From: Sphaerobacter thermophilus DSM 20745
GTDB lineage: Bacteria > Chloroflexota > Chloroflexia > Thermomicrobiales > Thermomicrobiaceae
NCBI RefSeq assembly: GCF_000024985.1
Contig: NC_013523.1
Span: 1,054,001-1,118,000 of the forward strand
Direction of reading: 5' to 3'
DNA: 64,000 nt
Shown in pieces: positions 1 through 64,000 of this stretch. The notes under the pieces were generated by a model. The model ran no database searches. It was not told the origin of the DNA and saw nothing but the letters and a program-made list of their open reading frames with translations. The position numbers and the translations under genes were made by a program. Each line of letters begins with the position of its first letter. Positions within the stretch are counted from its first letter, which is position 1.

Positions 1-2
1 TC

Positions 3-248
3 GAGATCGTGACCGGCAGCGAAATCGGGGTGAACCGGCTCGACGCGCTCGCGGAGCCGTTCCGGTTCAAGCGCGCGATCCTTGACGCGCGCAGTCAGAT
101 GGGGTGGGCAGATGACCGCCGCCCTGCCCCGCCGGAGGATGTGACGCGGCTGTTGGTCGCCTTGAACGACCTGCGGAACGCGGGCGTCCTGTCGGAGTCC
201 GAGTATCTGGAGAAGCGGGCAGCCCTGCTCGGGTCGGAAGCGCGGTGA
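3..248 (+). CDS. C-terminal part of a SHOCT-like domain protein (5' truncated by the window edge)
   Basis: The reading frame is open from the window edge (first full codon at base 3) to the TGA at 246-248, so a gene beginning upstream is likely; a GTG at 9 could only give a 79-residue protein and has no visible ribosome site. The last 30 residues (ALNDLRNAGVLSESEYLEKR and on) have the pattern of the SHOCT domain, a short C-terminal helical module usually appended to membrane or PH-like proteins. The preceding part is not recognised. The stop lies 12 bases before the next gene, so co-transcription with it is likely. Confidence 0.55.
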   Translation, partial: EIVTGSEIGVNRLDALAEPFRFKRAILDARSQMGWADDRRPAPPEDVTRLLVALNDLRNAGVLSESEYLEKRAALLGSEAR

Positions 249-260
249 GCGGAGTGCGAC

Positions 261-1076
261 GTGACGCACGCTGATCTGAACGCCCTGCTGGTTGCCAGTG
301 GTCTCTCGCCGCGGGTGGCGCTGGTCATCGGATCGGGGCTCGCGCCGGTGGTCGCGGAACTCGACGTGGCTGCCCGTGCGGCGATGGACGATCTGTTCAG
401 GGTCCAGGTGCCGGCTGTTCCGGGGCATGCGCGGGAGGTGGTGGTTGGGCGCTTCGCCGGGGTACCGATCCTGGTCTACCTCGGCCGCTACCACCTTTAC
501 CAGGGGTTGACGGCCGCCGACGTTGCGGCACCGATCCGCGCGCTGCAGGGGACGCCCGTGCGCCGGCTGGTGCTGACCAACGCCGCGGGTGGGCTCGACC
601 CGGCCTTCCAGGTCGGCGACCTGATGCTGATCCGTGACCATCTGAACCTCCCTGGATTGGCCGGGCAGAGCCCGCTGATTCCGCCGCGCGGGGCCGAGGT
701 CGACTTCATCCCGATGCGTGATGCCTATTCCCCGGAGCTGCGGGAGCTGGCGCATGCGGCCGCCCGCGCAGTTGGTGTCTCACTGCGGGAGGGCGTCTAC
801 GCCATGGTCGCCGGGCCGAGCTATGAGACGGCCGCCGAGCTGCGCTTCTTGCGGGCCGCCGGCGCCGACGCAGTCGGCATGTCGACGGTGCCGGAGGTAG
901 TCATGGCACGCGCGATCGGGCTGGACGTTCTAGCGCTGTCCACGATCACCAACCGCGCTGTGGCTGACGAGCCGGCCACGCCGAGTCACGAGGAGGTCGT
1001 GCGCGAGGGTGCGCGCGCGGCGGAGCGCCTCGCCGCGGTCCTGCGCGAGTTGTTGCCACGTCTCGCAGGCCAGTAG
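261..1076 (+). CDS. Purine nucleoside phosphorylase (trimeric type)
   Basis: This enzyme cleaves purine (deoxy)nucleosides with phosphate to free base and (deoxy)ribose 1-phosphate in cytosolic purine salvage. The 271 residues match the usual length of the trimeric family. Visible motifs are GSGL (24-27, phosphate loop), GRYHLYQG with H78 (75-82), LTNAAGGL (105-112), GPSYET with E189 (185-190), VGMSTVPE (205-212) and N231; E189 and N231 are the purine-contacting pair in this family. The start is GTG at 261. The gene ends 22 bases before a perfect hairpin terminator shared with the convergent ftsH. Confidence 0.93.
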   Translation: MTHADLNALLVASGLSPRVALVIGSGLAPVVAELDVAARAAMDDLFRVQVPAVPGHAREVVVGRFAGVPILVYLGRYHLYQGLTAADVAAPIRALQGTPVRRLVLTNAAGGLDPAFQVGDLMLIRDHLNLPGLAGQSPLIPPRGAEVDFIPMRDAYSPELRELAHAAARAVGVSLREGVYAMVAGPSYETAAELRFLRAAGADAVGMSTVPEVVMARAIGLDVLALSTITNRAVADEPATPSHEEVVREGARAAERLAAVLRELLPRLAGQ

Positions 1077-1097
1077 CCCCGGTGCCTCACGTATGAA

Positions 1098-1123
1098 AAC
1101 CGGGCCTCGTTTGAGGCCCGGTT
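1098..1123. terminator. Bidirectional hairpin between convergent genes
   Basis: AACCGGGCCTC and GAGGCCCGGTT form a perfect 11-bp stem with a GTTT loop, placed between the ends of the purine phosphorylase gene (+) and ftsH (-). There is no long T run, but an AAAA tract flanks the stem on the left, giving a short T tail for the leftward transcript. Confidence 0.75.
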
Positions 1124-1152
1124 GCGCGTGTTCATGGGTAATCGGGGGTGGT

Positions 1153-3111
1153 TCAGGTGCGGTCGATCTGCGGCTTGGCGGCACGGAGGGATTCGACCGC
1201 GTCGCGCGTGAAGCTTGCGACCAGCCCGATTGCCCGGCCGACGCGATGGGCACTCCCCTTGCGCCGACCTTCGCGGATCGGCGCCCGATGGAGCGGGGTC
1301 GGTAGGGCCTGCTCCACTGGCCGGCGAACCGGGAGCTGGCGTGGCGGGCTGATGAGCGTCTCCAGCTCCTCCCCGTCGATCGTCTCCACTTCCAGCAGCC
1401 GCTGGGCGACGCGCTCCAGATCGTCTGCGTGGGCGCGCAGCACGTCGAGCGCGACCTGGTGAGCCTGCTGAACCAGCTCCAGCGCCTCCTGCTCGGCGGT
1501 GTAGGCCGACTGAGGCGAGAGCTGCTGCAAGTCACTGCCTGCTCCGGTTGACAGGAGACCGAAGCGCTTGCCCATGCCGTACCGCTGGACCATCGAGGTG
1601 GCGATCGCGGTCGTCTGCTCCAGGTCGTTGGACGACCCCGTGGTGATGTCGCCGAAGATGAGTTCCTCGGCGGCCAGTCCGCCCAGCAGCGCCGCCAGCC
1701 GGTCGCTGAGCTGAGCGCGGGTCCACAGGCCGCGATCCTCATCGGGCACGATCATGGTGTAGCCCCCGGCGCGACCGCGGGACACGATCGAGACCTTGCG
1801 CACCGGGTCGGCATGCGGCAGCAGGTGAGCCACCACCGCATGGCCCGCCTCGTGGTAGGCGACCACACGCCGCTCGCGCTCGCTGAAGCGCCGAGCGTTG
1901 CGCGCGGGACCGGCCAGGGTGCGGTCGAGCGCTTCGAGCAGATCCTGATTCGTGATCGTCTCGCGTCGGTCCCGTGCGGCCAGGATCGCCGCCTCGTTGA
2001 TGACGTTGGCGAGATCGGCACCGGTCATGCCGGTCGTCCGCGCCGCGAGTTCGTCCAGATTGACATTTTCTGCCAGCGGCTTGCCGCGCGCGTGGACCTC
2101 GAGGATGGCACGGCGGGCCTTCCGGTCGGGCAGGTCCACCACCACTTTGCGGTCGAACCGCCCGGGACGGAGGAGCGCCGGGTCGAGGATATCGACGCGG
2201 TTGGTCGCGGCCACCACGACCACCGTGGTCCGCTCCTCGAAGCCGTCCATCTCGACCAGGATCTGGTTCAGCGTCTGGTCGTACTCAGAACTCTGCTCCA
2301 TGCGGCCACGGCGGCGACCGATGGCGTCGATCTCGTCGATGAAGATGATCGCCGGGGCGTTCTCCTTCGCCTTGCGGAACAGCTCACGCACCCGCGAGGC
2401 GCCCACGCCGACATACAGCTCGACGAACTCCGAGCCGCTGACCGAGAAGAAGGAGGCCCGCGCCTCGCCCGCCAGCGCACGGGTCAAGAGCGTCTTCCCG
2501 GTGCCGGGCGGTCCGGTGAGCAGGACGCCGCGCGGGATACGGGCGCCGAGCCGGCGGAAGCGCTCCGGATCGCGGAGGTAATCGACGATGTCGGCGACCT
2601 CTTCCTTGACCTCCTCCGCGCCGGCCACATCGTCGAAGGTAATGACCCGCTCACCCGGCCGGATGGGCTCGAAGCTGCCGCGCCGCGTCGGCGTGGTGCC
2701 GATACTGCTGGGCCCGAACCGGCGGAACAGGACGAAGATCACCACACCCACGGCGACGATGGTTAGGATGCGCAGCAGGAGCATGAGATCGGCGGAAATG
2801 GCGCCGTTCCCGGCCGGGTAGATGTCCGGCCAGCGCTCCACCGGGATCCCCGCATCCGTGAGGAGCGTCGTCAGGGACTCACCTGCTGGAAGCGCCACGC
2901 GGGTCTTGCTCTCGTCGGTGTAGGTAACCTCGGCCGCCTGGCCGTCGTTGGCGAGATGGATCTCCGTGACGCGACCGTCGCGGATGTCCGTCAAAACCTG
3001 AGTGAGGTTCACCGGCTGTGGCGTGGCGCGCATACTGATGCCCACGCCGATGAGAATGAACACTGCCAGCGCCAGGGCGCCAAGTGCCAACCCCCGTCGA
3101 TATTTGTTCAC
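1153..3111 (-). CDS. ftsH: ATP-dependent zinc metalloprotease FtsH
   Basis: Membrane-anchored AAA+ protease that unfolds and degrades membrane and regulatory proteins as a hexamer. Order in the 652 residues: membrane segment 8-26, extracytoplasmic domain, second membrane segment about 108-129, AAA module with Walker A GPPGTGKT (200-207), Walker B IIFIDE (255-260) and second region of homology (302-321), then the peptidase domain with zinc motif HEAGH (420-424) and probable third ligand D498. The start is GTG at 3111, preceded by GAGGGA. A sigma-70-like promoter lies about 125 bases upstream. Confidence 0.96.
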   Translation of the reverse strand: MNKYRRGLALGALALAVFILIGVGISMRATPQPVNLTQVLTDIRDGRVTEIHLANDGQAAEVTYTDESKTRVALPAGESLTTLLTDAGIPVERWPDIYPAGNGAISADLMLLLRILTIVAVGVVIFVLFRRFGPSSIGTTPTRRGSFEPIRPGERVITFDDVAGAEEVKEEVADIVDYLRDPERFRRLGARIPRGVLLTGPPGTGKTLLTRALAGEARASFFSVSGSEFVELYVGVGASRVRELFRKAKENAPAIIFIDEIDAIGRRRGRMEQSSEYDQTLNQILVEMDGFEERTTVVVVAATNRVDILDPALLRPGRFDRKVVVDLPDRKARRAILEVHARGKPLAENVNLDELAARTTGMTGADLANVINEAAILAARDRRETITNQDLLEALDRTLAGPARNARRFSERERRVVAYHEAGHAVVAHLLPHADPVRKVSIVSRGRAGGYTMIVPDEDRGLWTRAQLSDRLAALLGGLAAEELIFGDITTGSSNDLEQTTAIATSMVQRYGMGKRFGLLSTGAGSDLQQLSPQSAYTAEQEALELVQQAHQVALDVLRAHADDLERVAQRLLEVETIDGEELETLISPPRQLPVRRPVEQALPTPLHRAPIREGRRKGSAHRVGRAIGLVASFTRDAVESLRAAKPQIDRT

Positions 3112-3535
3112 GCCTATCTGTCCCTCAGGCTTCCTGCCTCAGCTTGGCGAAAGTGGTCAGGTGTGGCGGTGGAATTCGCGCCTGCCCCGTTCTGGCGAAA
3201 TCCGGCCCAATCCCTGCCCACGGCCGTCCGGCCCCCATAGTACACAGATTCACAATCGAATGCCAACCGAGTATCTGGCCACCTCGGTTCACGCGATTGG
3301 TGTCGGGTGCGCATCGGGAACTGCTCATCGCGCAACTGACCGCGCAACGCCGACACCGAGCGTCCCGGTGCCAGACAATCCTCCACGGTCCTCTGGGCTC
3401 TTTCCAAGACAACATAAGTACTAACTCAGCGAACAGAGCTGTCCTGGACTGTTGGGTGACAGACAAGGAGGGGAGCGTGGTCTGGGTTGTGCCTCGTCGC
3501 CGTGCCTTGACTGCGAGCGAGCCGGAGGTGTCAGC
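3112..3535. other. Intergenic stretch with one weak small-ORF candidate
   Basis: Apart from the ftsH leader and promoter this stretch holds no recognisable gene. A GTG at 3477, preceded by a very good ribosome site (AAGGAGGGGAGC), opens a 43-codon frame ending at 3608. That frame runs antisense into the cupin gene and resembles nothing I know. A short hairpin (CTGTC/GACAG, 3439-3462) precedes it and might equally be the cupin terminator. Confidence 0.3.
3237..3266 (-). promoter_or_regulatory. Promoter of ftsH
   Basis: On the minus strand TTGGCA (3266-3261) is followed after 18 bases by TACTAT (3242-3237), close to the sigma-70 consensus. It points at ftsH and predicts a leader of roughly 120 bases. 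Confidence 0.6.
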
Positions 3536-3823
3536 TCACCAGGGCGATGGAGCCAGCACCCAGATCACGTGCGTAACTTCATCGGCGGACGGGTTACGCC
3601 AACAGTGAGGCGAGCGGGCAGAGAAGGTGAGGGAGTCGCCCGCCGTCAGGTGGTAGTGATTTCCTTCGACCTCGATATCGAGGCGACCGGCGATCACGTG
3701 CACGAACCCGGCGTCGGCGGGTAGCGAGTACAGCCCGTCGCCACTCCCGCCGCCCGGTTCGATATGGGACTCGATCACTTGCAGCCGCCGCTCGCCGCTC
3801 GGGGTCAGCAGGAACTCCGTCAC
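3536..3823 (-). CDS. Small cupin-domain protein
   Basis: A single cupin barrel of 95 residues. The sequence resembles the sensor half of XRE-cupin regulators (VHVIAGRLDIEVEG, then LTAGDSLTFSARSPHCWRN), but no helix-turn-helix is present, so it is a free-standing cupin or a regulator that has lost its DNA-binding half. The start is GTG at 3823 because GGGGGAG sits at the right distance; the in-frame sequence further upstream looks non-coding and overlaps the divergent gene. The ligand is unknown. Confidence 0.7.
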   Translation of the reverse strand: MTEFLLTPSGERRLQVIESHIEPGGGSGDGLYSLPADAGFVHVIAGRLDIEVEGNHYHLTAGDSLTFSARSPHCWRNPSADEVTHVIWVLAPSPW

Positions 3824-3896
3824 GCGGTCTCCCCCAGCTGAGCGCATTCTGGGGTGTGCCGAGGAGCGGGGTATCGTCCTGCGTATTCTCGGGGGC

Positions 3897-4553
3897 GTGG
3901 CCGTCCTGATGCACAGCCCAAGCGCCGAGCACCGCGCGCTCCAGCGCACCTATGGCGACCTTGACTTCATTACCCTCGCGCGCGATCGCGGTGCACTGCC
4001 GACGCTCTTCGTTGACCTGGGCTACACGCCGGATGCGGAGTTCAACACGCTGCACGGGCACCAACGGCTGTACTTTTGGGACAGCGCAAACCAGCGGCAG
4101 GTCGACGTGTTCGTGGACACCCTGCGGATGAGCCATACGCTCGATCTGCGGCAGCGGCTGCACGTGGAGCGCCGGACGATCCCGCTGGCCGATCTGCTGC
4201 TCACGAAACTCCAGATCTACGAGATCAATGAGAAGGACATCCGGGACATCATCGCGCTGCTTCGTGACCATCCGCTCGGGTCCGGCGATGAGGAGACGAT
4301 CAACGTCGATCGACTCCTTGCGATCCTGACGGCTGACTGGGGCTTCTACCGCACGACGGTCAAGAACATCGCGTTGGTCCGTGAGGCGCTCAGCGAGGAT
4401 GGGCTGGCGGAGGAACCGGACATCGTGGGCCGGCTGGACGAGCTGGAGCGAGCGGTCGAAGCGGCACCAAAGACGCGCGCCTGGAAGCTCCGCGCGTTGA
4501 TCGGCGACCGCAAGCCGTGGTATGAGCTACCGGAAGAGGTGCGGCGCGACTGA
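3897..4553 (+). CDS. Nucleotidyltransferase-like protein (AbiEii-type fold), start uncertain
   Basis: At least 218 residues. The segment LGGVAVLMHS followed about 20 residues later by DLDF matches the nucleotidyltransferase signature G[GS]...[DE]x[DE], and the later TKLQIYEINEKDIRDI block resembles AbiEii/DUF1814-like proteins. The conserved LGG lies at or before the GTG at 3897, and the frame remains open and protein-like upstream (AERILGCAEERGIVLRILGG), yet no ATG, GTG or TTG exists there. Either a rare start (CTG 3849, ATT 3846) is used or the N-terminus is lost. The reading frame overlaps the divergent cupin start. The substrate is unknown; no partner antitoxin gene is adjacent. Confidence 0.6.
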   Translation: MAVLMHSPSAEHRALQRTYGDLDFITLARDRGALPTLFVDLGYTPDAEFNTLHGHQRLYFWDSANQRQVDVFVDTLRMSHTLDLRQRLHVERRTIPLADLLLTKLQIYEINEKDIRDIIALLRDHPLGSGDEETINVDRLLAILTADWGFYRTTVKNIALVREALSEDGLAEEPDIVGRLDELERAVEAAPKTRAWKLRALIGDRKPWYELPEEVRRD

Positions 4554-4574
4554 GACCGGAAGGAGGAGCAGGAG

Positions 4575-5234
4575 GTGGCACTCTACGATCTGAGCCACCG
4601 CATCGTGTCGGGCATGCCGCACTTCCCGGGTGACCCGGTTCCGCAGATCACACCCGCAGCGACGGAGCCGCCCTGGCGGGTCAGTTCGCTCGCGATCGGG
4701 AGCCACACCGGCACGCACGTTGATGCGCCGAGCCACTTTCTCCCGGACGGGCGCCCCATCGGCGAGTACCCACTGGAGCGGTTCGTGCTGCAGGGGATCG
4801 TGGTCGACGCGGCGGGCTTCGGGATGAACCAGGCCATCCCAGAGGACGTGCTTGCGCGCTACCGAGAGGGGTTCAAGCCCGGCTGGTGTCTGGTGCTGCG
4901 CACGGGCTGGGATCGGCACTGGGGTGACGAATCCTACTATCGCCACCCGTATCTCAGTGATGCCCTTGCTGCGGCGGTCGTTGCGATGGGGGCATCGCTC
5001 CTCGGGATCGACGCGCTAAATGTTGATTCGACCGCCGACAGTGGGGCGACAGTCCACGACACGCTGCTGCGGGCCGACGTGCTCATCGTGGAGAATCTCC
5101 GCGGCCTGGATGCGTTGGAAGCCGGGCGCACCTACGGTTTCGGCTTCCTTCCCCTGGCACTGGGTGATGTGGACGGCGCCCCGGTCCGAGCCCTCGCGTG
5201 GGATCTGGACCACCCGCTCATACCTACCGGGTAG
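4575..5234 (+). CDS. Cyclase family protein (kynurenine formamidase-like)
   Basis: Metal-dependent hydrolase of the cyclase/KynB family. The diagnostic motif HTGTHVDAPSHF supplies metal-binding histidines and aspartate, and the N-terminal DLSHRIVSGMPHFPGDP is typical. The length of 219 residues is normal. The start is GTG at 4575 after GGAGGAGCAGGAG. It could hydrolyse N-formylkynurenine, but no other tryptophan-degradation gene is nearby, so the substrate is left open. A decayed fragment of a second family member lies at 31990-32184. Confidence 0.8.
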   Translation: MALYDLSHRIVSGMPHFPGDPVPQITPAATEPPWRVSSLAIGSHTGTHVDAPSHFLPDGRPIGEYPLERFVLQGIVVDAAGFGMNQAIPEDVLARYREGFKPGWCLVLRTGWDRHWGDESYYRHPYLSDALAAAVVAMGASLLGIDALNVDSTADSGATVHDTLLRADVLIVENLRGLDALEAGRTYGFGFLPLALGDVDGAPVRALAWDLDHPLIPTG

Positions 5235-5261
5235 TGTCCGGGTTGCCGACTTGAAACCCCG

Positions 5262-6548
5262 TTAGAAGTCGACGAAGTAGGTGTTGCACGCCCGATCGAT
5301 CAGTTCCTGGCTCAGGGTCGGGGGCTGATCCAGGTAGCGGGCGATGCCGACCAGCGTGCGTAGGATGTCGCGGGGGTGGCAGGAGCGCAACGGCCGCTTC
5401 GGCTTGACGTAGTACTCGCGGAGCAGGTAGACGAGCCCCTGCTGATCGAACGGCACCCCGAGCTCCTCGCACTGCCGGCGGAAGATCTCGCGAAACTGGT
5501 TGACCGTCGGGTTGCCGATGCGGACCTTGTTCTGGATACGGCGGAGGAATGCCTCGTCCACCAGGTCCTTCGGTTGCAGGTTGGTCGAGAAGACGATCAA
5601 CTCGTCGAACGGGATCTCGATCTTCTTGCCGGTGTGCAGCGTCAGGAAATCGACGCTCTTTTCCAGCGGCACGATCCAGCGGTTCAACAGGTCCGCCGGG
5701 CGGATCTGCTGGCGACCGAAGTCGTCGATCAGGAACATCCCGTTGATCGCCTTCATCTGCAGCGGCGCCTCGTAGACCTTGGAGACCGGGTCGTAAACCA
5801 GGTCGAGGCTGGCCAGGGTCAGCTCGCCGCCGACCATGACCGTGGGGCGCTTGCAGAGAACCCAGCGGCGGTCGTAGTCGGTGCGGCCGTTGGCGGCTGG
5901 AATCGGTTCGTGGTGCTGTAGGTCGAGCATCTTGATGATGTGGCCGTCGACGAGGATGGCGTGGGGGATGAGCACGTGGCCGCCCAGCATCTGCGCCACA
6001 CGTTCCGCGAGCGCGGTCTTCCCGTTCCCTGACTCGCCGAAGAGGAACATCGACCGCCCGGTATTGACCGCCTGCCCGATGGCGTCGAGGACGGCGTCGT
6101 CGAAAATGAGGTCGGCCGTGGCGCGACGCACTTGTGATGGCGTCACCCGCGTGGTGCGGATCGACTGCCGCTCGACCATCTCTTTGAAGGCCTGCAGCGG
6201 CACCGGCGCCGGACCGACATACGAATTGCGCTCTACCAGTTCCTGCGCGCGGGCACTGCCCTTCGGTGTTGTCTGGAACTGGTAGGCGAGTTCCCCAAAC
6301 CCTTGAGAGCCCGTGACTTCGATCATCTCGTCGCGCTTGAGCTGCGCGAGAGCCCGCTCCACCACATTGAAGTAGGGAAGGCATAAGAGGTCGCTGAGGG
6401 CCTGCGCGGTGATGGCGTTCTGGTAGTAGATGGCCTTGAGTGCGAGATCGCTGATGAATGAGAGGTCGAGCCCGGTCTGCTCGATGGCCGAGGGCTCGCG
6501 GGTACTCAGGATTCTGGTTGTGGGACCCGGTGACGTCAGCGTCTGCAT
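5262..6548 (-). CDS. AAA-family ATPase with N-terminal winged-helix-like region
   Basis: A 428-residue soluble protein. Residues about 25-105 look like a winged helix (ALSDLLCLPYFNVVERALAQ). The ATPase core has Walker A GESGNGKT (171-178), MFLIDDFGRQ (271-280) as Walker B with two acidic residues, STNL (321-324) as sensor 1 and an arginine-rich LRRIQNK after it. The layout resembles MoxR/dynein-like remodelling ATPases, but no usual VWA-domain partner is adjacent. The start is ATG at 6548. The function is unknown; the DNA-binding-like N-terminus suggests a regulator or protein-remodelling switch. Confidence 0.7.
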   Translation of the reverse strand: MQTLTSPGPTTRILSTREPSAIEQTGLDLSFISDLALKAIYYQNAITAQALSDLLCLPYFNVVERALAQLKRDEMIEVTGSQGFGELAYQFQTTPKGSARAQELVERNSYVGPAPVPLQAFKEMVERQSIRTTRVTPSQVRRATADLIFDDAVLDAIGQAVNTGRSMFLFGESGNGKTALAERVAQMLGGHVLIPHAILVDGHIIKMLDLQHHEPIPAANGRTDYDRRWVLCKRPTVMVGGELTLASLDLVYDPVSKVYEAPLQMKAINGMFLIDDFGRQQIRPADLLNRWIVPLEKSVDFLTLHTGKKIEIPFDELIVFSTNLQPKDLVDEAFLRRIQNKVRIGNPTVNQFREIFRRQCEELGVPFDQQGLVYLLREYYVKPKRPLRSCHPRDILRTLVGIARYLDQPPTLSQELIDRACNTYFVDF

Positions 6549-6841
6549 GTGGCCTGCTACTACTCCCTACCGCTGTGCCCCATGCGGGGGCGCTCCCCGC
6601 CTGTAGGGTACGGATGGGGCGCCATAGAAGCACTAGGGCAATGGTCCCGTTGGTTCGTGCCCGTCCGTCTTGTGCGCGGTACGCCTGTACCCGCGCGGTC
6701 GGGCCGTTTGGCCTGGACGAGCGCGTGATGGCGGATGGCCGGGGTGGCACGAGGGCTCGCGCGGCCGAGTGGATGCCGTGGGAGGCACGCAAGCCGAGCC
6801 TGATGACGCCTGTCGTGGGCGCATCATTGCTGGGTTCCTAG
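6549..6841. other. Intergenic stretch, nothing recognised
   Basis: Contains the leader of the AAA ATPase gene on the minus strand and GC-rich sequence. No convincing gene, RNA or repeat was seen. Confidence 0.4.
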
Positions 6842-7033
6842 CCGACCACCGTGCCGATCGGACTGGCCGCCTTCGAGGGTGACTTCAAGTCGATCCGGCG
6901 GTTCGCCGAGCGCGACCACGCCAACATCGTGCAGTGGCACACCTACGATGCACCAGGCGGCCACTACGCCGCGTATCTGGTACCCGATGTGATGGTGGAG
7001 GATATTCGGGGCTTCTTCCGCGGGCTGCGGTGA
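6842..7033 (+). pseudogene. Relic of an epoxide hydrolase / alpha-beta hydrolase (C-terminus only)
   Basis: The frame from the stop at 6839 to the TGA at 7031-7033 encodes about 63 residues that look like the last strand-helix of bacterial epoxide hydrolases: PIGLAAFEGDF, then APGGHYAAYLVPD with the family's catalytic histidine, then VEDIRGFFRGLR. The remaining 200 or more residues with the nucleophile and oxyanion hole are absent from the upstream DNA in any frame, so this is a truncated remnant. Confidence 0.65.
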
Positions 7034-7320
7034 TCGGCTGGGAACATGTGGTAGGAGCGCCGTTGCCCGGGCGGGAGAGCGGTGCTGGGGTTCCGTTCCC
7101 CGTTCGACGAGTCGCTGGGGTCGTGGTCATCCTGAGCGGAGCGTGGGATTTTGCGATGGCACCGCCCACCAGGGAGATCCTTCGACCCGGCCGCCCGCGG
7201 CTCCCGCCACGACGGCTCCGCTTAGGTTGACGCCAGCGAGGAGTCAGGCCGTTGGGTATCGCTGGGTGCGCGGTACGTGCCCCCGGGTTGTCCACCGATG
7301 TCTCAATTTGGAGGCATACC
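7034..7320. other. Intergenic stretch with a degenerate dispersed-repeat-like segment
   Basis: Bases about 7125-7195 (GTCATCCTGAGCGGAGCG to GAGATCCTTCGACC) resemble the paired ends of a widespread non-coding repeat whose halves read GTCATCCTGAGC and GATCCTTCG. Only a degraded copy is seen and no second copy occurs in the window. Nothing else is recognised here. Confidence 0.3.
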
Positions 7321-8316
7321 CTAAGGGATGACGACCCGCTCGCCTTCGGTCAGCCCGGACGCGACCTCAACCATGCCGCCGCTTCGGAGGCCGATCCGGA
7401 TCTCGCGCTCCTGCTCCTCGCCGTCCACCAGGACGGTCACGAAGGTGCGGCGTCCCACGGTGCGTAGCGCACTTTCGGGGATCAGGAGCACATCCGGGCG
7501 GACGGCGGTCTTGATCGAGACGTCTGCGTTCATGCCCGGACGGGCAACCAGACCCTCGGGGAGGGTGAAGCGTACGGTGGCGCGGAAGGTCGTGGTCCCG
7601 CCGCTGGTCTCCGCCGTCGGTGAGATGCGCTCAAGGCGGCCCTCGATGTCTTCGCTGGGGTAGGCGTCGAGCGTGAAGGTCACGGGCGCGTCGAGTGGGA
7701 CGTGCGGCAGGTCGATCTCATCGAGGTCGACCTGGAGTTCGAGGTCGTTCAGGTCGGCAATCTGCGCGACCTCGGCTCCTGTCCCCAGCGGGGCGCCTTC
7801 GGCTGTCTGGACCTGGAGCACCGTCCCGGCGCGCGGGGCGAGGATCATCGAGGCGTCGAGCGCCGCGCGAGCGTCGTCGAGCGCGCGCTGGGCTTCGCGG
7901 AGCTGCTGCTCGGCCGTGAGCCGGGCAGAGAGCTGCTCGGGGGACGGGTTGTCCCCAGCCCGTTGTTCGGCGAGGTTCAGCGCAGCCTCGGCCGCGGCCA
8001 CCTGATCCTCCGCTCGGCGGATCGCTTCCTCGAACGGCTCAGGGTCGAGCTGGGCGATGACGTCGCCTTCTTCAACCACGTCACCGGGGGAGACGGCCAC
8101 GAGCTGCACCCGCCCGCTCACCGTGCTGCGGACCGTGATCGGATTACGCGGCACGAGGCGACCGACCGTCTCAACGGTCGCCTCAAGGGAGCCCCGCTCT
8201 ACCACGGCGGTGCGTGGCTCAGGGCGGGTGGCCAGCAGGAAGGCCGCGACCACCACGGCGACCAGGAGCACTCCCGCCGCGACGAGGATGAGCCGTCGAA
8301 CCGGTCGTCTACTCAT
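7321..8316 (-). CDS. HlyD/MacA-type membrane fusion protein of an ABC exporter
   Basis: Periplasmic adaptor of a MacAB-like efflux system. Residues 7-28 form one membrane anchor; then come a biotinyl-lipoyl-like barrel half (RSTVSGRVQLVAVSPGDVVE), a helical hairpin with coiled-coil character (about 95-155), the second lipoyl half (ILAPRAGTVLQV) and beta-barrel domains. The 331 residues fit the short form of the family. Its ATG overlaps the end of the permease gene by 8 bases, so the three genes 11480 to 7321 form one operon. The substrate is unknown. Confidence 0.88.
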   Translation of the reverse strand: MSRRPVRRLILVAAGVLLVAVVVAAFLLATRPEPRTAVVERGSLEATVETVGRLVPRNPITVRSTVSGRVQLVAVSPGDVVEEGDVIAQLDPEPFEEAIRRAEDQVAAAEAALNLAEQRAGDNPSPEQLSARLTAEQQLREAQRALDDARAALDASMILAPRAGTVLQVQTAEGAPLGTGAEVAQIADLNDLELQVDLDEIDLPHVPLDAPVTFTLDAYPSEDIEGRLERISPTAETSGGTTTFRATVRFTLPEGLVARPGMNADVSIKTAVRPDVLLIPESALRTVGRRTFVTVLVDGEEQEREIRIGLRSGGMVEVASGLTEGERVVIP

Positions 8317-10651
8317 AGCGCAGCACCTGTATCGGTCGAATACGAGAGGCCAGCAGCCCGGGCGCGGTGCTCACCGCCGCCGTGGCGATGAGCGCGACGA
8401 GGATCGTAGCAGCGATGGTAGCCGGACCCAGGTGGAACTCCAGCCCAAAGAGCTGGCTTCCGGTGAGGTACACCAGGTAGCGAGCCAGCGGGTAGCCAAC
8501 CGCGAGGCCCACCGCGCAGCCGACGGCCGTCAGCCCCAGCGCCTCCGACATCACCAGGCGCACGAGATGGCGCCCGGTGGCGCCGATCGCCCGGAGGATG
8601 CCGTACTCGCGGCGCCGCTCGGTCAGGTTGATCAGCAGGGTGTTGACGATCCCCGCCAGTCCGACCGCGCTGACGATGATCACCATGGCGTTCAACATCA
8701 CCGTCAGAATGTCGATGGCCCGCCGTGAGCTGGCCTGATCCTGGTACATGGCCAGCGTCACCGGTGCGTATTGGCGGAAGGTGTCCTCCAGCCGGGACAG
8801 GCTCTCATCGACCGAGGCGGGGTCCGAGGAGTGGAGCGTGAGAGCGAACACCGCCGCCCGGTCGCCCGAGCCGGTGATGCGCCGCGCATCGGCGACATCG
8901 AGGAAGACTTTCCCCGTCGTCGAGGCGCCCAGATAGGTGCTCTCATCGTCCACGATGCCGAGGACCTGGATCAGGGTCGAACGGTCTCCGACATCCAGAG
9001 TGAGGACGTCGCCAACGGATGCGTTGATGGCGCGGGCGAGGTTGTTCGTCAGCACCGCGCCGGTCGGATTGGCCGGGCGCAGCCAGGTCCCCGCGATGAC
9101 GCGCGGCGTGTAGATGCCGGTATTGCGCGGCATGCCCCAGACGTCGGTCCGCACGGAGCCGATGGAGGCGCGCGCGTTGGCCCAGGACTCGGCCTGCCGG
9201 ACATCCGGGTGCTGCTCGAGTGTGGTCGCGAACTGGGGGCGGACCGGGCGGTTGAAGAAGATCCAGCCGTCGGCTCCGTAGAGGTCATACAGGTGGTCGA
9301 CCGTGATGGTCACAGAGCGACTCACCGCCTGGGTGCCGAGGAACGCAGCGACGGCCACTGCCACGACGGTGAGGGTCACCCAGGCCCGGGCCGGTCGCCG
9401 CGCCACGTTGCGCAGGCCCATGGTCGCCACGATGCCGAAGCGGGAGAGATGCCCGGTCAGACGCTGGGTGATGCCGCGATGGAAGTCGGCCACGACGCCG
9501 CGCTGGGCCAGGAGTTCCGCCACTTTCTGACGGGTCGCCAGGCCAGCCGGGAGGACTGCTGAGCCGAGGGTGACGCAAATTCCGACCAGGAGCGCCAGGA
9601 ATAATTCGCGCACGGCGAAGCTGAAGCTGGGCAGCACCAGGCCCGCCAGCCCGGCGAGATAGCCTGTCAGCAACTGCCCTCCGAGAAGGCCGATGGCCCA
9701 TCCGAGCACCGCGCCCGTGACGCCGATGGTGAGGGCGAAGAAGAGGTACGGGCGCATTGCCGCCCAGCGCGTGCCGCCGAGAGCCTTGATGATGCCGATC
9801 TGGCGCGTCTCCTCAACCATGATGGCGGCGATAGTGTTGGCAACCAGGAACGTGCTGAGAAGCGCCCCGATGACGGAGAAGACCTGGAGCAAGAGGAGCA
9901 GCGTGCTCAGCTCGCGGCTCCCGGTGAAGACGTGCGGGTCGCGAACGGTGAAATTGCTCGACGCCACGCCTCGCTTGTCGAGGAAGGCGCGGATCTGGTC
10001 GGCGGTCTCTGAGGCGCGCTGGGGCTCGGCCACGCGAACCAGAAGGTAATTGTCGTAGTGGCGCCCCAGGATCTGGCGCACATCGCGGGCAGGCATGTAG
10101 GCCGTCGCCTGGTTCAGGATCGAGGCGTCGATGGTGGCCGGGGCGCGCACGAAGCCGCTGACGCGGGCGTAGTTGATCGGAGATGCCGGGGTCGGCTGGA
10201 GCGCGACGAGGTCACCGATCTCCACGTCGATCAGCTTCGTGGCGCTGGCGTCGAAGGCGACTTCTCCGGGACCGGGGAAGCGACCGGAGACGAGCTGCAC
10301 CGCGTCGAGGCGCATGTTGGTGAAATCGGCCACCCCGACCAGTCGGGTGTTCACCCAGCGGTCGCCGGTGCTGGCGCGGGTGATCTGGACGGCTTGCGTG
10401 TCGACAGCGACGACGTTGTCGCGGCGCCCAATCAGGTCGACCAGCGTCGGCGAGAGCTGCGCGGCGAAGGCGGTGATGTCCGGCTGGCGGGTGCTGGCGT
10501 AGGTTTCGCGCTGGGCGTCGGCAAGGCTGCGTCCGGTGTAGGAGATGGCGACGACCCCGGCGACGCCCAGGAGCACGCCGAGCGTCGTCAGGAGCGTCCG
10601 GAGTGGACGCCGCTGGATATCGCGAAGTGCCTTGGTCAACAGGAGTCGCAT
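8309..10651 (-). CDS. ABC transporter permease with two FtsX domains (MacB/LolE-like)
   Basis: About 780 residues with an N-terminal membrane segment after MRLLLTKALRDIQRRPLRTL, a periplasmic MacB-core domain, three membrane segments with the FtsX pattern (about 275-420), then a second copy of the same plan ending in membrane segments after residue 640. Two fused FtsX units in one chain is the usual DUF214-type permease. ATG 10651 was chosen because the family begins this way; an upstream ATG at 10675 adds an unusual tail. It works with the ATPase just upstream and the fusion protein downstream. Confidence 0.85.
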   Translation of the reverse strand: MRLLLTKALRDIQRRPLRTLLTTLGVLLGVAGVVAISYTGRSLADAQRETYASTRQPDITAFAAQLSPTLVDLIGRRDNVVAVDTQAVQITRASTGDRWVNTRLVGVADFTNMRLDAVQLVSGRFPGPGEVAFDASATKLIDVEIGDLVALQPTPASPINYARVSGFVRAPATIDASILNQATAYMPARDVRQILGRHYDNYLLVRVAEPQRASETADQIRAFLDKRGVASSNFTVRDPHVFTGSRELSTLLLLLQVFSVIGALLSTFLVANTIAAIMVEETRQIGIIKALGGTRWAAMRPYLFFALTIGVTGAVLGWAIGLLGGQLLTGYLAGLAGLVLPSFSFAVRELFLALLVGICVTLGSAVLPAGLATRQKVAELLAQRGVVADFHRGITQRLTGHLSRFGIVATMGLRNVARRPARAWVTLTVVAVAVAAFLGTQAVSRSVTITVDHLYDLYGADGWIFFNRPVRPQFATTLEQHPDVRQAESWANARASIGSVRTDVWGMPRNTGIYTPRVIAGTWLRPANPTGAVLTNNLARAINASVGDVLTLDVGDRSTLIQVLGIVDDESTYLGASTTGKVFLDVADARRITGSGDRAAVFALTLHSSDPASVDESLSRLEDTFRQYAPVTLAMYQDQASSRRAIDILTVMLNAMVIIVSAVGLAGIVNTLLINLTERRREYGILRAIGATGRHLVRLVMSEALGLTAVGCAVGLAVGYPLARYLVYLTGSQLFGLEFHLGPATIAATILVALIATAAVSTAPGLLASRIRPIQVLRYE

Positions 10652-10745
10652 CGACTCGCTTCCCGGGGCAACCATCACCACCGGCGGCGCGCGGCCGCGC
10701 CGACGGTAGCTTACCAGGGTTCTGGCCGGACCGCCGCGGTGTTCA

Positions 10746-11480
10746 CTACGCTTCTCCACTGGCCGCGATATCGGGCGTTGCCGCGTGGGGCACGTCCTCG
10801 GCAACGCGGCGGTCGGCCACGATGCGACCATCCCGCATCTCGATCACGCGCGAGCCGTGGGAGGCGATGGCGCGGTCGTGGGTGACGAGCACCAGCGTCT
10901 TCCCCGTCTCCCACATTTCGGCCAGCAAGGCGAGCACCCGCGCGCCCGAGGCACTGTCGAGGTTGCCGGTCGGCTCGTCGGCCAGCAGCAGTGGTGGATC
11001 GTTGGCGAGCGCGCGGGCGATTGCAACCCGCTGCTGTTCGCCGCCCGAGAGTTCGTTGGGGAGGTGGTCGGCGAGGTGCTCCACGCCGACGCGTTCCAGC
11101 AACTCGCGGGCGCGGTCGCGCCGTGGCCGGTTGCCGACCAGTTCCATGGGCAGCAGCACATTCTCGAGGGCGGTCAGGGTCGGCATGAGCTGAAAGAACT
11201 GGAAGATGATCCCGACGTGCTGTCCCCGCCAGCGCGCCAGCTCCTCCTCGCTGAGGCTACGGAGATCCACGCCGGCGACCTCGACGGACCCGCCGGTGGC
11301 GCGGTCGATCCCGGAGAGGATGTTGAGCAGCGTGGACTTGCCGCACCCGGACGGGCCGAGGATGGTGACCCACTCCCCGGGCTCGACGATCAGGTCTACG
11401 CCGCGCAGTGCCTGGATAGCGCGCCGTCCCGCCTGATACTCCTTGGTCACGCCGGTCAGGTGAATGATAGGCCCCGTCAT
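10746..11480 (-). CDS. ABC transporter ATP-binding protein (MacB/LolD type)
   Basis: ATPase of the exporter operon. Walker A is GPSGCGKST, the Q-loop sits in IIFQFFQLMPTLTALENV, the signature is LSGGEQQ, Walker B is LLLADEPTGNLD and the switch histidine is in VTHD. The region IIFQ...LMPTLTALENVLLP is typical of the LolD/MacB branch that energises FtsX-type permeases. ATG 11480 gives the family's usual N-terminus (MTGPIIHLTGVTKEY); an ATG eight codons earlier (11504) is possible. First gene of the operon. Confidence 0.92.
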   Translation of the reverse strand: MTGPIIHLTGVTKEYQAGRRAIQALRGVDLIVEPGEWVTILGPSGCGKSTLLNILSGIDRATGGSVEVAGVDLRSLSEEELARWRGQHVGIIFQFFQLMPTLTALENVLLPMELVGNRPRRDRARELLERVGVEHLADHLPNELSGGEQQRVAIARALANDPPLLLADEPTGNLDSASGARVLALLAEMWETGKTLVLVTHDRAIASHGSRVIEMRDGRIVADRRVAEDVPHAATPDIAASGEA

Positions 11481-11598
11481 ATCTGCAATTGTGCCCGCTC
11501 GCATCTCAACGGGCTAGAGCAGCCGGGCGTCAACCTTCGCTGGTGCAGTGGCCAGGCGGTACAGCGTCCGTGCGGTGCCCGCGCGGGCGACAGGAGCG

Positions 11599-12330
11599 CT
11601 AGACGTCGTCCGAGCATTGTTCGAGCAAGCGTCGGTCGGCCGGGGTGAGGTCGGCACGCTCCAGGAGATCGGGGCGCAGCGCGCGGGTCCGGCAGAGGGA
11701 CTGCTGGCGGCGCCACTCGGCGATGCGCGCGTGGTGCCCGCTCAGGAGGACCTCTGGGACGGTGAGCCCGCGGTATTCCGGCGGCCGGGTGTACTGCGGG
11801 TACTCAAGCAAGCCGCTGGTGAAGGACTCCTCCTGGAGCGACTCCGGGTCGATCACACCGGGAACGAGCCGGGCGATGACGTCGATCATGACCGCAGCGG
11901 CGAGCTCGCCACCGGTCAGCACATAGTCGCCGATCGAGAGCTGGCGTGTGCGCAGGATGAGGTGGACGCGCTCGTCGATACCCTCGTAGCGCCCGCAGAT
12001 GAGCGCGAGGCGTGGATGCGTGGCCAGTTCAGTAGCGACAGCCTGGGTGAAGGGCTCGCCGGAGGCAGAGAGCGCGATGATTGGGGTCGTGGCGATCTCA
12101 TCTCCCAGCACTGTTTCGACGGCACTCACGATGGGAGGTGCCATCATGACCATCCCCGGGCCCCCGCCGTAGGGGTAGTCGTCGACCGAGCGGTGGCGGT
12201 CGGTGGCCCATTCCCGGATGTCGTGGAGGTGGACGGAGATCAGCCCGCGCTCGCGGGCACGCTTCAGGATGCTCTCGTCGAGCGGGCCGTCGAAGATCCG
12301 GGGAAAGATGGTGAACACATCGAAGCGCAC
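11599..12330 (-). CDS. trmD: tRNA (guanine-37-N1)-methyltransferase
   Basis: Methylates G37 next to the anticodon of tRNAs reading CNN codons, preventing +1 frameshifting. The 243 residues carry the SPOUT-knot motifs [20 protein letters not shown] and [20 protein letters not shown]. The start is GTG at 12330 with GAAGGA upstream. The usual neighbours rimM, rpsP and rplS are not adjacent: the left neighbour is the ABC exporter and the right neighbour the HD-GYP gene. Confidence 0.95.
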
Positions 12331-12435
12331 CGCGCGTCCTTCGCATCTCTGAGGCGATAAGCGTCATGGCCGGCTGCGGCCGTACCGCCGTTGATTATGC
12401 CGGAATGGGGGTGAGCTGTGCTGCTTCTTCCGGCG

Positions 12436-13734
12436 TTAGTGGTTCCCCTCGGGTGCCAGCGTCGGGCACTGGGGGACAGCGGGGGAGGCGCTCATAGCGC
12501 GCTCGAATGCGCGAACGACGGCGGGATCGAACTGCGTCCCGGCGCAGCGGCGCAGCTCGGCCATCGCGACGTGGTGGGGCAGCGCGCGGCGGTAGGTCCG
12601 ATCTGAGGTCATGGCATCGTAGGTGTCCGCGACGGCGATGACCCGCGAGCCGAAGGGGATCTCCTCCCCTGCCAGGCCGTCGGGGTAACCTGTGCCGTCC
12701 CAGCGCTCGTGGTGGTGCCGGACGATATGCGCGACGGTCCGGTACATGGTCAGGTTGCTCAGGATCGCGGCGCCTTCGGCGGCATGCTTCTCGATAGCCT
12801 GTCGCTCCTCCGGGGTCAGTTTGTCCGGCTTCATCAGTGTCGCGTCCGGTGTACTGACCTTGCCCAGGTCGTGGATCCGGGCGGCCGCGATGATGCGGTC
12901 GGCCTCTTCCAGGGGGACGTTATCCATGTGCTGCAGGATCGCTTCAACGTAGGCAGCGACCCGCTTGGAATGCTCGGACGTGTAGGGATCGCGCCGGTCG
13001 AGGGTGTCGGCCAGCATCTCGATCGTCTTCTGCGTCTCCTCATGGATCTGACGATAGCTGCGGAAGGCGAGGTACGGCCCGACGAGGGGCACGACCGCGA
13101 TGATGAGAGCCAGCGGGCTCTCGCGCTCGAGCACCGGGATCAGGCTGCCGAGGGTCGGCAGCGTGATCCACTCCAAGATGACACCGTAGGCGCTGGCGCG
13201 CCACATCTGCCAGGGTGAGGTGCCGACCGCGCGGGAGAGGACGACCGCCATCACCCCGGATTCAATCGTCGTGTAGACGGCGGCCGCACCGATCGTCACA
13301 GCCACATTGCTCCAATTGCCGATCGGTGAGCGGCTGGGGTCGGCCAGCCCGCTGTAGGCCCAGCCCGAGACGAAGGTGGCCAGCGTGTAGTTGCTCACAT
13401 TGGTCAGTAGCTTGATAGTCGGCCGCCGGTCCACCAGTTCCACGAAGAGCCCTGCCCCGCCCGCGATGAGCGCGCCGACGATGGGACCGAGGGACAGCGC
13501 GGCTGCGAAGCACAAGGCGGACGAAACCGAGACGGTGATGCGGACGGAGGAGAGTGGCAGTTCGATGTCGAAGAAATCGGCGAAGATGATGAGGCCGACG
13601 AGAATCGCGGCGACGAAGAGGGTTTGCCAGGTCAGCGGAGGGCGCTGCGCGAGCGGGCCCAGAGTGATCAGCACCGCTACGGTGACGGCGACGAGCCCGA
13701 TGACAACGTTGCGAACCCGATCAACTGGTTGCAC
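12436..13734 (-). CDS. Membrane HD-GYP domain phosphodiesterase
   Basis: About 432 residues: several membrane helices over the first 230 residues (an MASE-like sensor region with FADFFDIELP and IVGALIAGGAGLFVELVDRRPTIKL parts), then an HD-GYP domain with HSKRVAAY, HDLGKV, HHHERWDGTGYPDGLAGEEIP and DTYDAMTSDRTYR. HD-GYP enzymes hydrolyse cyclic di-GMP. GTG 13734 is chosen because a TGCTATAAT extended -10 lies upstream at 13836-13828, inside what a start at ATG 13884 would make coding sequence. No GGDEF partner is seen in the window. Confidence 0.85.
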   Translation of the reverse strand: MQPVDRVRNVVIGLVAVTVAVLITLGPLAQRPPLTWQTLFVAAILVGLIIFADFFDIELPLSSVRITVSVSSALCFAAALSLGPIVGALIAGGAGLFVELVDRRPTIKLLTNVSNYTLATFVSGWAYSGLADPSRSPIGNWSNVAVTIGAAAVYTTIESGVMAVVLSRAVGTSPWQMWRASAYGVILEWITLPTLGSLIPVLERESPLALIIAVVPLVGPYLAFRSYRQIHEETQKTIEMLADTLDRRDPYTSEHSKRVAAYVEAILQHMDNVPLEEADRIIAAARIHDLGKVSTPDATLMKPDKLTPEERQAIEKHAAEGAAILSNLTMYRTVAHIVRHHHERWDGTGYPDGLAGEEIPFGSRVIAVADTYDAMTSDRTYRRALPHHVAMAELRRCAGTQFDPAVVRAFERAMSASPAVPQCPTLAPEGNH

Positions 13735-13827
13735 GGTCCCGAAGCCCGATCCCTCTCGGCCGCCGGCTGGTGGCGCGTGATCCCACTCAACGCGCCAAAC
13801 CGAGCGGTTCCCTCCACGGTCTCTGGC

Positions 13828-13836
13828 ATTATAGCA
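13828..13836 (-). promoter_or_regulatory. Extended -10 promoter of the HD-GYP gene
   Basis: TGCTATAAT on the minus strand, a perfect extended -10 with no good -35. It would start transcription near 13821, giving a leader of about 85 bases before GTG 13734. Confidence 0.55.
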
Positions 13837-14062
13837 GCCGATTCTCGCCGTCTCGGGCACCAAGAGGGCCACAACTCGGCGCAAGAGTACCGACCCTGCG
13901 AGGTCTGAAAGTACCGTGTCCGTACTGGTCCGTTGCTACGTCCCGTCGGCAGCCACTCAGGATCAGACGCGCCTCCAGCAGGACTGCCGGTGGGGCTCCG
14001 TCGCGGCTTCCCGTGGCTGGGCCCCTTGGTCATCATCGGAGTCCCAGAGCCGAGAAACACGT

Positions 14063-14111
14063 GCGGGCAGCCAGTCTCGAACCGATCACCCGACCAAGCC
14101 TGGCTGCCCGC
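14063..14111 (-). terminator. Probable terminator of the mini-peptide transcript
   Basis: GCGGGCAGCCAG (14063-14074) and CTGGCTGCCCGC (14100-14111) are a perfect 12-bp inverted repeat with a 25-base loop. On the minus strand the stem is followed by ACGTGTTTCTC, a weak T-rich tail. It lies downstream of the three mini-genes and before the promoter of the HD-GYP gene. Confidence 0.45.
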
Positions 14112-14137
14112 GCGGCAGACCCCGCGAAGCGGCGTCC

Positions 14138-14167
14138 CTATTTCCAGCGAAAGTTCTTCCACTTCAT
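14138..14167 (-). CDS. Mini-gene 3: nine-residue peptide MKWKNFRWK
   Basis: Ten codons, ATG at 14167 to TAG at 14138, encoding MKWKNFRWK. It is the third of three tandem tiny frames on one predicted transcript. Compared with mini-gene 1 it differs at three sites besides none in protein: start codon ATG instead of GTG, TTT for TTC, and AAA for AAG in the last lysine. A GGAG lies 10 bases upstream. Similarity between copies begins at the start codon and ends at the stop codon, which argues for selection on the peptide. The peptide is strongly cationic with two tryptophans. Function unknown. Confidence 0.6.
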   Translation of the reverse strand: MKWKNFRWK

Positions 14168-14218
14168 GAAGGCGTTACTCCGGCTAGGAGTGACTCGCAC
14201 ATGCGGAGCCCTCGAGCG

Positions 14219-14242
14219 TTACTTCCAGCGGAAATTCTTCAT
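14219..14242 (-). CDS. Mini-gene 2: seven-residue peptide MKNFRWK
   Basis: Eight codons, ATG at 14242 to TAA at 14219, encoding MKNFRWK, i.e. the same peptide lacking one Trp-Lys pair. It has the best ribosome site of the three (AAGGAGA about 9 bases before ATG). Asn is AAT instead of AAC, a synonymous change, and the stop is TAA instead of TAG. It lies 54 bases after mini-gene 1 and 51 bases before mini-gene 3. An in-frame GTG seven codons earlier exists, but the ribosome site would then lie inside the gene. Confidence 0.6.
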   Translation of the reverse strand: MKNFRWK

Positions 14243-14296
14243 TGCCCTCGTCTCCTTCTTCACTGAGGTCGGCACGACAGACAGATCCACGGTCGA

Positions 14297-14326
14297 CTAC
14301 TTCCAGCGGAAGTTCTTCCACTTCAC
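14297..14326 (-). CDS. Mini-gene 1: nine-residue peptide MKWKNFRWK
   Basis: Ten codons, GTG at 14326 to TAG at 14297, encoding (M)KWKNFRWK. GAGGGAG sits 7 bases upstream of the GTG, an ideal ribosome site. It is the first of the three frames after the consensus promoter at 14477-14449. The frame is open a further 13 codons upstream, but the other two copies share nothing there. Whether the product is a free peptide, a modified natural product or only a translated regulatory leader cannot be told from sequence. Confidence 0.6.
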   Translation of the reverse strand: MKWKNFRWK

Positions 14327-14377
14327 GGGCGATCTCCCTCCGTCCCTCGGACTACGGACCACCGGCGCCCATGACTA

Positions 14378-14393
14378 GACTTGACATCAAGTC
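14378..14393. promoter_or_regulatory. Palindrome in the leader of the mini-gene transcript
   Basis: GACTTGACATCAAGTC reads as a 16-base near-palindrome (arms GACTTG/CAAGTC). It begins about 50 bases after the predicted transcription start of the mini-gene unit. As DNA it could be an operator; as RNA it forms a 6-bp hairpin with a tetraloop. The regulator is unknown. Confidence 0.4.
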
Positions 14394-14448
14394 ATCACGT
14401 TCCGTTTCTGAACGCTGCGCTTACAGGGATTACTTTCGTCCTGGTCCG

Positions 14449-14477
14449 AGTATAGGACTCTAGCACTCCTGTGTCAA
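14449..14477 (-). promoter_or_regulatory. Consensus promoter of the mini-gene unit
   Basis: On the minus strand TTGACA (14477-14472), a 17-base spacer and TATACT (14454-14449): one of the best sigma-70-type promoters in the window. Transcription would start near 14442 and run leftward through the three mini-genes. Confidence 0.75.
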
Positions 14478-14527
14478 TACTTGTGTCCCGGTACGAGAGT
14501 ACGCAGGACCTAGGCCATTCCCCTGCG

Positions 14528-14556
14528 TTGCCCGGGAGCGCAGGGTTTGCTAGGCT
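14528..14556 (+). promoter_or_regulatory. Probable promoter of rfbB
   Basis: TTGCCC (14528-14533), 17 bases, then TAGGCT preceded by TG (extended -10, 14548-14556). The -35 lies inside a small inverted repeat (CCCTGCG/CGCAGGG, 14521-14545) that could be an operator. The predicted start is near 14563. Confidence 0.4.
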
Positions 14557-14604
14557 CTCGCGCAGCGACACGGTCGAGCGATGAATTGGGCGGGGAGAAA
14601 GAAC

Positions 14605-15642
14605 GTGCGACAAGATCTGCGGCATGTGCTCGTCACCGGCGGCGCGGGGTTTATCGGCAGCAACTTCGTCCGCTACCTCCTGGAGCGCGGGGTGCCGCGG
14701 GTCACGGTGTACGACAAGCTGACTTACGCCGGGAACCGGGCGAACCTGGCCGACATCGAGGACCATCCGGGTTTCCGCTTCATTCATGCCGATATCTGCG
14801 ACCGCGCCGACGTCGCGACTGCGATGCGTGGCTGCGATGCCGTGGTGAATTTCGCCGCCGAGACCCACGTCGACCGCTCGCTGCTGGATGCGGACGACTT
14901 CCTGCGCACGAACGTCGTCGGGACCCACGTCCTGCTCGAGGCGGCGCGAGAGCATGGGGTGCGGCACTTCGTCCATGTCAGCACGGATGAGGTTTACGGC
15001 GACGTCCCGGTCGGGGAGTCTCGTGAGGAGGATCCGCTCCGGCCGCGCAGCCCTTACTCGGCGAGCAAGGCCGGGGGGGAAATGATGGTCCTCGCCGCTG
15101 TGGCGACTCACGGGGTGCCGGCGACCATCACCCGCGGGTCGAACACATACGGCCCGTACCAGTATCCGGAGAAGTTCATCCCCCTGATGATCACCAACGC
15201 CCTGGAGGGGCGACCGCTGCCGATCTACGGCGATGGCCTCCAGGTGCGCGACTGGATCCACGTGCTCGACCACTGCTCTGGGATCGAGACGGTACTCCTC
15301 AAGGGGAAGCCCGGCGAGGCGTACAACATCGGCGGCGGCAACCCTCGCCAGAACCTCGATGTCGCGCGTGAGATCCTTGATCTCCTCGGGCAGCCGCACG
15401 ACCTGATCCAGCACGTCGAGGACCGCCTGGGACACGACCGGCGCTACGCGTTGGCAACCGGCAAGCTGCGTGCACTCGGCTGGCGCCCGCAGGTGCCCTT
15501 CGAGCAGGGACTGCGCGATACGGTCGAGTGGTACCGGGAGCGCCGGGATTGGTGGGAGCCGCTGCGCGACGCGGCCTTCGCCGAGTACTACGGCCGGAAC
15601 TACGGTTCCCGCGCCGTCATCAAGGCGCCAGACAACCGGTGA
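14605..15642 (+). CDS. rfbB: dTDP-glucose 4,6-dehydratase
   Basis: Converts dTDP-glucose to dTDP-4-keto-6-deoxyglucose, the first committed step to rhamnose and other deoxysugars. An extended SDR fold: NAD-binding GGAGFIG (12-18), STDEVYG region, catalytic Y151-x3-K155 (YSASK) and RGSNTYGPYQYPEKFIP substrate loop. GTG 14605 is preferred over ATG 14581 because GGGGAGA sits at ideal spacing and the family begins just before the NAD motif. A 3,5-epimerase-like gene of the same pathway lies apart at 29662-29207. Confidence 0.9.
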   Translation: MRQDLRHVLVTGGAGFIGSNFVRYLLERGVPRVTVYDKLTYAGNRANLADIEDHPGFRFIHADICDRADVATAMRGCDAVVNFAAETHVDRSLLDADDFLRTNVVGTHVLLEAAREHGVRHFVHVSTDEVYGDVPVGESREEDPLRPRSPYSASKAGGEMMVLAAVATHGVPATITRGSNTYGPYQYPEKFIPLMITNALEGRPLPIYGDGLQVRDWIHVLDHCSGIETVLLKGKPGEAYNIGGGNPRQNLDVAREILDLLGQPHDLIQHVEDRLGHDRRYALATGKLRALGWRPQVPFEQGLRDTVEWYRERRDWWEPLRDAAFAEYYGRNYGSRAVIKAPDNR

Positions 15643-15647
15643 CGCCC

Positions 15648-16358
15648 ATGCCGGTGACCATCGAGCTGGCTGTTGCCAAGACACACAAGTTCGGCACTCG
15701 CGAGAGCGGTGACACCGTCGAGCTGGTCGAGCGACCGGGCGGAGGCTTCTCAGCGGTGCTGGTCGATGGGCAGGGGAGCGGCGCCGGTGCCAAGCGGCTG
15801 AGCCTGCTCGTGGCCGGGGCGGCGGTGCGGCTCTTGAACGAGGGGGTACGGGACGGCGCGGCCGCCCGGGCCGCGCATGACTTCCTCTACGCCATGCGTG
15901 ATGGTAAGGTCTCCGCTGCGCTCGATATCCTCTCCGTCGACCTCGCCTCGCGCTCGGTGCTCGTCACCCGCAACAGCGAGGTACCGATGCTGCTCGGACG
16001 GAACGGCGAGTTCGAGCAGATCTCGGAGTCCGGCGGGCGGATCGGGATCTACCGGCACACCCGCCCCCGCGTGCTGGAGTTCCCGGCCGAGCCTGGCCTG
16101 ACGGTCATCCTGGTCAGTGACGGCATCATCGGTGCCGGCGGGCGGCGGGGGCAGCCGCTGGAGTTCTTGGCAACGGGCGGGCGCGTGGCCGGCCCGGAGA
16201 CACCGGCCCAGGCGATCGCTGATGAGCTCCTCGAAGCTGCACTGGTGGCCGACGACGGCCGAGCCGGCGACGACATGACCGTGGTGGTCCTGCGCCTGCG
16301 CAATGTCGAGGAGGTTGAACCGATCCGCCGCATGGCGTTGACGGTGCCGCTTGGCTGA
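15648..16358 (+). CDS. SpoIIE/PP2C-type serine phosphatase domain protein
   Basis: About 236 residues forming one PPM/PP2C-like phosphatase domain: VLVDGQGSGAGAKRLS (metal-binding aspartate), SVDLASRSVLVTRNSEVPML core strands, VILVSDGIIGAG and GRAGDDMTVVVLRL at the end. Such proteins usually dephosphorylate anti-sigma-factor antagonists, but no partner is adjacent. ATG 15648 lies 5 bases after rfbB; a GTG at 15639 overlapping the rfbB stop is an alternative, so the two genes are probably translationally coupled. Confidence 0.75.
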   Translation: MPVTIELAVAKTHKFGTRESGDTVELVERPGGGFSAVLVDGQGSGAGAKRLSLLVAGAAVRLLNEGVRDGAAARAAHDFLYAMRDGKVSAALDILSVDLASRSVLVTRNSEVPMLLGRNGEFEQISESGGRIGIYRHTRPRVLEFPAEPGLTVILVSDGIIGAGGRRGQPLEFLATGGRVAGPETPAQAIADELLEAALVADDGRAGDDMTVVVLRLRNVEEVEPIRRMALTVPLG

Positions 16359-16419
16359 GCCGCTACCGCTGGTCGTCGTGGACCGGTGCCCGGTGGCCAG
16401 GATGGATCGAGGAATCGAG

Positions 16420-16758
16420 ATGCGGATTGCGGTGGTCGGCGTATGCGCATCGGGCAAGACGACAATCGTCCGCGCTCTGCGCCAGGCGGGCTACGACGCG
16501 TACGTCGTCGCTCAGGAGCACTCCATTATTCCGGACCTGTGGAGACGGTCGCGACCCGACCACGTGGTGGTTCTGGAGGCGGACCTGGAGACGATACGCC
16601 AGCGCCGCGGGCCGGCATGGCCAGAGTGGCTCTATCGCACGCAGTGCGATCGACTGGCGGACGCCCGTGCCAATGCCACCGTGACGATCGACACGGGGGC
16701 GCTCACGGTGGACGAGACGGTGCGGGCCATCCTGGCGGCGATCGAGTCGCGGGAGTGA
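16420..16758 (+). CDS. Small P-loop NTPase (nucleotide kinase-like)
   Basis: About 112 residues starting MRIAVVGVCASGKTTIVRAL, a Walker A motif (GVCASGKT) as in small nucleoside or shikimate-type kinases; VVVLEADLETIRQRR may be the lid and a Walker-B-like strand. The substrate is not identifiable. ATG 16420 has GAGGAATCGAG before it; ATG 16402 and GTG-like starts back to 16351, overlapping the phosphatase gene, are possible. Probably the last gene of the rfbB transcript; it converges on the membrane repeat protein gene. Confidence 0.65.
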   Translation: MRIAVVGVCASGKTTIVRALRQAGYDAYVVAQEHSIIPDLWRRSRPDHVVVLEADLETIRQRRGPAWPEWLYRTQCDRLADARANATVTIDTGALTVDETVRAILAAIESRE

Positions 16759-16767
16759 CGCCCTCGC

Positions 16768-18108
16768 TCATCCGCCACCGCGCCGTTGCCGCCACAATTG
16801 CTCACCCAGCGGGGTGATCGTCACCTCCATACCGGTGCCGTCGCTGTTGGGGCGCAGTTCCAACCGAGCGCGCTCGAAGTACTGCACCCGAACGCCACCC
16901 TCATCCATCTCCTCCGTGATGGGGAAGCCGAAGATAGGGATCCCTCCGCGCTGCTCCCAGAACTCACGGAACTTCCCGGCCAGGGTGTGGCCGGTCTCCG
17001 GGAAATAGCGGACGGCGGGGTTGTGGGGATCCTCGACCGGCTCCGTGGGAGCCGGCAGCGCCTCCCGCCCGATCAGGCCCAGGATGACCGTGCCGTCCGG
17101 TCCCTGCTCGAGGCGTGCGCGCTCGTAGTACTGGACCGTGATGCCCCGGTCGTCGACGAACTCCGGGCTGAGCGGGCGGCCGAAGAGGCTGGCGCCGTCG
17201 TGCGCCTCCCAGAAGGCCTTGAACGGGTTGCGCATGTACTGGCCCGTCTCGGCGACGAAGCGCGCGGACGCCTCGGCCGGATCGGACACCACCGAGAACT
17301 GGATGACCTCCTCGGTGGTGGAGCCGTAGACATCTTCCACGATGACGCGGGCCGTGTACGAGCCGGGCTCGAGGGTTGGCTCGGCGAACAGCGTCCAGTT
17401 CCGGGCCGGGCTGCCCCGCTGCGCACTCGTTCCTGACTCAGTTTCGGGCGTCAGGAATGTGGGGATCAGGTCGTTGTTGAGGCGCATCTCGGCGCGCACG
17501 ATGTCGCCTCCGCTGACGACCTCGGCCGCGATGTGGGCGACGCCGTCCGGCACGCTGTCGCCCGGAAGCGGGCCGGTGAAGGTCACGGTCGGGGCGATGC
17601 GAGGTCCGGCCGCGGTAAAGGACCAGGCGTGGCCATCGCGCTGGCCAGCCTCGTCGATCACGTCGACCCGCACTTCGTGCGGGCCGCGTCGCAGGACGGC
17701 GGTGAAAGTGACGACCCAGACGTGGTCGCTCTGGACGGAGACGGCTGGCTCCACGATGGCTCCATCGATCGTCATGATCACCCGGCGGATCGGCTGGGCG
17801 TTGGAGGCGACCGTGGCCCGGATCGTCACCGGGCCGGGCGGTGTTTCCGTGTTGGGCCGTGGTGAAAGGTTCGAGATGGCAGGTCGTGACGACAGGCTCA
17901 CGAGGTAGACCAGGAGCACCAGGACGCCAGTGACCACCAGAGCGGCGAAGGCGCGAGCCGCGCCCGAGCCGTACCAGCCGGCCGCGCCACCTCGGGCGTA
18001 GCGGGGTGGACGCAGCAACCGTGGACGCGGGAGCGCGCGCTCCGGCTCGGAGCGCACCAAGGACGGAGCCGCGAGGTTGCCGGGGTCATCCCGCCAGGGC
18101 CGACGCAT
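16768..18108 (-). CDS. Membrane-anchored protein with Ig-like domains and two LGFP-like repeats
   Basis: 446 residues. An Arg/Pro-rich cytoplasmic tail, one membrane helix (about 52-73), then extracytoplasmic Ig-like beta domains (about 78-270) and two related C-terminal repeats of about 60 residues: ETGQYMRNPFKAFWEAHDGA...FGRPL...VQYYERARLE and ETGHTLAGKFREFWEQRGGI...FGFPI...VQYFERARLE. These resemble LGFP-type cell-wall-binding repeats common in Chloroflexota surface proteins. The start ATG 18108 follows GGGGGAG. The function is likely cell-envelope binding. Its leader can fold over the ribosome site (see 18111-18214). Confidence 0.65.
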   Translation of the reverse strand: MRRPWRDDPGNLAAPSLVRSEPERALPRPRLLRPPRYARGGAAGWYGSGAARAFAALVVTGVLVLLVYLVSLSSRPAISNLSPRPNTETPPGPVTIRATVASNAQPIRRVIMTIDGAIVEPAVSVQSDHVWVVTFTAVLRRGPHEVRVDVIDEAGQRDGHAWSFTAAGPRIAPTVTFTGPLPGDSVPDGVAHIAAEVVSGGDIVRAEMRLNNDLIPTFLTPETESGTSAQRGSPARNWTLFAEPTLEPGSYTARVIVEDVYGSTTEEVIQFSVVSDPAEASARFVAETGQYMRNPFKAFWEAHDGASLFGRPLSPEFVDDRGITVQYYERARLEQGPDGTVILGLIGREALPAPTEPVEDPHNPAVRYFPETGHTLAGKFREFWEQRGGIPIFGFPITEEMDEGGVRVQYFERARLELRPNSDGTGMEVTITPLGEQLWRQRRGGG

Positions 18109-18110
18109 CC

Positions 18111-18214
18111 TGCGTACTCCCCCGTCTCGGGGTCAGAGCGGTTGGATCGTGTGGGTTGGCAGTGGGTGCGGTCGATCGCGAGTGCCAACCCACCAAGCAC
18201 CGCAAGAGTACGCA
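18111..18214 (-). promoter_or_regulatory. Nested inverted repeats in the leader of the membrane repeat protein
   Basis: Outer arms TGCGTACTC (18111-18119) and GAGTACGCA (18206-18214) enclose inner arms GTGGGTTGGCA (18151-18161) and TGCCAACCCAC (18183-18193), all perfect. In the minus-strand RNA the 3' outer arm overlaps the end of the ribosome site GGGGGAG 8 bases before ATG 18108, so folding would hide it. The inner hairpin may also end the upstream ggt transcript, though it has no T run. Confidence 0.5.
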
Positions 18215-18247
18215 AGATGGCTGCCAGGGCGCGGAATTGAGGACCGC

Positions 18248-19849
18248 TCAGGCGCTCATCGCCGCCCCACCGAGTCGTGGGTCCGCGCCGCCTCTGAGTT
18301 CGCCCGTCACTGGGTCCCGCGTCACTGCCTGGACCAGCGGGAAGGTCCAGTACGCAGCCGGGATGGGCACGATCTGGAACCCCCGCCGGCCCAGTTCCTC
18401 CTTGACCCACGAGGGGATGCGCGTCTCGGTGTCAAGGCGGTGGCTCTGAGCGTCGAACCGCGGGGCGGAGACAGCCTCTACCGGTCCGAGGCCGTGGTCT
18501 ATCACATTGAGCAGAACCTGGAGCACGCCGGTGATGATCCGCGTTCCGCCAGGCGCGCCGAGCACGAGTACAGGCTCGTCGCCCTGGAGAACGATGGTGG
18601 GGCACATCCCGGTGAGCCGTGCTTTCCCCGGCGCGATCGAGTTCGGCTGGCCGGGGATGGGGTTGGCCGCGTTCATGATGTTGTTGTAGGTGAAACCCAG
18701 GCCCGGCGTCACGACGCCGCTGGAGGACCCGAGCGAGTGGGTAATCGCCGCGCAGTTGCCCTCGGCGTCGACCACGGTGATGTGCGTCGTCGAGGCCGGC
18801 TCCGGGTAGAGCGGGACGGTGATAGGCTCGCGGTTGCTGATGCGAGTGAACCACTCTGCTGCACGCTCACGGGAGAGGAGCCAGTCGACCGGCACATCGA
18901 CAAATCGGGGGTCGCCCCCGTAGGTGTACCAGTCGTGGAACCCGGCCTGCATCGCCCGCGCGACGAAGTCGATGTATTCCACGCTGTTCAGGCCGAGCGA
19001 CGCAATGTCGCGGTGCTCCAGGATGTGGAGGATCTGCGCCAGGCACGGGCCGCCGCCGGCCAGGTTGTTGGTGTGGACCGTGTAGCCGCGGTAGGTCGTC
19101 GTCAGCGGCGTCTGGACCTGCACCCGATAGTTGGCCAGGTCTTCCTTTGTGACGAACGCCCCGTTCTGCTCCAGATCCTCGGCCATCCGGGCGGCGATCT
19201 CGCCGGTATAGAGATCCTCCGGCCCCGCCTCTGCAAGGCGGCGCAGCACCTGGGCAAAGTCCGGGTTGCGTAGCAGCTCGCCTGGCCGCAGCGTCTCGGT
19301 GTCGTCGCGGAAGTAGAGCTTCCGGTTCGCGTCGGTCGCCTTGAGGCGCTCCCGCATCGCGATTCGCTCGCGGGGTACCGGCTGATTCCAGAGCCACCAC
19401 AGTTCGGGGGTGACGGGGAAGCCCTCCTCAGCGATCCGGATGGCCGGTGCCAGGGCATCGGCCCAGGAGATCGTGCCGAAGCGGCGCAGGGTCTCAGCCA
19501 TGCCCGCGACGGTACCCGGCGTCATGATCGAGCCGTAGCCGACATCGTTGACGGCGCCCTGGACGTGGTAGCCGTAACCCGTCCAGTCCTGTTCGATGAC
19601 GATGTCCTTCCACATGTCGGGCGTGACGCGTGATCCGGCTGTCCCGTTGAAGTCGATGACCTCGTGTCGCCCGTCCGCTGCACGGAGGTTGGCGACGCCG
19701 AACCCGGCCACCCCGCACATCTGCGGATCGACCACCATCTGGACAAACGCGGCCGTCACAGCGGCATCAAAGGCATTGCCCCCACTGCGAAGGACCTTGA
19801 CACCCTCCTCCACCGCCAGCGGCTGCGGCGCGACGACCATGCCCTTCAA
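18248..19849 (-). CDS. ggt: Gamma-glutamyltransferase family protein
   Basis: 533 residues of the Ntn-hydrolase family that self-cleaves to a large and a small subunit and transfers or hydrolyses gamma-glutamyl groups such as that of glutathione. The cleavage/catalytic threonine is T354 in STTHITVVDAEGN; NLAGGGPC (large subunit) and GAPGGTRI (near residue 440) match family substrate loops. No signal peptide is seen, so it may be cytosolic or belong to the acylase-like branch. The start is TTG at 19849, with GAGGAGA seven bases upstream; ATG 19840 is the alternative. Confidence 0.87.
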   Translation of the reverse strand: MKGMVVAPQPLAVEEGVKVLRSGGNAFDAAVTAAFVQMVVDPQMCGVAGFGVANLRAADGRHEVIDFNGTAGSRVTPDMWKDIVIEQDWTGYGYHVQGAVNDVGYGSIMTPGTVAGMAETLRRFGTISWADALAPAIRIAEEGFPVTPELWWLWNQPVPRERIAMRERLKATDANRKLYFRDDTETLRPGELLRNPDFAQVLRRLAEAGPEDLYTGEIAARMAEDLEQNGAFVTKEDLANYRVQVQTPLTTTYRGYTVHTNNLAGGGPCLAQILHILEHRDIASLGLNSVEYIDFVARAMQAGFHDWYTYGGDPRFVDVPVDWLLSRERAAEWFTRISNREPITVPLYPEPASTTHITVVDAEGNCAAITHSLGSSSGVVTPGLGFTYNNIMNAANPIPGQPNSIAPGKARLTGMCPTIVLQGDEPVLVLGAPGGTRIITGVLQVLLNVIDHGLGPVEAVSAPRFDAQSHRLDTETRIPSWVKEELGRRGFQIVPIPAAYWTFPLVQAVTRDPVTGELRGGADPRLGGAAMSA

Positions 19850-19898
19850 CGGATCGTCTCCTCTCCCCAGTTCTCACGTCCCCCGTTGGACCGGTGCG

Positions 19899-19927
19899 AT
19901 CGTAACACGACACCTGCCGGTCGCGAA
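19899..19927 (-). promoter_or_regulatory. Probable promoter of ggt
   Basis: On the minus strand TTCGCG, 17 bases, then TACGAT preceded by TGT (extended -10). It predicts a leader of about 45 bases. Confidence 0.4.
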
Positions 19928-20059
19928 GATCGACGGCAAGGCCTTACCCGCGCTTCTCCAGATGGGGGTGCCCGGTCAAATCATCCGAAACCGTGCGTGC
20001 GCAGTCCAATCATAAGTTATTGTTCCGAAACCGGAATAGGTTCGTTTCGCCGAGGGTTC

Positions 20060-20089
20060 TTGATGGCCAACACAGCGGCATGCTACGAT
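20060..20089 (+). promoter_or_regulatory. Promoter of the oligopeptide transporter operon
   Basis: TTGATG (20060-20065), 18 bases, TACGAT preceded by TG (20081-20089). Predicted transcription start near 20096. Confidence 0.55.
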
Positions 20090-20271
20090 ACAATCGGCCG
20101 TGAACACAAGCGTGCGCACCAACGCTATGGGGTGAGTGAGGTTCTTCGTCGGGTATCGCGCATCCGACGTAGGGAGACGCCTGCAAGACCAGGACTCGAT
20201 GCCGAGCTTGTGGGCGTCATGAGAACTGCCTGGTCGGTGGGGATGCCACCAGGGAGGAGGGGAGGAGAACG

Positions 20272-21915
20272 GTGGAACGCGGGACGCCGATTGCGGGAGC
20301 CGAAACCCTCTGGTCCCGCCGGGATTTTGTTCGTATGGGGGCGATGCTGACCGTTGGTGCGTCAGCCGCGTCGCTCTTGGCCGCCTGTGGAGGTGACTCC
20401 ACGTCTGGGGGTTCGAGCGGCGATGATTCGGGCGGCTCGGCATCGCAGACCCCCGCCACGAGCGAGTCAACCCCCGCTTCGAGCTCGGAATCGAGTAGCA
20501 GTGGTGAAGGTGTCGTCCTCAACGTCGCGGTGGTGGAGGAGCCGCCGTCCCTGGAGCCCCACAATCTAACGGCTGCTGCAGCAGGCCTCATCGGGAACGT
20601 CGTGATGCCGGGGCTCGTCTGGTGGGACTATGATCTCGGAGTTTCGCCACAGATCGCCGAGAAGTGGGAGACGAGCGCCGACGGGACGGAGTGGACATTC
20701 ACTCTCCGTGACGGTGTGACGTTCCACAACGGCAAGCCGTGCACGGCGGGTGAGATTCTCCGAAACTTCGAGCACATCAAGGACCCCAACTCCGGGTCGA
20801 TGTTGACGCCAGACTTCGAGGATGTCGAAGTCTTCGCTCCTGACGACAAGACGGTCGTCTTCACCCTGACTGAGTCGTTCGCGCCGTTCCTCGCGATCCT
20901 CTCGCACCGGGTCGCGATGACCGACATGGATGCCTACGACGGGACCAAGCCGATCGGCACCGGCCCGTTCAAGATCGTGGAGTGGCAGCGTGGCTCGCAG
21001 ATCATCCTGGAACGGCACGAGGGGTACTGGGAGGAAGGTCTCCCGAAGGCCGACCGGGTGAACTGGAAGTTCATGCCGGACTCCGACGTCCGCCTGACTG
21101 CGTTGCGGGCCGGCGAGGTGGACATTACCACCAGCGTCCCGACACAGATCATCGACCAGATCAAGGAGAGCGGTGAGTTCGTCGTCGATCCCATTCCCGG
21201 CGTTGGAGAATACTACCTGGCCTTTAACTGCGCTGAGGGCCCGTTCGCCGATGTCCGGATGCGCAAGGCCGTCGCGCACGCGATCGACAAGGAGGCGATC
21301 CTCGAGGTGGCGCTGTGGGGCCATGGAACGATCACGAACGTGTCGTTTCCGCCCACCTCGCCGTGGTTCGTTGAGATCCCGGACTACGAGCAGGACAAGG
21401 ACAAGGCCCGAGCCCTGGTGGAAGAGGCGGGGTACGGCGGTGGGCTTGAGCTGGACATGCCGATCCCGAACTGGAGCCCGTCGGCCGAGGTCGCCGAGAT
21501 CGTTCAGGCAGATCTCGCGGACATCGGGATCGATGTGCGCCTCGTCGAAATCGAGTGGGCGACGTACTGGCCGGAGATCTACCTGAAGAGCGACTTCTAC
21601 ATCACCTACATGGGCTACTCCGCTCGGATCGACCCGGACCAGATCTTCTACCCACGTTTCCACTCCAAGGGCGTTCACAATGCGACGCGGTACAGCAACC
21701 CGCGGGTCGACGAACTGATCGAGCAGGGTCGGCGGGAGATCGAGGAAGCCAAGCGCAAGGAGATCTACGCTGAGGTACAGCGCATCCTGGTCGATGAGCT
21801 CCCGTGGCTATGGCTCTATCTGCCCGACATCACGAACGGGTGGGCCAAGAACGTCGTCGGGTTCCGCCAACACCCGGGTGATCTCCTGTTCCTGACCGAA
21901 GCGACGAAGCAGTAG
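20272..21915 (+). CDS. ABC transporter substrate-binding lipoprotein (peptide/dipeptide family 5)
   Basis: 547 residues. The N-terminus has a twin-arginine motif SRRDFVRMGAML (R16, R17) and a lipobox LLAAC with C39, so the protein is predicted to leave by the Tat route and be lipid-anchored. A Gly/Ser/Asp-rich linker (40-80) precedes the family-5 binding domain: NVVMPGLVWWDYD, WTFTLRDGVTFHNGKP, IGTGPFKIVEW, LRAGEVDI. It captures peptides or similar solutes for the two permeases downstream. The start is GTG 20272 after GGAGGGGAGGAG. The ATPase genes are not in the window. Confidence 0.9.
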   Translation: MERGTPIAGAETLWSRRDFVRMGAMLTVGASAASLLAACGGDSTSGGSSGDDSGGSASQTPATSESTPASSSESSSSGEGVVLNVAVVEEPPSLEPHNLTAAAAGLIGNVVMPGLVWWDYDLGVSPQIAEKWETSADGTEWTFTLRDGVTFHNGKPCTAGEILRNFEHIKDPNSGSMLTPDFEDVEVFAPDDKTVVFTLTESFAPFLAILSHRVAMTDMDAYDGTKPIGTGPFKIVEWQRGSQIILERHEGYWEEGLPKADRVNWKFMPDSDVRLTALRAGEVDITTSVPTQIIDQIKESGEFVVDPIPGVGEYYLAFNCAEGPFADVRMRKAVAHAIDKEAILEVALWGHGTITNVSFPPTSPWFVEIPDYEQDKDKARALVEEAGYGGGLELDMPIPNWSPSAEVAEIVQADLADIGIDVRLVEIEWATYWPEIYLKSDFYITYMGYSARIDPDQIFYPRFHSKGVHNATRYSNPRVDELIEQGRREIEEAKRKEIYAEVQRILVDELPWLWLYLPDITNGWAKNVVGFRQHPGDLLFLTEATKQ

Positions 21916-21984
21916 GTCTGCCTGCGCGGGTGCGCTTCGCCCTGGGGCCCAAACGGGCCTCCAGGGCGCGGGAGTGGGAAGACG

Positions 21985-22929
21985 ATGACGCGCTACATCG
22001 TGCAGCGCCTGGTCCAGGCGGTGGGCGTCGTACTGCTCGTCTCGGTGTTCGTCTTTGCGCTGGTCCGGCTGATCCCGGGAGATCCCGTTTCTATCATGCT
22101 CGGGGAGAACCTCTCGCCCGAGGTCGAGAGGGAGCTCATTCGCAAGTGGGGGCTGGACCGCCCCATCTTTGAGCAGTACGTTGCGTGGCTCGCCAATCTC
22201 GTCCGTGGGGATCTGGGCCAGTCGATTCGTACGCAGGAGTCGGTAGGCCAGCTTATCGCGGCTCGGATTCCGGCCACGTCAATGCTTGCGGTTGGGGCGA
22301 TGATCATCGCCATCGGCATCGGGATCCCCGCCGGGGTCGTGGCAGCGTACAGGGCGAACACCGGTCTGGACTACGCAGCGATGCTGGCCGCGCTGGTCGG
22401 CCTCTGTGTTCCAAGCTTCTGGCTCGGGCTTCTCCTCATGTTGTTGTTCTCTCTCCGACTCGGCTGGTTTCCGGTCAGCGGCTACGTTTCGCCGCTCGAT
22501 GACCTGGGGGCATCTCTGCGCCACTTGGTTCTCCCGGCGTTGGCGCTCGGGGTTGGGCTGTCAGCCAGCATCAGTCGCATGACCCGCAGTGCGATGCTGG
22601 ACGTGCTGCGGCAGGACTACGTGCGCACGGCCCGCGCGAAGGGGCTGTCGGAGCGGGCAACGGTCCTCGGTCATGCGCTGCGAAACGCGCTGATGCCCAC
22701 CATCACGGTCATCGGGCTGCAGTTGGGCTTTCTGTTGGGCGGGTCGGTGGTTGTGGAGGAGATCTTCGGCTATCCCGGCGTCGGGCAGCTCCTGGTCTTT
22801 GCCATCAACAACCGAGATTACCCGCTGATCCAAGGAGTCGTCATGATCTTTGCTCTCACCTTTGTGATCGTGAATCTCCTGGTGGATCTTTCCTATGCGT
22901 ATCTAGATCCGAGGATCAAGTACTCATGA
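21985..22929 (+). CDS. ABC transporter permease, DppB/OppB type
   Basis: 314-residue inner-membrane permease. It opens with MTRYIVQRLVQAVGVVLLVSVFVF..RLIPGDP, the standard DppB start, has six predicted membrane segments and the EAA loop DYVRTARAKGLSERATVLGHALRNALMPTITV that docks on the ATPases. ATG 21985 follows GGGAGTGGGAAGACG. The stop overlaps the next permease by 4 bases (ATGA). Confidence 0.93.
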   Translation: MTRYIVQRLVQAVGVVLLVSVFVFALVRLIPGDPVSIMLGENLSPEVERELIRKWGLDRPIFEQYVAWLANLVRGDLGQSIRTQESVGQLIAARIPATSMLAVGAMIIAIGIGIPAGVVAAYRANTGLDYAAMLAALVGLCVPSFWLGLLLMLLFSLRLGWFPVSGYVSPLDDLGASLRHLVLPALALGVGLSASISRMTRSAMLDVLRQDYVRTARAKGLSERATVLGHALRNALMPTITVIGLQLGFLLGGSVVVEEIFGYPGVGQLLVFAINNRDYPLIQGVVMIFALTFVIVNLLVDLSYAYLDPRIKYS

Positions 22930-23834
22930 TCAGCCGGAACCAGCGCGCAGACGCGATTGAGAGCGCGCCGCTGAACGGCGCTGTCGCACGTCGGTCCTGG
23001 ATTCAAGATCAGCTCCGGCTGTGGCGTCGGAACAAGATGGCGACGGTCGGGCTGGTGATTGTCCTCATAGTGATCGCGATGGCGCTGCTTGCGTCCGTCC
23101 TTGCGCCGCATGACCCTTACGAACGCGATATCCGTAATCGCATCGCTCCGCCGAGTCGTGAGCACCTGCTCGGGACCGATAACCTCGGGCGGGACACGCT
23201 CAGCCGAATCATGTATGGCGCTCGCATCTCCCTGCTCGTCGGGGGTGTGTCCGTCGGCATTGCAACGCTGGTCGGTGTCCCGCTTGGGTTGCTGGCGGGT
23301 TACAGCGCCGGGCGGCTCGACACCCTGATCATGCGGATCATGGACGCGGTTATCGCGTTCCCGGAGATCGTGCTGGCGATCGCGATCCTGGCGATCCTCG
23401 GTCCGTCCGTGCTCAACGCGATGATCGCGATCGGTATCGTCTACATACCCATCTTCGCCCGGACCGCTCGCGCGCCCAGCCTCTCCGAGTCGCGCAAGGA
23501 GTACGTCGAGGCCGCACGTGCCATCGGCGCGAGTGGATGGCGGATTCTCCTCCGGCACGTGGCGCCCAACACGGTGAGCGTGATCATCGTCCGCATCACC
23601 ACGAGCCTGAGCTACGCCATCCTGGCTGAGGCCGCACTGTCCTTCCTCGGTCTCGGTGCTTCACCGCCGACGCCGACCTGGGGCCGGATGCTCAATGAGG
23701 GCCGTGGCTTCATGGAGATGGCGCCGTGGGTTGCGATCTTCCCCGGGTTGGCGATCGCGATCACTGTGCTCGGGTTCAACCTGCTGGGCGACGGATTACG
23801 GGACGCGCTCGACCCCCGCTATCGCCGGACGTAG
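22926..23834 (+). CDS. ABC transporter permease, DppC/OppC type
   Basis: 302 residues, partner of the preceding permease. It has the OppC N-terminal cytoplasmic stretch with RRNKMATVGLVIV as first membrane segment, HLLGTDNLGRDTLSRIMYGARISL, and the EAA loop EYVEAARAIGASGWRILLRHVAPNT. Translationally coupled to the upstream gene by an ATGA overlap. The operon has no ATPase; those subunits must be supplied from elsewhere. Confidence 0.93.
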   Translation: MISRNQRADAIESAPLNGAVARRSWIQDQLRLWRRNKMATVGLVIVLIVIAMALLASVLAPHDPYERDIRNRIAPPSREHLLGTDNLGRDTLSRIMYGARISLLVGGVSVGIATLVGVPLGLLAGYSAGRLDTLIMRIMDAVIAFPEIVLAIAILAILGPSVLNAMIAIGIVYIPIFARTARAPSLSESRKEYVEAARAIGASGWRILLRHVAPNTVSVIIVRITTSLSYAILAEAALSFLGLGASPPTPTWGRMLNEGRGFMEMAPWVAIFPGLAIAITVLGFNLLGDGLRDALDPRYRRT

Positions 23835-23939
23835 CGAGCTCTCGGCGGACCTGGGAGCGCCACCATCCACCCCGGCTTCGGCAGCGGCACGCTCGCCACG
23901 CTGGACCGACCGGGCTGGTCGCGTCTGTTCGCCGTACGT

Positions 23940-23948
23940 TGCTACACT
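23940..23948 (+). promoter_or_regulatory. Extended -10 promoter of the second binding-protein gene
   Basis: TGCTACACT with no clear -35, 24 bases before GTG 23973. It indicates that this gene has its own promoter in addition to any read-through from the permease genes. Confidence 0.45.
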
Positions 23949-23972
23949 AACATCGGCGCATAAGGAGGTCCG

Positions 23973-25709
23973 GTGCGACGGCAAGCGATGCCCTATGGGG
24001 CCGGCGGGGATGGGCGTTGGATTGTAGCACTCGTCCTGGCGGCGTTCCTGCTCGCTGGCTGTCGCGTGCCGCTGCTCGGGGGTGATGAGGCGACGCCTAC
24101 GGTCCGGCCGCCAGGGTCGGAACGGACGATAACTGCTATACCGGGCACCGGCGGGGGTGGCGGGGTGGGCACCGTCTTGGAGGCGCCACCGCGGGTGACC
24201 GCAGCCGACCCGAGTGGGGAGCAGACGCTGACTATCACTGGGTCACCGGAAGGGCCGGCGACGCTCGACCCGGCGCTGGTCCGGGACACCGAGTCGGCCT
24301 TCGTGACGCGCCAGATCTTCCGGGGGCTGGTTCGGCTGGATGAGCGGTTACAACCGGTTCCGGACCTCGCGCGGCGGATCGAGATCAGTCCGGATGGGCT
24401 GACCTACACGTTCTACCTGTGGGAGGACATCACATTCACCAATGGCCGGCGGATCACCGCCGAGGATGTGCGCTATTCCCTGGAGCGGGCGACGGATCCC
24501 GCGCTGGCCGGGGGGCGCGGAGAGACGTTACCGGCGGGAACGTACCTGGCCGACATCGCGGGAGTTGCCGACCGGCTGGCCGGCCGGGCCGACTCGCTCC
24601 GTGGAGTGGAGGTCTTGGACCAGGGGACGGTGCGCATCACGCTTGAGCACCCCACCGCGAACTTTCTGCTCAAGCTGGCGGCCACCCCGGGCTACGTCGT
24701 GGACCGCGAGAACGCGCGGAATGATAACGACTGGTGGAAGAGGCCGAACGGGAGCGGTCCTTTCAAGCTGGCTGAGTGGCGGGAGCAGGAGCGCATCGTG
24801 CTGGAGGCGCACCCTGGCTACACGCCGAACCCGCCTACGTTGGAGACGGTCGTCATCCTGATCGGGACCGAAGCACTCCAACCAGTGGCGATGTACGAGC
24901 GGGGCGATGTCGATGTGGCCAGCGTCAGCCTGTACGAGGTCGATCGCTTGCAGGCGCCGAACAGCCCGCTGCGCGAGGAGTTGCACGTCCAGCCGCTGTT
25001 TGCGGTGAGCTACGTGCTGTTCAACCCGAACGTGCCGCCCTTGGACAACCCCGACCTGCGGCGGGCGCTCCTCCAAGGGTTTGACCGGCACAAGATCGCC
25101 ACGGTTACCTACGACGGCCACGTGACACCGGTGGACGGCATCCTGCCGCCGGGGCTGCTCGGGCGTGACTGGCCTGCGGATGTCCCGGCGTACGACCCGG
25201 AGTCGGCGCGGGCGCTGCTCGACCACGCCCTCGGCAGCGAGCGACCGACGGTGTCGATCTACACCACCGGAGCCCAGGCACCGGTCGCGATGAAGCAGGT
25301 GTATGAGCGGGATCTGGGGCTCCCGGTTGAGGTGCTGCAGTTGGACTTCGTGGACTACATCGCTGAGCTGGGGACGCGGCAGGTGCCCGCAACGTCGCTG
25401 ACCTGGGTCGCGGACTACCCCGACCCCGACACCTTCTTGCGTGCGCTGTTCTACTCGACCAGCCCCGACAATGCGATCGGGTACCGCAATCCAGAGGTGG
25501 ATCGGCTGCTCGACGAGGCGCGCGGAGAGGCCGACCCCGCGCGACGCGCCGCACTCTACGAGCAGGCCCAGCAGACGATCATCGATGACGCGGTGGTCGT
25601 GCCGTTGTATGCCGAGGAGTCGTACACCCTGATCAAGCCGTATGTTCATGGCATGACGATTACCCCGCTGGGTATCCTTGGCCTGGAAACCGTATGGATG
25701 ACGTTGTAG
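23973..25709 (+). CDS. Second family-5 ABC substrate-binding lipoprotein
   Basis: 578 residues. Sec-type signal (16-29) with lipobox LLAGC, C30; a low-complexity Gly/Thr/Pro linker; then the peptide-binding domain (GSPEGPATLDPALVRDTESA, TFYLWEDITFTNGRRITAEDVRYSL, GSGPFKLAEW, FDRHKIA). GTG 23973 is preceded by a perfect AAGGAGGT. It follows the transporter operon but differs clearly from the first binding protein and uses Sec rather than Tat, so it may offer the same permeases a different ligand or act as a receptor. Confidence 0.88.
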   Translation: MRRQAMPYGAGGDGRWIVALVLAAFLLAGCRVPLLGGDEATPTVRPPGSERTITAIPGTGGGGGVGTVLEAPPRVTAADPSGEQTLTITGSPEGPATLDPALVRDTESAFVTRQIFRGLVRLDERLQPVPDLARRIEISPDGLTYTFYLWEDITFTNGRRITAEDVRYSLERATDPALAGGRGETLPAGTYLADIAGVADRLAGRADSLRGVEVLDQGTVRITLEHPTANFLLKLAATPGYVVDRENARNDNDWWKRPNGSGPFKLAEWREQERIVLEAHPGYTPNPPTLETVVILIGTEALQPVAMYERGDVDVASVSLYEVDRLQAPNSPLREELHVQPLFAVSYVLFNPNVPPLDNPDLRRALLQGFDRHKIATVTYDGHVTPVDGILPPGLLGRDWPADVPAYDPESARALLDHALGSERPTVSIYTTGAQAPVAMKQVYERDLGLPVEVLQLDFVDYIAELGTRQVPATSLTWVADYPDPDTFLRALFYSTSPDNAIGYRNPEVDRLLDEARGEADPARRAALYEQAQQTIIDDAVVVPLYAEESYTLIKPYVHGMTITPLGILGLETVWMTL

Positions 25710-25728
25710 CGCGGGGCGCGAGACGCCA

Positions 25729-26622
25729 ATGACTGAATCATGGGAAGCGGACGCCCGGAGAAGCAGGGTCGAAACACCGCGTATCGTCCCGCTCAGCAGC
25801 GACGAGTCGCGCCGGCTCCGGCTTGGGTGGTCGAGCCGGTTCCAGGTGCGTGACCTCGAGGAGCACCTGCGGGAGTATCCGGGGCTGAGTCTCTGGATTC
25901 CGAGCACAGGCGAGTACGTCATCGGCGGGCCGTGGCGTCACCGGCCGGAAATCGTCGGCGTTGTGGAGCTGGCGAGCGGGGCCAACGCCGTGCCCCTTCT
26001 GGAGTCCCTGGTGCAGGTGGCGACGGAGGCCGGCAAGCGGCTGGTCTTGATGAGCGAGCATCTCGAAACGCGCCACCGTGCGTTCTACGATTCGGCCGGG
26101 TTCGAGCTGCTGGAAGAGATCCTCGTCTACGAGCTTTCGCCGGTGCGGCGCATCGAGCCCAATCTAGGGGACTTGCGGTTCGAGCGGGTTCTGCCGGAGG
26201 ATCGTGCGCGGCGGGACGAGTTGCTGGAGCTTGACCACGCCGCGTTCCCCTGGCTCTGGTGGAACAGCGAGGGTGAGTTCGAGAACTATCTGCACTCAGG
26301 AGGGGTAGAGATCTACCTGGGTCGGGATTCCAGTGGCGCCGTCGTCAGCTATGTCGGCGTGACGCGGTTTCGCGGCGGGAACTGGGGTCATCTGGATCGG
26401 ATCGCCGTGGCGCCGGACCGGCAGGGACAGGGATACGGGTGGCGCTCACTCGACTTTGCCGTCGCGGTGCTGGCAGGGAAGGGCGCGCGTCGGATCGGGC
26501 TGAGCACCCAGGCGCGCAACGCCGTGAGCCGGCGACTCTACGAGCGCTACGGATTTCGCCGGACAATGAGTCATGACTACCGCCTATGGGGGCGGTGGAT
26601 TGGCCCACGCGGTGAGATGTGA
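25729..26622 (+). CDS. Protein with two GNAT acetyltransferase domains
   Basis: 297 residues in two halves. The C-terminal half is a good GNAT domain: HLDRIAVAPDRQGQGYGWRSLDFAV holds the acetyl-CoA loop (Q/RxxGxG/A) and NAVSRRLYERYGFRRT the last strand. The N-terminal half (LVLMSEHLETRHRAFYDSAGFELLEE) looks like a degenerate GNAT lacking the CoA loop. The acceptor is unknown. ATG 25729; the next gene, aroC, follows after 27 bases. Confidence 0.75.
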   Translation: MTESWEADARRSRVETPRIVPLSSDESRRLRLGWSSRFQVRDLEEHLREYPGLSLWIPSTGEYVIGGPWRHRPEIVGVVELASGANAVPLLESLVQVATEAGKRLVLMSEHLETRHRAFYDSAGFELLEEILVYELSPVRRIEPNLGDLRFERVLPEDRARRDELLELDHAAFPWLWWNSEGEFENYLHSGGVEIYLGRDSSGAVVSYVGVTRFRGGNWGHLDRIAVAPDRQGQGYGWRSLDFAVAVLAGKGARRIGLSTQARNAVSRRLYERYGFRRTMSHDYRLWGRWIGPRGEM

Positions 26623-26649
26623 CGGCACCGGTGAGGGGGAGAGGGCAGG

Positions 26650-27714
26650 ATGGCGAGCACGTATGGCCGCATGTTCCGGGTCACCACCTGGGGTGAGTCG
26701 CACGGACCGGCGCTCGGCGCGGTGATCGACGGGTGCCCGGCGGGGTTGGAGATTAGCGAGGAGCTGATCCAGCGCGATCTGGATCGCCGCCGGGTCGGGC
26801 AGAGCAAGGTGACCTCGCCTCGGCAGGAAAAGGATCGGGTGCAGATCCTCTCCGGCGTCTTCGAGGGGCGCACGACCGGGGCGCCGATCTCGCTCATCAC
26901 CTACAACGCCGACGCGGACTCGAGCAAGTACGACGCGATCCGGGACCTCTTCCGTCCGGGGCACGCCGACTACACCTACTGGGCAAAGTACGGCCACCGC
27001 GACCACCGCGGCGGTGGGCGCTCGAGCGCGCGGGAAACGTGGGGCCGCGTGGCGGCCGGTGCTGTCGCGCGGGCCCTCCTGCGCACCATCGGGGTCGAGG
27101 TGTACGGCTTCGTGCGGCAACTGCACACGATCCAGATGGAGACCTTCGACCGGGACGAAATCGACCGAAACCCGGTACGTTGCCCCGACCCGGTCGCCGC
27201 GGAGAAGATGGTGCAGGCCATCCTCGAGGCCAAGGAGGCGAAAGACAGTCTCGGCGGACTGGTGGAGGTGCGTGCGGACAACGTGCCGCCCGGGCTGGGT
27301 GAGCCCACGGCTGACAAACTCGACGCGCTGCTCGGGCAGGCGATGTTCAGTATCCCGGCGGTCAAGGGCGTCGAGATCGGCGAGGGGTTCGGTGCCTTCC
27401 TCCTGACCGGTAAGCAGCACAACGACGAGTTCTACATGGAGAACGGTCGGGTACGCACCTACTCGAACCACGCGGGCGGCATGCTCGGCGGGATCTCCAA
27501 CGGTGAGCAGATCGTCGTTCGCCTCGCCGTGAAGCCGACCTCCTCCGTCTCCCAGCCGCAGCGCACGGTCGACATCCACGGGAACGAGCGCGAGATCCTC
27601 GTCGAGGGGCGCCACGATCCGTCGATCTGCCCGCGCGTCGTGCCGGTGGCCGAGGCGATGATGTGCCTAGTCCTGGCCGATCTGTACCTGTGGAACCGAA
27701 TGGCGCGGGTGTGA
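26650..27714 (+). CDS. aroC: Chorismate synthase
   Basis: Catalyses the last step of the shikimate pathway, 5-enolpyruvylshikimate 3-phosphate to chorismate, using reduced FMN. The 354 residues show all signatures: [18 protein letters not shown] at the N-terminus, [25 protein letters not shown] and [12 protein letters not shown]. Start ATG 26650 after GAGGGGGAGAGGGCAGG. The pathway enzyme AroA is encoded just beyond a repeat element on the other strand, so the two genes converge. Confidence 0.96.
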
Positions 27715-27880
27715 TGCGTCACGCGTGATGCGTCATGCGTCATCCGTATTGCGTAGTGCGCACTGCGTAGTACGTGTTGCGTGTTCCGTGCTCCGTCCCA
27801 CCCCCCTGTCCCCTGGTGGGCTCCGTTCGAGAGGGGTCGGGGGTGAGGGGGACGGATGACGCATGACGCATCACGTATGA
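27715..27880. repeat. Palindromic repeat element, copy 1
   Basis: A 23-base perfect inverted repeat (27725-27747 and 27852-27874, based on tandem TGACGCATGACGCATCA-like units) encloses GCGTA/GTGTTGCGT-type short tandem units and a segment CCCCTGGTGGG...GAGAGGGGTCGGGGGTGAGGGGGACGG. The same mosaic recurs at 40661-40795. It has no open frame; it resembles a MITE or REP-like element between convergent genes. Confidence 0.75.
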
Positions 27881-27884
27881 CTGA

Positions 27885-29192
27885 CTACCTCACTCCGGCC
27901 GTGGCAGCGGCGAGCGTATCCCAGAATTCGGGGAACGTCTTGGCGACGCACCCGGGGTCGGCGATGCGGATGCCGGGGGTGGCGCAGCCCAGGATGGCGA
28001 AGCTCATGGCCATGCGGTGGTCGTCGTACGTCTCTACGCGACCCGGCCGGACGGGGCTGGGGTAGACCACGAGGCCGTCCGGCATCTCCTCGACACGAAC
28101 TCCCAGGCGGCGCAGCTCGGTAACGACGGCGGAAATCCGGTCGGTCTCCTTGGCGCGGATGTGCGCCACGTTGCGGATGGCGACCGGCCCCGACGCGAGC
28201 GGCGCGATGGCGGCGAGCGTCTGGGCCGTGTCCGAGATGGCGTTCATGTCCACGTCAATGCCTGCGAGGCGCTCCGGGCCGCGCACCTCAGTGGCGTCGG
28301 CGGTCATCTCGACGGTGCAGCCCATCCGCTCCAGGACCTCGACAAAGCGCAGGTCACCCTGCAGTGACCGGCTCCCGAGGCCGGGCACGCGCACGCGTCC
28401 TCCCGTGACGGCCGCGAGGGCGAAGAAGTAGGAGGCCGCAGAAGCGTCCGGTTCGACCTGATACTCGGTGGCCCGGTAGCGCTGTTCACCAGGCACGACG
28501 AAGCGGCGGTAACGCTCGTTGGTCAGGGTCGCACCGAAGGCGGCCATGGTCGACGCTGTGAGGTCGACGTAGGGCTTCGATACGAGATCACCCTCAATGT
28601 CGATGGTCAGGCCGTCTGGGGTGCAGGGGCCGACCATGAGGAGCGCGCTGAGGAACTGACTGCTCTCGCGGCCGTCGAGCCGTGTGTGGCCGCCGCGCAG
28701 GCCGTTCGCGCGGATACGGACCGGCGGGCAGCCGGTGCCGTGGATCGAAACGGCGTCGACGCCGAGTTGCTGGAGCGCGTTGAGGAGCGGCTGGATGGGG
28801 CGCTGGCGCATCCGTTCGACGCCGTCGAGGACGTACTCGCCGCGGCCCAGCGCAAGGAGCGCGGTCAGGAAGCGGGCGGTCGTCCCCGAGTTGCCGATAA
28901 CGAGCGACGCCGACCGCGCGGGGATCGAGCCTCCAGCGCCGGCAACCGTGAAGGTTCGGTCCTCCCTAGAAGCGGTGACGTGGATCCCGAGCGCGTTGAG
29001 CGCTGCGGCCATGTAATGCGTGTCGTTGCTGAAGAGCGCGCCGCGGATGACCGAGGTGCCGTCCGCAAGGGCGGCGATCGGGAGCGCGCGGTTGGTGTCG
29101 CTCTTCGACCCAGGCACCGCGACCTCCACATCGACCGGTGCGCGGACCGGCTGGATCTCGATCTCGTCGGGGTACCGGGGCGACTGCGCCAC
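27885..29192 (-). CDS. aroA: 3-phosphoshikimate 1-carboxyvinyltransferase (EPSP synthase)
   Basis: Transfers enolpyruvate from PEP to shikimate 3-phosphate. Motifs in order: PGSKSDTNRALPIAALADG, IGNSGTTARFL, DGVERMRQRPIQPL, RESSQFLSALLM, EPDASAASYF, MNAISDTAQTLA, RAKETDR, DDHRMAMSFA, CVAKTFPEFWD. About 435 residues from GTG 29192; the frame upstream of it runs through the epimerase gene in another frame and is not part of the protein. It begins 14 bases after the end of the RfbC-like gene, so they share a transcript. Confidence 0.94.
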   Translation of the reverse strand: MAQSPRYPDEIEIQPVRAPVDVEVAVPGSKSDTNRALPIAALADGTSVIRGALFSNDTHYMAAALNALGIHVTASREDRTFTVAGAGGSIPARSASLVIGNSGTTARFLTALLALGRGEYVLDGVERMRQRPIQPLLNALQQLGVDAVSIHGTGCPPVRIRANGLRGGHTRLDGRESSQFLSALLMVGPCTPDGLTIDIEGDLVSKPYVDLTASTMAAFGATLTNERYRRFVVPGEQRYRATEYQVEPDASAASYFFALAAVTGGRVRVPGLGSRSLQGDLRFVEVLERMGCTVEMTADATEVRGPERLAGIDVDMNAISDTAQTLAAIAPLASGPVAIRNVAHIRAKETDRISAVVTELRRLGVRVEEMPDGLVVYPSPVRPGRVETYDDHRMAMSFAILGCATPGIRIADPGCVAKTFPEFWDTLAAATAGVR

Positions 29193-29206
29193 GCTCGCGG
29201 TCCGAT

Positions 29207-29662
29207 CTACTTGAACTGGATATCCCAGTTGTACGGGATGTCGGGCGAGTTCCAGGGAATCCGGTATTCGTCCGGGTCGTCCGGGTTGTACGGCTCGGTC
29301 GGGAAGTTGAGCAGGTAGCACGGCTCGTGGCCGATGTTCTTGAAGCCGTGGAGCACCCCGGCCGGGATCTTCACGACGATGCGGTTGTCGTCGCCGATGA
29401 AGAACTCGTTCAACTCGCCGTAGGTGGGCGAGTCCTCACGGATGTCGTAGAGCGGGACCTTGATCATCCCCTTGACGCAGGTGAAGTAGTCGGTCTGCTT
29501 CTTGTGGTAGTGCCAACCGCGGATCACGCCCGGGTAGCTCACCGAGACATAGCACTGGCCGAACTGCTCGAAGAACGGGTCGTCGCGGCGGATCAACTCG
29601 GTCAACGCCCCGCGCTCGTCTACATGCGTGATGAGCCGCTTGACCTCGACGCCGTGGATCAC
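29207..29662 (-). CDS. RfbC-family dTDP-4-dehydrorhamnose 3,5-epimerase-like protein
   Basis: 151 residues of the RmlC cupin family. DERGALTELIRRDDP, YVSVSYPGVIRGWHYHKKQTDYF and IPAGVLHGFKNIG match family core motifs, with the histidine of RGWHYH at the catalytic position. The protein is shorter than classic RmlC (about 180), so it could epimerise another keto-sugar nucleotide. Start ATG 29662. First gene of a pair with aroA, from a TGCTATAAT promoter. Confidence 0.82.
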   Translation of the reverse strand: MIHGVEVKRLITHVDERGALTELIRRDDPFFEQFGQCYVSVSYPGVIRGWHYHKKQTDYFTCVKGMIKVPLYDIREDSPTYGELNEFFIGDDNRIVVKIPAGVLHGFKNIGHEPCYLLNFPTEPYNPDDPDEYRIPWNSPDIPYNWDIQFK

Positions 29663-29737
29663 GCCCGGTCCTCCCTCTCCTCAGGTATCGCAATCGATGC
29701 CGCGCGGGGATTGCCCGCAGGGCTGCGCGGCGGGCCG

Positions 29738-29746
29738 ATTATAGCA
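29738..29746 (-). promoter_or_regulatory. Extended -10 promoter of the rfbC-like/aroA unit
   Basis: TGCTATAAT on the minus strand just after the methyltransferase stop; predicted leader about 70 bases. No convincing -35. Confidence 0.55.
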
Positions 29747-29756
29747 AAGGGGCGTC

Positions 29757-30524
29757 TCACGCCCGGCGGTGGGCGACGAAGAGCATGATCGCGGAGTCGT
29801 CTTCGAGCGGGTCGAGTTCGTACGAGCCGTAGACCCCTTCCAGCACGAAGCCGGCCTGATCGAGCAGTCCCTCCATCTCGAAGCGGTGGATGTAGCGCAT
29901 GGTGTAGCTGGTGACGGTACGGCGGACCGAACCGCCGGGCTCGGTGTGGTCGTAGTAGAGCGTCGTCTCGATCCGCTGCTCGGCGGGGTAGACGCGGCGC
30001 ATGCTGAACCGGTCGACCCGCCCGCCGGTGGGCAGAGGCCACTGGCCGTCCACCCGCAGGGCCTCGTCCATGGCGTGGAGTACGGCCGGTGTGGGGTGAA
30101 AGATGTCGAGGATCATGATGCCGTCCGGGTGGAGCACCCGGCGCACCTCCGTGAGCGCGGTCAGCTGCCGCTCGCGGGTCTCGAGGTGGAGGAATGAGTT
30201 GATCGCGGCGAAGACCATGCGGAAATGGGCGTCCGGGTAGGCGCTGAGGTCGGTCATGTCGCCGGTGCGCAGCTCGACGTCGGAGACTCCGGCATCCTCC
30301 AGTCGCGCCTGGGCCCGGGCGATCATCGCCGGGGAACTGTCGATGCCGTGGACCTGGAGTCCCGCCCTGGCGAGCGGGAGGAGGAGGCGACCGGTGCCGC
30401 AGCCGAGTTCGAGCACGGGGGATCCGACGTAGTCCGCGTAGCCCAGATAGAGGTCCACATCGGCGTCGAACTCGCCGAACTCCAGGTCGTAGAAGGGTGC
30501 GATAGCCGCGTACGCGTCGTCCAT
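29757..30524 (-). CDS. Class I SAM-dependent methyltransferase
   Basis: 255 residues with the Rossmann motif VLELGCGTGRLLLPLA, acidic strand IDSSPAMIARAQ, TGDMTDLSA and VRRVLHPDGIMILDIFHPTP. The substrate is unknown; the AYAAIAPFYDLEFGEFDAD start resembles small-molecule methyltransferases. ATG 30524 is chosen: a TACAAT -10 ends only 7 bases upstream (30537-30532), which puts the transcription start at or next to the ATG, i.e. a leaderless message. The upstream frame beyond that has no coding look. Confidence 0.82.
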   Translation of the reverse strand: MDDAYAAIAPFYDLEFGEFDADVDLYLGYADYVGSPVLELGCGTGRLLLPLARAGLQVHGIDSSPAMIARAQARLEDAGVSDVELRTGDMTDLSAYPDAHFRMVFAAINSFLHLETRERQLTALTEVRRVLHPDGIMILDIFHPTPAVLHAMDEALRVDGQWPLPTGGRVDRFSMRRVYPAEQRIETTLYYDHTEPGGSVRRTVTSYTMRYIHRFEMEGLLDQAGFVLEGVYGSYELDPLEDDSAIMLFVAHRRA

Positions 30525-30531
30525 GCTGGAG

Positions 30532-30561
30532 ATTGTACGGAGCGGCCGTATGGGGCGGCAA
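30532..30561 (-). promoter_or_regulatory. Promoter of the methyltransferase gene (leaderless)
   Basis: TTGCCG (30561-30556), 18 bases, TACAAT (30537-30532) on the minus strand; start predicted at about 30525. Confidence 0.5.
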
Positions 30562-30598
30562 ATAGGCGTCAAACCTGGGAGAATGGGCGCCGCGATGG

Positions 30599-30604
30599 TA
30601 GACT
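30599..30604 (+). promoter_or_regulatory. Possible -10 of smpB
   Basis: TAGACT eight bases before ATG 30613, without a good -35. If real, the smpB message is leaderless or nearly so, matching the weak ribosome site there. Confidence 0.3.
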
Positions 30605-30612
30605 GAGACGCT

Positions 30613-31095
30613 ATGGCGAAGGTGAAGGCGCCGGCGGCGAGTGGGGGCGAGAAGGTCGTCACCACGAACCGGAAGGCGTTTCACGACTACCACATCGAAG
30701 AGGAGCTCGAGGCGGGCATCGCTCTGACCGGCACGGAGATCAAGTCGATCCGAGCCGGGCGGGTGAACCTGCGCGACGCCTACGCGCGGATCGAGAACGG
30801 CGAGCTGTGGCTGATCGGGATGCACATCTCGCCGTACGAGCATGCCGGCGGCTACTTCCAGCACGACCCGGACCGCCCGCGCAAGCTGCTGGTGCATCGC
30901 CACGAGCTGAACTACCTGCGGAACCGCGTCGAGGCGAAGGGGTACACGCTGGTGCCCTTGCGGCTGGTGTTGCGCAAGGGGCTGGCGAAGGTGGACATCG
31001 GCGTGGCCCGCGGTAAGAAGTCGTACGACAAGCGTGCGGCGCTGGCCGAGCGGGATGCGCGTCGGGAGATGGAGCGCGCGTTGCGGCAGCGTTAG
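30613..31095 (+). CDS. smpB: SsrA-binding protein SmpB
   Basis: Binds the tRNA-like part of tmRNA and delivers it to stalled ribosomes. 160 residues with the usual oligonucleotide-binding barrel: [58 protein letters not shown] is conserved along the family (quoted here by its ends NRKAF and ISPYE positions 17-72), and the C-terminal basic tail [21 protein letters not shown] inserts in the decoding site. It directly precedes ssrA, its RNA partner. Confidence 0.95.
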
Positions 31096-31110
31096 CCCGC
31101 GTGGTATACT
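31081..31110 (+). promoter_or_regulatory. Promoter of ssrA
   Basis: TTGCGG (31081-31086), 18 bases, TATACT (31105-31110). It overlaps the end of smpB and places the primary 5' end about 8 bases before the mature tmRNA. Confidence 0.6.
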
Positions 31111-31125
31111 TTCCCGCGCACTTAC

Positions 31126-31476
31126 GGGGATGTCTGGTTTCGACAGGGCCGTAGGCGCGAAGATTGCAAGCCGAGGTCGCCCCGGGACTCGTAAAAAGGG
31201 GCAAAGCCATAAACGGCAACGAGTCTTACGCTCTCGCCGCTTAATAACTAGCGGCGACGTCCACCCTGACCCCACCCCGGCGGGTTGGGAGTGGGCGCCA
31301 CAAGGCCGGGGTGCTGCTGGTCCGAGCGTCGGATAGGATCAGCATAAGACCATCCGACTACCGCGACGAAACCCTGTCGGTGGGGGTTCGGCGCGGGATC
31401 CAAAACACCGACTAAGCTTGTAGTAGATCTTCGGCTGAAGGTTCTGGACGGGGGTTCGATTCCCCCCATCTCCACC
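31126..31476 (+). ncRNA. ssrA: Transfer-messenger RNA (tmRNA)
   Basis: Rescues stalled ribosomes and tags the nascent protein. The 5' end GGGGATG pairs with CATCTCC near the 3' end (31467-31473), followed by ACC with the final A not encoded. GGTTTCGACAGGG at the 5' side and GGGTTCGATTCCCCCC at the 3' side are the D-like and T-arm landmarks. The tag frame reads GKAINGNESYALAA (31200-31241) and ends with two TAA codons; the first tag codon (GGC or the later GCC) is inferred by comparison. About 351 bases. Confidence 0.95.
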
Positions 31477-31481
31477 GAGTA

Positions 31482-31506
31482 AAGGCCGGGCCTAGTGCCC
31501 GGCCTT
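31482..31506 (+). terminator. Terminator of ssrA
   Basis: AAGGCCGGGC and GCCCGGCCTT form a perfect 10-bp stem with a CTAGT loop, followed by CGTCGTTT. Confidence 0.8.
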
Positions 31507-31622
31507 CGTCGTTTCCGGGCCTGAGCAACGGGAGCTTGGACATCGCCATCGCGCGCTAAGGTCGCGCAATGGGCGCTTCCCCCTGGGGCGTCGCCGCTGT
31601 CGCGTCCTCTGATGCAGAAGCA

Positions 31623-31662
31623 AGGGACCTCCCGCTGGGGCGGTGACCCGCGCGAGGTCCCT
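31623..31662 (-). terminator. Hairpin after the small CPRC protein gene
   Basis: AGGGACCTC (31623-31631) and GAGGTCCCT (31654-31662) are perfect 9-base arms. On the minus strand the stem is followed by TGCTTCTG. The rest of 31507-31734 shows no gene. Confidence 0.5.
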
Positions 31663-31734
31663 GATCTTGTCCGGGTGTGGCGTCGTCGGCGCCCGGCTCG
31701 CCGCCTCTTCGGCCGGAATGAGTGGCAGCAGGCG

Positions 31735-31950
31735 CTACTCCGCGATCTCCATGAGGTAGTCGTTTCCGTCGCGGCGGACTCGGAAGCGGCTGCCGCCGTA
31801 CTGAATGACCTCCCCGTCTTGCAGATCGGACGGAAGGTCGACGATGCGCGAGCCTGCAGGGATGCGCAGCGCCCTGGGGCGCAGGTCGCGCTTCCCTGGT
31901 TCCGTCGCTCCGAAGGCCGAGTTCTCGCCGCAGCGCGGACAGTAACCCAT
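31735..31950 (-). CDS. Small CxxC-containing protein
   Basis: 71 residues beginning MGYCPRCGENSAFG; a single CPRC knuckle at the N-terminus suggests half of a zinc ribbon, perhaps completed by dimerisation. The remainder (LRIPAGSRIVDLPSDLQDGE, then YGGSRFRVRRDG) looks like a small beta-rich domain. ATG 31950 is chosen because GAGAGGAGA lies just upstream; the frame stays open beyond it into a decayed cyclase gene, which is a coincidence of the decay. Family not recognised. Confidence 0.6.
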   Translation of the reverse strand: MGYCPRCGENSAFGATEPGKRDLRPRALRIPAGSRIVDLPSDLQDGEVIQYGGSRFRVRRDGNDYLMEIAE

Positions 31951-31989
31951 GGAATCTCCTCTCGCTCCGGTGGATGCCCTCTGGACCTG

Positions 31990-32184
31990 ATCCCTTCCCG
32001 GATAGATCGCGAAGACGTAGGTCGGGCCGCCGGAAGCTCCGGCATGCTTGGGCGCGCCGACCACGATGGTCACGCCCTTCGGCGGGATTGTACCGAGCTT
32101 GGCCAGGTTCTCAACGCCGTACTTGCCGGCGCCGAGCACGGTGACGTGGGCGGCGAAGTCGGTGCGGGGCAAGTATCGCCGGGA
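31990..32184 (-). pseudogene. Relic of a cyclase-family gene (C-terminus only)
   Basis: The translated minus strand contains YLPRTDFAAHVTVLGAGKYG, VENLAKLGTIPPKG and VVGAPKHAGASGGP, which match the end of cyclase/formamidase proteins (compare VENL and SGGP elements of the family). The metal-binding HxGTHxD region and the whole N-terminal half are missing and the natural stop is lost: the frame runs on into the downstream small gene. Confidence 0.55.
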
Positions 32185-32232
32185 TTGACGAAGCGAGATA
32201 GTTCCCTGGTGGGAAATGAGCGTGCCGACGAA

Positions 32233-32266
32233 CACAGGGCGCGGCCGGGAGGAACCGCGCCCTGTG
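32233..32266. terminator. Strong hairpin after the EVE-domain gene
   Basis: CACAGGGCGCGG and CCGCGCCCTGTG form a perfect 12-bp stem with a 10-base loop. On the plus strand it is followed by GTCTTTTGC; on the minus strand it lies 22 bases after the stop of the EVE gene. Confidence 0.65.
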
Positions 32267-32288
32267 GTCTTTTGCACCTCGGGATTTC

Positions 32289-32765
32289 TCAGTCCGCCGC
32301 GGCGGCAGTGGCGGCGGCCTCAGCCAGCGCAGCGCGGACGAGGTCGTAGTCGTGCTGGTTTATCTTGTGCACGTTGCCCTGGAAAGCGAGCGTCCAGTTC
32401 TCGGCCGGCCACTTCTGGACGTGCTCCATGCCGCGGGCAATCTCCTCTGCCGGAAGATACTGGCCCTCGGGGAGGACGATGTCCGGCTCGATCTTCACGC
32501 GATAGGGGTAGTCCTCGTCCTTCTTCTTCGGGTTGCTGCTCTTCCAGATGATCGTGTGATCTTCGAAGTACTCCGAGGTCACGGTGGCGATCGCGGCGAA
32601 CGCCTTGACGCCGGTGACGTAGTAGATGAACTTGTCGCCCGGGCGCATCTGCTCGGCCTTCTTACGGTGGCGGCTCTTAATTCCCTGGATAGTGAACCCG
32701 TGCGCCCGCGTAGTTTCGAAGTTCTCCGGGGACCCGACGATGATCCAGTAGTTCGGTTCGGCCAT
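32289..32765 (-). CDS. EVE domain-containing protein
   Basis: 158 residues that fit the EVE fold of the PUA superfamily, which recognises modified bases in DNA or RNA. Features seen: NYWIIVGSPENFETTRAHGF, KKAEQMRPGDKFIYYVTGVKAFAAIATVTSEYFED split over the first 75 residues (ends KKAEQ and YFED), and PEGQYLPAEEI. Upstream is a TGGCATAAT-like -10 (minus strand, 32808-32800). No restriction or modification gene is adjacent, so its base-reading role here is open. Confidence 0.8.
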   Translation of the reverse strand: MAEPNYWIIVGSPENFETTRAHGFTIQGIKSRHRKKAEQMRPGDKFIYYVTGVKAFAAIATVTSEYFEDHTIIWKSSNPKKKDEDYPYRVKIEPDIVLPEGQYLPAEEIARGMEHVQKWPAENWTLAFQGNVHKINQHDYDLVRAALAEAAATAAAAD

Positions 32766-32889
32766 GGCGTATCTCTCCTCTCGCTGCGTCCTTCACCGGA
32801 TTATGCCACAGCTCTCCCTGAATGACCGCGTACGAATGCGGTAAGCCGAGATGGCTGCCAGCGAAGGCAGAGTCGCTCCGCTACCGTGG

Positions 32890-32935
32890 TTGCGGTACCC
32901 TCAGCGGTCCGGCATACTGACACTAGCGAGTGTCA
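32890..32935 (+). promoter_or_regulatory. glcDEF promoter with overlapping operator-like palindrome
   Basis: TTGCGG (32890-32895), 17 bases, CATACT (32913-32918). Directly over the -10 end and the start site lies the perfect palindrome TGACACT-AGCG-AGTGTCA (32918-32935). A bound repressor there would block transcription; GntR- or LacI-type control by glycolate or a related acid is a reasonable guess. Confidence 0.55.
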
Positions 32936-32955
32936 TCACCAGAGGAGTGTGGGCT

Positions 32956-34425
32956 ATGGATAGGGCGGCTCTGCGCGAACGACTGGAAGCGGTCGTCGGC
33001 GCGAGTGGTGTGATCGCCGATCCGACCGATCTGCTTGTCTACGAATACGATGCGTCGGATGAGGCCATCGCCGGACGCCACCGCCCGGACTTCGTGGTGC
33101 TGCCGGAGTCGACGGCGCAGGTTGCGGAGGTCGTCCGCCTGGCGCGGGAGTACGGCCTGCCGGTCACCCCGCGTGGGGCCGGGACCGGTCTTGCGGGCGG
33201 AGCCATCGCCGCGCGCGGCGGGATCATGGTCGTCATGACCCGGATGAACCGTATCATCGAGATCAACGAGCGCGACCGCTATGCCATCGTCGAGCCGGGC
33301 GTGATCAACCTCGAACTGTCGAACACGACGACGCCGCGCGGCTACTTCTTCGCGCCCGATCCCTCGTCGCAGCGTGCCTGCACCATCGGCGGCAACGTCG
33401 CCAACAACTCCGGTGGACCGCACTGCCTGAAATACGGAGTGACCTCGAACCATATCCTGGGCCTGGAAGTGGTGCTGCCGAGCGGGGAGGTGATCTGGAC
33501 GGGCGGTCCTGCGCCGGAGTCGCCCGGGTTTGACCTCACGGGAGCGCTGGTCGGCTCCGAAGGGACGCTGGGGATCGTAACCAAGGTGATGGTGCGCCTG
33601 ACGCGCAACCCGGAGGCCGTCAGCGTGCTCCTGGCCCCGTTCCCGACTATCGATACGGCATCGAACGCGGTTTCGTCCATCGTCGCGGCGGGTGTCCTGC
33701 CCGCGGCGCTGGAGATGATGGACCAACTCTCGATCCAGGCGGTGGAAGCGGCGTTCCACGCCGGGTACCCGACGGACGCGGGGGCGGTCCTGCTCGTGGA
33801 GATCGACGGGCTTCAGGAGGCGGTCGCCGAGAGTTCCAACGCCATTGCCGACATCTGCCGCCAGCACGACGCCATGGAGGTGCGGGTGGCGGAGTCGGCC
33901 GAGGAGCGCGAGGCACTGTGGTTCGCGCGCAAGGCGGCCTTCGGCGCCATGGGCCGGCTCACCCCGAATTACTACCTCCAGGACGCGACCGTGCCCCGGA
34001 CCAAGTTGCCCGAGACGCTGGCGTTCGTGGGTGAACTGAGCCGTGAGTACCGGCTGCGGATCGCCAATGTGTTCCACGCGGGGGACGGCAATCTCCACCC
34101 GCTCATCCTGTTCGACCGCTATGAGAAGGGGGCGATCGAGCGGGTACTCAACGCCGGGACGGACCTGCTGCAGTACTGTGTTGAGCGCGGCGGTACCGTC
34201 TCCGGCGAGCACGGGATCGGGCTCGAGAAGAAGGATTATCTGACACTGATCTTCTCTCCGGACGATCTGGCGGCAATGGCAGGGCTGAAGCGCAGCTTCG
34301 ACCCGCTGGAGTACTTCAACCCGGAGAAGGTCTTCCCGACCTCCTTCTCCTGCGGTGAAGTGGCGGCGATCAAGGAATCCGGCGTCCCGGTGGCCGGTGG
34401 ACTGGGGCTGGAAGATGTCGTCTGA
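32956..34425 (+). CDS. glcD: FAD-linked oxidase, glycolate oxidase subunit GlcD
   Basis: 489 residues. FAD-binding PCMH domain (PRGAGTGLAGGAI, SQRACTIGGNVANNSGGPHCLKYG split as SQRACTIGG and NNSGGPHCLKYG, LVGSEGTLGIVTK) and FAD-oxidase C-terminal domain ending SGEHGIGLEKKDYL. Oxidises glycolate or a similar 2-hydroxy acid (D-lactate is the main alternative) and passes electrons to GlcF. ATG 32956 follows AGAGGAG; the open frame upstream covers the promoter and is not coding. It overlaps glcE by 11 bases. Confidence 0.9.
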   Translation: MDRAALRERLEAVVGASGVIADPTDLLVYEYDASDEAIAGRHRPDFVVLPESTAQVAEVVRLAREYGLPVTPRGAGTGLAGGAIAARGGIMVVMTRMNRIIEINERDRYAIVEPGVINLELSNTTTPRGYFFAPDPSSQRACTIGGNVANNSGGPHCLKYGVTSNHILGLEVVLPSGEVIWTGGPAPESPGFDLTGALVGSEGTLGIVTKVMVRLTRNPEAVSVLLAPFPTIDTASNAVSSIVAAGVLPAALEMMDQLSIQAVEAAFHAGYPTDAGAVLLVEIDGLQEAVAESSNAIADICRQHDAMEVRVAESAEEREALWFARKAAFGAMGRLTPNYYLQDATVPRTKLPETLAFVGELSREYRLRIANVFHAGDGNLHPLILFDRYEKGAIERVLNAGTDLLQYCVERGGTVSGEHGIGLEKKDYLTLIFSPDDLAAMAGLKRSFDPLEYFNPEKVFPTSFSCGEVAAIKESGVPVAGGLGLEDVV

Positions 34426-35716
34426 GCAGGAGCGTGACGTGCAGAACCTCGACGCGCTCCCGGCGGAGATAGCGCGCCGTGACCCTCAGGATTATGCGGT
34501 GGATGGTGTGGTCCCGGCGGTGGCGCTCGCCCCGACGACGGTCGAGGAGGTGAGCGCCTGCCTGGCGGCTGCCAACGACGCAGGGCTCGGGGTGATCCCC
34601 TGGGGCGGTGGCTCGCACATGGGGCTGGGCAACCTCCCGGCCAGCTACGACGTTGCCCTCGACCTGCGAGCCCTGGACGGCGTGGCGCACCACGAGCCGG
34701 ACGACCTGACAATCTCGGTGCGGGCGGGCTGCACGATCGCCGAGCTGGATCGGCACCTGGCTGAGCATGGGCAGGTGCTTCCGATCGACGTGGCCCGACC
34801 GGAAAGCGCGACGATCGGCGGCGTTGTGGCGGCCGGGCTCGCCGGCCCTCGCCGCTTCGGCTACGGCTCGTTGCGCGACCTCCTGATCGGCATCACCGTT
34901 GTGCTGCCGGACGGCAGGATCGCCAAGGGCGGCGGCATGGTGGTGAAGAACGTGTCGGGCTTCGACATGATGCGGCTCTACTACGGCTCGCTCGGGTCGC
35001 TGGCTGTGATCACCCAGGTCAACATGAAGGTGATCCCCAGGCCGCGCGCGCAGCGCAGCGTGGTCGCTCGGTTCCCCACGCTGACGGCCGCGGTGGAGGC
35101 AGCCGAGGCGGTGCGCACGTCGCAGCTCGTCCCGACGGCGATCGTGGTGCTGGATGAAGGAGCCACGCGCCGGGCGGAGTTGCCGGATGCGCGCTGGTCG
35201 CTCTGCCTGCGCTGCGAGGCGCCGCCGGTGGCAGTGGTGCGCCAGGCCGAGCGGATAGCGGCCGCGGTCCGGAACGGTGCGGAAGCCGCGGAGATCGTGG
35301 AGAACGATGAAACCACCGGCCTCTGGCAGCGGATCGCACTGGCGCTCGACGCAGCGCCCGCCGCGGACACGATCGGCGTGAGGGTGGGCGCGGCCCCGTC
35401 GCAGCTCTCGGTCGTTTCCGAGGCTGCGGCGAACGAGCTGGCTGCACTCGACCTGGCCACGGAGCTGACGTTGGACCTGGGAAGCGGGCTCTGTTACGTG
35501 CGGGCCATGGGCGAGCCGGCTGCGATGCGGCGTGCGTGGGAGGAGCTGGCTCAACTCGGCTTGCACGCGACGTTGCTGACCGCCCCGCACGGGATCAAGT
35601 CGGACACCGACGTGTTTGGCCGGAAGCCGGCCGGCTTCGAGACGATGCGTGCCCTGAAGGCCGAGTTCGACCCTCGAGGCACGTTGAACCGGGGGCGGTT
35701 CATCGGCCACCTGTGA
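34415..35716 (+). CDS. glcE: FAD-binding glycolate oxidase subunit GlcE
   Basis: 433 residues of the same FAD family as GlcD but with the GlcE layout: PWGGGSHMGLGN, TIGGVVAAGLAGPRRFGYGS, KGGGMVVKNVSGFDMMRLYYGS and a shorter C-terminal domain. It forms the oxidase with GlcD and GlcF. The start ATG 34415 lies inside the end of glcD, so the two are translationally coupled. Confidence 0.9.
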   Translation: MSSEQERDVQNLDALPAEIARRDPQDYAVDGVVPAVALAPTTVEEVSACLAAANDAGLGVIPWGGGSHMGLGNLPASYDVALDLRALDGVAHHEPDDLTISVRAGCTIAELDRHLAEHGQVLPIDVARPESATIGGVVAAGLAGPRRFGYGSLRDLLIGITVVLPDGRIAKGGGMVVKNVSGFDMMRLYYGSLGSLAVITQVNMKVIPRPRAQRSVVARFPTLTAAVEAAEAVRTSQLVPTAIVVLDEGATRRAELPDARWSLCLRCEAPPVAVVRQAERIAAAVRNGAEAAEIVENDETTGLWQRIALALDAAPAADTIGVRVGAAPSQLSVVSEAAANELAALDLATELTLDLGSGLCYVRAMGEPAAMRRAWEELAQLGLHATLLTAPHGIKSDTDVFGRKPAGFETMRALKAEFDPRGTLNRGRFIGHL

Positions 35717-35755
35717 CACCAGCCGATCGGGCGTACGGGACGAAGGAACGGAACT

Positions 35756-37078
35756 ATGGCGACCACTGCACCAGCGAGCGAGCTGCGCGGTTTCGCGGGC
35801 CACGATGTCCCCAGCACGGAGGTGATTCGCTCGTGCGTCCACTGCGGCCTCTGCCTCCCGTCGTGTCCGACGTACGTGATCACGCGGCGCGAGCGCTCAT
35901 CACCGCGTGGCCGAATCTGGCTGATGAAAGAGGTCAGCGAGGGAAGGCTGGACCTGCTCGACCCGTTGTTCGAGGAGGAGATGTATCTCTGCCTCAACTG
36001 CCGGGCCTGTGAGGCGGTCTGTCCGTCCGGCGTGAAGTACGGCGAGATCCTCGAGGCGTCGCGAGCGCAGATCGAGCAGGCGCGCAAGGGCACTCCCAAG
36101 GCCCGGGTGCTCCGCAAGGTGGTGTTCGGCGGGATCTTCACCGACATGCGACGCTTCCGGGCACTGAGCGCAGGGCTGCGGCTGTATCAGCGCTCACCGC
36201 TGCCCCGCATCGCCAAGCGTAGCGGTGTGCTCAAGGTGCTCGGCCTCGATCAGGCCCACGAGTTGATGCCGCAGGTGAGCGACCGCTTCGTCGTGCCCAA
36301 GGGCGAGACGATCCCGGCGCGGGGAGAGTGGCGCGGGCGAGTCGGCCTGTTCACCGGCTGCATCATGAGCACCGCGTACGCCGAGATCCACGAGGCGACG
36401 ATCCGCGTGCTGACGCGCAACGGTTTCGAGGTGACGCTGATCAACGGACAGGGCTGCTGCGGCGCGCTCCACGTTCACCAGGGTGACCCGGACGGCGGTC
36501 GCGCGCTGGCGCGGAAGAACATCGACGCGTTCGACACCCCGTATCTGGACGCGATCATCGTCAACGCTGCCGGCTGCGGTGCGGCGATGAAGGAGTACGG
36601 GCACCTGCTTAAGGACGACCCGGAGTACGCCGACCGCGCGGCGCGCTTTGCCGAACGCGTGCAGGACGTGACCGAGTTCCTGGCGGCGAAGGGATTGAGC
36701 GCGGAACCGGGGCCGCTCCCGATGACTGTCACCTATCAGGAGCCGTGTCACCTGGCCCACGCGCAGCGGATCTCCAAGCAGCCACGGCAGTTGCTCAAGG
36801 CGATCCCGGAACTCCGGGTCGTCGAGATGCCGGAGTCATCCCTCTGTTGCGGTAGTGCCGGGATCTACAACCTGCTCCAGCCCGACATGTCGAGCAAGCT
36901 GCTGGCTCGGAAACTCGACAATGCCCTCTCGACCGGCGCTGAGGCGATCGTCTCGGCGAACCCCGGCTGCATGCTCCAGCTCACGAGCGGGCTCCGGGCT
37001 CGCGGTGACGCGCGGCCCGTGCTCCACTTAGTCGAGCTGCTCGACCGCGCATACGCCGCGGCCGAGGTACGGGCCTGA
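35756..37078 (+). CDS. glcF: Glycolate oxidase iron-sulfur subunit GlcF
   Basis: 440 residues. Two 4Fe-4S motifs near the N-terminus (CVHCGLCLPSCPTY and CLNCRACEAVCPSG) and two CCG domains (GQGCCGALHVHQGD and SSLCCGSAGIYN) typical of GlcF/heterodisulfide reductase-like proteins. It takes electrons from the flavin subunits to the membrane quinone pool. ATG 35756 follows GAAGGAACGG. Last gene of glcDEF. Confidence 0.93.
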   Translation: MATTAPASELRGFAGHDVPSTEVIRSCVHCGLCLPSCPTYVITRRERSSPRGRIWLMKEVSEGRLDLLDPLFEEEMYLCLNCRACEAVCPSGVKYGEILEASRAQIEQARKGTPKARVLRKVVFGGIFTDMRRFRALSAGLRLYQRSPLPRIAKRSGVLKVLGLDQAHELMPQVSDRFVVPKGETIPARGEWRGRVGLFTGCIMSTAYAEIHEATIRVLTRNGFEVTLINGQGCCGALHVHQGDPDGGRALARKNIDAFDTPYLDAIIVNAAGCGAAMKEYGHLLKDDPEYADRAARFAERVQDVTEFLAAKGLSAEPGPLPMTVTYQEPCHLAHAQRISKQPRQLLKAIPELRVVEMPESSLCCGSAGIYNLLQPDMSSKLLARKLDNALSTGAEAIVSANPGCMLQLTSGLRARGDARPVLHLVELLDRAYAAAEVRA

Positions 37079-37205
37079 TCGAGGGCACCAGCCTCGTACC
37101 GTGCGTCGCTCGAGTCGGATCGTGGCTCTGGCGCTCTTTCCGGTGGAAGAGGGCCGTGAGGGTTGTGTCCAGCGGCGGGGACGCTCGGACGGCCAGAACA
37201 TCATC

Positions 37206-37214
37206 TGCTACACT
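37206..37214 (+). promoter_or_regulatory. Extended -10 promoter of the secreted protein gene
   Basis: TGCTACACT, 57 bases before ATG 37271, with no good -35. Confidence 0.45.
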
Positions 37215-37270
37215 TCGGCGCGGAGTTGGTCGGGGCGCGACGCCCCGCCTGGAGGAGGAGTCCCAGGTCC

Positions 37271-38539
37271 ATGACGCTGCGCCGGTCTCTTGTCACCTTG
37301 CTCGTCGCCCTCGCCTTGATGATCCCGTTCACGGCACTCGCGGAAGACGCCACGCCAGACACAACCGGTGGCGCCGCCACGCCTGCCGCTGCACCCGCCG
37401 CGACCGGCGACGGGGTCATTTCCGGCACGGTGACGAACGGCACGCCCGGCGGCGGGAGCGTGGGCGGCCTGGAAGTGAAGCTCACCCGTTACCAGGAGAT
37501 GCAGCCAACCGACGAGTACACGACGACGACGGGTGAGGATGGTTCCTTCCGCTTCGAGAACCTGCCGGTGAACGAGGGCGAGGGCTTTATCGCGGCAGTC
37601 ACGTACCAGGGCTATGACTACTTTAGTCCGCTGCTGCTGCTGACCGAGGAGCCGCAGGCGACCGCCGACCTCACCGTCTACGAGCCGACGGATGACCCGA
37701 GCGTCATCGAGATCGCCTCACGTGGCGTGATCATCGCCGGGGCCAACAGTGAGGTGGGTGCCCTCGAGATCTTCGAGATCATCTCGCTCGACAACAGTAG
37801 CGATCGGGCCTACGTGGGCCAGGACGGGACAGTGCTCCGTATTCCGCTGCCTCCCGGTGCGACACAGATCATTCAGCAGCCGCAGTCCGGCTTCAACTTC
37901 GGCCAGCTCCGGTTCGAGGATGGCCACCTGATCACCACGGGTATCATCACGCCCGGCAGCCACGACGCCATGTTTGCCTACCTCGTACCCTATGAGGGGA
38001 CAAAGGCGACACTGGAGATCGGGACCGCCCAGCCGACCGACGGGCTCAGCGTGCTGATTGAGAACGACACCTACAACATCTCGTCCCCCTCGATGCAGGA
38101 CGCCGGGACGGCCAATATCGCCGGGACCATGTACCGCGTGATCTCGGCCGAGCAGCCGGTGGTCGGGGACGTGATCGCCGTCACGGTGGACGGCCTGCCG
38201 AGGCCGGGCTCTTCGGATTCCGACCGTGGGCCGCTCTACGCGGGCATCGCCGCGGTGGTGGGTCTGGCCGTTGCCGGAGGGCTCACGGTCCAGGCTGTCC
38301 GTCGCCGCCGCCAGCCGGCACCGGCCGTGGCAGGGGACGCCGCGCGTGATCTCCCCGACGACCCTGAGGGGCTTGAGGCCGAGCGGCTGGAGCTGGCGGC
38401 GGAGTTGAACCGGCTTGAGGAGGAGCGGGCCAGGGGCGAGATCGACGAGGAGACGTACCAGGAGGAGCGGGCCGAGATCCTCGAGGAACTGCGCGCCATC
38501 TCCCGCAGAATGCGCGGCCTGGAGGATTCCGGCGCCTGA
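37271..38539 (+). CDS. Secreted, membrane-anchored protein with carboxypeptidase-regulatory-like domain
   Basis: 422 residues: signal peptide (MTLRRSLVTLLVALALMIPF to ALA, about 1-23), a Thr/Ala-rich linker, a beta-sandwich (about 45-125, VKLTRYQEMQPTDEYTTTTG and FRFENLPVNEGEGF) resembling CarboxypepD_reg/Ig-like domains, further beta-rich sequence, one membrane helix (about 320-338, YAGIAAVVGLAVAGGLTV) and a cytoplasmic coiled coil with a charged heptad pattern (about 365-420). This plan resembles proteins of cytochrome-biogenesis or envelope-sensing type, but no exact family is recognised. ATG 37271 follows GGAGGAG. Confidence 0.7.
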   Translation: MTLRRSLVTLLVALALMIPFTALAEDATPDTTGGAATPAAAPAATGDGVISGTVTNGTPGGGSVGGLEVKLTRYQEMQPTDEYTTTTGEDGSFRFENLPVNEGEGFIAAVTYQGYDYFSPLLLLTEEPQATADLTVYEPTDDPSVIEIASRGVIIAGANSEVGALEIFEIISLDNSSDRAYVGQDGTVLRIPLPPGATQIIQQPQSGFNFGQLRFEDGHLITTGIITPGSHDAMFAYLVPYEGTKATLEIGTAQPTDGLSVLIENDTYNISSPSMQDAGTANIAGTMYRVISAEQPVVGDVIAVTVDGLPRPGSSDSDRGPLYAGIAAVVGLAVAGGLTVQAVRRRRQPAPAVAGDAARDLPDDPEGLEAERLELAAELNRLEEERARGEIDEETYQEERAEILEELRAISRRMRGLEDSGA

Positions 38540-38606
38540 GCCCCTCACAGAGATGAGGATCAACACCCCCAAGCTCCGAGGGGATGTCGCAACCAGGGCA
38601 CCGAGA

Positions 38607-38636
38607 AACCGCCTGTGCTACTATGCGCAGGCGGTT
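38607..38636. promoter_or_regulatory. 12-bp hairpin whose loop is a -10 hexamer
   Basis: AACCGCCTGTGC (38607-38618) and GCGCAGGCGGTT (38625-38636) pair with one wobble; the six-base loop is exactly TACTAT (38619-38624), preceded by TGC. It can serve as terminator for the upstream gene or as an extended -10 promoter held in a palindrome for the peptidase gene at 38663. Confidence 0.5.
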
Positions 38637-38662
38637 GTTCGTCGAGAGGGAGGAGGAAGATC

Positions 38663-40660
38663 GTGGGTGCATCGACGGGGGCGAAGCGTCGTCTGACCCC
38701 GGAGGACATCTACAACATCACGCTGGTCAGCGACGCGCAGATCTCACCCGATGGCCGGCACGTCGCCTACACGCAGACGATCCTCGACAAAGAGAAGAAC
38801 GACTATCGGTCGTCGATCTTCGTGGTGCCGGTCGACGGGGGTACGCCGCGTCGGTTCACATCAGCGGACGCGCGGGATAGTTTCCCGCGCTGGTCGCCTG
38901 ACGGGTCACGGATCGCATTCCTCTCGAACCGCACGGGCAAGTCACAGGTCTGGATGATCTCGGTCGATGGTGGCGAAGCGACCCAGGTAACCGATCTGCC
39001 CGAAGGCGTGACCTACTTTGCCTGGTCGCCGGACGGCTCGACCCTTGCTCTGGTCAGCAAGACCGAGGCGGCTCAGCTCGAGAAGCGTGAGGGGGATGAG
39101 GAAGACGAGGAGAAGAGCGACGTGGTGCGGATCACCCGCATCCGCTTCCGCGCCGACGGCGTCTCCGGCTTCCTCGACGACAAGCGCTCGCACATCTGGT
39201 GCATCCCGGCCGCGGGCGGTGACCCATGGCAGGTGACATCGGGTGACTTCGACGACGCGTGGCCCGTGTGGTCGCCCGGCGGGCACGAGATCGCCTTCGT
39301 CTCGAACCGCACGGAAGACCGAGAGTACAACACGGTGAGCGAGATCTGGGCGGTCCCCGCGCGCGGCGGTGAGGCGCGGCCGATCGCGACGGGTGATGAC
39401 GCCTACTTCGGCCGGCCGGTGTGGTCGGTCGACGGCGCGGCGATTGCCTTCGCGGGGCATCGCCAGCCGGAGGCGGGCGGTGCGATCGACTCCCACGTCT
39501 GGGTCGCTGACGGTGGTGCGACCCGGTGCCTGACCGAGGGCCTGGGGCGCACGGTTGGGGATGCCGGGATCAACGACACCTTCGCGTCAGCGAACCCCGG
39601 CCTCGCCTGGACCCCAGATGGTTGGATCTACTTCCAGGTGAGCGACAGCGGGAATACGCACGTGTACCGCGTGCCGGCCGGGGGCGGTGATCCGTCCCTC
39701 GTCGTCGGCGGCCAGCGGCGGGTGCTCGATTTCAGTCTCAGCCCGGACGGCAGTCGTATCGCGTTCGTGGCGGGCGACCCGCTCAACCCGTGCGACGTGT
39801 ACGTCTGCCGCGCGGACGGCTCCGACGAGCGGCGGCTGACGGCGGTCAACGAGGAGTTCTTCAGCTCGGTCGCGCTCAGCCAGCCGGAGGAGTTCCGGGT
39901 CCCGAGCCACGCGGATGATCGAGCGGAGATCCACGGCTGGGTGATGAAGCCGATCGGCTTTGAGCCGGGCCGGAAGTACCCGCTGGTGCTGGAGATCCAT
40001 GGCGGACCGCACGGGATGTACGCCAACCACTACTTCCACGAGTTCCAGCTCCTGGCAGCCCAGGGGTACGTCGTGGTGTACACCAACCCGCGGGGAAGCC
40101 AGGGCTACGGCACGGAGTACGCCTCCTACACCCGCGCGGCCTGGGGCGAGAAAGACATGCCGGACCTCATGGCGGCGGTCGACTATGTCATCGAGCAGGG
40201 CTACGTCGATCCCAACCGCCTGGGCGTCACCGGTGGTTCCTACGGCGGCTACATGACCAACTGGGTGATTGGGCACACCGACCGCTTCAACGCCGCGGTG
40301 ACCCAACGCTGCGTCTCCGACCTCTACAGCTTCTTCGGGACCAGCGACATCGGGTTCAACTTCGGCGCCTACGAGTGGGGCGGGGTGCCGTGGGAGGTGC
40401 GCGAGAACTACGTGCGCCTGTCACCGATCACCTACGTCGAGAACATGAAGACGCCGCTGCTCATCATTCACAGCGAGGAGGACTACCGTTGCCCGATCGC
40501 CCAGGCCGAGCAGTTGTTCATCTCGCTGAAGATATTGGGGCGGGAGGTGGAGTTCGTCCGCTTCCCGAATGAGAACCACAACCTCTCGCGCAGCGGCAAG
40601 CCCAAGCACCGGGTGGAGCGCCTCCAGTTCATCCTGGGGTGGTTCCAGCGATATCTTTGA
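38663..40660 (+). CDS. S9 family prolyl oligopeptidase / acylaminoacyl-peptidase
   Basis: 665 residues without signal peptide, so cytosolic. An N-terminal beta-propeller of WD40-like/TolB repeats (SPDGRHVAYTQ, WSPDGSRIAFLSNRTG, WSPDGSTLALVS, WSPGGHEIAFVSNRTE) is followed by an alpha/beta-hydrolase domain with nucleophile S526 in GGSYGG, D607 (SEEDY) and H639 (NENH). It trims short peptides or N-blocked residues, fitting a cell that imports oligopeptides. GTG 38663 follows GAGGGAGGAGGAAG; the frame upstream contains the promoter hairpin. Confidence 0.92.
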   Translation: MGASTGAKRRLTPEDIYNITLVSDAQISPDGRHVAYTQTILDKEKNDYRSSIFVVPVDGGTPRRFTSADARDSFPRWSPDGSRIAFLSNRTGKSQVWMISVDGGEATQVTDLPEGVTYFAWSPDGSTLALVSKTEAAQLEKREGDEEDEEKSDVVRITRIRFRADGVSGFLDDKRSHIWCIPAAGGDPWQVTSGDFDDAWPVWSPGGHEIAFVSNRTEDREYNTVSEIWAVPARGGEARPIATGDDAYFGRPVWSVDGAAIAFAGHRQPEAGGAIDSHVWVADGGATRCLTEGLGRTVGDAGINDTFASANPGLAWTPDGWIYFQVSDSGNTHVYRVPAGGGDPSLVVGGQRRVLDFSLSPDGSRIAFVAGDPLNPCDVYVCRADGSDERRLTAVNEEFFSSVALSQPEEFRVPSHADDRAEIHGWVMKPIGFEPGRKYPLVLEIHGGPHGMYANHYFHEFQLLAAQGYVVVYTNPRGSQGYGTEYASYTRAAWGEKDMPDLMAAVDYVIEQGYVDPNRLGVTGGSYGGYMTNWVIGHTDRFNAAVTQRCVSDLYSFFGTSDIGFNFGAYEWGGVPWEVRENYVRLSPITYVENMKTPLLIIHSEEDYRCPIAQAEQLFISLKILGREVEFVRFPNENHNLSRSGKPKHRVERLQFILGWFQRYL

Positions 40661-40795
40661 CGTAATACGTCATGCGTCATCCGTCACCTGGAGTGCGTAC
40701 TGCGTATTCCGTGTTGCGTATTCCTCCCCTCTCCCCTGGTGGGAGAGGGGTCGGGGGTGAGGGGGACGGTTGACGCATGACGCATCACGCTTCAC
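40661..40795. repeat. Palindromic repeat element, copy 2
   Basis: Same mosaic as 27715-27880: left arm CGTCATGCGTCATCCGT (40668-40684), right arm from ACGG to CATCACG (40766-40788) with one mismatch, internal units such as TGCGTATTCCGTGTTGCGT, and a perfect inner hairpin CCCCTCTCCC/GGGAGAGGGG followed by TCGGGGGTGAGGGGGACGG. It again lies between the ends of two convergent genes (S9 peptidase and sbcD). Confidence 0.75.
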
Positions 40796-42033
40796 TCCCC
40801 ATCCCGCTCGGCCTGGATCAGGGCCTTGCCGGCTTCGAGGATGCGGCGGCGCTGGTCTTCGGTGAGGTCCCGGAGGGAGAGCCACTTTTCGAGCGCGGCC
40901 ACGGGGTCGAGTGTCTCGTGGTCGCGCAGTTCTATGCGGGGACGGACCTGAAGGTCGACGTCGCGTACGACCTTGGCGACGTAGGCGGCACCGCGCTGGA
41001 GGAGCATCCGGCGCACCTCGTCGATGCGCAGCAGTTCCTCGCGCTCTGGCGGGACGGCGATGAAGGCGCGGACGATCGCCCCGTCCAAGTCTGCAGTGCG
41101 CCGCTCGATCTCGCGCTCGACATCGACCATGGGGTCCTCGTGCAGCGTCTTGATCCGGAGGGTCACGAAGGGGCGTGACCGGACCGGCTGGAAGGTCCAT
41201 TCGACGCGGCGCTCCCCGGCGGGGCCGGGCTGGATGTCAACCAGGACGAACCCCTTTTCCTCGCGCTCTTCCCCGAAGTCGATGCGCTCTAGGCTCCCGG
41301 CGTAGACGGTGGGCGGACGCGCCGTGATCTGCTGGTGCTGGTGGATGTGCCCTAGCGCCACGTAGTCGAAGGCGCGTACGCGCAACTCGTCGGTGTCGAG
41401 CACCAGATCCTCGCCGAGCATAATCGACTGTTCCGACCCGAGGCGCGCTCCCTCGATGCTCAGGTGCGCAAGGAGCACGGCCGGCGTATCGGGGTCGAGC
41501 TGGTCGACGAGGGCGCTGAGGATGGCCGAGGTGGCTTCCGCCGCGGCACGGCTCACGGCGCCCGGGTCGGGGTTGCGGCGCTGTTCGGGGTCGAGCAGGC
41601 GCTGGCGCGAGAGCCACGGGAGAGTCACGACCTGGAGCGGCCCGCCACGGGTTTCGATCCGGAGCACGTCCGGATTGCGCGCTACGTAGATGAAGGGGAT
41701 ATCGAGCGTCGCATAGATGTCCATCGGCGTGGCGCGGGCGTCGATGCTCGGCAGATCGTGGTTGCCGACGAGCAGCACAGTCGGGATCTCGGCCGCAGCC
41801 AGGCGGCGGATGCGCTTGGCGAACTCCCGCTGGATCGTCGGGCTGGGGTCGCGGTGCTTGAAGGCGTCGCCCGCGAAGAGCACGGCGTCGACCCGATGCT
41901 CGATCGCGTGGTCCACCACCTGATCGAAGGCGGCGAGGTAGTCGCGCACACGGCTCGAGTAGCCCAGCCGCGTGTCGAGCGTGCCGTAGTTCTCCATGCC
42001 GAGATGGAGGTCGGCGAAGTGCAGGAGTCGCAT
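40792..42033 (-). CDS. sbcD: DNA double-strand break nuclease SbcD/Mre11
   Basis: 413 residues. Calcineurin-like metallophosphoesterase motifs: FADLHLG, AGDAFKHRD, GNHDLPS, LLAHLSIEGA and GHIHQHQ. The C-terminal part (DVEREIERRTADLDGAIVRA) resembles the capping domain. SbcD/Mre11 opens protein-blocked and hairpin DNA ends, normally with the ATPase SbcC/Rad50; that gene is not in the window. Instead it follows 6 bases after a HerA-type helicase gene. Confidence 0.9.
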   Translation of the reverse strand: MRLLHFADLHLGMENYGTLDTRLGYSSRVRDYLAAFDQVVDHAIEHRVDAVLFAGDAFKHRDPSPTIQREFAKRIRRLAAAEIPTVLLVGNHDLPSIDARATPMDIYATLDIPFIYVARNPDVLRIETRGGPLQVVTLPWLSRQRLLDPEQRRNPDPGAVSRAAAEATSAILSALVDQLDPDTPAVLLAHLSIEGARLGSEQSIMLGEDLVLDTDELRVRAFDYVALGHIHQHQQITARPPTVYAGSLERIDFGEEREEKGFVLVDIQPGPAGERRVEWTFQPVRSRPFVTLRIKTLHEDPMVDVEREIERRTADLDGAIVRAFIAVPPEREELLRIDEVRRMLLQRGAAYVAKVVRDVDLQVRPRIELRDHETLDPVAALEKWLSLRDLTEDQRRRILEAGKALIQAERDGE

Positions 42034-42039
42034 GTGGTG

Positions 42040-43647
42040 CTATTCGTCCTCGTCAAAGCTGCGGTAACGAGCCAGCAGCTCGTGGCCGTCGACGGTCCGG
42101 ATCTTGGATGCGCGTAACTCGGCTATCAGGCTCGCGCGGTCGTACTGGCGAGTGCGGAGCAGCATCGGCATCGGGATGGCGTGGCCGACGATGAGGCACT
42201 GCTGGCGCGGCTCCAGGCTGGCAAGCATACCGCGGAGCTGGTTGCGGTCGCCCACGCCGGTCAGGACGGCGTCGATGTCGCGCTGGTCGGCCAGCAGGCC
42301 GGTGATGCGTGTGCCGAGCTGCGAGAGCACGTCGGGGTCGATGCTGGACGGTCGTTGGTCGACGACCAGGAGCGTCACGGAGTACTTGCGCATCTCCCGG
42401 GCGATGGTACCGAAGATCGACTGGCGGGCGGCCTCCGGCGTCAGGAACTTGTGCGCCTCCTCCAGCACGATCACCAAGTGACGCGGCTCCTGGCCCAACG
42501 CTCCGTCTGCCTGCGCGGCGAGGGCTTTCTCGGTGTAGCGCTGGTGGATGCGCCGGGTGACGATGTTGGCCACGAGCATGTAGTCGAGCAGCGAGTCGTG
42601 GCGGCCGAACTGGAGGATGATGTGCTTGCCATCCTCGATGTGGCGCAGCATATCGTCCACCCAGGAGAACCCGGCCTCCTCGACGACGTAGTCCCGCTTG
42701 CGAATCAGGGCCAGCTTCTGCCGAAGGGCGTCGACGGCGCCGGGGTGCGCCCCGGTTTGCTGGCAGAACTCGGCAACGTCCTCGGAATCCATCGCGAGCA
42801 GCCGCTGCATCCAGCGACTCTTGAAGGCCTGCTGAAGCTGGTGGGCGACGGCAGGGAAGGTCTCGCGCAGGTTCAGCTCGTCCGCGAGCAGTTCGATGTC
42901 CTCCGGCTCGATCTGGTTGAGCCCGATCACGACGTCACGGCTGCCGCCCGTGCGCTTGTCGAGCGTGTAGACCTTGACGCGCGACTCGCCGAAGAGTTCC
43001 ACCAGGCCGGCGATCTCCGGGTCACGCCGGGCATAGGCGTACTCGTCGTGCATGTCGAAGATCAGCGCCGAGGCGACGTCGCTCTTGATCAGGCCGAAGA
43101 GCAGGAGGCGGGTCAGGACGCTCTTGCCGGTACCGCTCTGGCCGAAGATCCCGTTGCTGCGCTCGATGAACGCTTTCAAGTCGATCGGGATGGGGATGTC
43201 CATGGTCAGCGGGGTGCCGAGCGCGAAGCGCGTGCCGCCCTCCGAGCCGAACACCAGATCGAAGTCCTCCGGCCGGGCTTCGCGGAGGACCGCGAAATGC
43301 ATCGGGATGTTGCGCACCGGGCCCGGTGGAGCGCCGGTGAGCCTGGATGCGTTCTCGAGCATGAGGCTGGGGCGCACCTCGACCGTGGCGTACGTGTGGG
43401 TACCGGCCAGGGCTTGGCGCACGAAGGGTGACCCACCGGCCGGTGGGTGAGCCGTGAGCGATGGGTCTGTCACGCGCAGCCGCATGTCGGCGATCAGGCT
43501 AAAATAACGGTTGTCGTTCCCTTCGAGGACGACGAAGCTGCCGACGCGCAGCGCCTCGGTGGGGCAATCCGGAGCCAGGCGAACCGTCAGGCCGCCGGTG
43601 AAGCTCCCCTCCGTGACGACGCCGAGTGGTTGCGACCGGACACCCAT
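42040..43647 (-). CDS. herA: HerA-type DNA translocase
   Basis: 535 residues. N-terminal HAS-barrel (PLGVVTEGSFTGGLTVRL and FVVLEGNDNRYFSLIADM), then an FtsK/HerA ATPase with Walker A FGQSGTGKSVLTR, Walker B-type LVIVLEEAHKFL and RPSSIDPDVLSQLGTRI. HerA hexamers move on double-stranded DNA during end resection, in archaea with Mre11, Rad50 and NurA. ATG 43647 follows GAGGGAGATGAG; a very long open frame further upstream is antisense to the kinase gene. The pair HerA-SbcD suggests a joint role in DNA-end processing. Confidence 0.88.
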   Translation of the reverse strand: MGVRSQPLGVVTEGSFTGGLTVRLAPDCPTEALRVGSFVVLEGNDNRYFSLIADMRLRVTDPSLTAHPPAGGSPFVRQALAGTHTYATVEVRPSLMLENASRLTGAPPGPVRNIPMHFAVLREARPEDFDLVFGSEGGTRFALGTPLTMDIPIPIDLKAFIERSNGIFGQSGTGKSVLTRLLLFGLIKSDVASALIFDMHDEYAYARRDPEIAGLVELFGESRVKVYTLDKRTGGSRDVVIGLNQIEPEDIELLADELNLRETFPAVAHQLQQAFKSRWMQRLLAMDSEDVAEFCQQTGAHPGAVDALRQKLALIRKRDYVVEEAGFSWVDDMLRHIEDGKHIILQFGRHDSLLDYMLVANIVTRRIHQRYTEKALAAQADGALGQEPRHLVIVLEEAHKFLTPEAARQSIFGTIAREMRKYSVTLLVVDQRPSSIDPDVLSQLGTRITGLLADQRDIDAVLTGVGDRNQLRGMLASLEPRQQCLIVGHAIPMPMLLRTRQYDRASLIAELRASKIRTVDGHELLARYRSFDEDE

Positions 43648-43713
43648 CTCATCTCCCTCGCGGTCGAGCCACGCGTACGTATAGAACGATTGTACCACCT
43701 GAGCGGGGATCAG

Positions 43714-45672
43714 ATGCAGCACGAGACAGCCGGGCCAGGCGAGGCGGCTGAGGGCACGGTGGCGCGCCGCCATGACGCGCTCAACGCGCTGCTGGAGGCA
43801 ATGCGGGAGCAGGGGGCACCCGGCGGGCAGACACGCCTGCTCCTGGCAGCAATCGACTTCGGCGAGGCGGTCGCGGCCGACCACTTCCGCATGGAAGACG
43901 CCTTCGCCATGCTCCTCGACGCCTGGCGGGAGGCCGACGTGCCGGCCGACCCGGCGGTGCTGGGCGCCACGGTGCGCGGCTACACCGACTACATGGTGCG
44001 GCTGCGCGGGCTGGTGCGGCGGGGCGGCACCGGGCCCTTGTCGAGCCATGTCGCGCGGCTGGCCGGTCTGCACCGCATCAACCAGGCGGCGACTGCGAGT
44101 CTCGACCTGGAAGCGATGCTGCAGACCGTCGTCAATGTGGTGAAGCAGACCGTCGCGGCGGATTCCTGCTCGATCTTCCTCTACGACCAGACAAGCGGAA
44201 CGCTGGTACTGCGGGCCACGGTCGGGCTCAACCAGGAGGAGGTGGGCCAGCTCCGCCTGCCGCTCGGGGTGGGCATCACCGGTGAGGCGGCGGCGACGCG
44301 CCGCATTCTGGCGGTGGCCGAGGCGCGCTCCCACCCGGCGTACCTGGACCACCCGCGAATCGGCGATCAGATCTACACGTCCCAGGTGTCGGTGCCGCTG
44401 GCGCTGGGGGCGCCCGATCGGCTGGTCGGGGTGCTGAACATCCTCTCGGCCGCCCGGCGTGAGTTCGACGCCGACGAGCTGGCGTTCTTGGAAACGGCGG
44501 CCGGTGAGATCGCCATCGCCATCGAGAACGCGCGGTTGTACAGCGAGACCGATGCCCAACTGCGCCGCCGGATCAGCCAGCTCGCCACGCTGCAGCAGAT
44601 GTCGCGCATGGTCGCGTCGACGCTCGACCTGTCGGAGGTGCTGCGGCTGATCAGTCGCCAGACGGCGGAGTTGAGTCAGGCGACGGCGGCGGAGATCTAT
44701 CGGCGGCCGCGGCACGACCCGGCCCGGCTCGAACTGATGGCGCGTCACCCGTCCGATGACGTGGCGCCCGTAGCCGATCGTGCCGTCGTGGTGCCGGTGG
44801 TTGAGGAGGCGATGCAGACCGGGGCGGCCATCTGGCGCCGGTTGCCGGCGGAGGAGCCGAGCACGTTCCTTTACGTCGTCCCGATGGTGACTGCGCGTCG
44901 CGCAGTGGGTGCGATCTGCGTCTACCTCGGCGAACGACCGCAGGATGTCCAAGACATGCAAGGGCTGCTGGACGCCTTCTCCGACTCGGCGGCAATCGCG
45001 ATCGAGAACGCCGAGTTGTACGAGGAGGCGCTGCGTGGCTTCACGCGCGCCTCGACTCTGCTGCAGGAGATGCACCATCGGGTACGCAACAACCTGCAGA
45101 TGGTCGCAGCCCTGCTCTCTATGCAGGCGAGACACGCTGCCGACGAGGGGTGGACCCAGCCGCTGCAGGAGGCCGTCAGCCGGATCCGCAGCATTGCGGC
45201 GATCCACGATCTGCTCTCAAGCGGGAACCTGCGCGAGACGACTGTGGAGCGGATCGCCAAGCACGTGGTGGACGAGGCGATCATCAACGTCGTGCCGCCG
45301 GGGACCCAGGTGAACTTCGTCATCGAGCCGTCGCCGGTCCACGTCCCGTCACGACAGGCGACGGTCCTCGCCCTCCTGATCAACGAATTCCTGGCCAACG
45401 CGGTAGTACACGGTGTCGGCCGGCGCGAGCGAGGTGAGGTCACCATCGCGGTGCGGTGCGAAGGGGACGAGGCGGTGCTGGAGGTGTGTGACGACGGCGT
45501 CGGACTGCCGGCCGGCTTCGACCCGGTTCGCAGCGCCGGGCTGGGCCTCCAGATCGCACGGACGCTCGTGGAGGTAGACCTGCACGGTTCGCTCCACCTA
45601 CGCGCCCGCGAGGGTGGCGGCACTGTGGTCTGTGTGCGCTTTCCCCTTCCCTCCGGCGTCGAGTCCGGGTAG
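43714..45672 (+). CDS. Soluble sensor histidine kinase with GAF domains
   Basis: 652 residues. N-terminal helical region (1-120), a GAF domain (about 135-280, ADSCSIFLYDQTSGTLVL and GITGEAAATRR), a second GAF-like domain (about 300-445), then a HisKA_2-type kinase: phospho-acceptor histidine in EMHHRVRNNLQMVAALLSMQ and an ATPase with NEFLANAVVHG and CDDGVGLPAGF. No membrane helices. The signal and response regulator are unknown; none is adjacent. ATG 43714 follows GAGCGGGGA; the open frame upstream is antisense to herA. Confidence 0.88.
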   Translation: MQHETAGPGEAAEGTVARRHDALNALLEAMREQGAPGGQTRLLLAAIDFGEAVAADHFRMEDAFAMLLDAWREADVPADPAVLGATVRGYTDYMVRLRGLVRRGGTGPLSSHVARLAGLHRINQAATASLDLEAMLQTVVNVVKQTVAADSCSIFLYDQTSGTLVLRATVGLNQEEVGQLRLPLGVGITGEAAATRRILAVAEARSHPAYLDHPRIGDQIYTSQVSVPLALGAPDRLVGVLNILSAARREFDADELAFLETAAGEIAIAIENARLYSETDAQLRRRISQLATLQQMSRMVASTLDLSEVLRLISRQTAELSQATAAEIYRRPRHDPARLELMARHPSDDVAPVADRAVVVPVVEEAMQTGAAIWRRLPAEEPSTFLYVVPMVTARRAVGAICVYLGERPQDVQDMQGLLDAFSDSAAIAIENAELYEEALRGFTRASTLLQEMHHRVRNNLQMVAALLSMQARHAADEGWTQPLQEAVSRIRSIAAIHDLLSSGNLRETTVERIAKHVVDEAIINVVPPGTQVNFVIEPSPVHVPSRQATVLALLINEFLANAVVHGVGRRERGEVTIAVRCEGDEAVLEVCDDGVGLPAGFDPVRSAGLGLQIARTLVEVDLHGSLHLRAREGGGTVVCVRFPLPSGVESG

Positions 45673-45696
45673 CGGCACAGAGTCGGATGCGTCGGC

Positions 45697-45726
45697 TTGA
45701 CCCCGCTTGCCGCCCGCTCTCATAAT
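45697..45726 (+). promoter_or_regulatory. Promoter of the enoyl-ACP reductase-like gene
   Basis: TTGACC (45697-45702), 18 bases, CATAAT (45721-45726); start near 45733, leader about 60 bases. Confidence 0.6.
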
Positions 45727-45794
45727 CTGCGGAGTGACAGCAGTGACCTTACCGTCCGTCGTGGGCGGCTACTGCCGGGAAGGGAGGCGGAGGG

Positions 45795-46592
45795 TTGGCC
45801 GGAACCGAGACAGCGACTGGTACGCCCTGGGCGGTGATCCTCGGCGCGTCGAGCGGCTTTGGTGCGGCGACCAGCCGTGAGCTAGCCGCGGCCGGGTTCA
45901 ATATCTGCGGGGTCCACCTGGATCGGCGGAGCACGATGCCACTGGCCGAAGCGGTGATCGCCGACGTCCAGGCGGCCGGGCGCGAAGCTGCCTTCTTCAA
46001 CGTGAACGCGGCCGACCCCGAGAAGCGCGCTGAAGTGATTCAGGCGCTCAAGGAGCGTGGGGCGCGCGTCCGCGTGCTGATGCACTCGCTGGCGTTCGGC
46101 ACCCTGCGCCGGTACATCGAGCCAGATCCCGCTCAACAACTGACCCAGAAGCAGCTCGAGATGACGCTCGACGTCATGGCCAACTCGCTCGTTTACTGGA
46201 CGCAGGACCTCTTCCACGCCGGGCTGTTCGACCAGGACGCCCGGATCTTCGCCATGACCAGCGAGGGATCGACCCGTGTCTGGGCCGGGTACGGTGCGGT
46301 CTCGGCCGCCAAGGCGGCGTTGGAGGCGCACATCCGCCAGCTCGCGGTGGAGCTTGCGCCGCACGGCATCGCGGCCAACAGCATTCAGGCCGGTGTGACG
46401 CCGACCCCGGCGCAGTCGAAGATCCCCGGTGCTGACGAGATGCTGGAGGGGGCAAAGGCGCGGAACCCTGGTGGCCGCGTGACGACGCCGGAGGACGTGG
46501 CACGGGCGATCCGCGTGCTCAGCACGCCCGGCATCGGTTGGATCACCGGGAACGTCATCCGCGTCGACGGTGGCGAGGCAATCGTCCCGTAG
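45795..46592 (+). CDS. Enoyl-[acyl-carrier-protein] reductase-like SDR (FabI/FabL type)
   Basis: 265 residues. NAD(P)-binding ILGASSGFGAATSREL, then VLMHSLAFGTLRRYIEPD and the pair Y-x6-K (YGAVSAAK), which is the spacing of enoyl-ACP reductases rather than the Y-x3-K of ordinary SDRs; the C-terminus ITGNVIRVDGGEAIVP is standard. It would reduce the enoyl-ACP double bond in fatty-acid elongation. The start is TTG at 45795 after GGGAGGCGGAGGG. An ordinary SDR with another substrate is the alternative. Confidence 0.78.
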   Translation: MAGTETATGTPWAVILGASSGFGAATSRELAAAGFNICGVHLDRRSTMPLAEAVIADVQAAGREAAFFNVNAADPEKRAEVIQALKERGARVRVLMHSLAFGTLRRYIEPDPAQQLTQKQLEMTLDVMANSLVYWTQDLFHAGLFDQDARIFAMTSEGSTRVWAGYGAVSAAKAALEAHIRQLAVELAPHGIAANSIQAGVTPTPAQSKIPGADEMLEGAKARNPGGRVTTPEDVARAIRVLSTPGIGWITGNVIRVDGGEAIVP

Positions 46593-46685
46593 CGAGACGG
46601 GCACGGGACACGCCGAGTCGCTCTGGTTACGCGCGGGCGGTCCCACCTAAGCGTCATCCGTTATCGAACATGCGAATATCCGGCA

Positions 46686-46714
46686 GAGCGGCGGCCATCG
46701 TGTGGCCGCCGCTC
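46686..46714 (+). terminator. Hairpin downstream of the enoyl reductase gene
   Basis: GAGCGGCGGCCA and TGGCCGCCGCTC form a perfect 12-bp stem with loop TCGTG. No T run follows. It also faces the end of the broken minus-strand gene. Confidence 0.55.
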
Positions 46715-46786
46715 GCATCTGGGTGGCCCGTCGCAGGCCAGCCAAATACCACGGGACGTGCCTCCGGTGGGTTGACGGGTAATCGG

Positions 46787-47282
46787 CTATGGCAGCTCAA
46801 CCGAGAATCGCTGCGTGCCGTCCGGCACCTGGACAATGGCTCCGGAGCCCCACTGCAATGTTGCGATCTCCAGCGTCAGTTGGCGGGCTTTGGGATCGCG
46901 CTGCGGGGTGAATGGACAGACGCGGCGCCAGGAGAAGAGCTCCGGTGGCTTGCCCCCGCCGCTCCCCGCTGCGGGCAATGCATTGTAGACACCACCTCGA
47001 TCGTCCACCGCGCCAGGTGATGCGGGGGAACCCGCCCCGACTTCCCCCGTCCATTCTGGCGACGGCCTGGAACCGATCCCGGTACAACTCGAGGGAGTGG
47101 ACGGTCACCCCGATGTCTTCGAACTGCCGGTGCTGTGCGACCGGGATAACGCCCAATAGGCTTGAGCCAGGCTCGTCCCCCGCCGTCGCTGTCGCCGTCC
47201 CCGGCTCCCGGCTGAGTGGGAACATAAAGCGCCACGGACCCCCGAGGATCCCCTCCGCCGACCACTCAGCGGCAGGACGCGA
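46787..47282 (-). pseudogene. Frameshifted and 5'-truncated gene of unknown family
   Basis: Two minus-strand frames join into one protein-like sequence. The first (47282 to about 47010) reads EWSAEGILGGPWRFMFPLS and VTVHSLELYRDRFQAVARMD; after a one-base shift near 47005-47015 the second reads VDDRGGVYNALPAAG, RRVCPFTPQRDPKARQLTLE and ends VQVPDGTQRFSVELP, TAG. The pattern SLELY...DDRGG...F.P..DP.A..L.LE looks like an envelope beta-sandwich family common in Chloroflexota, not further identified. There is no start codon with a ribosome site; a TAG lies just upstream. Confidence 0.5.
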
Positions 47283-47319
47283 CTACGAAGGGGTGGGATA
47301 CCCCCGGGTGTCCGTACCC

Positions 47320-47348
47320 TTGCGAGGATGGTTGGGGGCAGGTATCAT
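47320..47348 (+). promoter_or_regulatory. Promoter of the SRP RNA
   Basis: TTGCGA (47320-47325), 17 bases, TATCAT (47343-47348); start predicted near 47355, two bases before the paired 5' end of the RNA. Confidence 0.65.
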
Positions 47349-47356
47349 AAAGTCCT

Positions 47357-47624
47357 GGTCGTGCTAGGCGGGGAACTAGCGGTGCCCTGTACCCGCAATC
47401 CGCTATAGCGGGGCTGAGTTCCCTCTCGAGGTCCGGCCTTGTGGGACTGCTCGGGCTAAGTGGTGAGGAAGGTTGGGTCCCACGCGGCAAGGACCCACGA
47501 ACCCGGTCAGGTCCGGAAGGAAGCAGCCGTAAGTGGCCATCCTTGGGTGACGTGGGGGTGCCTGGCTGGAGCTAACTGGCCCGGTGCAAGCCGGAGGGTC
47601 GTGATCGACAGAGGGTGCACGACC
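47357..47624 (+). ncRNA. ffs: Signal recognition particle RNA, large bacterial type
   Basis: The universally conserved SRP54-binding core GTCAGGTCCGGAAGGAAGCAGC with its GGAA tetraloop is at about 47506-47527. The 5' part (GTGCTAGGCGGGGA, GGTGCCCTGTACCCGCAATC, CTCTCGAGGTC) closely follows the Alu domain of the Bacillus scRNA, and the ends GGTCGTGC (47357-47364) and GCACGACC (47617-47624) pair. About 268 bases, so it is the long form with an Alu domain and not the 4.5S form. Confidence 0.95.
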
Positions 47625-47640
47625 TTCTTCGAACACAGAA

Positions 47641-47677
47641 GCGGACCGTCCCGTTGGGCGGTCCGCTCTTCTTTTTG
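47641..47677 (+). terminator. Terminator of the SRP RNA
   Basis: GCGGACCG/CGGTCCGC stem (47641-47666, 10-base loop) followed by TCTTCTTTTTG, a classic intrinsic terminator. Confidence 0.9.
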
Positions 47678-47856
47678 CCCGAAGCCCTCGCGACATAACT
47701 CTGGGCATGATTCGTGAGCCGGATGCTATCCCACGCATGGTCGGGCAGTGCTGTCGATTTCGAGGATGGCCGTTCGACCAAGATGTGGGACCCGTTGCGT
47801 ACAGCCCGGCCAGGCGGTCGGGTGCCCGGATCGACCCACAGAGGGAGAGGCACCCC

Positions 47857-48495
47857 GTGCGGAAGATCGTTGTCAATACCTTCCTAACCCTGGACGGCGT
47901 CATGCAGGGCCCAGGCGGGCCAAACGAGGACCGAGAGGGTGGTTTCGAGCATGGAGGCTGGTCGGTCAACTACTGGGACGACCGCATGGGCCAGTTTGTG
48001 GGCGAGGGGTTGAGCCAGCCGTTCGACCTCCTTCTCGGGCGAAAGACCTACGACATCTTCTCGGCCCACTGGCCCCATGCCACTGACGAGGCAGCCGGCC
48101 CGCTGAACGCGGCGACGAAGTACGTCGTGTCCACCACCCTGGCGAGCGCAGACTGGGGTCCCGCGGTCGTGATCCGAGACAACGTTGTCGAGCAAATCAC
48201 CCGGCTCAAGCAGGGTGACGGGCCCGACCTCCAGGTGCATGGAAGTTCGCAACTGGTCCAGACCCTGATGGCCAATGACCTGGTCGACCAGTACCGCCTC
48301 ATGATCTTCCCGCTAACGTTGGGAAGTGGGAAGCAGCTCTTTGGCGATGGGGTACGCCCCGGCAACCTGCGCCTCGTGGACTCCCAGGAGTCGACCACCG
48401 GCGTGATCATTGCCACCTACGAGCCCGCCGGCGACGTTCGCTACGGCTCATTCGCCCTGGAGGACCAACCGACGACTCCAGAGGGCGCGCCGTAA
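47857..48495 (+). CDS. Dihydrofolate reductase-fold protein (RibD C-terminal family)
   Basis: 212 residues. NTFLTLDGVMQGPGGPNEDR at the N-terminus, LLLGRKTYDIFSAHWP, LQVHGSSQLVQTLMANDLVDQYRLM split at HGSSQ and DQYRLM, and FPLTLGSGKQLFGDG are typical of the YwjB/RibD_C group of NADPH reductases with unknown substrates. GTG 47857 follows GAGGGAGAGG and fits the family start; upstream frame sequence has no homology-like features. Confidence 0.85.
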   Translation: MRKIVVNTFLTLDGVMQGPGGPNEDREGGFEHGGWSVNYWDDRMGQFVGEGLSQPFDLLLGRKTYDIFSAHWPHATDEAAGPLNAATKYVVSTTLASADWGPAVVIRDNVVEQITRLKQGDGPDLQVHGSSQLVQTLMANDLVDQYRLMIFPLTLGSGKQLFGDGVRPGNLRLVDSQESTTGVIIATYEPAGDVRYGSFALEDQPTTPEGAP

Positions 48496-48531
48496 GGTAC
48501 CCCGATCGCGAAACGCGAAGGTAGAAACGAG

Positions 48532-48587
48532 GAGCCTCCTCGGGCCCTGCCGATTCGCTCGATGATTCGGCAAGGTCCGGGAGGCTC
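48532..48587. terminator. Bidirectional hairpin between convergent genes
   Basis: GAGCCTCC (48532-48539) pairs with GGAGGCTC (48580-48587) and an inner TGCCG pairs with CGGCA (48548-48572). It lies between the DHFR-like gene and the convergent membrane-protein gene. Confidence 0.55.
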
Positions 48588-48612
48588 AATCGCTTCCGAC
48601 AGCGGGTTGGGG

Positions 48613-49092
48613 TTACGAGCGCACCCGCTCGCGGGACGGCGACCGCTTCCGCCGGCGCGCACCGCGGCGGCGGCCGCTGGACACCGGTTCGAGGTAGCGG
48701 CGCTTGAGCTCCTCGGCGGCTGCAGCGCGCACCTTGGCCGGATACACGGTGCGGGCCCACCAGATGTAGTAGGCGGCCTCAGCCAGCAGCGCCAGGAGAA
48801 CCAGATAGAGCCAGAAGCGCTTGTAGAAGCCGAAGGCGCTCACGTGGAGGAACCGGAACGTGAAGAAGAAGAGTCCTAGCCCGAACAGCACCGCGGCGAT
48901 GGCAGCACCGCGCTGGATCTCCGCGCGGGCGATCGGGTAGCGCTGGGAAAGCCGTATCACGTCGTAGTAGACCAACAGCGACGCGACGAAGCCGATGCCG
49001 CAGAGCGCGACAAAGGCGATCGAGAACGGCCCCCAGACGGGCGTGTCCCAGAGCGGTGCGTTCAGATAGTCCCAGCTCAGCGGATTCCGCAT
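48613..49092 (-). CDS. Small integral membrane protein
   Basis: 159 residues with three predicted membrane segments (about 22-43, 63-82, 93-112), a charged loop LSQRYPIARAEIQRG between the first two and a very basic C-terminal tail (RRRGARRRKR). No family is recognised. It follows sdhB by about 110 bases on the same strand and may be co-transcribed, which would suggest but not prove a link to respiration. Confidence 0.6.
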   Translation of the reverse strand: MRNPLSWDYLNAPLWDTPVWGPFSIAFVALCGIGFVASLLVYYDVIRLSQRYPIARAEIQRGAAIAAVLFGLGLFFFTFRFLHVSAFGFYKRFWLYLVLLALLAEAAYYIWWARTVYPAKVRAAAAEELKRRYLEPVSSGRRRGARRRKRSPSRERVRS

Positions 49093-49203
49093 CCGCGTGT
49101 TCCTCGCTCCCCAGCGTTCAGTGATGTCGTGTACCTCTGCAGTCCGCAGGGTGGGCGGTGACGCGGACCTGCCGCGCGCCGGTGCCCGTGCCCGAGGATG
49201 CCG

Positions 49204-49905
49204 CTACGAGACGTCGCCGGTCAGCAAGCTGCGCTTGACCTCCTCGATGGCACGCGTGACCTGAATCCCGCGCGGGCACGCCTCGGTGCAGTTGAAGACG
49301 GTGCGGCAGCGCCAGACGCCCGACTTCTGGTTCAACACGGCCAGCCGGTCGGCTGCACCCTGGTCGCGGCTGTCGTAGATGAAGCGGTGGGCGTTGACGA
49401 TCGCCGCGGGACCGACGAACTCGTCGTTGGTCCAGGTGATCGGGCAGGCACTGGTGCAGCAGGCGCAGAGGATGCACTTCGTCGTGTCGTCGAAGCGCTC
49501 GCGATTCTCCGGTGACTGCAGCCGCTCCGTGGTCGGCTCTGGGTCGTCGTTGATGAGGAAGGGCATCACCGACTTGTACGCGTTGAAGAACGGCTCCATG
49601 TCCACGACCAGGTCGCGGATGACCCGGAAGCCGACGAGCGGCTCGATCGTGATGTCGGTGCCTACATCGCGGATGAGCACCTTACACGCCAGCCGGTTGC
49701 GCCCGTTGATACGCATGGCATCGGAGCCGCAGACGCCGTGGGCGCAGCTCCGGCGGTAGGTGAGCGTGCCGTCGCGGAACCACTTCACCTTGTTGAGCGC
49801 ATCGAGGACGCGGTCAGTCGGCTCGACCTCGACGTCGTACTCCTCGAAGTACGGCTTGCTGTCGACCTCAGGGTTGAAGCGTTGAATCCGCAGGTGTACC
49901 TGCAT
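49204..49905 (-). CDS. sdhB: Succinate dehydrogenase iron-sulfur subunit
   Basis: 233 residues carrying three clusters: 2Fe-2S ligands C54, C59, D62 and C74 (RRSCAHGVCGSDAM), with aspartate in the position also occupied by aspartate in E. coli SdhB; then CILCACCTSACP and CRTVFNCTEACPRG for the 4Fe-4S and 3Fe-4S clusters. It passes electrons from SdhA to quinone at the membrane anchor. Start ATG 49905 overlaps the sdhA stop by one base (TGATG). Confidence 0.95.
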   Translation of the reverse strand: MQVHLRIQRFNPEVDSKPYFEEYDVEVEPTDRVLDALNKVKWFRDGTLTYRRSCAHGVCGSDAMRINGRNRLACKVLIRDVGTDITIEPLVGFRVIRDLVVDMEPFFNAYKSVMPFLINDDPEPTTERLQSPENRERFDDTTKCILCACCTSACPITWTNDEFVGPAAIVNAHRFIYDSRDQGAADRLAVLNQKSGVWRCRTVFNCTEACPRGIQVTRAIEEVKRSLLTGDVS

Positions 49906-51632
49906 CAGTACTTCCGTTCCTTGGGCTCAAACCGGGTGATGACGACCGGCTTGTAGCGCATCTCAATGCCGCCCGACGTACGATAGGTCAATGTGTGCTT
50001 GAGCCAGTTGACGTCATCGCGCTCGGGAAAGTCTTCACGGAAGTGACCGCCGCGACTCTCCTCGCGGGCGAGTGCCCCGGCGACGACGGCCTCGGCGATG
50101 TCCAGCAAATAACCCGTCTCGATCGTCTCGACGAGGTCCATGTTGAAGGTGCGGTTCTTGTCCCGCACGCCGACCCGGCTGTAGCGATGCCGCAGCTCGG
50201 TCAGCTTCTCTCGTAGCGAGATCAGACCCTCCGCGGTGCGGAAGACGCCGCAGTCCCGGAACATGGCCTCCTGCAGCTCCTCGCGGATGACGTTGGCGTT
50301 CTCGGTGCCGTCGCCTTCGAGGAGGGCGCTGACCTCGGCGCGGGCGCGGAAGTCGGGCTCCTTGGGCAGCGGGTGGAAGTCGTTCTCGTTGATGGTCTTG
50401 AGCATGTGCCGCCCGGCGCGCCGGCCGAAGACGATCAGGTCGACCAGCGAGTTGGTGCCGAGCCGGTTGGCGCCGTGGACGCTGACGCAGGCACACTCGC
50501 CGGCCGCGTAGAGCCCGGGCAGGACTGTGTTCTCCTCGTCGATCGTGACCCGGCCGTCCACGTCGGTGGGGATGCCGCCCATGCCGTAGTGGGCCGTCGG
50601 CTGGATCGGGATAAGGTCCTTGACCGGATCGAGGCCCATGTAGGTGCGGACGAAGTCGGTGATGTCCGGCAGCTTGGTCTCGATGACCTCAGCGGGCAGG
50701 TGCGTCAGGTCGAGGTGGACGTAATCCTGCCCGTTGATCCCTCGGCCCTCACGGATCTCCATGTAGATGCTGCGAGAGACCATGTCGCGTGGGGCGAGGT
50801 CGAGCAGGGTGGGCGCGTACCGCTCCATGAAGCGCTCGCCCTTGTCGTTGCGCAGGATACCGCCCTCGCCACGGCAGGCCTCGGACAAGAGGATACCGAG
50901 CTTGTAGATCCCGGTCGGGTGGAATTGGAAGAACTCCATGTCCTCCAGCGGCAGGCCACGCCGGAAGGCGATGGCGCAGCCGTCCCCGGCGAGGGACAGC
51001 GCATTACTGGTGACCTTGAAGACGCGGCCGAAGCCGCCGGTCGCCAGCAGGACTGCCTTGGCGTGGAAGACGTGGATCTCGCCGGAGTGGATGTCGTACC
51101 CCACGACGCCGGTGCAGACGCCGTCGTCGGTGATCAGCAGGTCCAGCATCATCATCTCGTTGAAGAAGGTGACCTGATGCTTGATGCCCTGCTGGTAGAG
51201 GGTCTGGAGGATCATGTGGCCCGTGCGGTCGGCGGCGTAGCAGGCGCGGCGTACCGGACCCTCACCGAAGTTGCGGGTGTGCCCACCGAAACGCCGCTGG
51301 TCGATCCGGCCGTCCGGCGTGCGGTTGAAGGGGAGGCCCATGTGCTCCAGTTCGTAGACCGCGTCGATGGCCTCGCGGGCAAGGACCTCGGCCGCATCCT
51401 GGTCAACGAGGTAGTCGCCCCCCTTGACCGTGTCGAACATGTGCCAGATCCAGTGGTCCTCTTCGAGGTTGCCCAGCGCGGCCGCCACCCCGCCCTGAGC
51501 CGCCCCGGTGTGGGACCGCGTGGGGTATAGCTTGCTAATGACTGCCACGTTGGCCTTCCCGGCGAGCTGGGCGGCGGCCATGAGCCCGGCTCCGCCGGCG
51601 CCGACGATGACGGCGTCAAATCGATGGTACAT
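49905..51632 (-). CDS. sdhA: Succinate dehydrogenase flavoprotein subunit
   Basis: 575 residues. FAD-binding [12 protein letters not shown], covalent FAD histidine H41 in [12 protein letters not shown], and substrate-site motifs [20 protein letters not shown] (ends FGGHTR and CYAA), [15 protein letters not shown] and [10 protein letters not shown]. Oxidises succinate to fumarate in the TCA cycle. Third gene of sdhCDAB. Confidence 0.96.
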
Positions 51633-51635
51633 GCC

Positions 51636-52118
51636 TCATCTCCCTGCCGTTACGGCGGCATCCGGGTTGAACGTGACGACCGCGATCGAACCGATAATCA
51701 AGAAAATGATCGCGGTGCTCCAGAGGACCGAGTGGGCGAATACGCGCCACCCGCGCGGCCGCACATAGTCGTCCACCGCGATCCGCGCACCGTTCAGCCC
51801 GTGCAGCAGTGCCAGGACGAGCATGAGCCAGTCGAACGCGCGCCAGAACGGCGAGTTCCAGCGGTCGGCCACGAAGTCGTAGTCGATTTCATCGACCGTG
51901 TTGATGACGTGCATGATGACGACGTGAGTGATGGCCAAGAGAATCAGCAACAGGCCACTGACCCGGAAGAAGTACCAGGAATACAGCTCGAAGTTGCTGC
52001 CAGTAGGGCGTTCCCGGCCGACGCGCGGGATCGGTGCACGCCGCGCGGATCGTGGGGCGGCGCTGACCTGATCCGGACCGCTACCCGTGGGGACTTGAAC
52101 CACCGTTGAACCTCCCAT
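51636..52118 (-). CDS. sdhD: Succinate dehydrogenase membrane anchor subunit
   Basis: 160 residues with an unusually long soluble N-terminus (about 45 residues) and three membrane helices (about 48-70, 93-112, 127-148). ITHVVIMHVINT offers the histidine expected to bind heme b or quinone, and HGLNGARIAVDDYVRPRG matches the family. It lies three bases before sdhA. Confidence 0.85.
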   Translation of the reverse strand: MGGSTVVQVPTGSGPDQVSAAPRSARRAPIPRVGRERPTGSNFELYSWYFFRVSGLLLILLAITHVVIMHVINTVDEIDYDFVADRWNSPFWRAFDWLMLVLALLHGLNGARIAVDDYVRPRGWRVFAHSVLWSTAIIFLIIGSIAVVTFNPDAAVTAGR

Positions 52119-52146
52119 GTGCCGCGGCCCTATGGCCGCAACTCGG

Positions 52147-52512
52147 CTAGAACAGCGGCCGAATCATCAAGATCGCGGTGGGGATGAAGGCGATGAGAAA
52201 CAGGGCGACCACCGCGTAGAACATCTGCCGCTCGTACTTCCAGCCCTTCGACCAGAAGTCCACCAGAATGATGCGGATTCCGTTCAGCGCGTGGTAATAA
52301 AGCCCGGCAACCAGGATCACCTCTCCGGCGCGAAAGATCGGATGACGATAGATGAACAACAGGTCGTTGAATGCCTCCGGGCCGTAGCCTACGGCGAAGA
52401 TATCAACGATGTGCAGTAACAAAAAGACCAGCACCCCGAGACCGGCCAGGCGATGGAGTGCCCACGACACCATCCCCTGTGGCGGCCGGTATCCGCGATA
52501 GTTTGATGCCAC
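52147..52512 (-). CDS. sdhC: Succinate dehydrogenase cytochrome b subunit
   Basis: 121 residues with three membrane helices; SWALHRLAGLGVLVFLLLHI carries the HR motif and heme-ligand-type histidine, and YYHALNGIRIILVDF follows in the last third. GTG 52512 is chosen because GGAGCAGGGGG precedes it and the operon promoter (52626-52598) lies within what a longer frame would make coding. First gene of sdhCDAB. Confidence 0.87.
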   Translation of the reverse strand: MASNYRGYRPPQGMVSWALHRLAGLGVLVFLLLHIVDIFAVGYGPEAFNDLLFIYRHPIFRAGEVILVAGLYYHALNGIRIILVDFWSKGWKYERQMFYAVVALFLIAFIPTAILMIRPLF

Positions 52513-52597
52513 TCGCGGTCCCCCTGCTCCAGCGTCCTCTTGGCCCCAGCGCGCGGCCCACGCCGCGTCGCCGGCTCCCGTTGCGGTAGCCGTCGCA

Positions 52598-52626
52598 AAT
52601 CTACGGCTGTTCGCCGGACCTGTCAA
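52598..52626 (-). promoter_or_regulatory. Promoter of sdhCDAB
   Basis: TTGACA (52626-52621), 17 bases, TAGATT (52603-52598) on the minus strand; start near 52591, leader about 80 bases. Confidence 0.7.
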
Positions 52627-52669
52627 CAAGCGCTGCGCCCGATCCGGAGGCGCGGGTACGACCCTCTGC

Positions 52670-52678
52670 TGCTATAAT
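52670..52678 (+). promoter_or_regulatory. Extended -10 promoter of the M20 peptidase operon
   Basis: TGCTATAAT, without a clear -35; start near 52685 and a GC-rich leader of about 130 bases with no recognised riboswitch. Confidence 0.55.
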
Positions 52679-52815
52679 GCCAGCGTCTTGCCTGCCGGCA
52701 TGGTCGACCGGAACCGGTGGCGGCTCCTTCCGTCTCCTGGGCCGGATGCCCGGAGCCGGCATCTCGCACACCCCTGTGGCTCGCGTGGCGAGCGAAGCGG
52801 TGAGAGGGACAACAC

Positions 52816-53994
52816 GTGTCCGAATGGGAAGCCAGGCTCGCACAGCTTCGGCGGCTTGCCGATAGCCTGCTGCCGCGCCTCGCCGATCTGACCGAGCAGA
52901 TCTGTTTGATTCCAGCCCCGACCTACCACGAAGCCGAACGCGCCCGCTGGGTGGCGCGCGCACTGGAGGAGCGCGGGCTGGCTGTGGAGGTCGATGACCT
53001 CCCCAACGTCTACGCCCGCCGCCCGGGGAGCGGACGTGGGGCGACGCTGATGCTCGCGGCGCACACGGATACGGTCTTCCCGCCGGGCACGCCGATCACG
53101 GTTGAGCGATCCGACGGGGTGCTGACCGGGCCCGGGATCGGTGATAACAGCCTCGGCGTCGCAGGTCTCCTGGTGCTGGTGGATCTCCTGGAGGCAGCGG
53201 GCATTACCACTCCGGGCGACGTGCTCCTGGTCGCCAATGTCGGAGAAGAGGGACTCGGCAACCTGCGGGGCATCAAGGCGGCCGTCGATCGCTTCGAGCC
53301 TGAGTTGGGCGGGGTCATCGCGGTCGAAGGGCACAACTTGGGTCGCGTTACGCACATCGCGGTCGGCTCCAAGCGCATCCGGGTAACGGTCACCGGGCCG
53401 GGCGGGCATAGCTGGGGCGCCTTCGGCGAGCCGAGCGCGATCCACGAGCTTGCCGGGATCGTCCAGGAGATTTCGATGATTCCGGTACCGCTCCAGCCCA
53501 AGACGACCTACAACGTGGGACTGATCGAGGGCGGGGTGTCGGTTAATACGATCGCGCCGCACGCTTCGGCCGTGATCGACATGCGCTCGACCGACCCGGA
53601 CCGGCTCGCCTGGCTGGCGCAGGAGGTCACGCGCATCGTCGAGCGCCGCCGGACCGACCGAGTGTCGACCGAGATCGAGGTGCTGGGTGAGCGCCCGGCC
53701 GGCTCGGTGCCGCCCTCGTCACCACTCGTCCGCCTGACGGTCGAGGTGCTGGAGCAGCTTGGGTTCCAGCCGGAGCTGAACGCGTCGAGCACCGATGCGA
53801 ACATCCCGATCGCCCGCGGGATACCGGCGGTGTGCGTGGGTCTGAGCCACGGCGTGCGCGCTCATCGCACCGACGAGCAGATCGAGATCGCGCCGGCCGC
53901 GGTCGGGCTGGTGCAATTGGCGCTGATCGCCGAGCGTTTTGTGGGAGAGGCACAGGGCACCGGGGGTGTCGACGGGGAGAGGCCGTCGCAGTGA
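52816..53994 (+). CDS. M20 family metallopeptidase
   Basis: 392 residues of the carboxypeptidase/deacylase family with two co-catalytic zincs. AAHTDTVFPPG (first His-x-Asp), GPGIGDNSLGVAGL (bridging Asp), NVGEEGLGN (Glu-Glu pair), GPGGHSWGAFGEPSAIH (dimerisation-domain His) and the final SHGVRAHRTDE. It may cleave a dipeptide, an acyl-amino acid or a similar amide. GTG 52816 follows GAGAGGGA. Its stop overlaps the next start (GTGA), so it leads an operon with the helicase and glpX genes. Confidence 0.88.
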   Translation: MSEWEARLAQLRRLADSLLPRLADLTEQICLIPAPTYHEAERARWVARALEERGLAVEVDDLPNVYARRPGSGRGATLMLAAHTDTVFPPGTPITVERSDGVLTGPGIGDNSLGVAGLLVLVDLLEAAGITTPGDVLLVANVGEEGLGNLRGIKAAVDRFEPELGGVIAVEGHNLGRVTHIAVGSKRIRVTVTGPGGHSWGAFGEPSAIHELAGIVQEISMIPVPLQPKTTYNVGLIEGGVSVNTIAPHASAVIDMRSTDPDRLAWLAQEVTRIVERRRTDRVSTEIEVLGERPAGSVPPSSPLVRLTVEVLEQLGFQPELNASSTDANIPIARGIPAVCVGLSHGVRAHRTDEQIEIAPAAVGLVQLALIAERFVGEAQGTGGVDGERPSQ

Positions 53995-56891
53995 GCGGGA
54001 TCTACGTCGCGTTGGACCTCGAAGCGACGGGGATGGACCCGGAGCGGGACGAGATCATCGAGATCGCCGCGATCAAGTTCCGCAACGACCGGGTGCTCGA
54101 CCGCTGGGAGAGCCTGGTGCGTCCCCGCGGCCCGATCCCGTTCAACATCACCAGCCTGACCGGCATCGGCGCCAAGGATGTGCGCCGCGCACCGATATTC
54201 CCCGTAGTGGCGCCCCGGTTGCGGGACTTCGTGCGCAACCATCCGATCGTGGGGCAATCGCCGGAGTTCGACATCCAGATGCTCGCCGGGGCAGGGCTGC
54301 GGCTGCAGAACCCGCTCTACGATACGTTCCAGCTTGCCACCATCCTGATCCCGGACCTCCCGGCCTACAATCTGGCAACCATCGCGGCTCGGCTGGGAGT
54401 GTCGGTCCCGCACCAGCACCGCGCGATGGCCGACGTCGAGACGACCATGGCGGTCTTCCTGGGGCTGCAGGACATCCTCCTCAGCCACGATGCGGAGACC
54501 CTGGCGCGGTTGGCGGAGCTGGCGCGCGTGGCCGGGTCGCCGCTGGCGCGACTGTTCGCCGAGGCGCGGCGCGAGGTGGCTAGCCTGGACGGCATGGGCC
54601 ACGGGACGATCGCAGCCCAGCTTATGGCGAAGACCGGGATGACCCGCGGCGGGCCCGAGGTGCTGTTCCTGTTCCAGCGGGAGCGACCACCGCGCCTGGA
54701 GCCGACCGGCTCCGACGCGCCGATCGATGTGGAGGCGCTCCGGGCCTGGACCGAACCGGGTGGGGCGCTGGCGCAGACCTTCCCCGGCTATGAGCCGCGG
54801 CCGCAGCAGGTCGCGATGCTGGCGGCCGTGGCCGAGGGCTTCAATCAGGGCGGGACGTACCTCATCGAAGCCGGGACCGGGACCGGCAAGTCGCTGGCGT
54901 ATCTGCTCCCGGCCATCCTCCACGCCGTGAACCGCGGCGAGCCGGTGGTGATCTCGACCAACACCATTGCCCTGCAGGACCAGCTCTTCCGCAAGGATCT
55001 GCCGGATCTGCGACGGGCGCTCAAAGAGATGGCCCGCACGCAGCCGGAGCTCGAGCGCGTGGCGTCCTTCGAAGCGGCTCTCCTCAAGGGCCGCTCGAAC
55101 TACCTCTGCCTGCGGCGCTGGTTCCTGGCACAGCGTGAGCCGTCCGTGTCGCCCGAGCGGGCCACGCTCTACGCCAAGATCCTGACCTGGCTCCAACAGA
55201 CAGAGACGGGGGACCGCGCGGAGCTGCACCTATCACCGGAGGAGCAGGTGTACTGGCTGGCGCTGGCCGAGGAGGAGGGGAGCTGCGTCCCCGGCCGGTG
55301 CATCTTCCACCGGCGAAACCAGTGCTTCCTCTACCGGGCGCGCCACAAGGCCGAGAGCGCACATGTCATCGTCGTCAACCACGCGCTCCTGCTGTCAGAC
55401 ATGCTGGCGGCCAACAACGTCCTGCCGCCGTACCGCCACCTCATCATCGACGAGGCGCACAATCTGGAGGACGAGGCGACGACGCAGCTCGGCTTCAGCA
55501 TCAGCCGCCACCGGATCCTCGATTTCGTGTCGCGCTGCGTCGCGCGGGACGACGACGGCGCCTTAGGTGGTGCGCTCGGCGGCCTGTGGAGCGTTGTGGC
55601 GAATGCCCGCGTGCCGCTGGCCCGCGATATCGCGGCGTCACTGCAGCCGCAGTTGGACGGGTTGGTGCGCACGGCCCGTGAGGCCAGCGAGGAGATCGAA
55701 CGCTTCTTCCACGCGCTCGGGGACTTCGTGGAGCGCTACCAGGCGGGCCAAAGTGAGCACGACCGGCGCCTGCGCCTGACCGACGCTGTGCGGCACGATC
55801 CGGGCTGGAGTACGATCGAGATTTCGTGGGACCAGGTGGCGGGACGGCTGCGTGAGATCGTCGGGGTGCTGGTCTGGGCCGCGGGGCAGTGGGAGGGGAT
55901 CAGTGAGGAGGAGATCCCCGAACGTGACGAAGTGGCGACCGAGCTGGAGGTCCTGATCCGCACCGGGCACGAACTAATCGAAAGGGTGCTCGGCGCGATC
56001 GCGAACCCGAGCCCCGACATGATCTACTGGCTCACGCGCAACGTCGCCACTGGCGACGTCGCGATCTCGGCCGCGCCGTTACACGTGGGGGATGTGCTGC
56101 GCGAGCATCTCTTCGATCGCTGCCGCACGACGATCCTGACCTCGGCGACGCTCACGACAGACGGCTCGTTCGACTACGTCCGGCAACGGCTCGGGATCGA
56201 CGAGGCGCACGAGCTACAGGTGCCGTCGCCGTTCGACTACCCGGCGACGACGCTCTTGTACCTGGCCGACGACGTGCCGGAACCGGGTCAGCCGGGACAC
56301 CAGCGCCACGTGCAAGAGGCGCTGATCGACCTCTGCAAGGCGACGCGGGGCCGGGCCATGGTCCTCTTCACTTCGCATAGCGCGCTCCAGACCACTTACC
56401 GGGCCATCAAGCGGCCACTGGAGGCGGAGGGTATTCTGGTGCTGGCGCAGCGCATGGACGGGAGCCCGCGCCAGTTGATCGACCGACTGAAGAGCCACCC
56501 CGAGACGGTTCTGCTCGGCACCAACAGCTTCTGGGAGGGGGTGGATATCGTCGGGGACGCCCTGAGTCTGCTCGTGATCACGAGACTACCCTTCTCAGTG
56601 CCGAGCGACCCGGTCTTCGCGGCCCGCAGCGAGTTGTTCGAAGACCCCTTCAATTCCTACGCTATCCCTCAGGCGGTGCTGCGCTTCAAGCAGGGATTCG
56701 GACGCCTGATCCGCAGCAGCACCGACCGGGGTGTCTGTGTGGTGCTCGACCGACGGACGGTAAGCCGACGCTATGGGTCATCGTTCGTGCGGTCCCTGCC
56801 GGACTGCACGGTGGTGGTGGGACCGACGTCCGAATTGCCGGCGCGCGCGAGCGAGTGGCTGCAGGCGCGGCCGGCATCGGCCTCGGTCTGA
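53991..56891 (+). CDS. dinG: DinG-type DNA helicase with DnaQ-like exonuclease domain
   Basis: 966 residues. The N-terminal 170 residues are a DEDD exonuclease (DLEATG at 9-14, NITSLTGI, HRAMADVETT); then a superfamily 2 Fe-S helicase with Walker A EAGTGTGKS (about 293-301), cysteines for the Fe-S cluster (LCLRRW, CVPGRC, NQCFLYRAR), DEAH box (about 486), TSATL and the C-terminal GTNSFWEGVD and KQGFGRLIRSSTDRG. The exonuclease-helicase fusion is the Bacillus-type DinG. GTG 53991 overlaps the M20 stop. It acts in unwinding of damaged or RNA-paired DNA. Confidence 0.92.
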   Translation: MSGIYVALDLEATGMDPERDEIIEIAAIKFRNDRVLDRWESLVRPRGPIPFNITSLTGIGAKDVRRAPIFPVVAPRLRDFVRNHPIVGQSPEFDIQMLAGAGLRLQNPLYDTFQLATILIPDLPAYNLATIAARLGVSVPHQHRAMADVETTMAVFLGLQDILLSHDAETLARLAELARVAGSPLARLFAEARREVASLDGMGHGTIAAQLMAKTGMTRGGPEVLFLFQRERPPRLEPTGSDAPIDVEALRAWTEPGGALAQTFPGYEPRPQQVAMLAAVAEGFNQGGTYLIEAGTGTGKSLAYLLPAILHAVNRGEPVVISTNTIALQDQLFRKDLPDLRRALKEMARTQPELERVASFEAALLKGRSNYLCLRRWFLAQREPSVSPERATLYAKILTWLQQTETGDRAELHLSPEEQVYWLALAEEEGSCVPGRCIFHRRNQCFLYRARHKAESAHVIVVNHALLLSDMLAANNVLPPYRHLIIDEAHNLEDEATTQLGFSISRHRILDFVSRCVARDDDGALGGALGGLWSVVANARVPLARDIAASLQPQLDGLVRTAREASEEIERFFHALGDFVERYQAGQSEHDRRLRLTDAVRHDPGWSTIEISWDQVAGRLREIVGVLVWAAGQWEGISEEEIPERDEVATELEVLIRTGHELIERVLGAIANPSPDMIYWLTRNVATGDVAISAAPLHVGDVLREHLFDRCRTTILTSATLTTDGSFDYVRQRLGIDEAHELQVPSPFDYPATTLLYLADDVPEPGQPGHQRHVQEALIDLCKATRGRAMVLFTSHSALQTTYRAIKRPLEAEGILVLAQRMDGSPRQLIDRLKSHPETVLLGTNSFWEGVDIVGDALSLLVITRLPFSVPSDPVFAARSELFEDPFNSYAIPQAVLRFKQGFGRLIRSSTDRGVCVVLDRRTVSRRYGSSFVRSLPDCTVVVGPTSELPARASEWLQARPASASV

Positions 56892-56930
56892 TCGGGATCG
56901 GGCAAAGCCCGAGGGAGTGGAGGCAGCCGC

Positions 56931-57917
56931 ATGAGTGCGAGTATCGACCGGAACCTGGCGCTGGAGCTGGTCCGGACGACCGAAGCCGCGGCGCTCGCGG
57001 CCGCGCGCTGGATGGGGCGCGGCGACAAGAACGCGGCGGACCAGGCGGCCGTCAACGGCATGCGCACCATGCTCCAGTCCGTCCATATGGACGGGGTCGT
57101 GGTGATCGGCGAGGGTGAGAAGGACGAGGCCCCGATGCTGTACATCGGGGAGGAGGTCGGCACCAAGGATCCGCCGCAGGCGGACCTGGCAGTCGATCCG
57201 ATCGACGGGACCCGGCTCCTGGCGAACGGGATGCCGAACTCCCTGTCCGTCGTGGCACTGGCGGACCGCGGTTCGATGTACTACCCGCCCGGAATCGTGT
57301 ACATGAACAAGATCGCGGTCGGGCCTGAGGCGGCGTTCGCCATCGACATCAACGCGCCGGTGGCGGAGAACCTCCAGCGCATCGCCGACGCGAAGGGGAT
57401 GCGCGTACGTGACCTGACCGTGGTCGTGCTGGACCGCCCGCGCCACGAGCAGTTGATCGCCGAGATTCGGGCGACCCAGGCGCGGATCAAGCTGATCACC
57501 GACGGTGACGTGGCCGGCGCCTTGATGGCGGCGATGCCGGGGACCGGTATCGATGTCCTGATGGGTATCGGCGGGGCACCCGAGGCGGTCATCGCCGCGG
57601 CCGCGCTGAAGTGCATGGGTGGCGCGATCCAGTGCAAGCTGTGGCCGCGCAACGACGACGAGCGCCGCGCGGCGCAGGAGGCGGGGCTGGATCTGGAGCA
57701 GGTGCTGACAGCCGATGACCTGGTGCGGTCCGACAACGTCTTCTTCGCCGCCACGGGCATCACCGACGGGGAACTCCTGCGCGGGGTGCACTACACGTCG
57801 GAGGGGGCGACGACGGAATCGCTGGTGATGCGGTCGCGCTCGGGGACGGTGCGGCGGATCACAGCGACACACCGGCTGAGCAAGCTCCAGGACTTTGCCG
57901 CTGTTCCATTTGACTAG
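56931..57917 (+). CDS. glpX: Fructose-1,6-bisphosphatase class II
   Basis: 328 residues. [18 protein letters not shown] and DPIDGTRLL hold the metal-binding acidic residues; [20 protein letters not shown] is the substrate-binding loop. It dephosphorylates fructose 1,6-bisphosphate in gluconeogenesis, consistent with growth on peptides or organic acids. ATG 56931 follows GGGAGTGGAGGCAGC, 39 bases after dinG. The rho promoter overlaps its last codons. Confidence 0.95.
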
Positions 57918-57938
57918 CGCAGGACATCATGATATACT
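57910..57938 (+). promoter_or_regulatory. Promoter of rho
   Basis: TTGACT (57910-57915, spanning the glpX stop), 17 bases, TATACT (57933-57938). The predicted start near 57945 leaves about 500 bases before the rho ATG. Confidence 0.75.
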
Positions 57939-58448
57939 GGTCGCGGCACCGGTGGGATCGGTGCCGCGACCTCATCCCCGCCGCTGGCGATTCCCGTATG
58001 GAACGGCCCGAAGGGCACCCTGTAACGCTTCGGAGTCCACTGCGCAACCCAGCCGGGGCCGTACTGCAACCCAAACCCGCGCGACGTGTTTGCCTGACAC
58101 TGAGGCTGGAGCACTTCACGAGCACTTATCATCAGCGCATGAGAGGTCAACCACACGTGGTCACGCGACATGCGCATGGCTGCCGGACAAGTGGTGCCGG
58201 ACCGCCTGCACCCCTGCCCCGGAGACTCGCTCCACCGGGCGGCAATGTCGTGGCCGCGCTCGGGAGCGAGTGCCGGTTGTGGCCGCGGCCGCGCCGGAAC
58301 TGAGCGTGCGATCCCCATCATCACCGTGAGCGCCCGCTCCCGGCCGCCGTCAACCGAATTACCACCACGCACCACCACAAGAGATTCAGGGACAACACGC
58401 AGCCCGCTCAGCCTCCACGGCGGCGGCTGGTGTGGGAAGAGGAACGGA
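57939..58448 (+). promoter_or_regulatory. Long leader of rho, probable autoregulatory region
   Basis: It opens with a perfect 13-bp hairpin (GGTCGCGGCACCG 57939-57951 and CGGTGCCGCGACC 57959-57971). The last 100 bases before the ribosome site are poor in G and full of CA/CC dinucleotides (CGTCAACCGAATTACCACCA, then CGCACCACCACAAGAG), as expected of a Rho-loading site. Rho-dependent attenuation of its own message, known for E. coli rho, is the natural reading. Small open frames here have no coding look. Confidence 0.5.
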
Positions 58449-59702
58449 ATGACCGTAACCATCAACGAACTTGAGTCAAAAACAATCGATGAGCTGCATG
58501 AGCTCGCGCGCGAATTGGAGATCACCGGCTTCTCTCGCATGAAGAAGCAGGAACTGATCAGCCGCGTGCTCCAGGCGCAGACCGAGCAGCAGGGGAACAT
58601 CTACGGCGAGGGCGTGCTCGACATCATCGAGGACGGCTTCGGTTTCCTTCGCGGGGAGCGCTACCTCCCTGGCCCCAATGACATCTACGTGTCGCAGTCG
58701 CAGATCCGCCGCTTCGGACTGCGCACGGGTGACTGGGTTTCGGGGCACGTGCGACCGCCGAAGGAGAACGAGAAATACTACAGCCTGCTGCGGGTCGAAG
58801 CCGTCAACGGCATGGACCCGGAGACAGCGCGACGAAGGCCGAACTTCGACAGCCTGACCCCGATCTTCCCCCTCGAGCTGATCAACCTCGAAACCTCGCC
58901 CAACATCCTCTCGACCCGATTGCTCAATCTCGTCGCCCCGATCGGGCGCGGTCAGCGCGGGTTGATCGTGTCGCCGCCGAAGGCCGGTAAGACGATCTTG
59001 CTCAAGGCGATCGCCAACGGCATCACCACCAACTACGAAGATATCCACTTGATCGTCTGTCTCATCGGCGAGCGACCCGAAGAGGTGACCGACATGAAGC
59101 GGTCGGTCGACGGCGAGGTGATCAGCTCGACCTTCGATGAGCCGGTGGAGGACCACACCAAGGTTGCGGAGATGGTCCTCGAGCGCGCCAAGCGGCTTGT
59201 GGAGTCGGGTCGCGACGTGGTCATCCTGCTGGACTCGATCACGCGCCTGGCCCGGGCTTACAACCTGGCGGTGCCGCCGAGCGGCCGCACGCTCTCCGGC
59301 GGTATCGACCCGGTGGCGCTGTATCCGCCCAAGCGCTTCTTCGGCGCAGCCCGCAATATCGAGGGGGGCGGCAGCCTGACGATCATCGCGACGTGTCTCA
59401 TCGACACCGGTTCCCGCATGGACGACGTCATCTACGAGGAGTTCAAGGGAACCGGTAACATGGAGTTGCACCTGGACCGCAAGCTGGCGGAGCGCCGCAT
59501 CTACCCCGCGATCGACATCCAGCGGTCGGGTACCCGGCGCGAAGAGCTGCTCCTCGACGAGCAGACGCTGCGTCAGGTGTGGACGATGCGCCGCATGGTG
59601 TCGATGCTCGGCGGGACCGAAGGCACCGAGCTGGTGCTGGGTCGGCTGGCCAAGACGGCCAACAACGCCGAGTTCCTGGCGACGCTCACCAAGGATCTCT
59701 AG
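58449..59702 (+). CDS. rho: Transcription termination factor Rho
   Basis: 417 residues. N-terminal helix bundle (MTVTINELESKTIDELHELA to LISRVL), RNA-binding cold-shock fold (YGEGVLDIIEDGFGFLR, DIYVSQSQIRRFGLRTGD), then the RecA-type ATPase: Walker A PPKAGKTILLKA, GERPEEVTDM, Walker B VVILLDSITRLARAYN and GGGSLTIIATCLIDTGS. Hexameric RNA translocase that ends untranslated transcripts. ATG 58449 follows AGAGGAACGG; the frame upstream is the leader. Confidence 0.97.
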   Translation: MTVTINELESKTIDELHELARELEITGFSRMKKQELISRVLQAQTEQQGNIYGEGVLDIIEDGFGFLRGERYLPGPNDIYVSQSQIRRFGLRTGDWVSGHVRPPKENEKYYSLLRVEAVNGMDPETARRRPNFDSLTPIFPLELINLETSPNILSTRLLNLVAPIGRGQRGLIVSPPKAGKTILLKAIANGITTNYEDIHLIVCLIGERPEEVTDMKRSVDGEVISSTFDEPVEDHTKVAEMVLERAKRLVESGRDVVILLDSITRLARAYNLAVPPSGRTLSGGIDPVALYPPKRFFGAARNIEGGGSLTIIATCLIDTGSRMDDVIYEEFKGTGNMELHLDRKLAERRIYPAIDIQRSGTRREELLLDEQTLRQVWTMRRMVSMLGGTEGTELVLGRLAKTANNAEFLATLTKDL

Positions 59703-59735
59703 TCCGAGCGCGGCTCCAGCAGCGAACGATCGATA

Positions 59736-59762
59736 TCGAGGCGGGCACTGTGCCCGCCTCGA
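59736..59762 (+). terminator. Hairpin after rho
   Basis: TCGAGGCGGGCA and TGCCCGCCTCGA form a perfect 12-bp stem with loop CTG, followed by ATCATGTT. The rest of 59703-59889 shows nothing further. Confidence 0.6.
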
Positions 59763-59889
59763 ATCATGTTCGGGAGCCCGGAGTGGACTGGTTGCCTCGA
59801 CCTGCTTGGCGCACTCGCGGATAGGCGGGTATTCCAGCCGTCTCCGCGGCACGCGGGACTCGTGCCTGTCGTCCGAACCTCGAATGTTG

Positions 59890-61149
59890 TCACTCCAAGA
59901 AATGGCTGAAGACCAGGCTGGCGTTGATGCCGCCGAAGCCGAAGGAGTTGGTCATGGCGACCGCGACCTGGGCGGTGCACCCCGTGGGAGGGACGTGCCG
60001 AAGTGCGCAGGCGGGGTCGGGATCGTCGAGGTTCGTGGTCGGCGGGAGCCAACCGCGGGCGATGGCTAGAACGGTGATGGCAACCTCGATCGCACCACTC
60101 GCGCCCAGCGGATGCCCGTAGAGGCCCTTGGTGGCGCTCACCGCCGGCTGCCTGGGGGTAGCGCCGAAGACGTGGCGCAGGGCGCGAGTCTCGGCCGCGT
60201 CGCCGAGGGGTGTCGAGGTAGCGTGCGCGTTGACGTAGCCGACCTCGCTCGGGGATCGTCGCGCTTCCCGCAGCGCGAGGACCATGGCCCGCGCGGCCTG
60301 GTGTCCCGAGGGCAGCGGGCGGACCATGTGGTAGGCGTCGTTCGTCGCCCCGTAGCCGAGGATCTCTGCGTATGGCTGAGCGCCACGACGCAGAGCGTGC
60401 TCCAGGGACTCCAGAACGACGATGGCCGCTCCTTCGGCCATGACGAACCCGTCTCGCTCCCGGTCGAAGGGGCGGCTCGCGCCGGCAGGGTCGTGGTTGC
60501 GGGTCGACAGGGCCCGGATGAGGTCGAAGGCGCCGAACGTTAGCGGCGCGAGGGGAGCCTCGGAACCGCCAGCCAGGGCCACGTCGACCGTCCCGTGCCG
60601 GATCGCGCGGGCGGCTTCCCCGATCGCGACCGCGCCCGAAGCGCAGGAGTTGGCGTTCCCAACGATCGGACCGGTCAGGCCAAACTCCATCGCCACGCCG
60701 GCGGCGGGTGCACCGCCGAACACGGTCAGGGCGAGTGCGGGCTCAACGGCCCGGATGCCGCGACGCAGGAAGCGAACATGCTGCTCCTCGCCGAACGGGA
60801 CACCGCCGAGCGCGCTGCCGACGAACACCGCCGCGCGGCGAGTGGCCCGGTCGCGAGCGCCATCAAGCCCGGCGTCGGCGAGCGCCATCCGGCTCGCGGC
60901 GATGGCCAGGTGCGTGCAGCGATCGGCGCGCCGGGCGCGTTCGGCGGACACGTGGTCTGAGGGCACGAAGCCGTCGATCTCGGCTGCGACCTGAGATCGG
61001 AATTGCGTAGGGTCGAAGCGGGAGATCGTCCGCACCCGCGGCTGCCCGCAGCGCAGCCCGTCCCACAGACCCTCTCGTCCGCAGCCGATCGGCGTGACGG
61101 CGCCGATCCCGGTCACGACAACGCGGCGTCCGGCGCCAGGCTCACTCAT
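59890..61149 (-). CDS. Beta-ketoacyl synthase (FabF-like) of a small biosynthetic operon
   Basis: 419 residues with the complete condensing triad: C169 in NANSCASGAVA, H309 in NAHATSTPLGD and H346 in KGLYGHPLGASG with K341. It elongates an acyl chain on a carrier protein by decarboxylative condensation. It is the last gene of a four-gene operon with a cyclase-like SRPBCC protein, a flavoprotein and a methyltransferase, and no carrier-protein or chain-length-factor gene is nearby, which points to a dedicated pathway rather than housekeeping fatty-acid synthesis. Start ATG 61149 overlaps the upstream stop (ATGA). Confidence 0.88.
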   Translation of the reverse strand: MSEPGAGRRVVVTGIGAVTPIGCGREGLWDGLRCGQPRVRTISRFDPTQFRSQVAAEIDGFVPSDHVSAERARRADRCTHLAIAASRMALADAGLDGARDRATRRAAVFVGSALGGVPFGEEQHVRFLRRGIRAVEPALALTVFGGAPAAGVAMEFGLTGPIVGNANSCASGAVAIGEAARAIRHGTVDVALAGGSEAPLAPLTFGAFDLIRALSTRNHDPAGASRPFDRERDGFVMAEGAAIVVLESLEHALRRGAQPYAEILGYGATNDAYHMVRPLPSGHQAARAMVLALREARRSPSEVGYVNAHATSTPLGDAAETRALRHVFGATPRQPAVSATKGLYGHPLGASGAIEVAITVLAIARGWLPPTTNLDDPDPACALRHVPPTGCTAQVAVAMTNSFGFGGINASLVFSHFLE

Positions 61150-61601
61150 CCGGGCACCTCCGCCTTCATCTCAGCCAGCTCCTTGATCCGCCGCAACGTC
61201 TTTCCGGCAATGTTCGCCACGAAGAGCGGCCCGATGATGCGGTCTGCTACCAACGCGCCGACCACGGGCCAGGGCGGATCGAAATCGTGCACGATGCGGA
61301 CGGTCAGGCCGTCCGGTCCTGGCTCGAAGAGCCAGGCGACTTCCATGCCCTTGGTGACCCCACCGACGTGCCGGAACCTGATACGCGGGATCGCCGGCTC
61401 GCGCACCTGTACCGCGCGCCAGCTCACGGGGATCGCGTCCCGTCGGGCGGCCATCTCGACCAGGCGCTCGTGGCCGTCGTCGCGCAGGACACGAACCCAG
61501 CGGTAGTGGGGGAGGATCTCGGGCCAGCGCTCGACCGCAGCGGCAAGCTCGTAGACGGTGGTGGCATCGGCATGGATGACGATCTCATTCGCGGTGTGCA
61601 T
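61146..61601 (-). CDS. SRPBCC-fold protein (polyketide cyclase/aromatase-like)
   Basis: 151 residues: NEIVIHADATTVYELAAAVE at the N-terminus, WPEILPHYRWVRVLRDDG, then the strand pairs FRHVGGVTKGMEVAWLFEPG and the long C-terminal helix. This is the START/SRPBCC cavity fold of type II polyketide cyclases and CoQ10-like lipid binders. With a ketosynthase downstream a cyclase or chaperone role for a polyketide-like chain is plausible, but substrate is unknown. Confidence 0.75.
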   Translation of the reverse strand: MHTANEIVIHADATTVYELAAAVERWPEILPHYRWVRVLRDDGHERLVEMAARRDAIPVSWRAVQVREPAIPRIRFRHVGGVTKGMEVAWLFEPGPDGLTVRIVHDFDPPWPVVGALVADRIIGPLFVANIAGKTLRRIKELAEMKAEVPG

Positions 61602-61610
61602 TGGCTCCCC

Positions 61611-62810
61611 CTACGGTTTCAGCAGTGCCCAGAGGAACCCCGGGTGGAGCGCCGGGCGGGCGGGTGCGTAGTCGCCGAGCACGCCTGTTAGCCCGGCCTC
61701 AATCTCCGGGCGTGACGCGATGCGGGCCAGGGCATAGTCGAGCAGCGGCCGCGCCCCGAGGAAGCCCTGGATCAACAGGCACAGCGCGGCCTTGTCGCGG
61801 AACGTGGAGCGCCGGGCCTCGGCATACCCGGTTGCAACGACGTCGCGCGCAAGAGCGGACAGCACTGCGTCTGCGGCCAGCGCGGCACCCCGAAGTGCCC
61901 GGAAGATCCCTTCGCCGGTGAATGGATCGAGGAATCCCGCCGCATCCCCGACCAGCAGGTAGCCCGGGCCCGCCACACGGCGGACGCGGCTCGCCAGCGG
62001 GCCGACTCCGCGGACGGGGGTGACCCGCTCCCCACCCTGCAGTGCCTCCAGAACCCCCGGCACCTCCGCCAGGCTCCGCTCGAAGTAGCTTGCAGTCGGC
62101 TCACCGGGCGGCTTCCTGCCCAGCGGTCCGACCAGACCGACGTTCACGACGCCCTCACCGACTGGCGCCAATCCGCAGTACAGGTCTGGGCCGACCCGCA
62201 TCTCCCCGGTGCTGTCGAGGCGGGTGACGCCCGCGTAGCGTGCGACGAGGCCCAGGCGGCGGGGCCAGCGGACGGGACGGGTGAGACCCAGTGACCGGGC
62301 GATGGTTGAGTGGACCCCATCGGCGCCGACGACGAAGCGGGCGCGGAGCACCGAATCGCCCCCTTGAGGCCCGATCCCGGACACCGTGACGCCGACGACG
62401 CGGCCCTCTTCCACGACCGCGCCGCGGACGCGGGCACGCTCGCACATGCGCGCTCCGGCCGCCACGGCATGGTCGACCAGGATCTGGTCGAGGACGACCC
62501 GCGGAATTCCAAGGCCGCGGCGTGGCGGGTCGGCCGAGGCGAAGTTGAGGTGGATCTTTCCGCGGGCGGTGGCGACCCGCATGCCTCTCAGCCACTTTCC
62601 ACCCTTCTCGGCCACCGCGTCCAGCACGCCCAGATCGTCGAGTTGTTCGACGACTCCAGGGCTGAGGTACTCGGCACAGGGCTTTTCGCGTGGGAAGGCG
62701 GCGCGGTCAAGAAGGAGTACGTCGCAGCCCGCCCGTGCCAAGCGCGCCGCGGTGGCCGCGCCGGCCGGGCCGGCGCCGACGACGATCACATCCGCATCCA
62801 TCCGGCTCAT
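61611..62810 (-). CDS. FAD-dependent oxidoreductase, geranylgeranyl reductase family
   Basis: 399 residues. N-terminal FAD-binding VIVVGAGPAGAATAARLARA, then FPREKPCAEYLSPGVVEQLDDLG (ends FPREKPC, DDLG), RFVVGADGVHSTIARSLG and GYLLVGDAAGFLDPFTGEGI, the pattern of geranylgeranyl reductases and related hydroxylase/halogenase flavoproteins. The CxxxLSPG-like element is present (C46). It may reduce or hydroxylate the operon's product. The start overlaps the methyltransferase stop (ATGA). Confidence 0.82.
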   Translation of the reverse strand: MSRMDADVIVVGAGPAGAATAARLARAGCDVLLLDRAAFPREKPCAEYLSPGVVEQLDDLGVLDAVAEKGGKWLRGMRVATARGKIHLNFASADPPRRGLGIPRVVLDQILVDHAVAAGARMCERARVRGAVVEEGRVVGVTVSGIGPQGGDSVLRARFVVGADGVHSTIARSLGLTRPVRWPRRLGLVARYAGVTRLDSTGEMRVGPDLYCGLAPVGEGVVNVGLVGPLGRKPPGEPTASYFERSLAEVPGVLEALQGGERVTPVRGVGPLASRVRRVAGPGYLLVGDAAGFLDPFTGEGIFRALRGAALAADAVLSALARDVVATGYAEARRSTFRDKAALCLLIQGFLGARPLLDYALARIASRPEIEAGLTGVLGDYAPARPALHPGFLWALLKP

Positions 62811-63580
62811 GGCATCACCGCCGTCACGGCCGCGCGGTAGCCGAGAAAGGTATCAGCGGCCACGACGCGGAGCCCGGCTGCCGTGAGCAGATCGGTCATC
62901 TCGGCCAGCGTGTAGGCGCGTCGCGCGGAGAGCGGCGCGTCGTGGCGCGTGAGCGGGTTCCTCGTGGCCACGTGCCCGAGGAGCCACGCTCCTGCGAGAC
63001 CGATCCGGCTGCGCACAAGGTCGTTGACGATCACGCCCCGGCGGGCGACGCGGGCCATCTCGGCGAGGAGCGGGACCGCGTCGGGCGGGTCGATGTGGTG
63101 CAGCAGCAGCGAGCAGTGCGCGACATCGACGGCGCCATCTCGCAAAGGGAGACTGCGTCCCTCTGCGGCGACGAGCCCGAGGTTCGGCCCCGCATCGCGT
63201 GCGTGCCGGAGGATCGCGACGCTGCGATCGACGCCGAAGGCCTCGAGGGGGATCTTCCTGCTGCGCGCCCAGTCGATCATCGCGGTGGGGATGTCGCCCG
63301 CACCGGTCCCGACGTCGAGCAGGCGAACCGTGTCCCCCGGCGTGCAGGAGGCGAACAGGCGAGAGAGCGCGCGCTCGGAGAGCTGGATGCCACCCAGGAG
63401 GCGATTGACCCGGGCGAGATCCTCAAGGTTGCCCTGAAGCGCGGCAGGGTCCACATCGGGGAGGTCGAGCAACTCGGGCCGGTCGGCACACGGCAGGCGC
63501 TGCATCGACCAGCCCATCCGGCTGCGTGACAGCCGGGTAGGGATGTGCAGCGGTCTCTGGCGCTTGGACCCGATGTCCAT
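62807..63580 (-). CDS. Class I SAM-dependent methyltransferase (first gene of the ketosynthase operon)
   Basis: 257 residues. Motif I is VRLLDVGTGAGDIPTAMIDW, followed by FGVDRSVAILRHARDA, AEGRSLPLRDGAVDVAHCSL and VARRGVIVNDLVRSR, resembling UbiE/COQ5-like small-molecule methyltransferases. ATG 63580 is kept because GGGAG sits eight bases upstream; ATG 63517 and 63505 lack ribosome sites. Co-transcribed with the flavoprotein, SRPBCC and ketosynthase genes through short overlaps. Confidence 0.8.
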   Translation of the reverse strand: MDIGSKRQRPLHIPTRLSRSRMGWSMQRLPCADRPELLDLPDVDPAALQGNLEDLARVNRLLGGIQLSERALSRLFASCTPGDTVRLLDVGTGAGDIPTAMIDWARSRKIPLEAFGVDRSVAILRHARDAGPNLGLVAAEGRSLPLRDGAVDVAHCSLLLHHIDPPDAVPLLAEMARVARRGVIVNDLVRSRIGLAGAWLLGHVATRNPLTRHDAPLSARRAYTLAEMTDLLTAAGLRVVAADTFLGYRAAVTAVMP

Positions 63581-63666
63581 CAGGCACTCCCACCGCTCGC
63601 GGAAGCTGGTCGTTCCCGGTCAGGGTGGCATGTATCGCAGCTTTCGAGCCAGCGGCGCGCTGGGGA

Positions 63667-63695
63667 TTGCCTTGCGCGGGCGCAACCGCCATGAT
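63667..63695 (+). promoter_or_regulatory. Possible promoter of the GNAT gene
   Basis: TTGCCT (63667-63672), 17 bases, CATGAT (63690-63695); start near 63702. A -10 for the divergent operon (GATACA region, minus strand around 63636-63631) is less certain. Confidence 0.35.
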
Positions 63696-63754
63696 TGCCC
63701 GGCGCGGCCGCGATGCTGGCCGAGGGAATGACAATGTGGCAAGGAGGCAAGACC

Positions 63755-64000
63755 GTGGCTGCTCGCACACTCCCCGATAGGTTCATCGCGCGTGCGCCCG
63801 TGCCGGCCGATGCCCCTGCAATCGCCCGGCTGATCGCGGCGTGCCAGGAGGCCGACGGCGACGAGCCGGATGCGTCGGCGGAGGAGGTACTGCGCGACTG
63901 GGAAGGGCTCGATCTCGGGCAGGAGGCGGTGCTCGTGGTCGCGCCCGACGGAGAAGCCGCGGCGTACGCCGATGTGCTCAACCGCCGGTATGTCCAGCTT
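63755..64000 (+). CDS. GNAT family acetyltransferase, N-terminal part (cut by the window edge)
   Basis: 82 codons from GTG 63755 to the window end. FIARAPVPADAPAIARLIAACQ is the usual first strand and helix of a GNAT domain and LVVAPDGEAAAYADVLNRRY the next strands; the acetyl-CoA loop lies beyond the window. AAGGAGG precedes the GTG. The substrate is unknown. Confidence 0.7.
   Translation, partial: MAARTLPDRFIARAPVPADAPAIARLIAACQEADGDEPDASAEEVLRDWEGLDLGQEAVLVVAPDGEAAAYADVLNRRYVQL

Follow-up and report, generated by a model that had tools for sequence, protein, structure and literature searches.

On the minus strand of the 64-kb stretch of Sphaerobacter thermophilus DNA analysed here (the window), three open reading frames of seven to nine codons follow one another and encode almost the same peptide, which raises the question of whether they are genes and of what such short products might do. 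A sequence-only reading of the window had described them as three tandem genes, each with its own ribosome site, with similarity bounded by the start and stop codons and with only silent base differences in the shared codons. Their coordinates, stops and peptides were all reproduced in our analysis, and a Shine-Dalgarno-like site was found ahead of each (Table 1). The copies are 87% identical in the shared codons versus 23% in the 30 nt after the stops and 36% in the stretch from -50 to -21; similarity is indeed bounded as described, and the flanks, at chance-level identity, are unrelated. The base differences among the three window copies were likewise confirmed as silent, and the start and stop codons had been read correctly, except that the starts do not alternate as claimed (GTG, ATG and ATG). 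A degenerate DNA pattern for KNFRWK plus stop, allowing up to three mismatches, occurs at exactly three places in the 64 kb (shuffle mean, 0.01), its exact form has exactly three matches in the whole S. thermophilus genome, and a detector of tandem micro-ORF arrays returned this array as its sole find in the window.

Table 1 Features of the micro-ORF array and of the sensor gene that follows it (window positions; G001 and G002 are the two other Sphaerobacter genomes).
Feature	Position	Strand	Details
Micro-ORF promoter	14477-14449	-	TTGACA, 17 nt, TATACT; 11/12 sigma-70 match; shuffle mean 0.1
Shine-Dalgarno-like site, micro-ORF 1	14340-14334	-	GAGGGAG
Micro-ORF 1	14326-14297	-	GTG AAG TGG AAG AAC TTC CGC TGG AAG TAG, MKWKNFRWK; conserved in G001 and G002
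Shine-Dalgarno-like site, micro-ORF 2	14257-14252	-	AAGGAG
Micro-ORF 2	14242-14219	-	ATG AAG AAT TTC CGC TGG AAG TAA, MKNFRWK; same peptide in G001 and G002
Shine-Dalgarno-like site, micro-ORF 3	14182-14178	-	CGGAG
Micro-ORF 3	14167-14138	-	ATG AAG TGG AAG AAC TTT CGC TGG AAA TAG, MKWKNFRWK
Likely transcription terminator	14060-14114	-	18-nt arms, 89% complementary, then T-rich stretch; 3' of micro-ORF 3
Two GGTACT boxes, possible operator	13886-13915	-	5' of sensor gene; possibly common to array promoters of relatives
Likely -10 element (TATAAT) of a separate sensor-gene promoter	13828-13833	-	also present in G001 and G002
HD-GYP protein anchored in the membrane; proposed receptor and probable c-di-GMP phosphodiesterase	12436-13734	-	Pfam HD_5, E 4e-40
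MASE9-type/S-component-like N-terminal domain of this protein	about 13111-13638	-	
HD-GYP domain	about 12517-13017	-	

The array is also framed by a strong promoter and a likely terminator, both overlooked in the sequence-only reading. The promoter is retained in both other Sphaerobacter genomes; TTGACA is present in 24 of 31 homologous upstream regions of arrays or peptide genes (2.8 expected), and in 19 of 35 genomes a terminator-like hairpin follows the array or peptide gene (5.5 expected). This double enrichment suggests that the peptide array is probably a separate transcription unit and makes a simple cis-acting leader unlikely. The best explanation of the three micro-ORFs is a dedicated peptide gene cluster consisting of a promoter, three separately initiated genes of 7-9 codons and a terminator. 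Of 31 array promoter regions, 11 contain the hexamer AGTACT (1.4 expected); it also recurs in 9 of 31 array-sensor spacers (1.2 expected), and GGTACT is found in 10 of 31 such spacers (2.3 expected), mainly in families f1, f2 and f7. These (A/G)GTACT boxes are suggestive only, hinting at shared control of array and sensor through a candidate operator.

Beyond S. thermophilus, the exact consensus M-K-(W-K)-N-F-R-W-K, which had been put forward for a six-frame search of related genomes, was found among 101 relatives only in the two other Sphaerobacter genomes; it holds within the genus, and relatives of the array mostly lie outside it. In G001 the first two copies are retained and the third has decayed (MEWKNSRWKS, stop lost), and the G002 array reads MKWKNFRWK, MKNFRWK, MKNFRWK. 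In an alignment of the locus the -35 and -10 elements and the micro-ORFs are conserved and the spacers far more divergent, above all in G002. At the level of the order, the DNA upstream of orthologs of the membrane-anchored HD-GYP gene was scanned. These orthologs are present in most Thermomicrobiales genomes, and micro-ORFs with ribosome sites lie 5' of the gene in 25 of 25 genomes with enough upstream sequence (a 26th ortholog sits at a contig end, its array being on another contig). Each locus holds one to eight micro-ORFs with lineage-specific peptides mostly of 5-18 residues: MKWKGWKWQ, MKWKTHKWR x2, MKFWKWR x3, MKWKNWKWR, MKWKSWKIR, MKWKGVKWL x4, MKWKNWTWR, MISWK x5, MLGVKWS x5, MSSVKWG x4, MKWTDITWN and MTWD-(variable)-DSATWK x7. 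Shine-Dalgarno sites precede all the homologous micro-ORFs listed and not only the window copies. All 27 distinct micro-peptides tabulated contain Trp, which is the penultimate residue in 22.

Searching 61 genomes of the order for MKWK...W. plus stop gave matches only at the HD-GYP-linked locus or at contig ends. A scan of all GTDB for a Shine-Dalgarno site followed by this motif returned 26 stretches, with tandem copies in Thermomicrobiales only and the others single and scattered; the one looked at in detail, from an Ardenticatenaceae genome (L106), is contained in a gene read in a different frame and was dismissed as chance. Outside Thermomicrobiales, nine MKW(A/S)S(A/T)ALKWD-type copies occupy the same slot in G077. 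Arrays of the form MTWD-(7-9 variable residues)-D(S/G)(A/S)(T/V)WK were seen at L076 (G054), L026 (G037) and L031 (G044), with constant ends, a middle that differs between copies of one genome and additional MTWD-stop mini-copies. At four loci (L016, L018, L028 and L065) contig breaks or N-runs fall right at the array or 5' of the sensor, which is what one would expect should short reads assemble poorly across tandem micro-gene arrays.

Selection at the level of the peptide, proposed in the sequence-only reading, is supported by the comparison of copies and by the conservation of the slot. Among the intergenic copies of 12 arrays, defined by DNA similarity and not by peptide, about 22 variable codon columns are silent-only versus 11 that change the amino acid (totals counted by hand from the copies after two matches inside the upstream coding region were left out), the silent share expected from single substitutions at those columns being about 18%. 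The amino-acid changes all fall in a few degenerate copies, and in G049 a serine switches between TCC and AGC from copy to copy, leaving the peptide unchanged. Array spacers have diverged to chance while the peptides stay alike and their non-Trp residues remain constant between copies; such tandem copies therefore argue that the whole peptide is kept, not the Trp codons alone. The stops of the micro-ORFs are TAG or TAA in 65 of 68 cases, those of the long ORFs of the window often TGA, which is a hint only because three TGA stops occur and the copies are related.

The neighbouring membrane HD-GYP sensor, like the longer relatives with signal-like stretches described below, had gone unnoticed in the sequence-only reading. 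Its catalytic motifs HDLGK and HHHERWDGTGYPDG are conserved, and c-di-GMP hydrolysis is therefore expected. When the window protein was modelled with AlphaFold2 (pLDDT 76) and the model compared with known structures by Foldseek and VIA, the C-terminal domain matched HD-GYP structures (9rbz, Z 20.7; 4r8z, Z 20.5) and the N-terminal domain ECF S-components (4hzu, Z 14.9 over 162 residues with rmsd 3.5; FolT, Z 14.3; TmRibU, Z 13.4). Helical bundles can score middling Z values; here several S-components stand together at the top, and the N-terminal domain models as an ECF S-component fold, of the type that binds small ligands. MASE9 (PF20972) is matched by the ortholog in G050 (31.1 bits, cut-off 24.3) and just missed by those in G033 and G101; the window protein has no MASE9 Pfam match, and its N-terminal domain aligns with these three. 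In family f11 the gene after the peptide encodes a histidine kinase (HisKA and HATPase) whose N-terminal domain is homologous to that of the HD-GYP protein (hhalign 99.4%, E 1.3e-21), and the swap of output from HD-GYP to histidine kinase occurs in f11 and other families. Since the output domain varies while peptide and sensor domain remain paired, the sensor domain is likely the partner. In a tree of 34 sensors, those with short peptides fall on one side of a weakly supported branch (75/33), with none of 500 label shuffles as low as observed, a pattern compatible with a single origin of the short peptide form.

In sister lineages the same slot holds signal-like precursors of 27-38 residues that end in ...LAAGA-GGKWG, ...ASGA-AKWW or ...ASGA-PHKIL. 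They share a basic start, a hydrophobic stretch, an A-x-G-A site that is signal-peptidase-like in sequence and a tail of 3-8 residues (GGKWG, AKWW, DSRWA and PNRWGP among them). Nine tandem copies of MQKLITRVRPTLFWIAGLLSLVIASGAPHKIL-type peptides (...IASGAPHKIL) are present in G028, the peptide MKRLKGQIIYAALWLTGIMALVLASGAPNRWGP in G030, and MDIKWLKY...ASGAAKWW or ...AKWL in G067, G073 and G076; a neighbouring DUF5317 gene, used as a lead, pointed to MKWHAVNLYIKISLLMGAIASLLLAAGAGGKWG and relatives in family f11. A profile of 22 long peptides (29 positions), run in six frames over 400 Chloroflexota genomes, gave 49 matches in 41 of them. Nearly all of the 48 matches inspected are ORFs of 27-38 residues with a ribosome site. 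A same-strand MASE9-type sensor (about 30) or DUF5317 gene (6) lies just downstream of 36 of the 48, mostly at a gap of 30-270 nt, and 12 adjoin no recognised sensor; the profile was built partly from the same loci, and of the 32 matches that played no part in building it, about 22 are linked. The sequence-only reading knew no family with such a sequence, and likewise no Pfam or NCBIfam family matches the long peptides tested. Literature searches on MASE9, HD-GYP with peptide pheromones, Chloroflexi peptide signalling and tandem micropeptides yielded nothing relevant, and no paper was found on DUF5317 or on TM0504, which we take to be a Thermotoga peptide signal. The KW/ASGA tiny-peptide family of Chloroflexota is apparently undescribed in Pfam, NCBIfam or the papers found, and the Sphaerobacter micro-ORFs would be the shortest form of this phylum-wide family encoded beside membrane sensors.

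KW/ASGA tiny peptides repeatedly occur ahead of or close to DUF5317 (PF17248) membrane genes, also where HD-GYP is absent (L123, L124, L126, L130, L178, L192, L234, L237, L240 and L241), and DUF5317 may be a second receptor class for KW peptides. Family f31 (L184, L185, L187, L233, L235 and L236) has MTWG/MTWK...ASGAN...W peptides of 37-40 aa, with a GAF-like protein downstream in at least three cases and not a MASE9 sensor. A further sub-family, ending in EAGRRW(L/S/G) or MGAGTRWFH, is found at L213, L215, L238 and L239, where no recognised sensor lies downstream.

The linkage to the HD-GYP sensor, together with the long relatives with signal-like stretches, suggests that the KW peptide most likely serves the adjacent membrane sensor as a ligand or regulator. 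In Sphaerobacter its target would be the S-component-like (MASE9-type) domain of the HD-GYP phosphodiesterase, through which it would modulate the breakdown of cyclic-di-GMP; in family f11 of the Chloroflexia the same pairing would feed a histidine kinase. Most relatives would make a precursor with a signal-peptidase-like A-x-G-A site followed by the 3-8-residue peptide, and in Thermomicrobiales, where the hydrophobic part is absent, the short peptide would be translated directly, in several copies. That the peptides are ligands of the neighbouring sensor, made leaderless from tandem micro-genes in Thermomicrobiales, has in our judgement about an even chance of being right. We infer translation, an export route, binding of peptide to sensor and an effect on c-di-GMP; no exporter was identified for the leaderless micro-ORF peptide, and adjacency itself points to a functional link, not to binding. 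S-component folds usually bind vitamins or metals, and the peptide may therefore not be the ligand. The link from the short peptides (7-9 residues) to the long ones (33 residues) is suggested by position, the MKW...KW ends and the tandem habit. We infer that the micro-ORFs are leaderless descendants of long precursors, because the hydrophobic middle is missing and the MKW and KW ends are kept; at nine residues homology cannot be scored. Tentatively, and somewhat short of an even prospect, the system might represent a new class of cell-cell or self-signalling in Chloroflexota, in which precursor-free peptides of 5-18 residues from tandem autonomous micro-genes meet S-component-like receptors that drive c-di-GMP hydrolysis or a histidine kinase.

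Ranking second to a ligand or regulator is a small membrane-protein regulator of the MgrB or SafA kind: the long forms would be single-span proteins contacting the membrane domain of the sensor, with no secretion or cell-cell signalling, and the micro-ORF peptides reduced versions that bind from the inner side at the same surface or pocket. The one hydrophobic span and basic N-terminus of the long forms, the constant pairing of peptide and membrane domain, and matches of the sensor model also to CbiM/NikM-type folds, which work with small membrane partners, speak for such a regulator, but the Thermomicrobiales forms lack any hydrophobic span and the conserved A-x-G-A ahead of a 3-8-residue tail resembles a signal peptidase site; we consider it unlikely, with a chance large enough to be kept in sight. 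The sequence-only reading had also listed translated regulatory leaders; as such a leader, the Trp-rich micro-ORFs would let the passing ribosome sense Trp or translation and so control the sensor gene in cis. Trp in every tabulated micro-peptide and the position of the array directly upstream of the sensor gene favour it. However, terminators separate array and sensor in the 19 of 35 genomes, the TATAAT 5' of the sensor gene is kept in all three Sphaerobacter genomes, the constancy of the non-Trp residues shows the whole peptide to be conserved, the slot can also hold long forms whose tail has a single Trp or no Trp, and attenuation has no need of up to nine autonomous copies, all of which leaves a Trp-sensing leader improbable.

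An antimicrobial role, as an unmodified or modified peptide (Arg/Trp type or ultrashort RiPP), had been raised from composition, and MKWKNWKWR-like members are indeed cationic and Trp-rich; ultrashort RiPP genes, the biarylitides, also exist. Yet at the homologous slot net charge runs from +4 to -2 (MTWDLWATDTHDSATWK, -2; MKWTDITWN, 0; MSSVKWG, +1), so that cationic composition is not kept, which argues against an antimicrobial family, and what stays constant beside the peptides is a sensor. Five adjacent proteins were checked and match HD-GYP, RmlB-like, TrmD, SpoIIE and AAA kinase-like families; no P450 or other tailoring enzyme is among them, in agreement with the sequence-only reading, and we hold an antimicrobial function to be very unlikely. 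Even less credible is an RNA-level element (protein-binding repeats or structured RNA) in which the ORFs are incidental, an outcome named beforehand as one that would speak against selection on the peptide. A CUUCC-GCU-GGAAG hairpin is possible in each Sphaerobacter copy, but it shows no compensatory change, its pairs are broken in two copies, the fold of the whole RNA has a z-score of -1.34, serine codons switch between TCC and AGC, and other lineages have no such hairpin; Rfam gave no match at the micro-ORF locus. A type I toxin, the toxin-like alternative offered earlier, is not supported, as the Thermomicrobiales micro-ORF peptides of families f1, f3 and f5 have no hydrophobic, membrane-spanning segment.

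Among known systems, AgrD-AgrC and ComC-ComD are Firmicutes pairs of peptide signal and polytopic sensor, and the KW family resembles them in placing a small peptide gene next to a sensor that has several membrane spans and no large extracellular domain, in its lineage-specific peptide and in the histidine kinase among its outputs; linkage of the Agr/Com kind was found at 25 of 25 Thermomicrobiales loci with sufficient upstream DNA and at 36 of 48 long-form matches. Unlike these pairs, it has no AgrB or ABC processing partner that we could see, its sensor domain is S-component-like with HD-GYP among the outputs, and the Thermomicrobiales peptide is precursor-free and encoded in tandem micro-genes. 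Phr and PapR are exported oligopeptides with cytoplasmic receptors of the Rap/PlcR type; the long KW forms likewise are short precursors that have a signal-like sequence and end in a penta- to octapeptide, but membrane sensors and DUF5317, and no Rap/PlcR-type receptor, lie beside them. MgrB and SafA are similarly tiny single-span proteins tied to membrane sensors, from which the family differs in its span-free micro-ORF forms, its conserved tail after A-x-G-A and its tandem copies. With the MASE9 HD-GYP proteins and ECF S-components the likeness lies in the MASE9-type N-terminus of the downstream protein, which models like S-components; in contrast to the latter, no ECF energising module is joined, and the fusion partner of the domain is HD-GYP or a histidine kinase. 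Biarylitides derive from a five-residue precursor encoded by an 18-bp gene (PMC13417212), and genes of 5-9 codons missed by annotation are common to both systems (PMC13417212, PMC12951456); the KW arrays differ in having no adjacent P450, other residues, multiple identical copies and a sensor partner.

The tandem micro-genes are invisible to annotation pipelines, and nonetheless keep a fixed place through an order, with a longer form phylum-wide. To our knowledge, no gene organisation has been reported in which a tandem array of separately initiated genes, each of 5-18 codons, encodes one peptide, and peptide signalling in Chloroflexota is hardly described (no paper was found). If the peptide controls the neighbouring sensor, the pair would form a direct peptide-to-c-di-GMP circuit, suggest what class of ligand MASE9-type proteins, and possibly DUF5317 proteins, are likely to have, and provide a natural series that runs from Sec-type precursors to direct synthesis without a leader, testable in cultured Sphaerobacter and Thermomicrobium.

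Other kinds of gene were also seen ahead of the sensor. A MASE9-like or HD-GYP-like sensor is preceded in families f13 and f14, as well as in G041 (L063, L073, L074 and L160), by an exported protein of about 150-170 residues and not by a tiny peptide, and at L071 (G081, family f8) a 64-residue exported Cys/Trp peptide (...AGWQWCKTCVVQGESG...) lies 5' of the HD-GYP ortholog.
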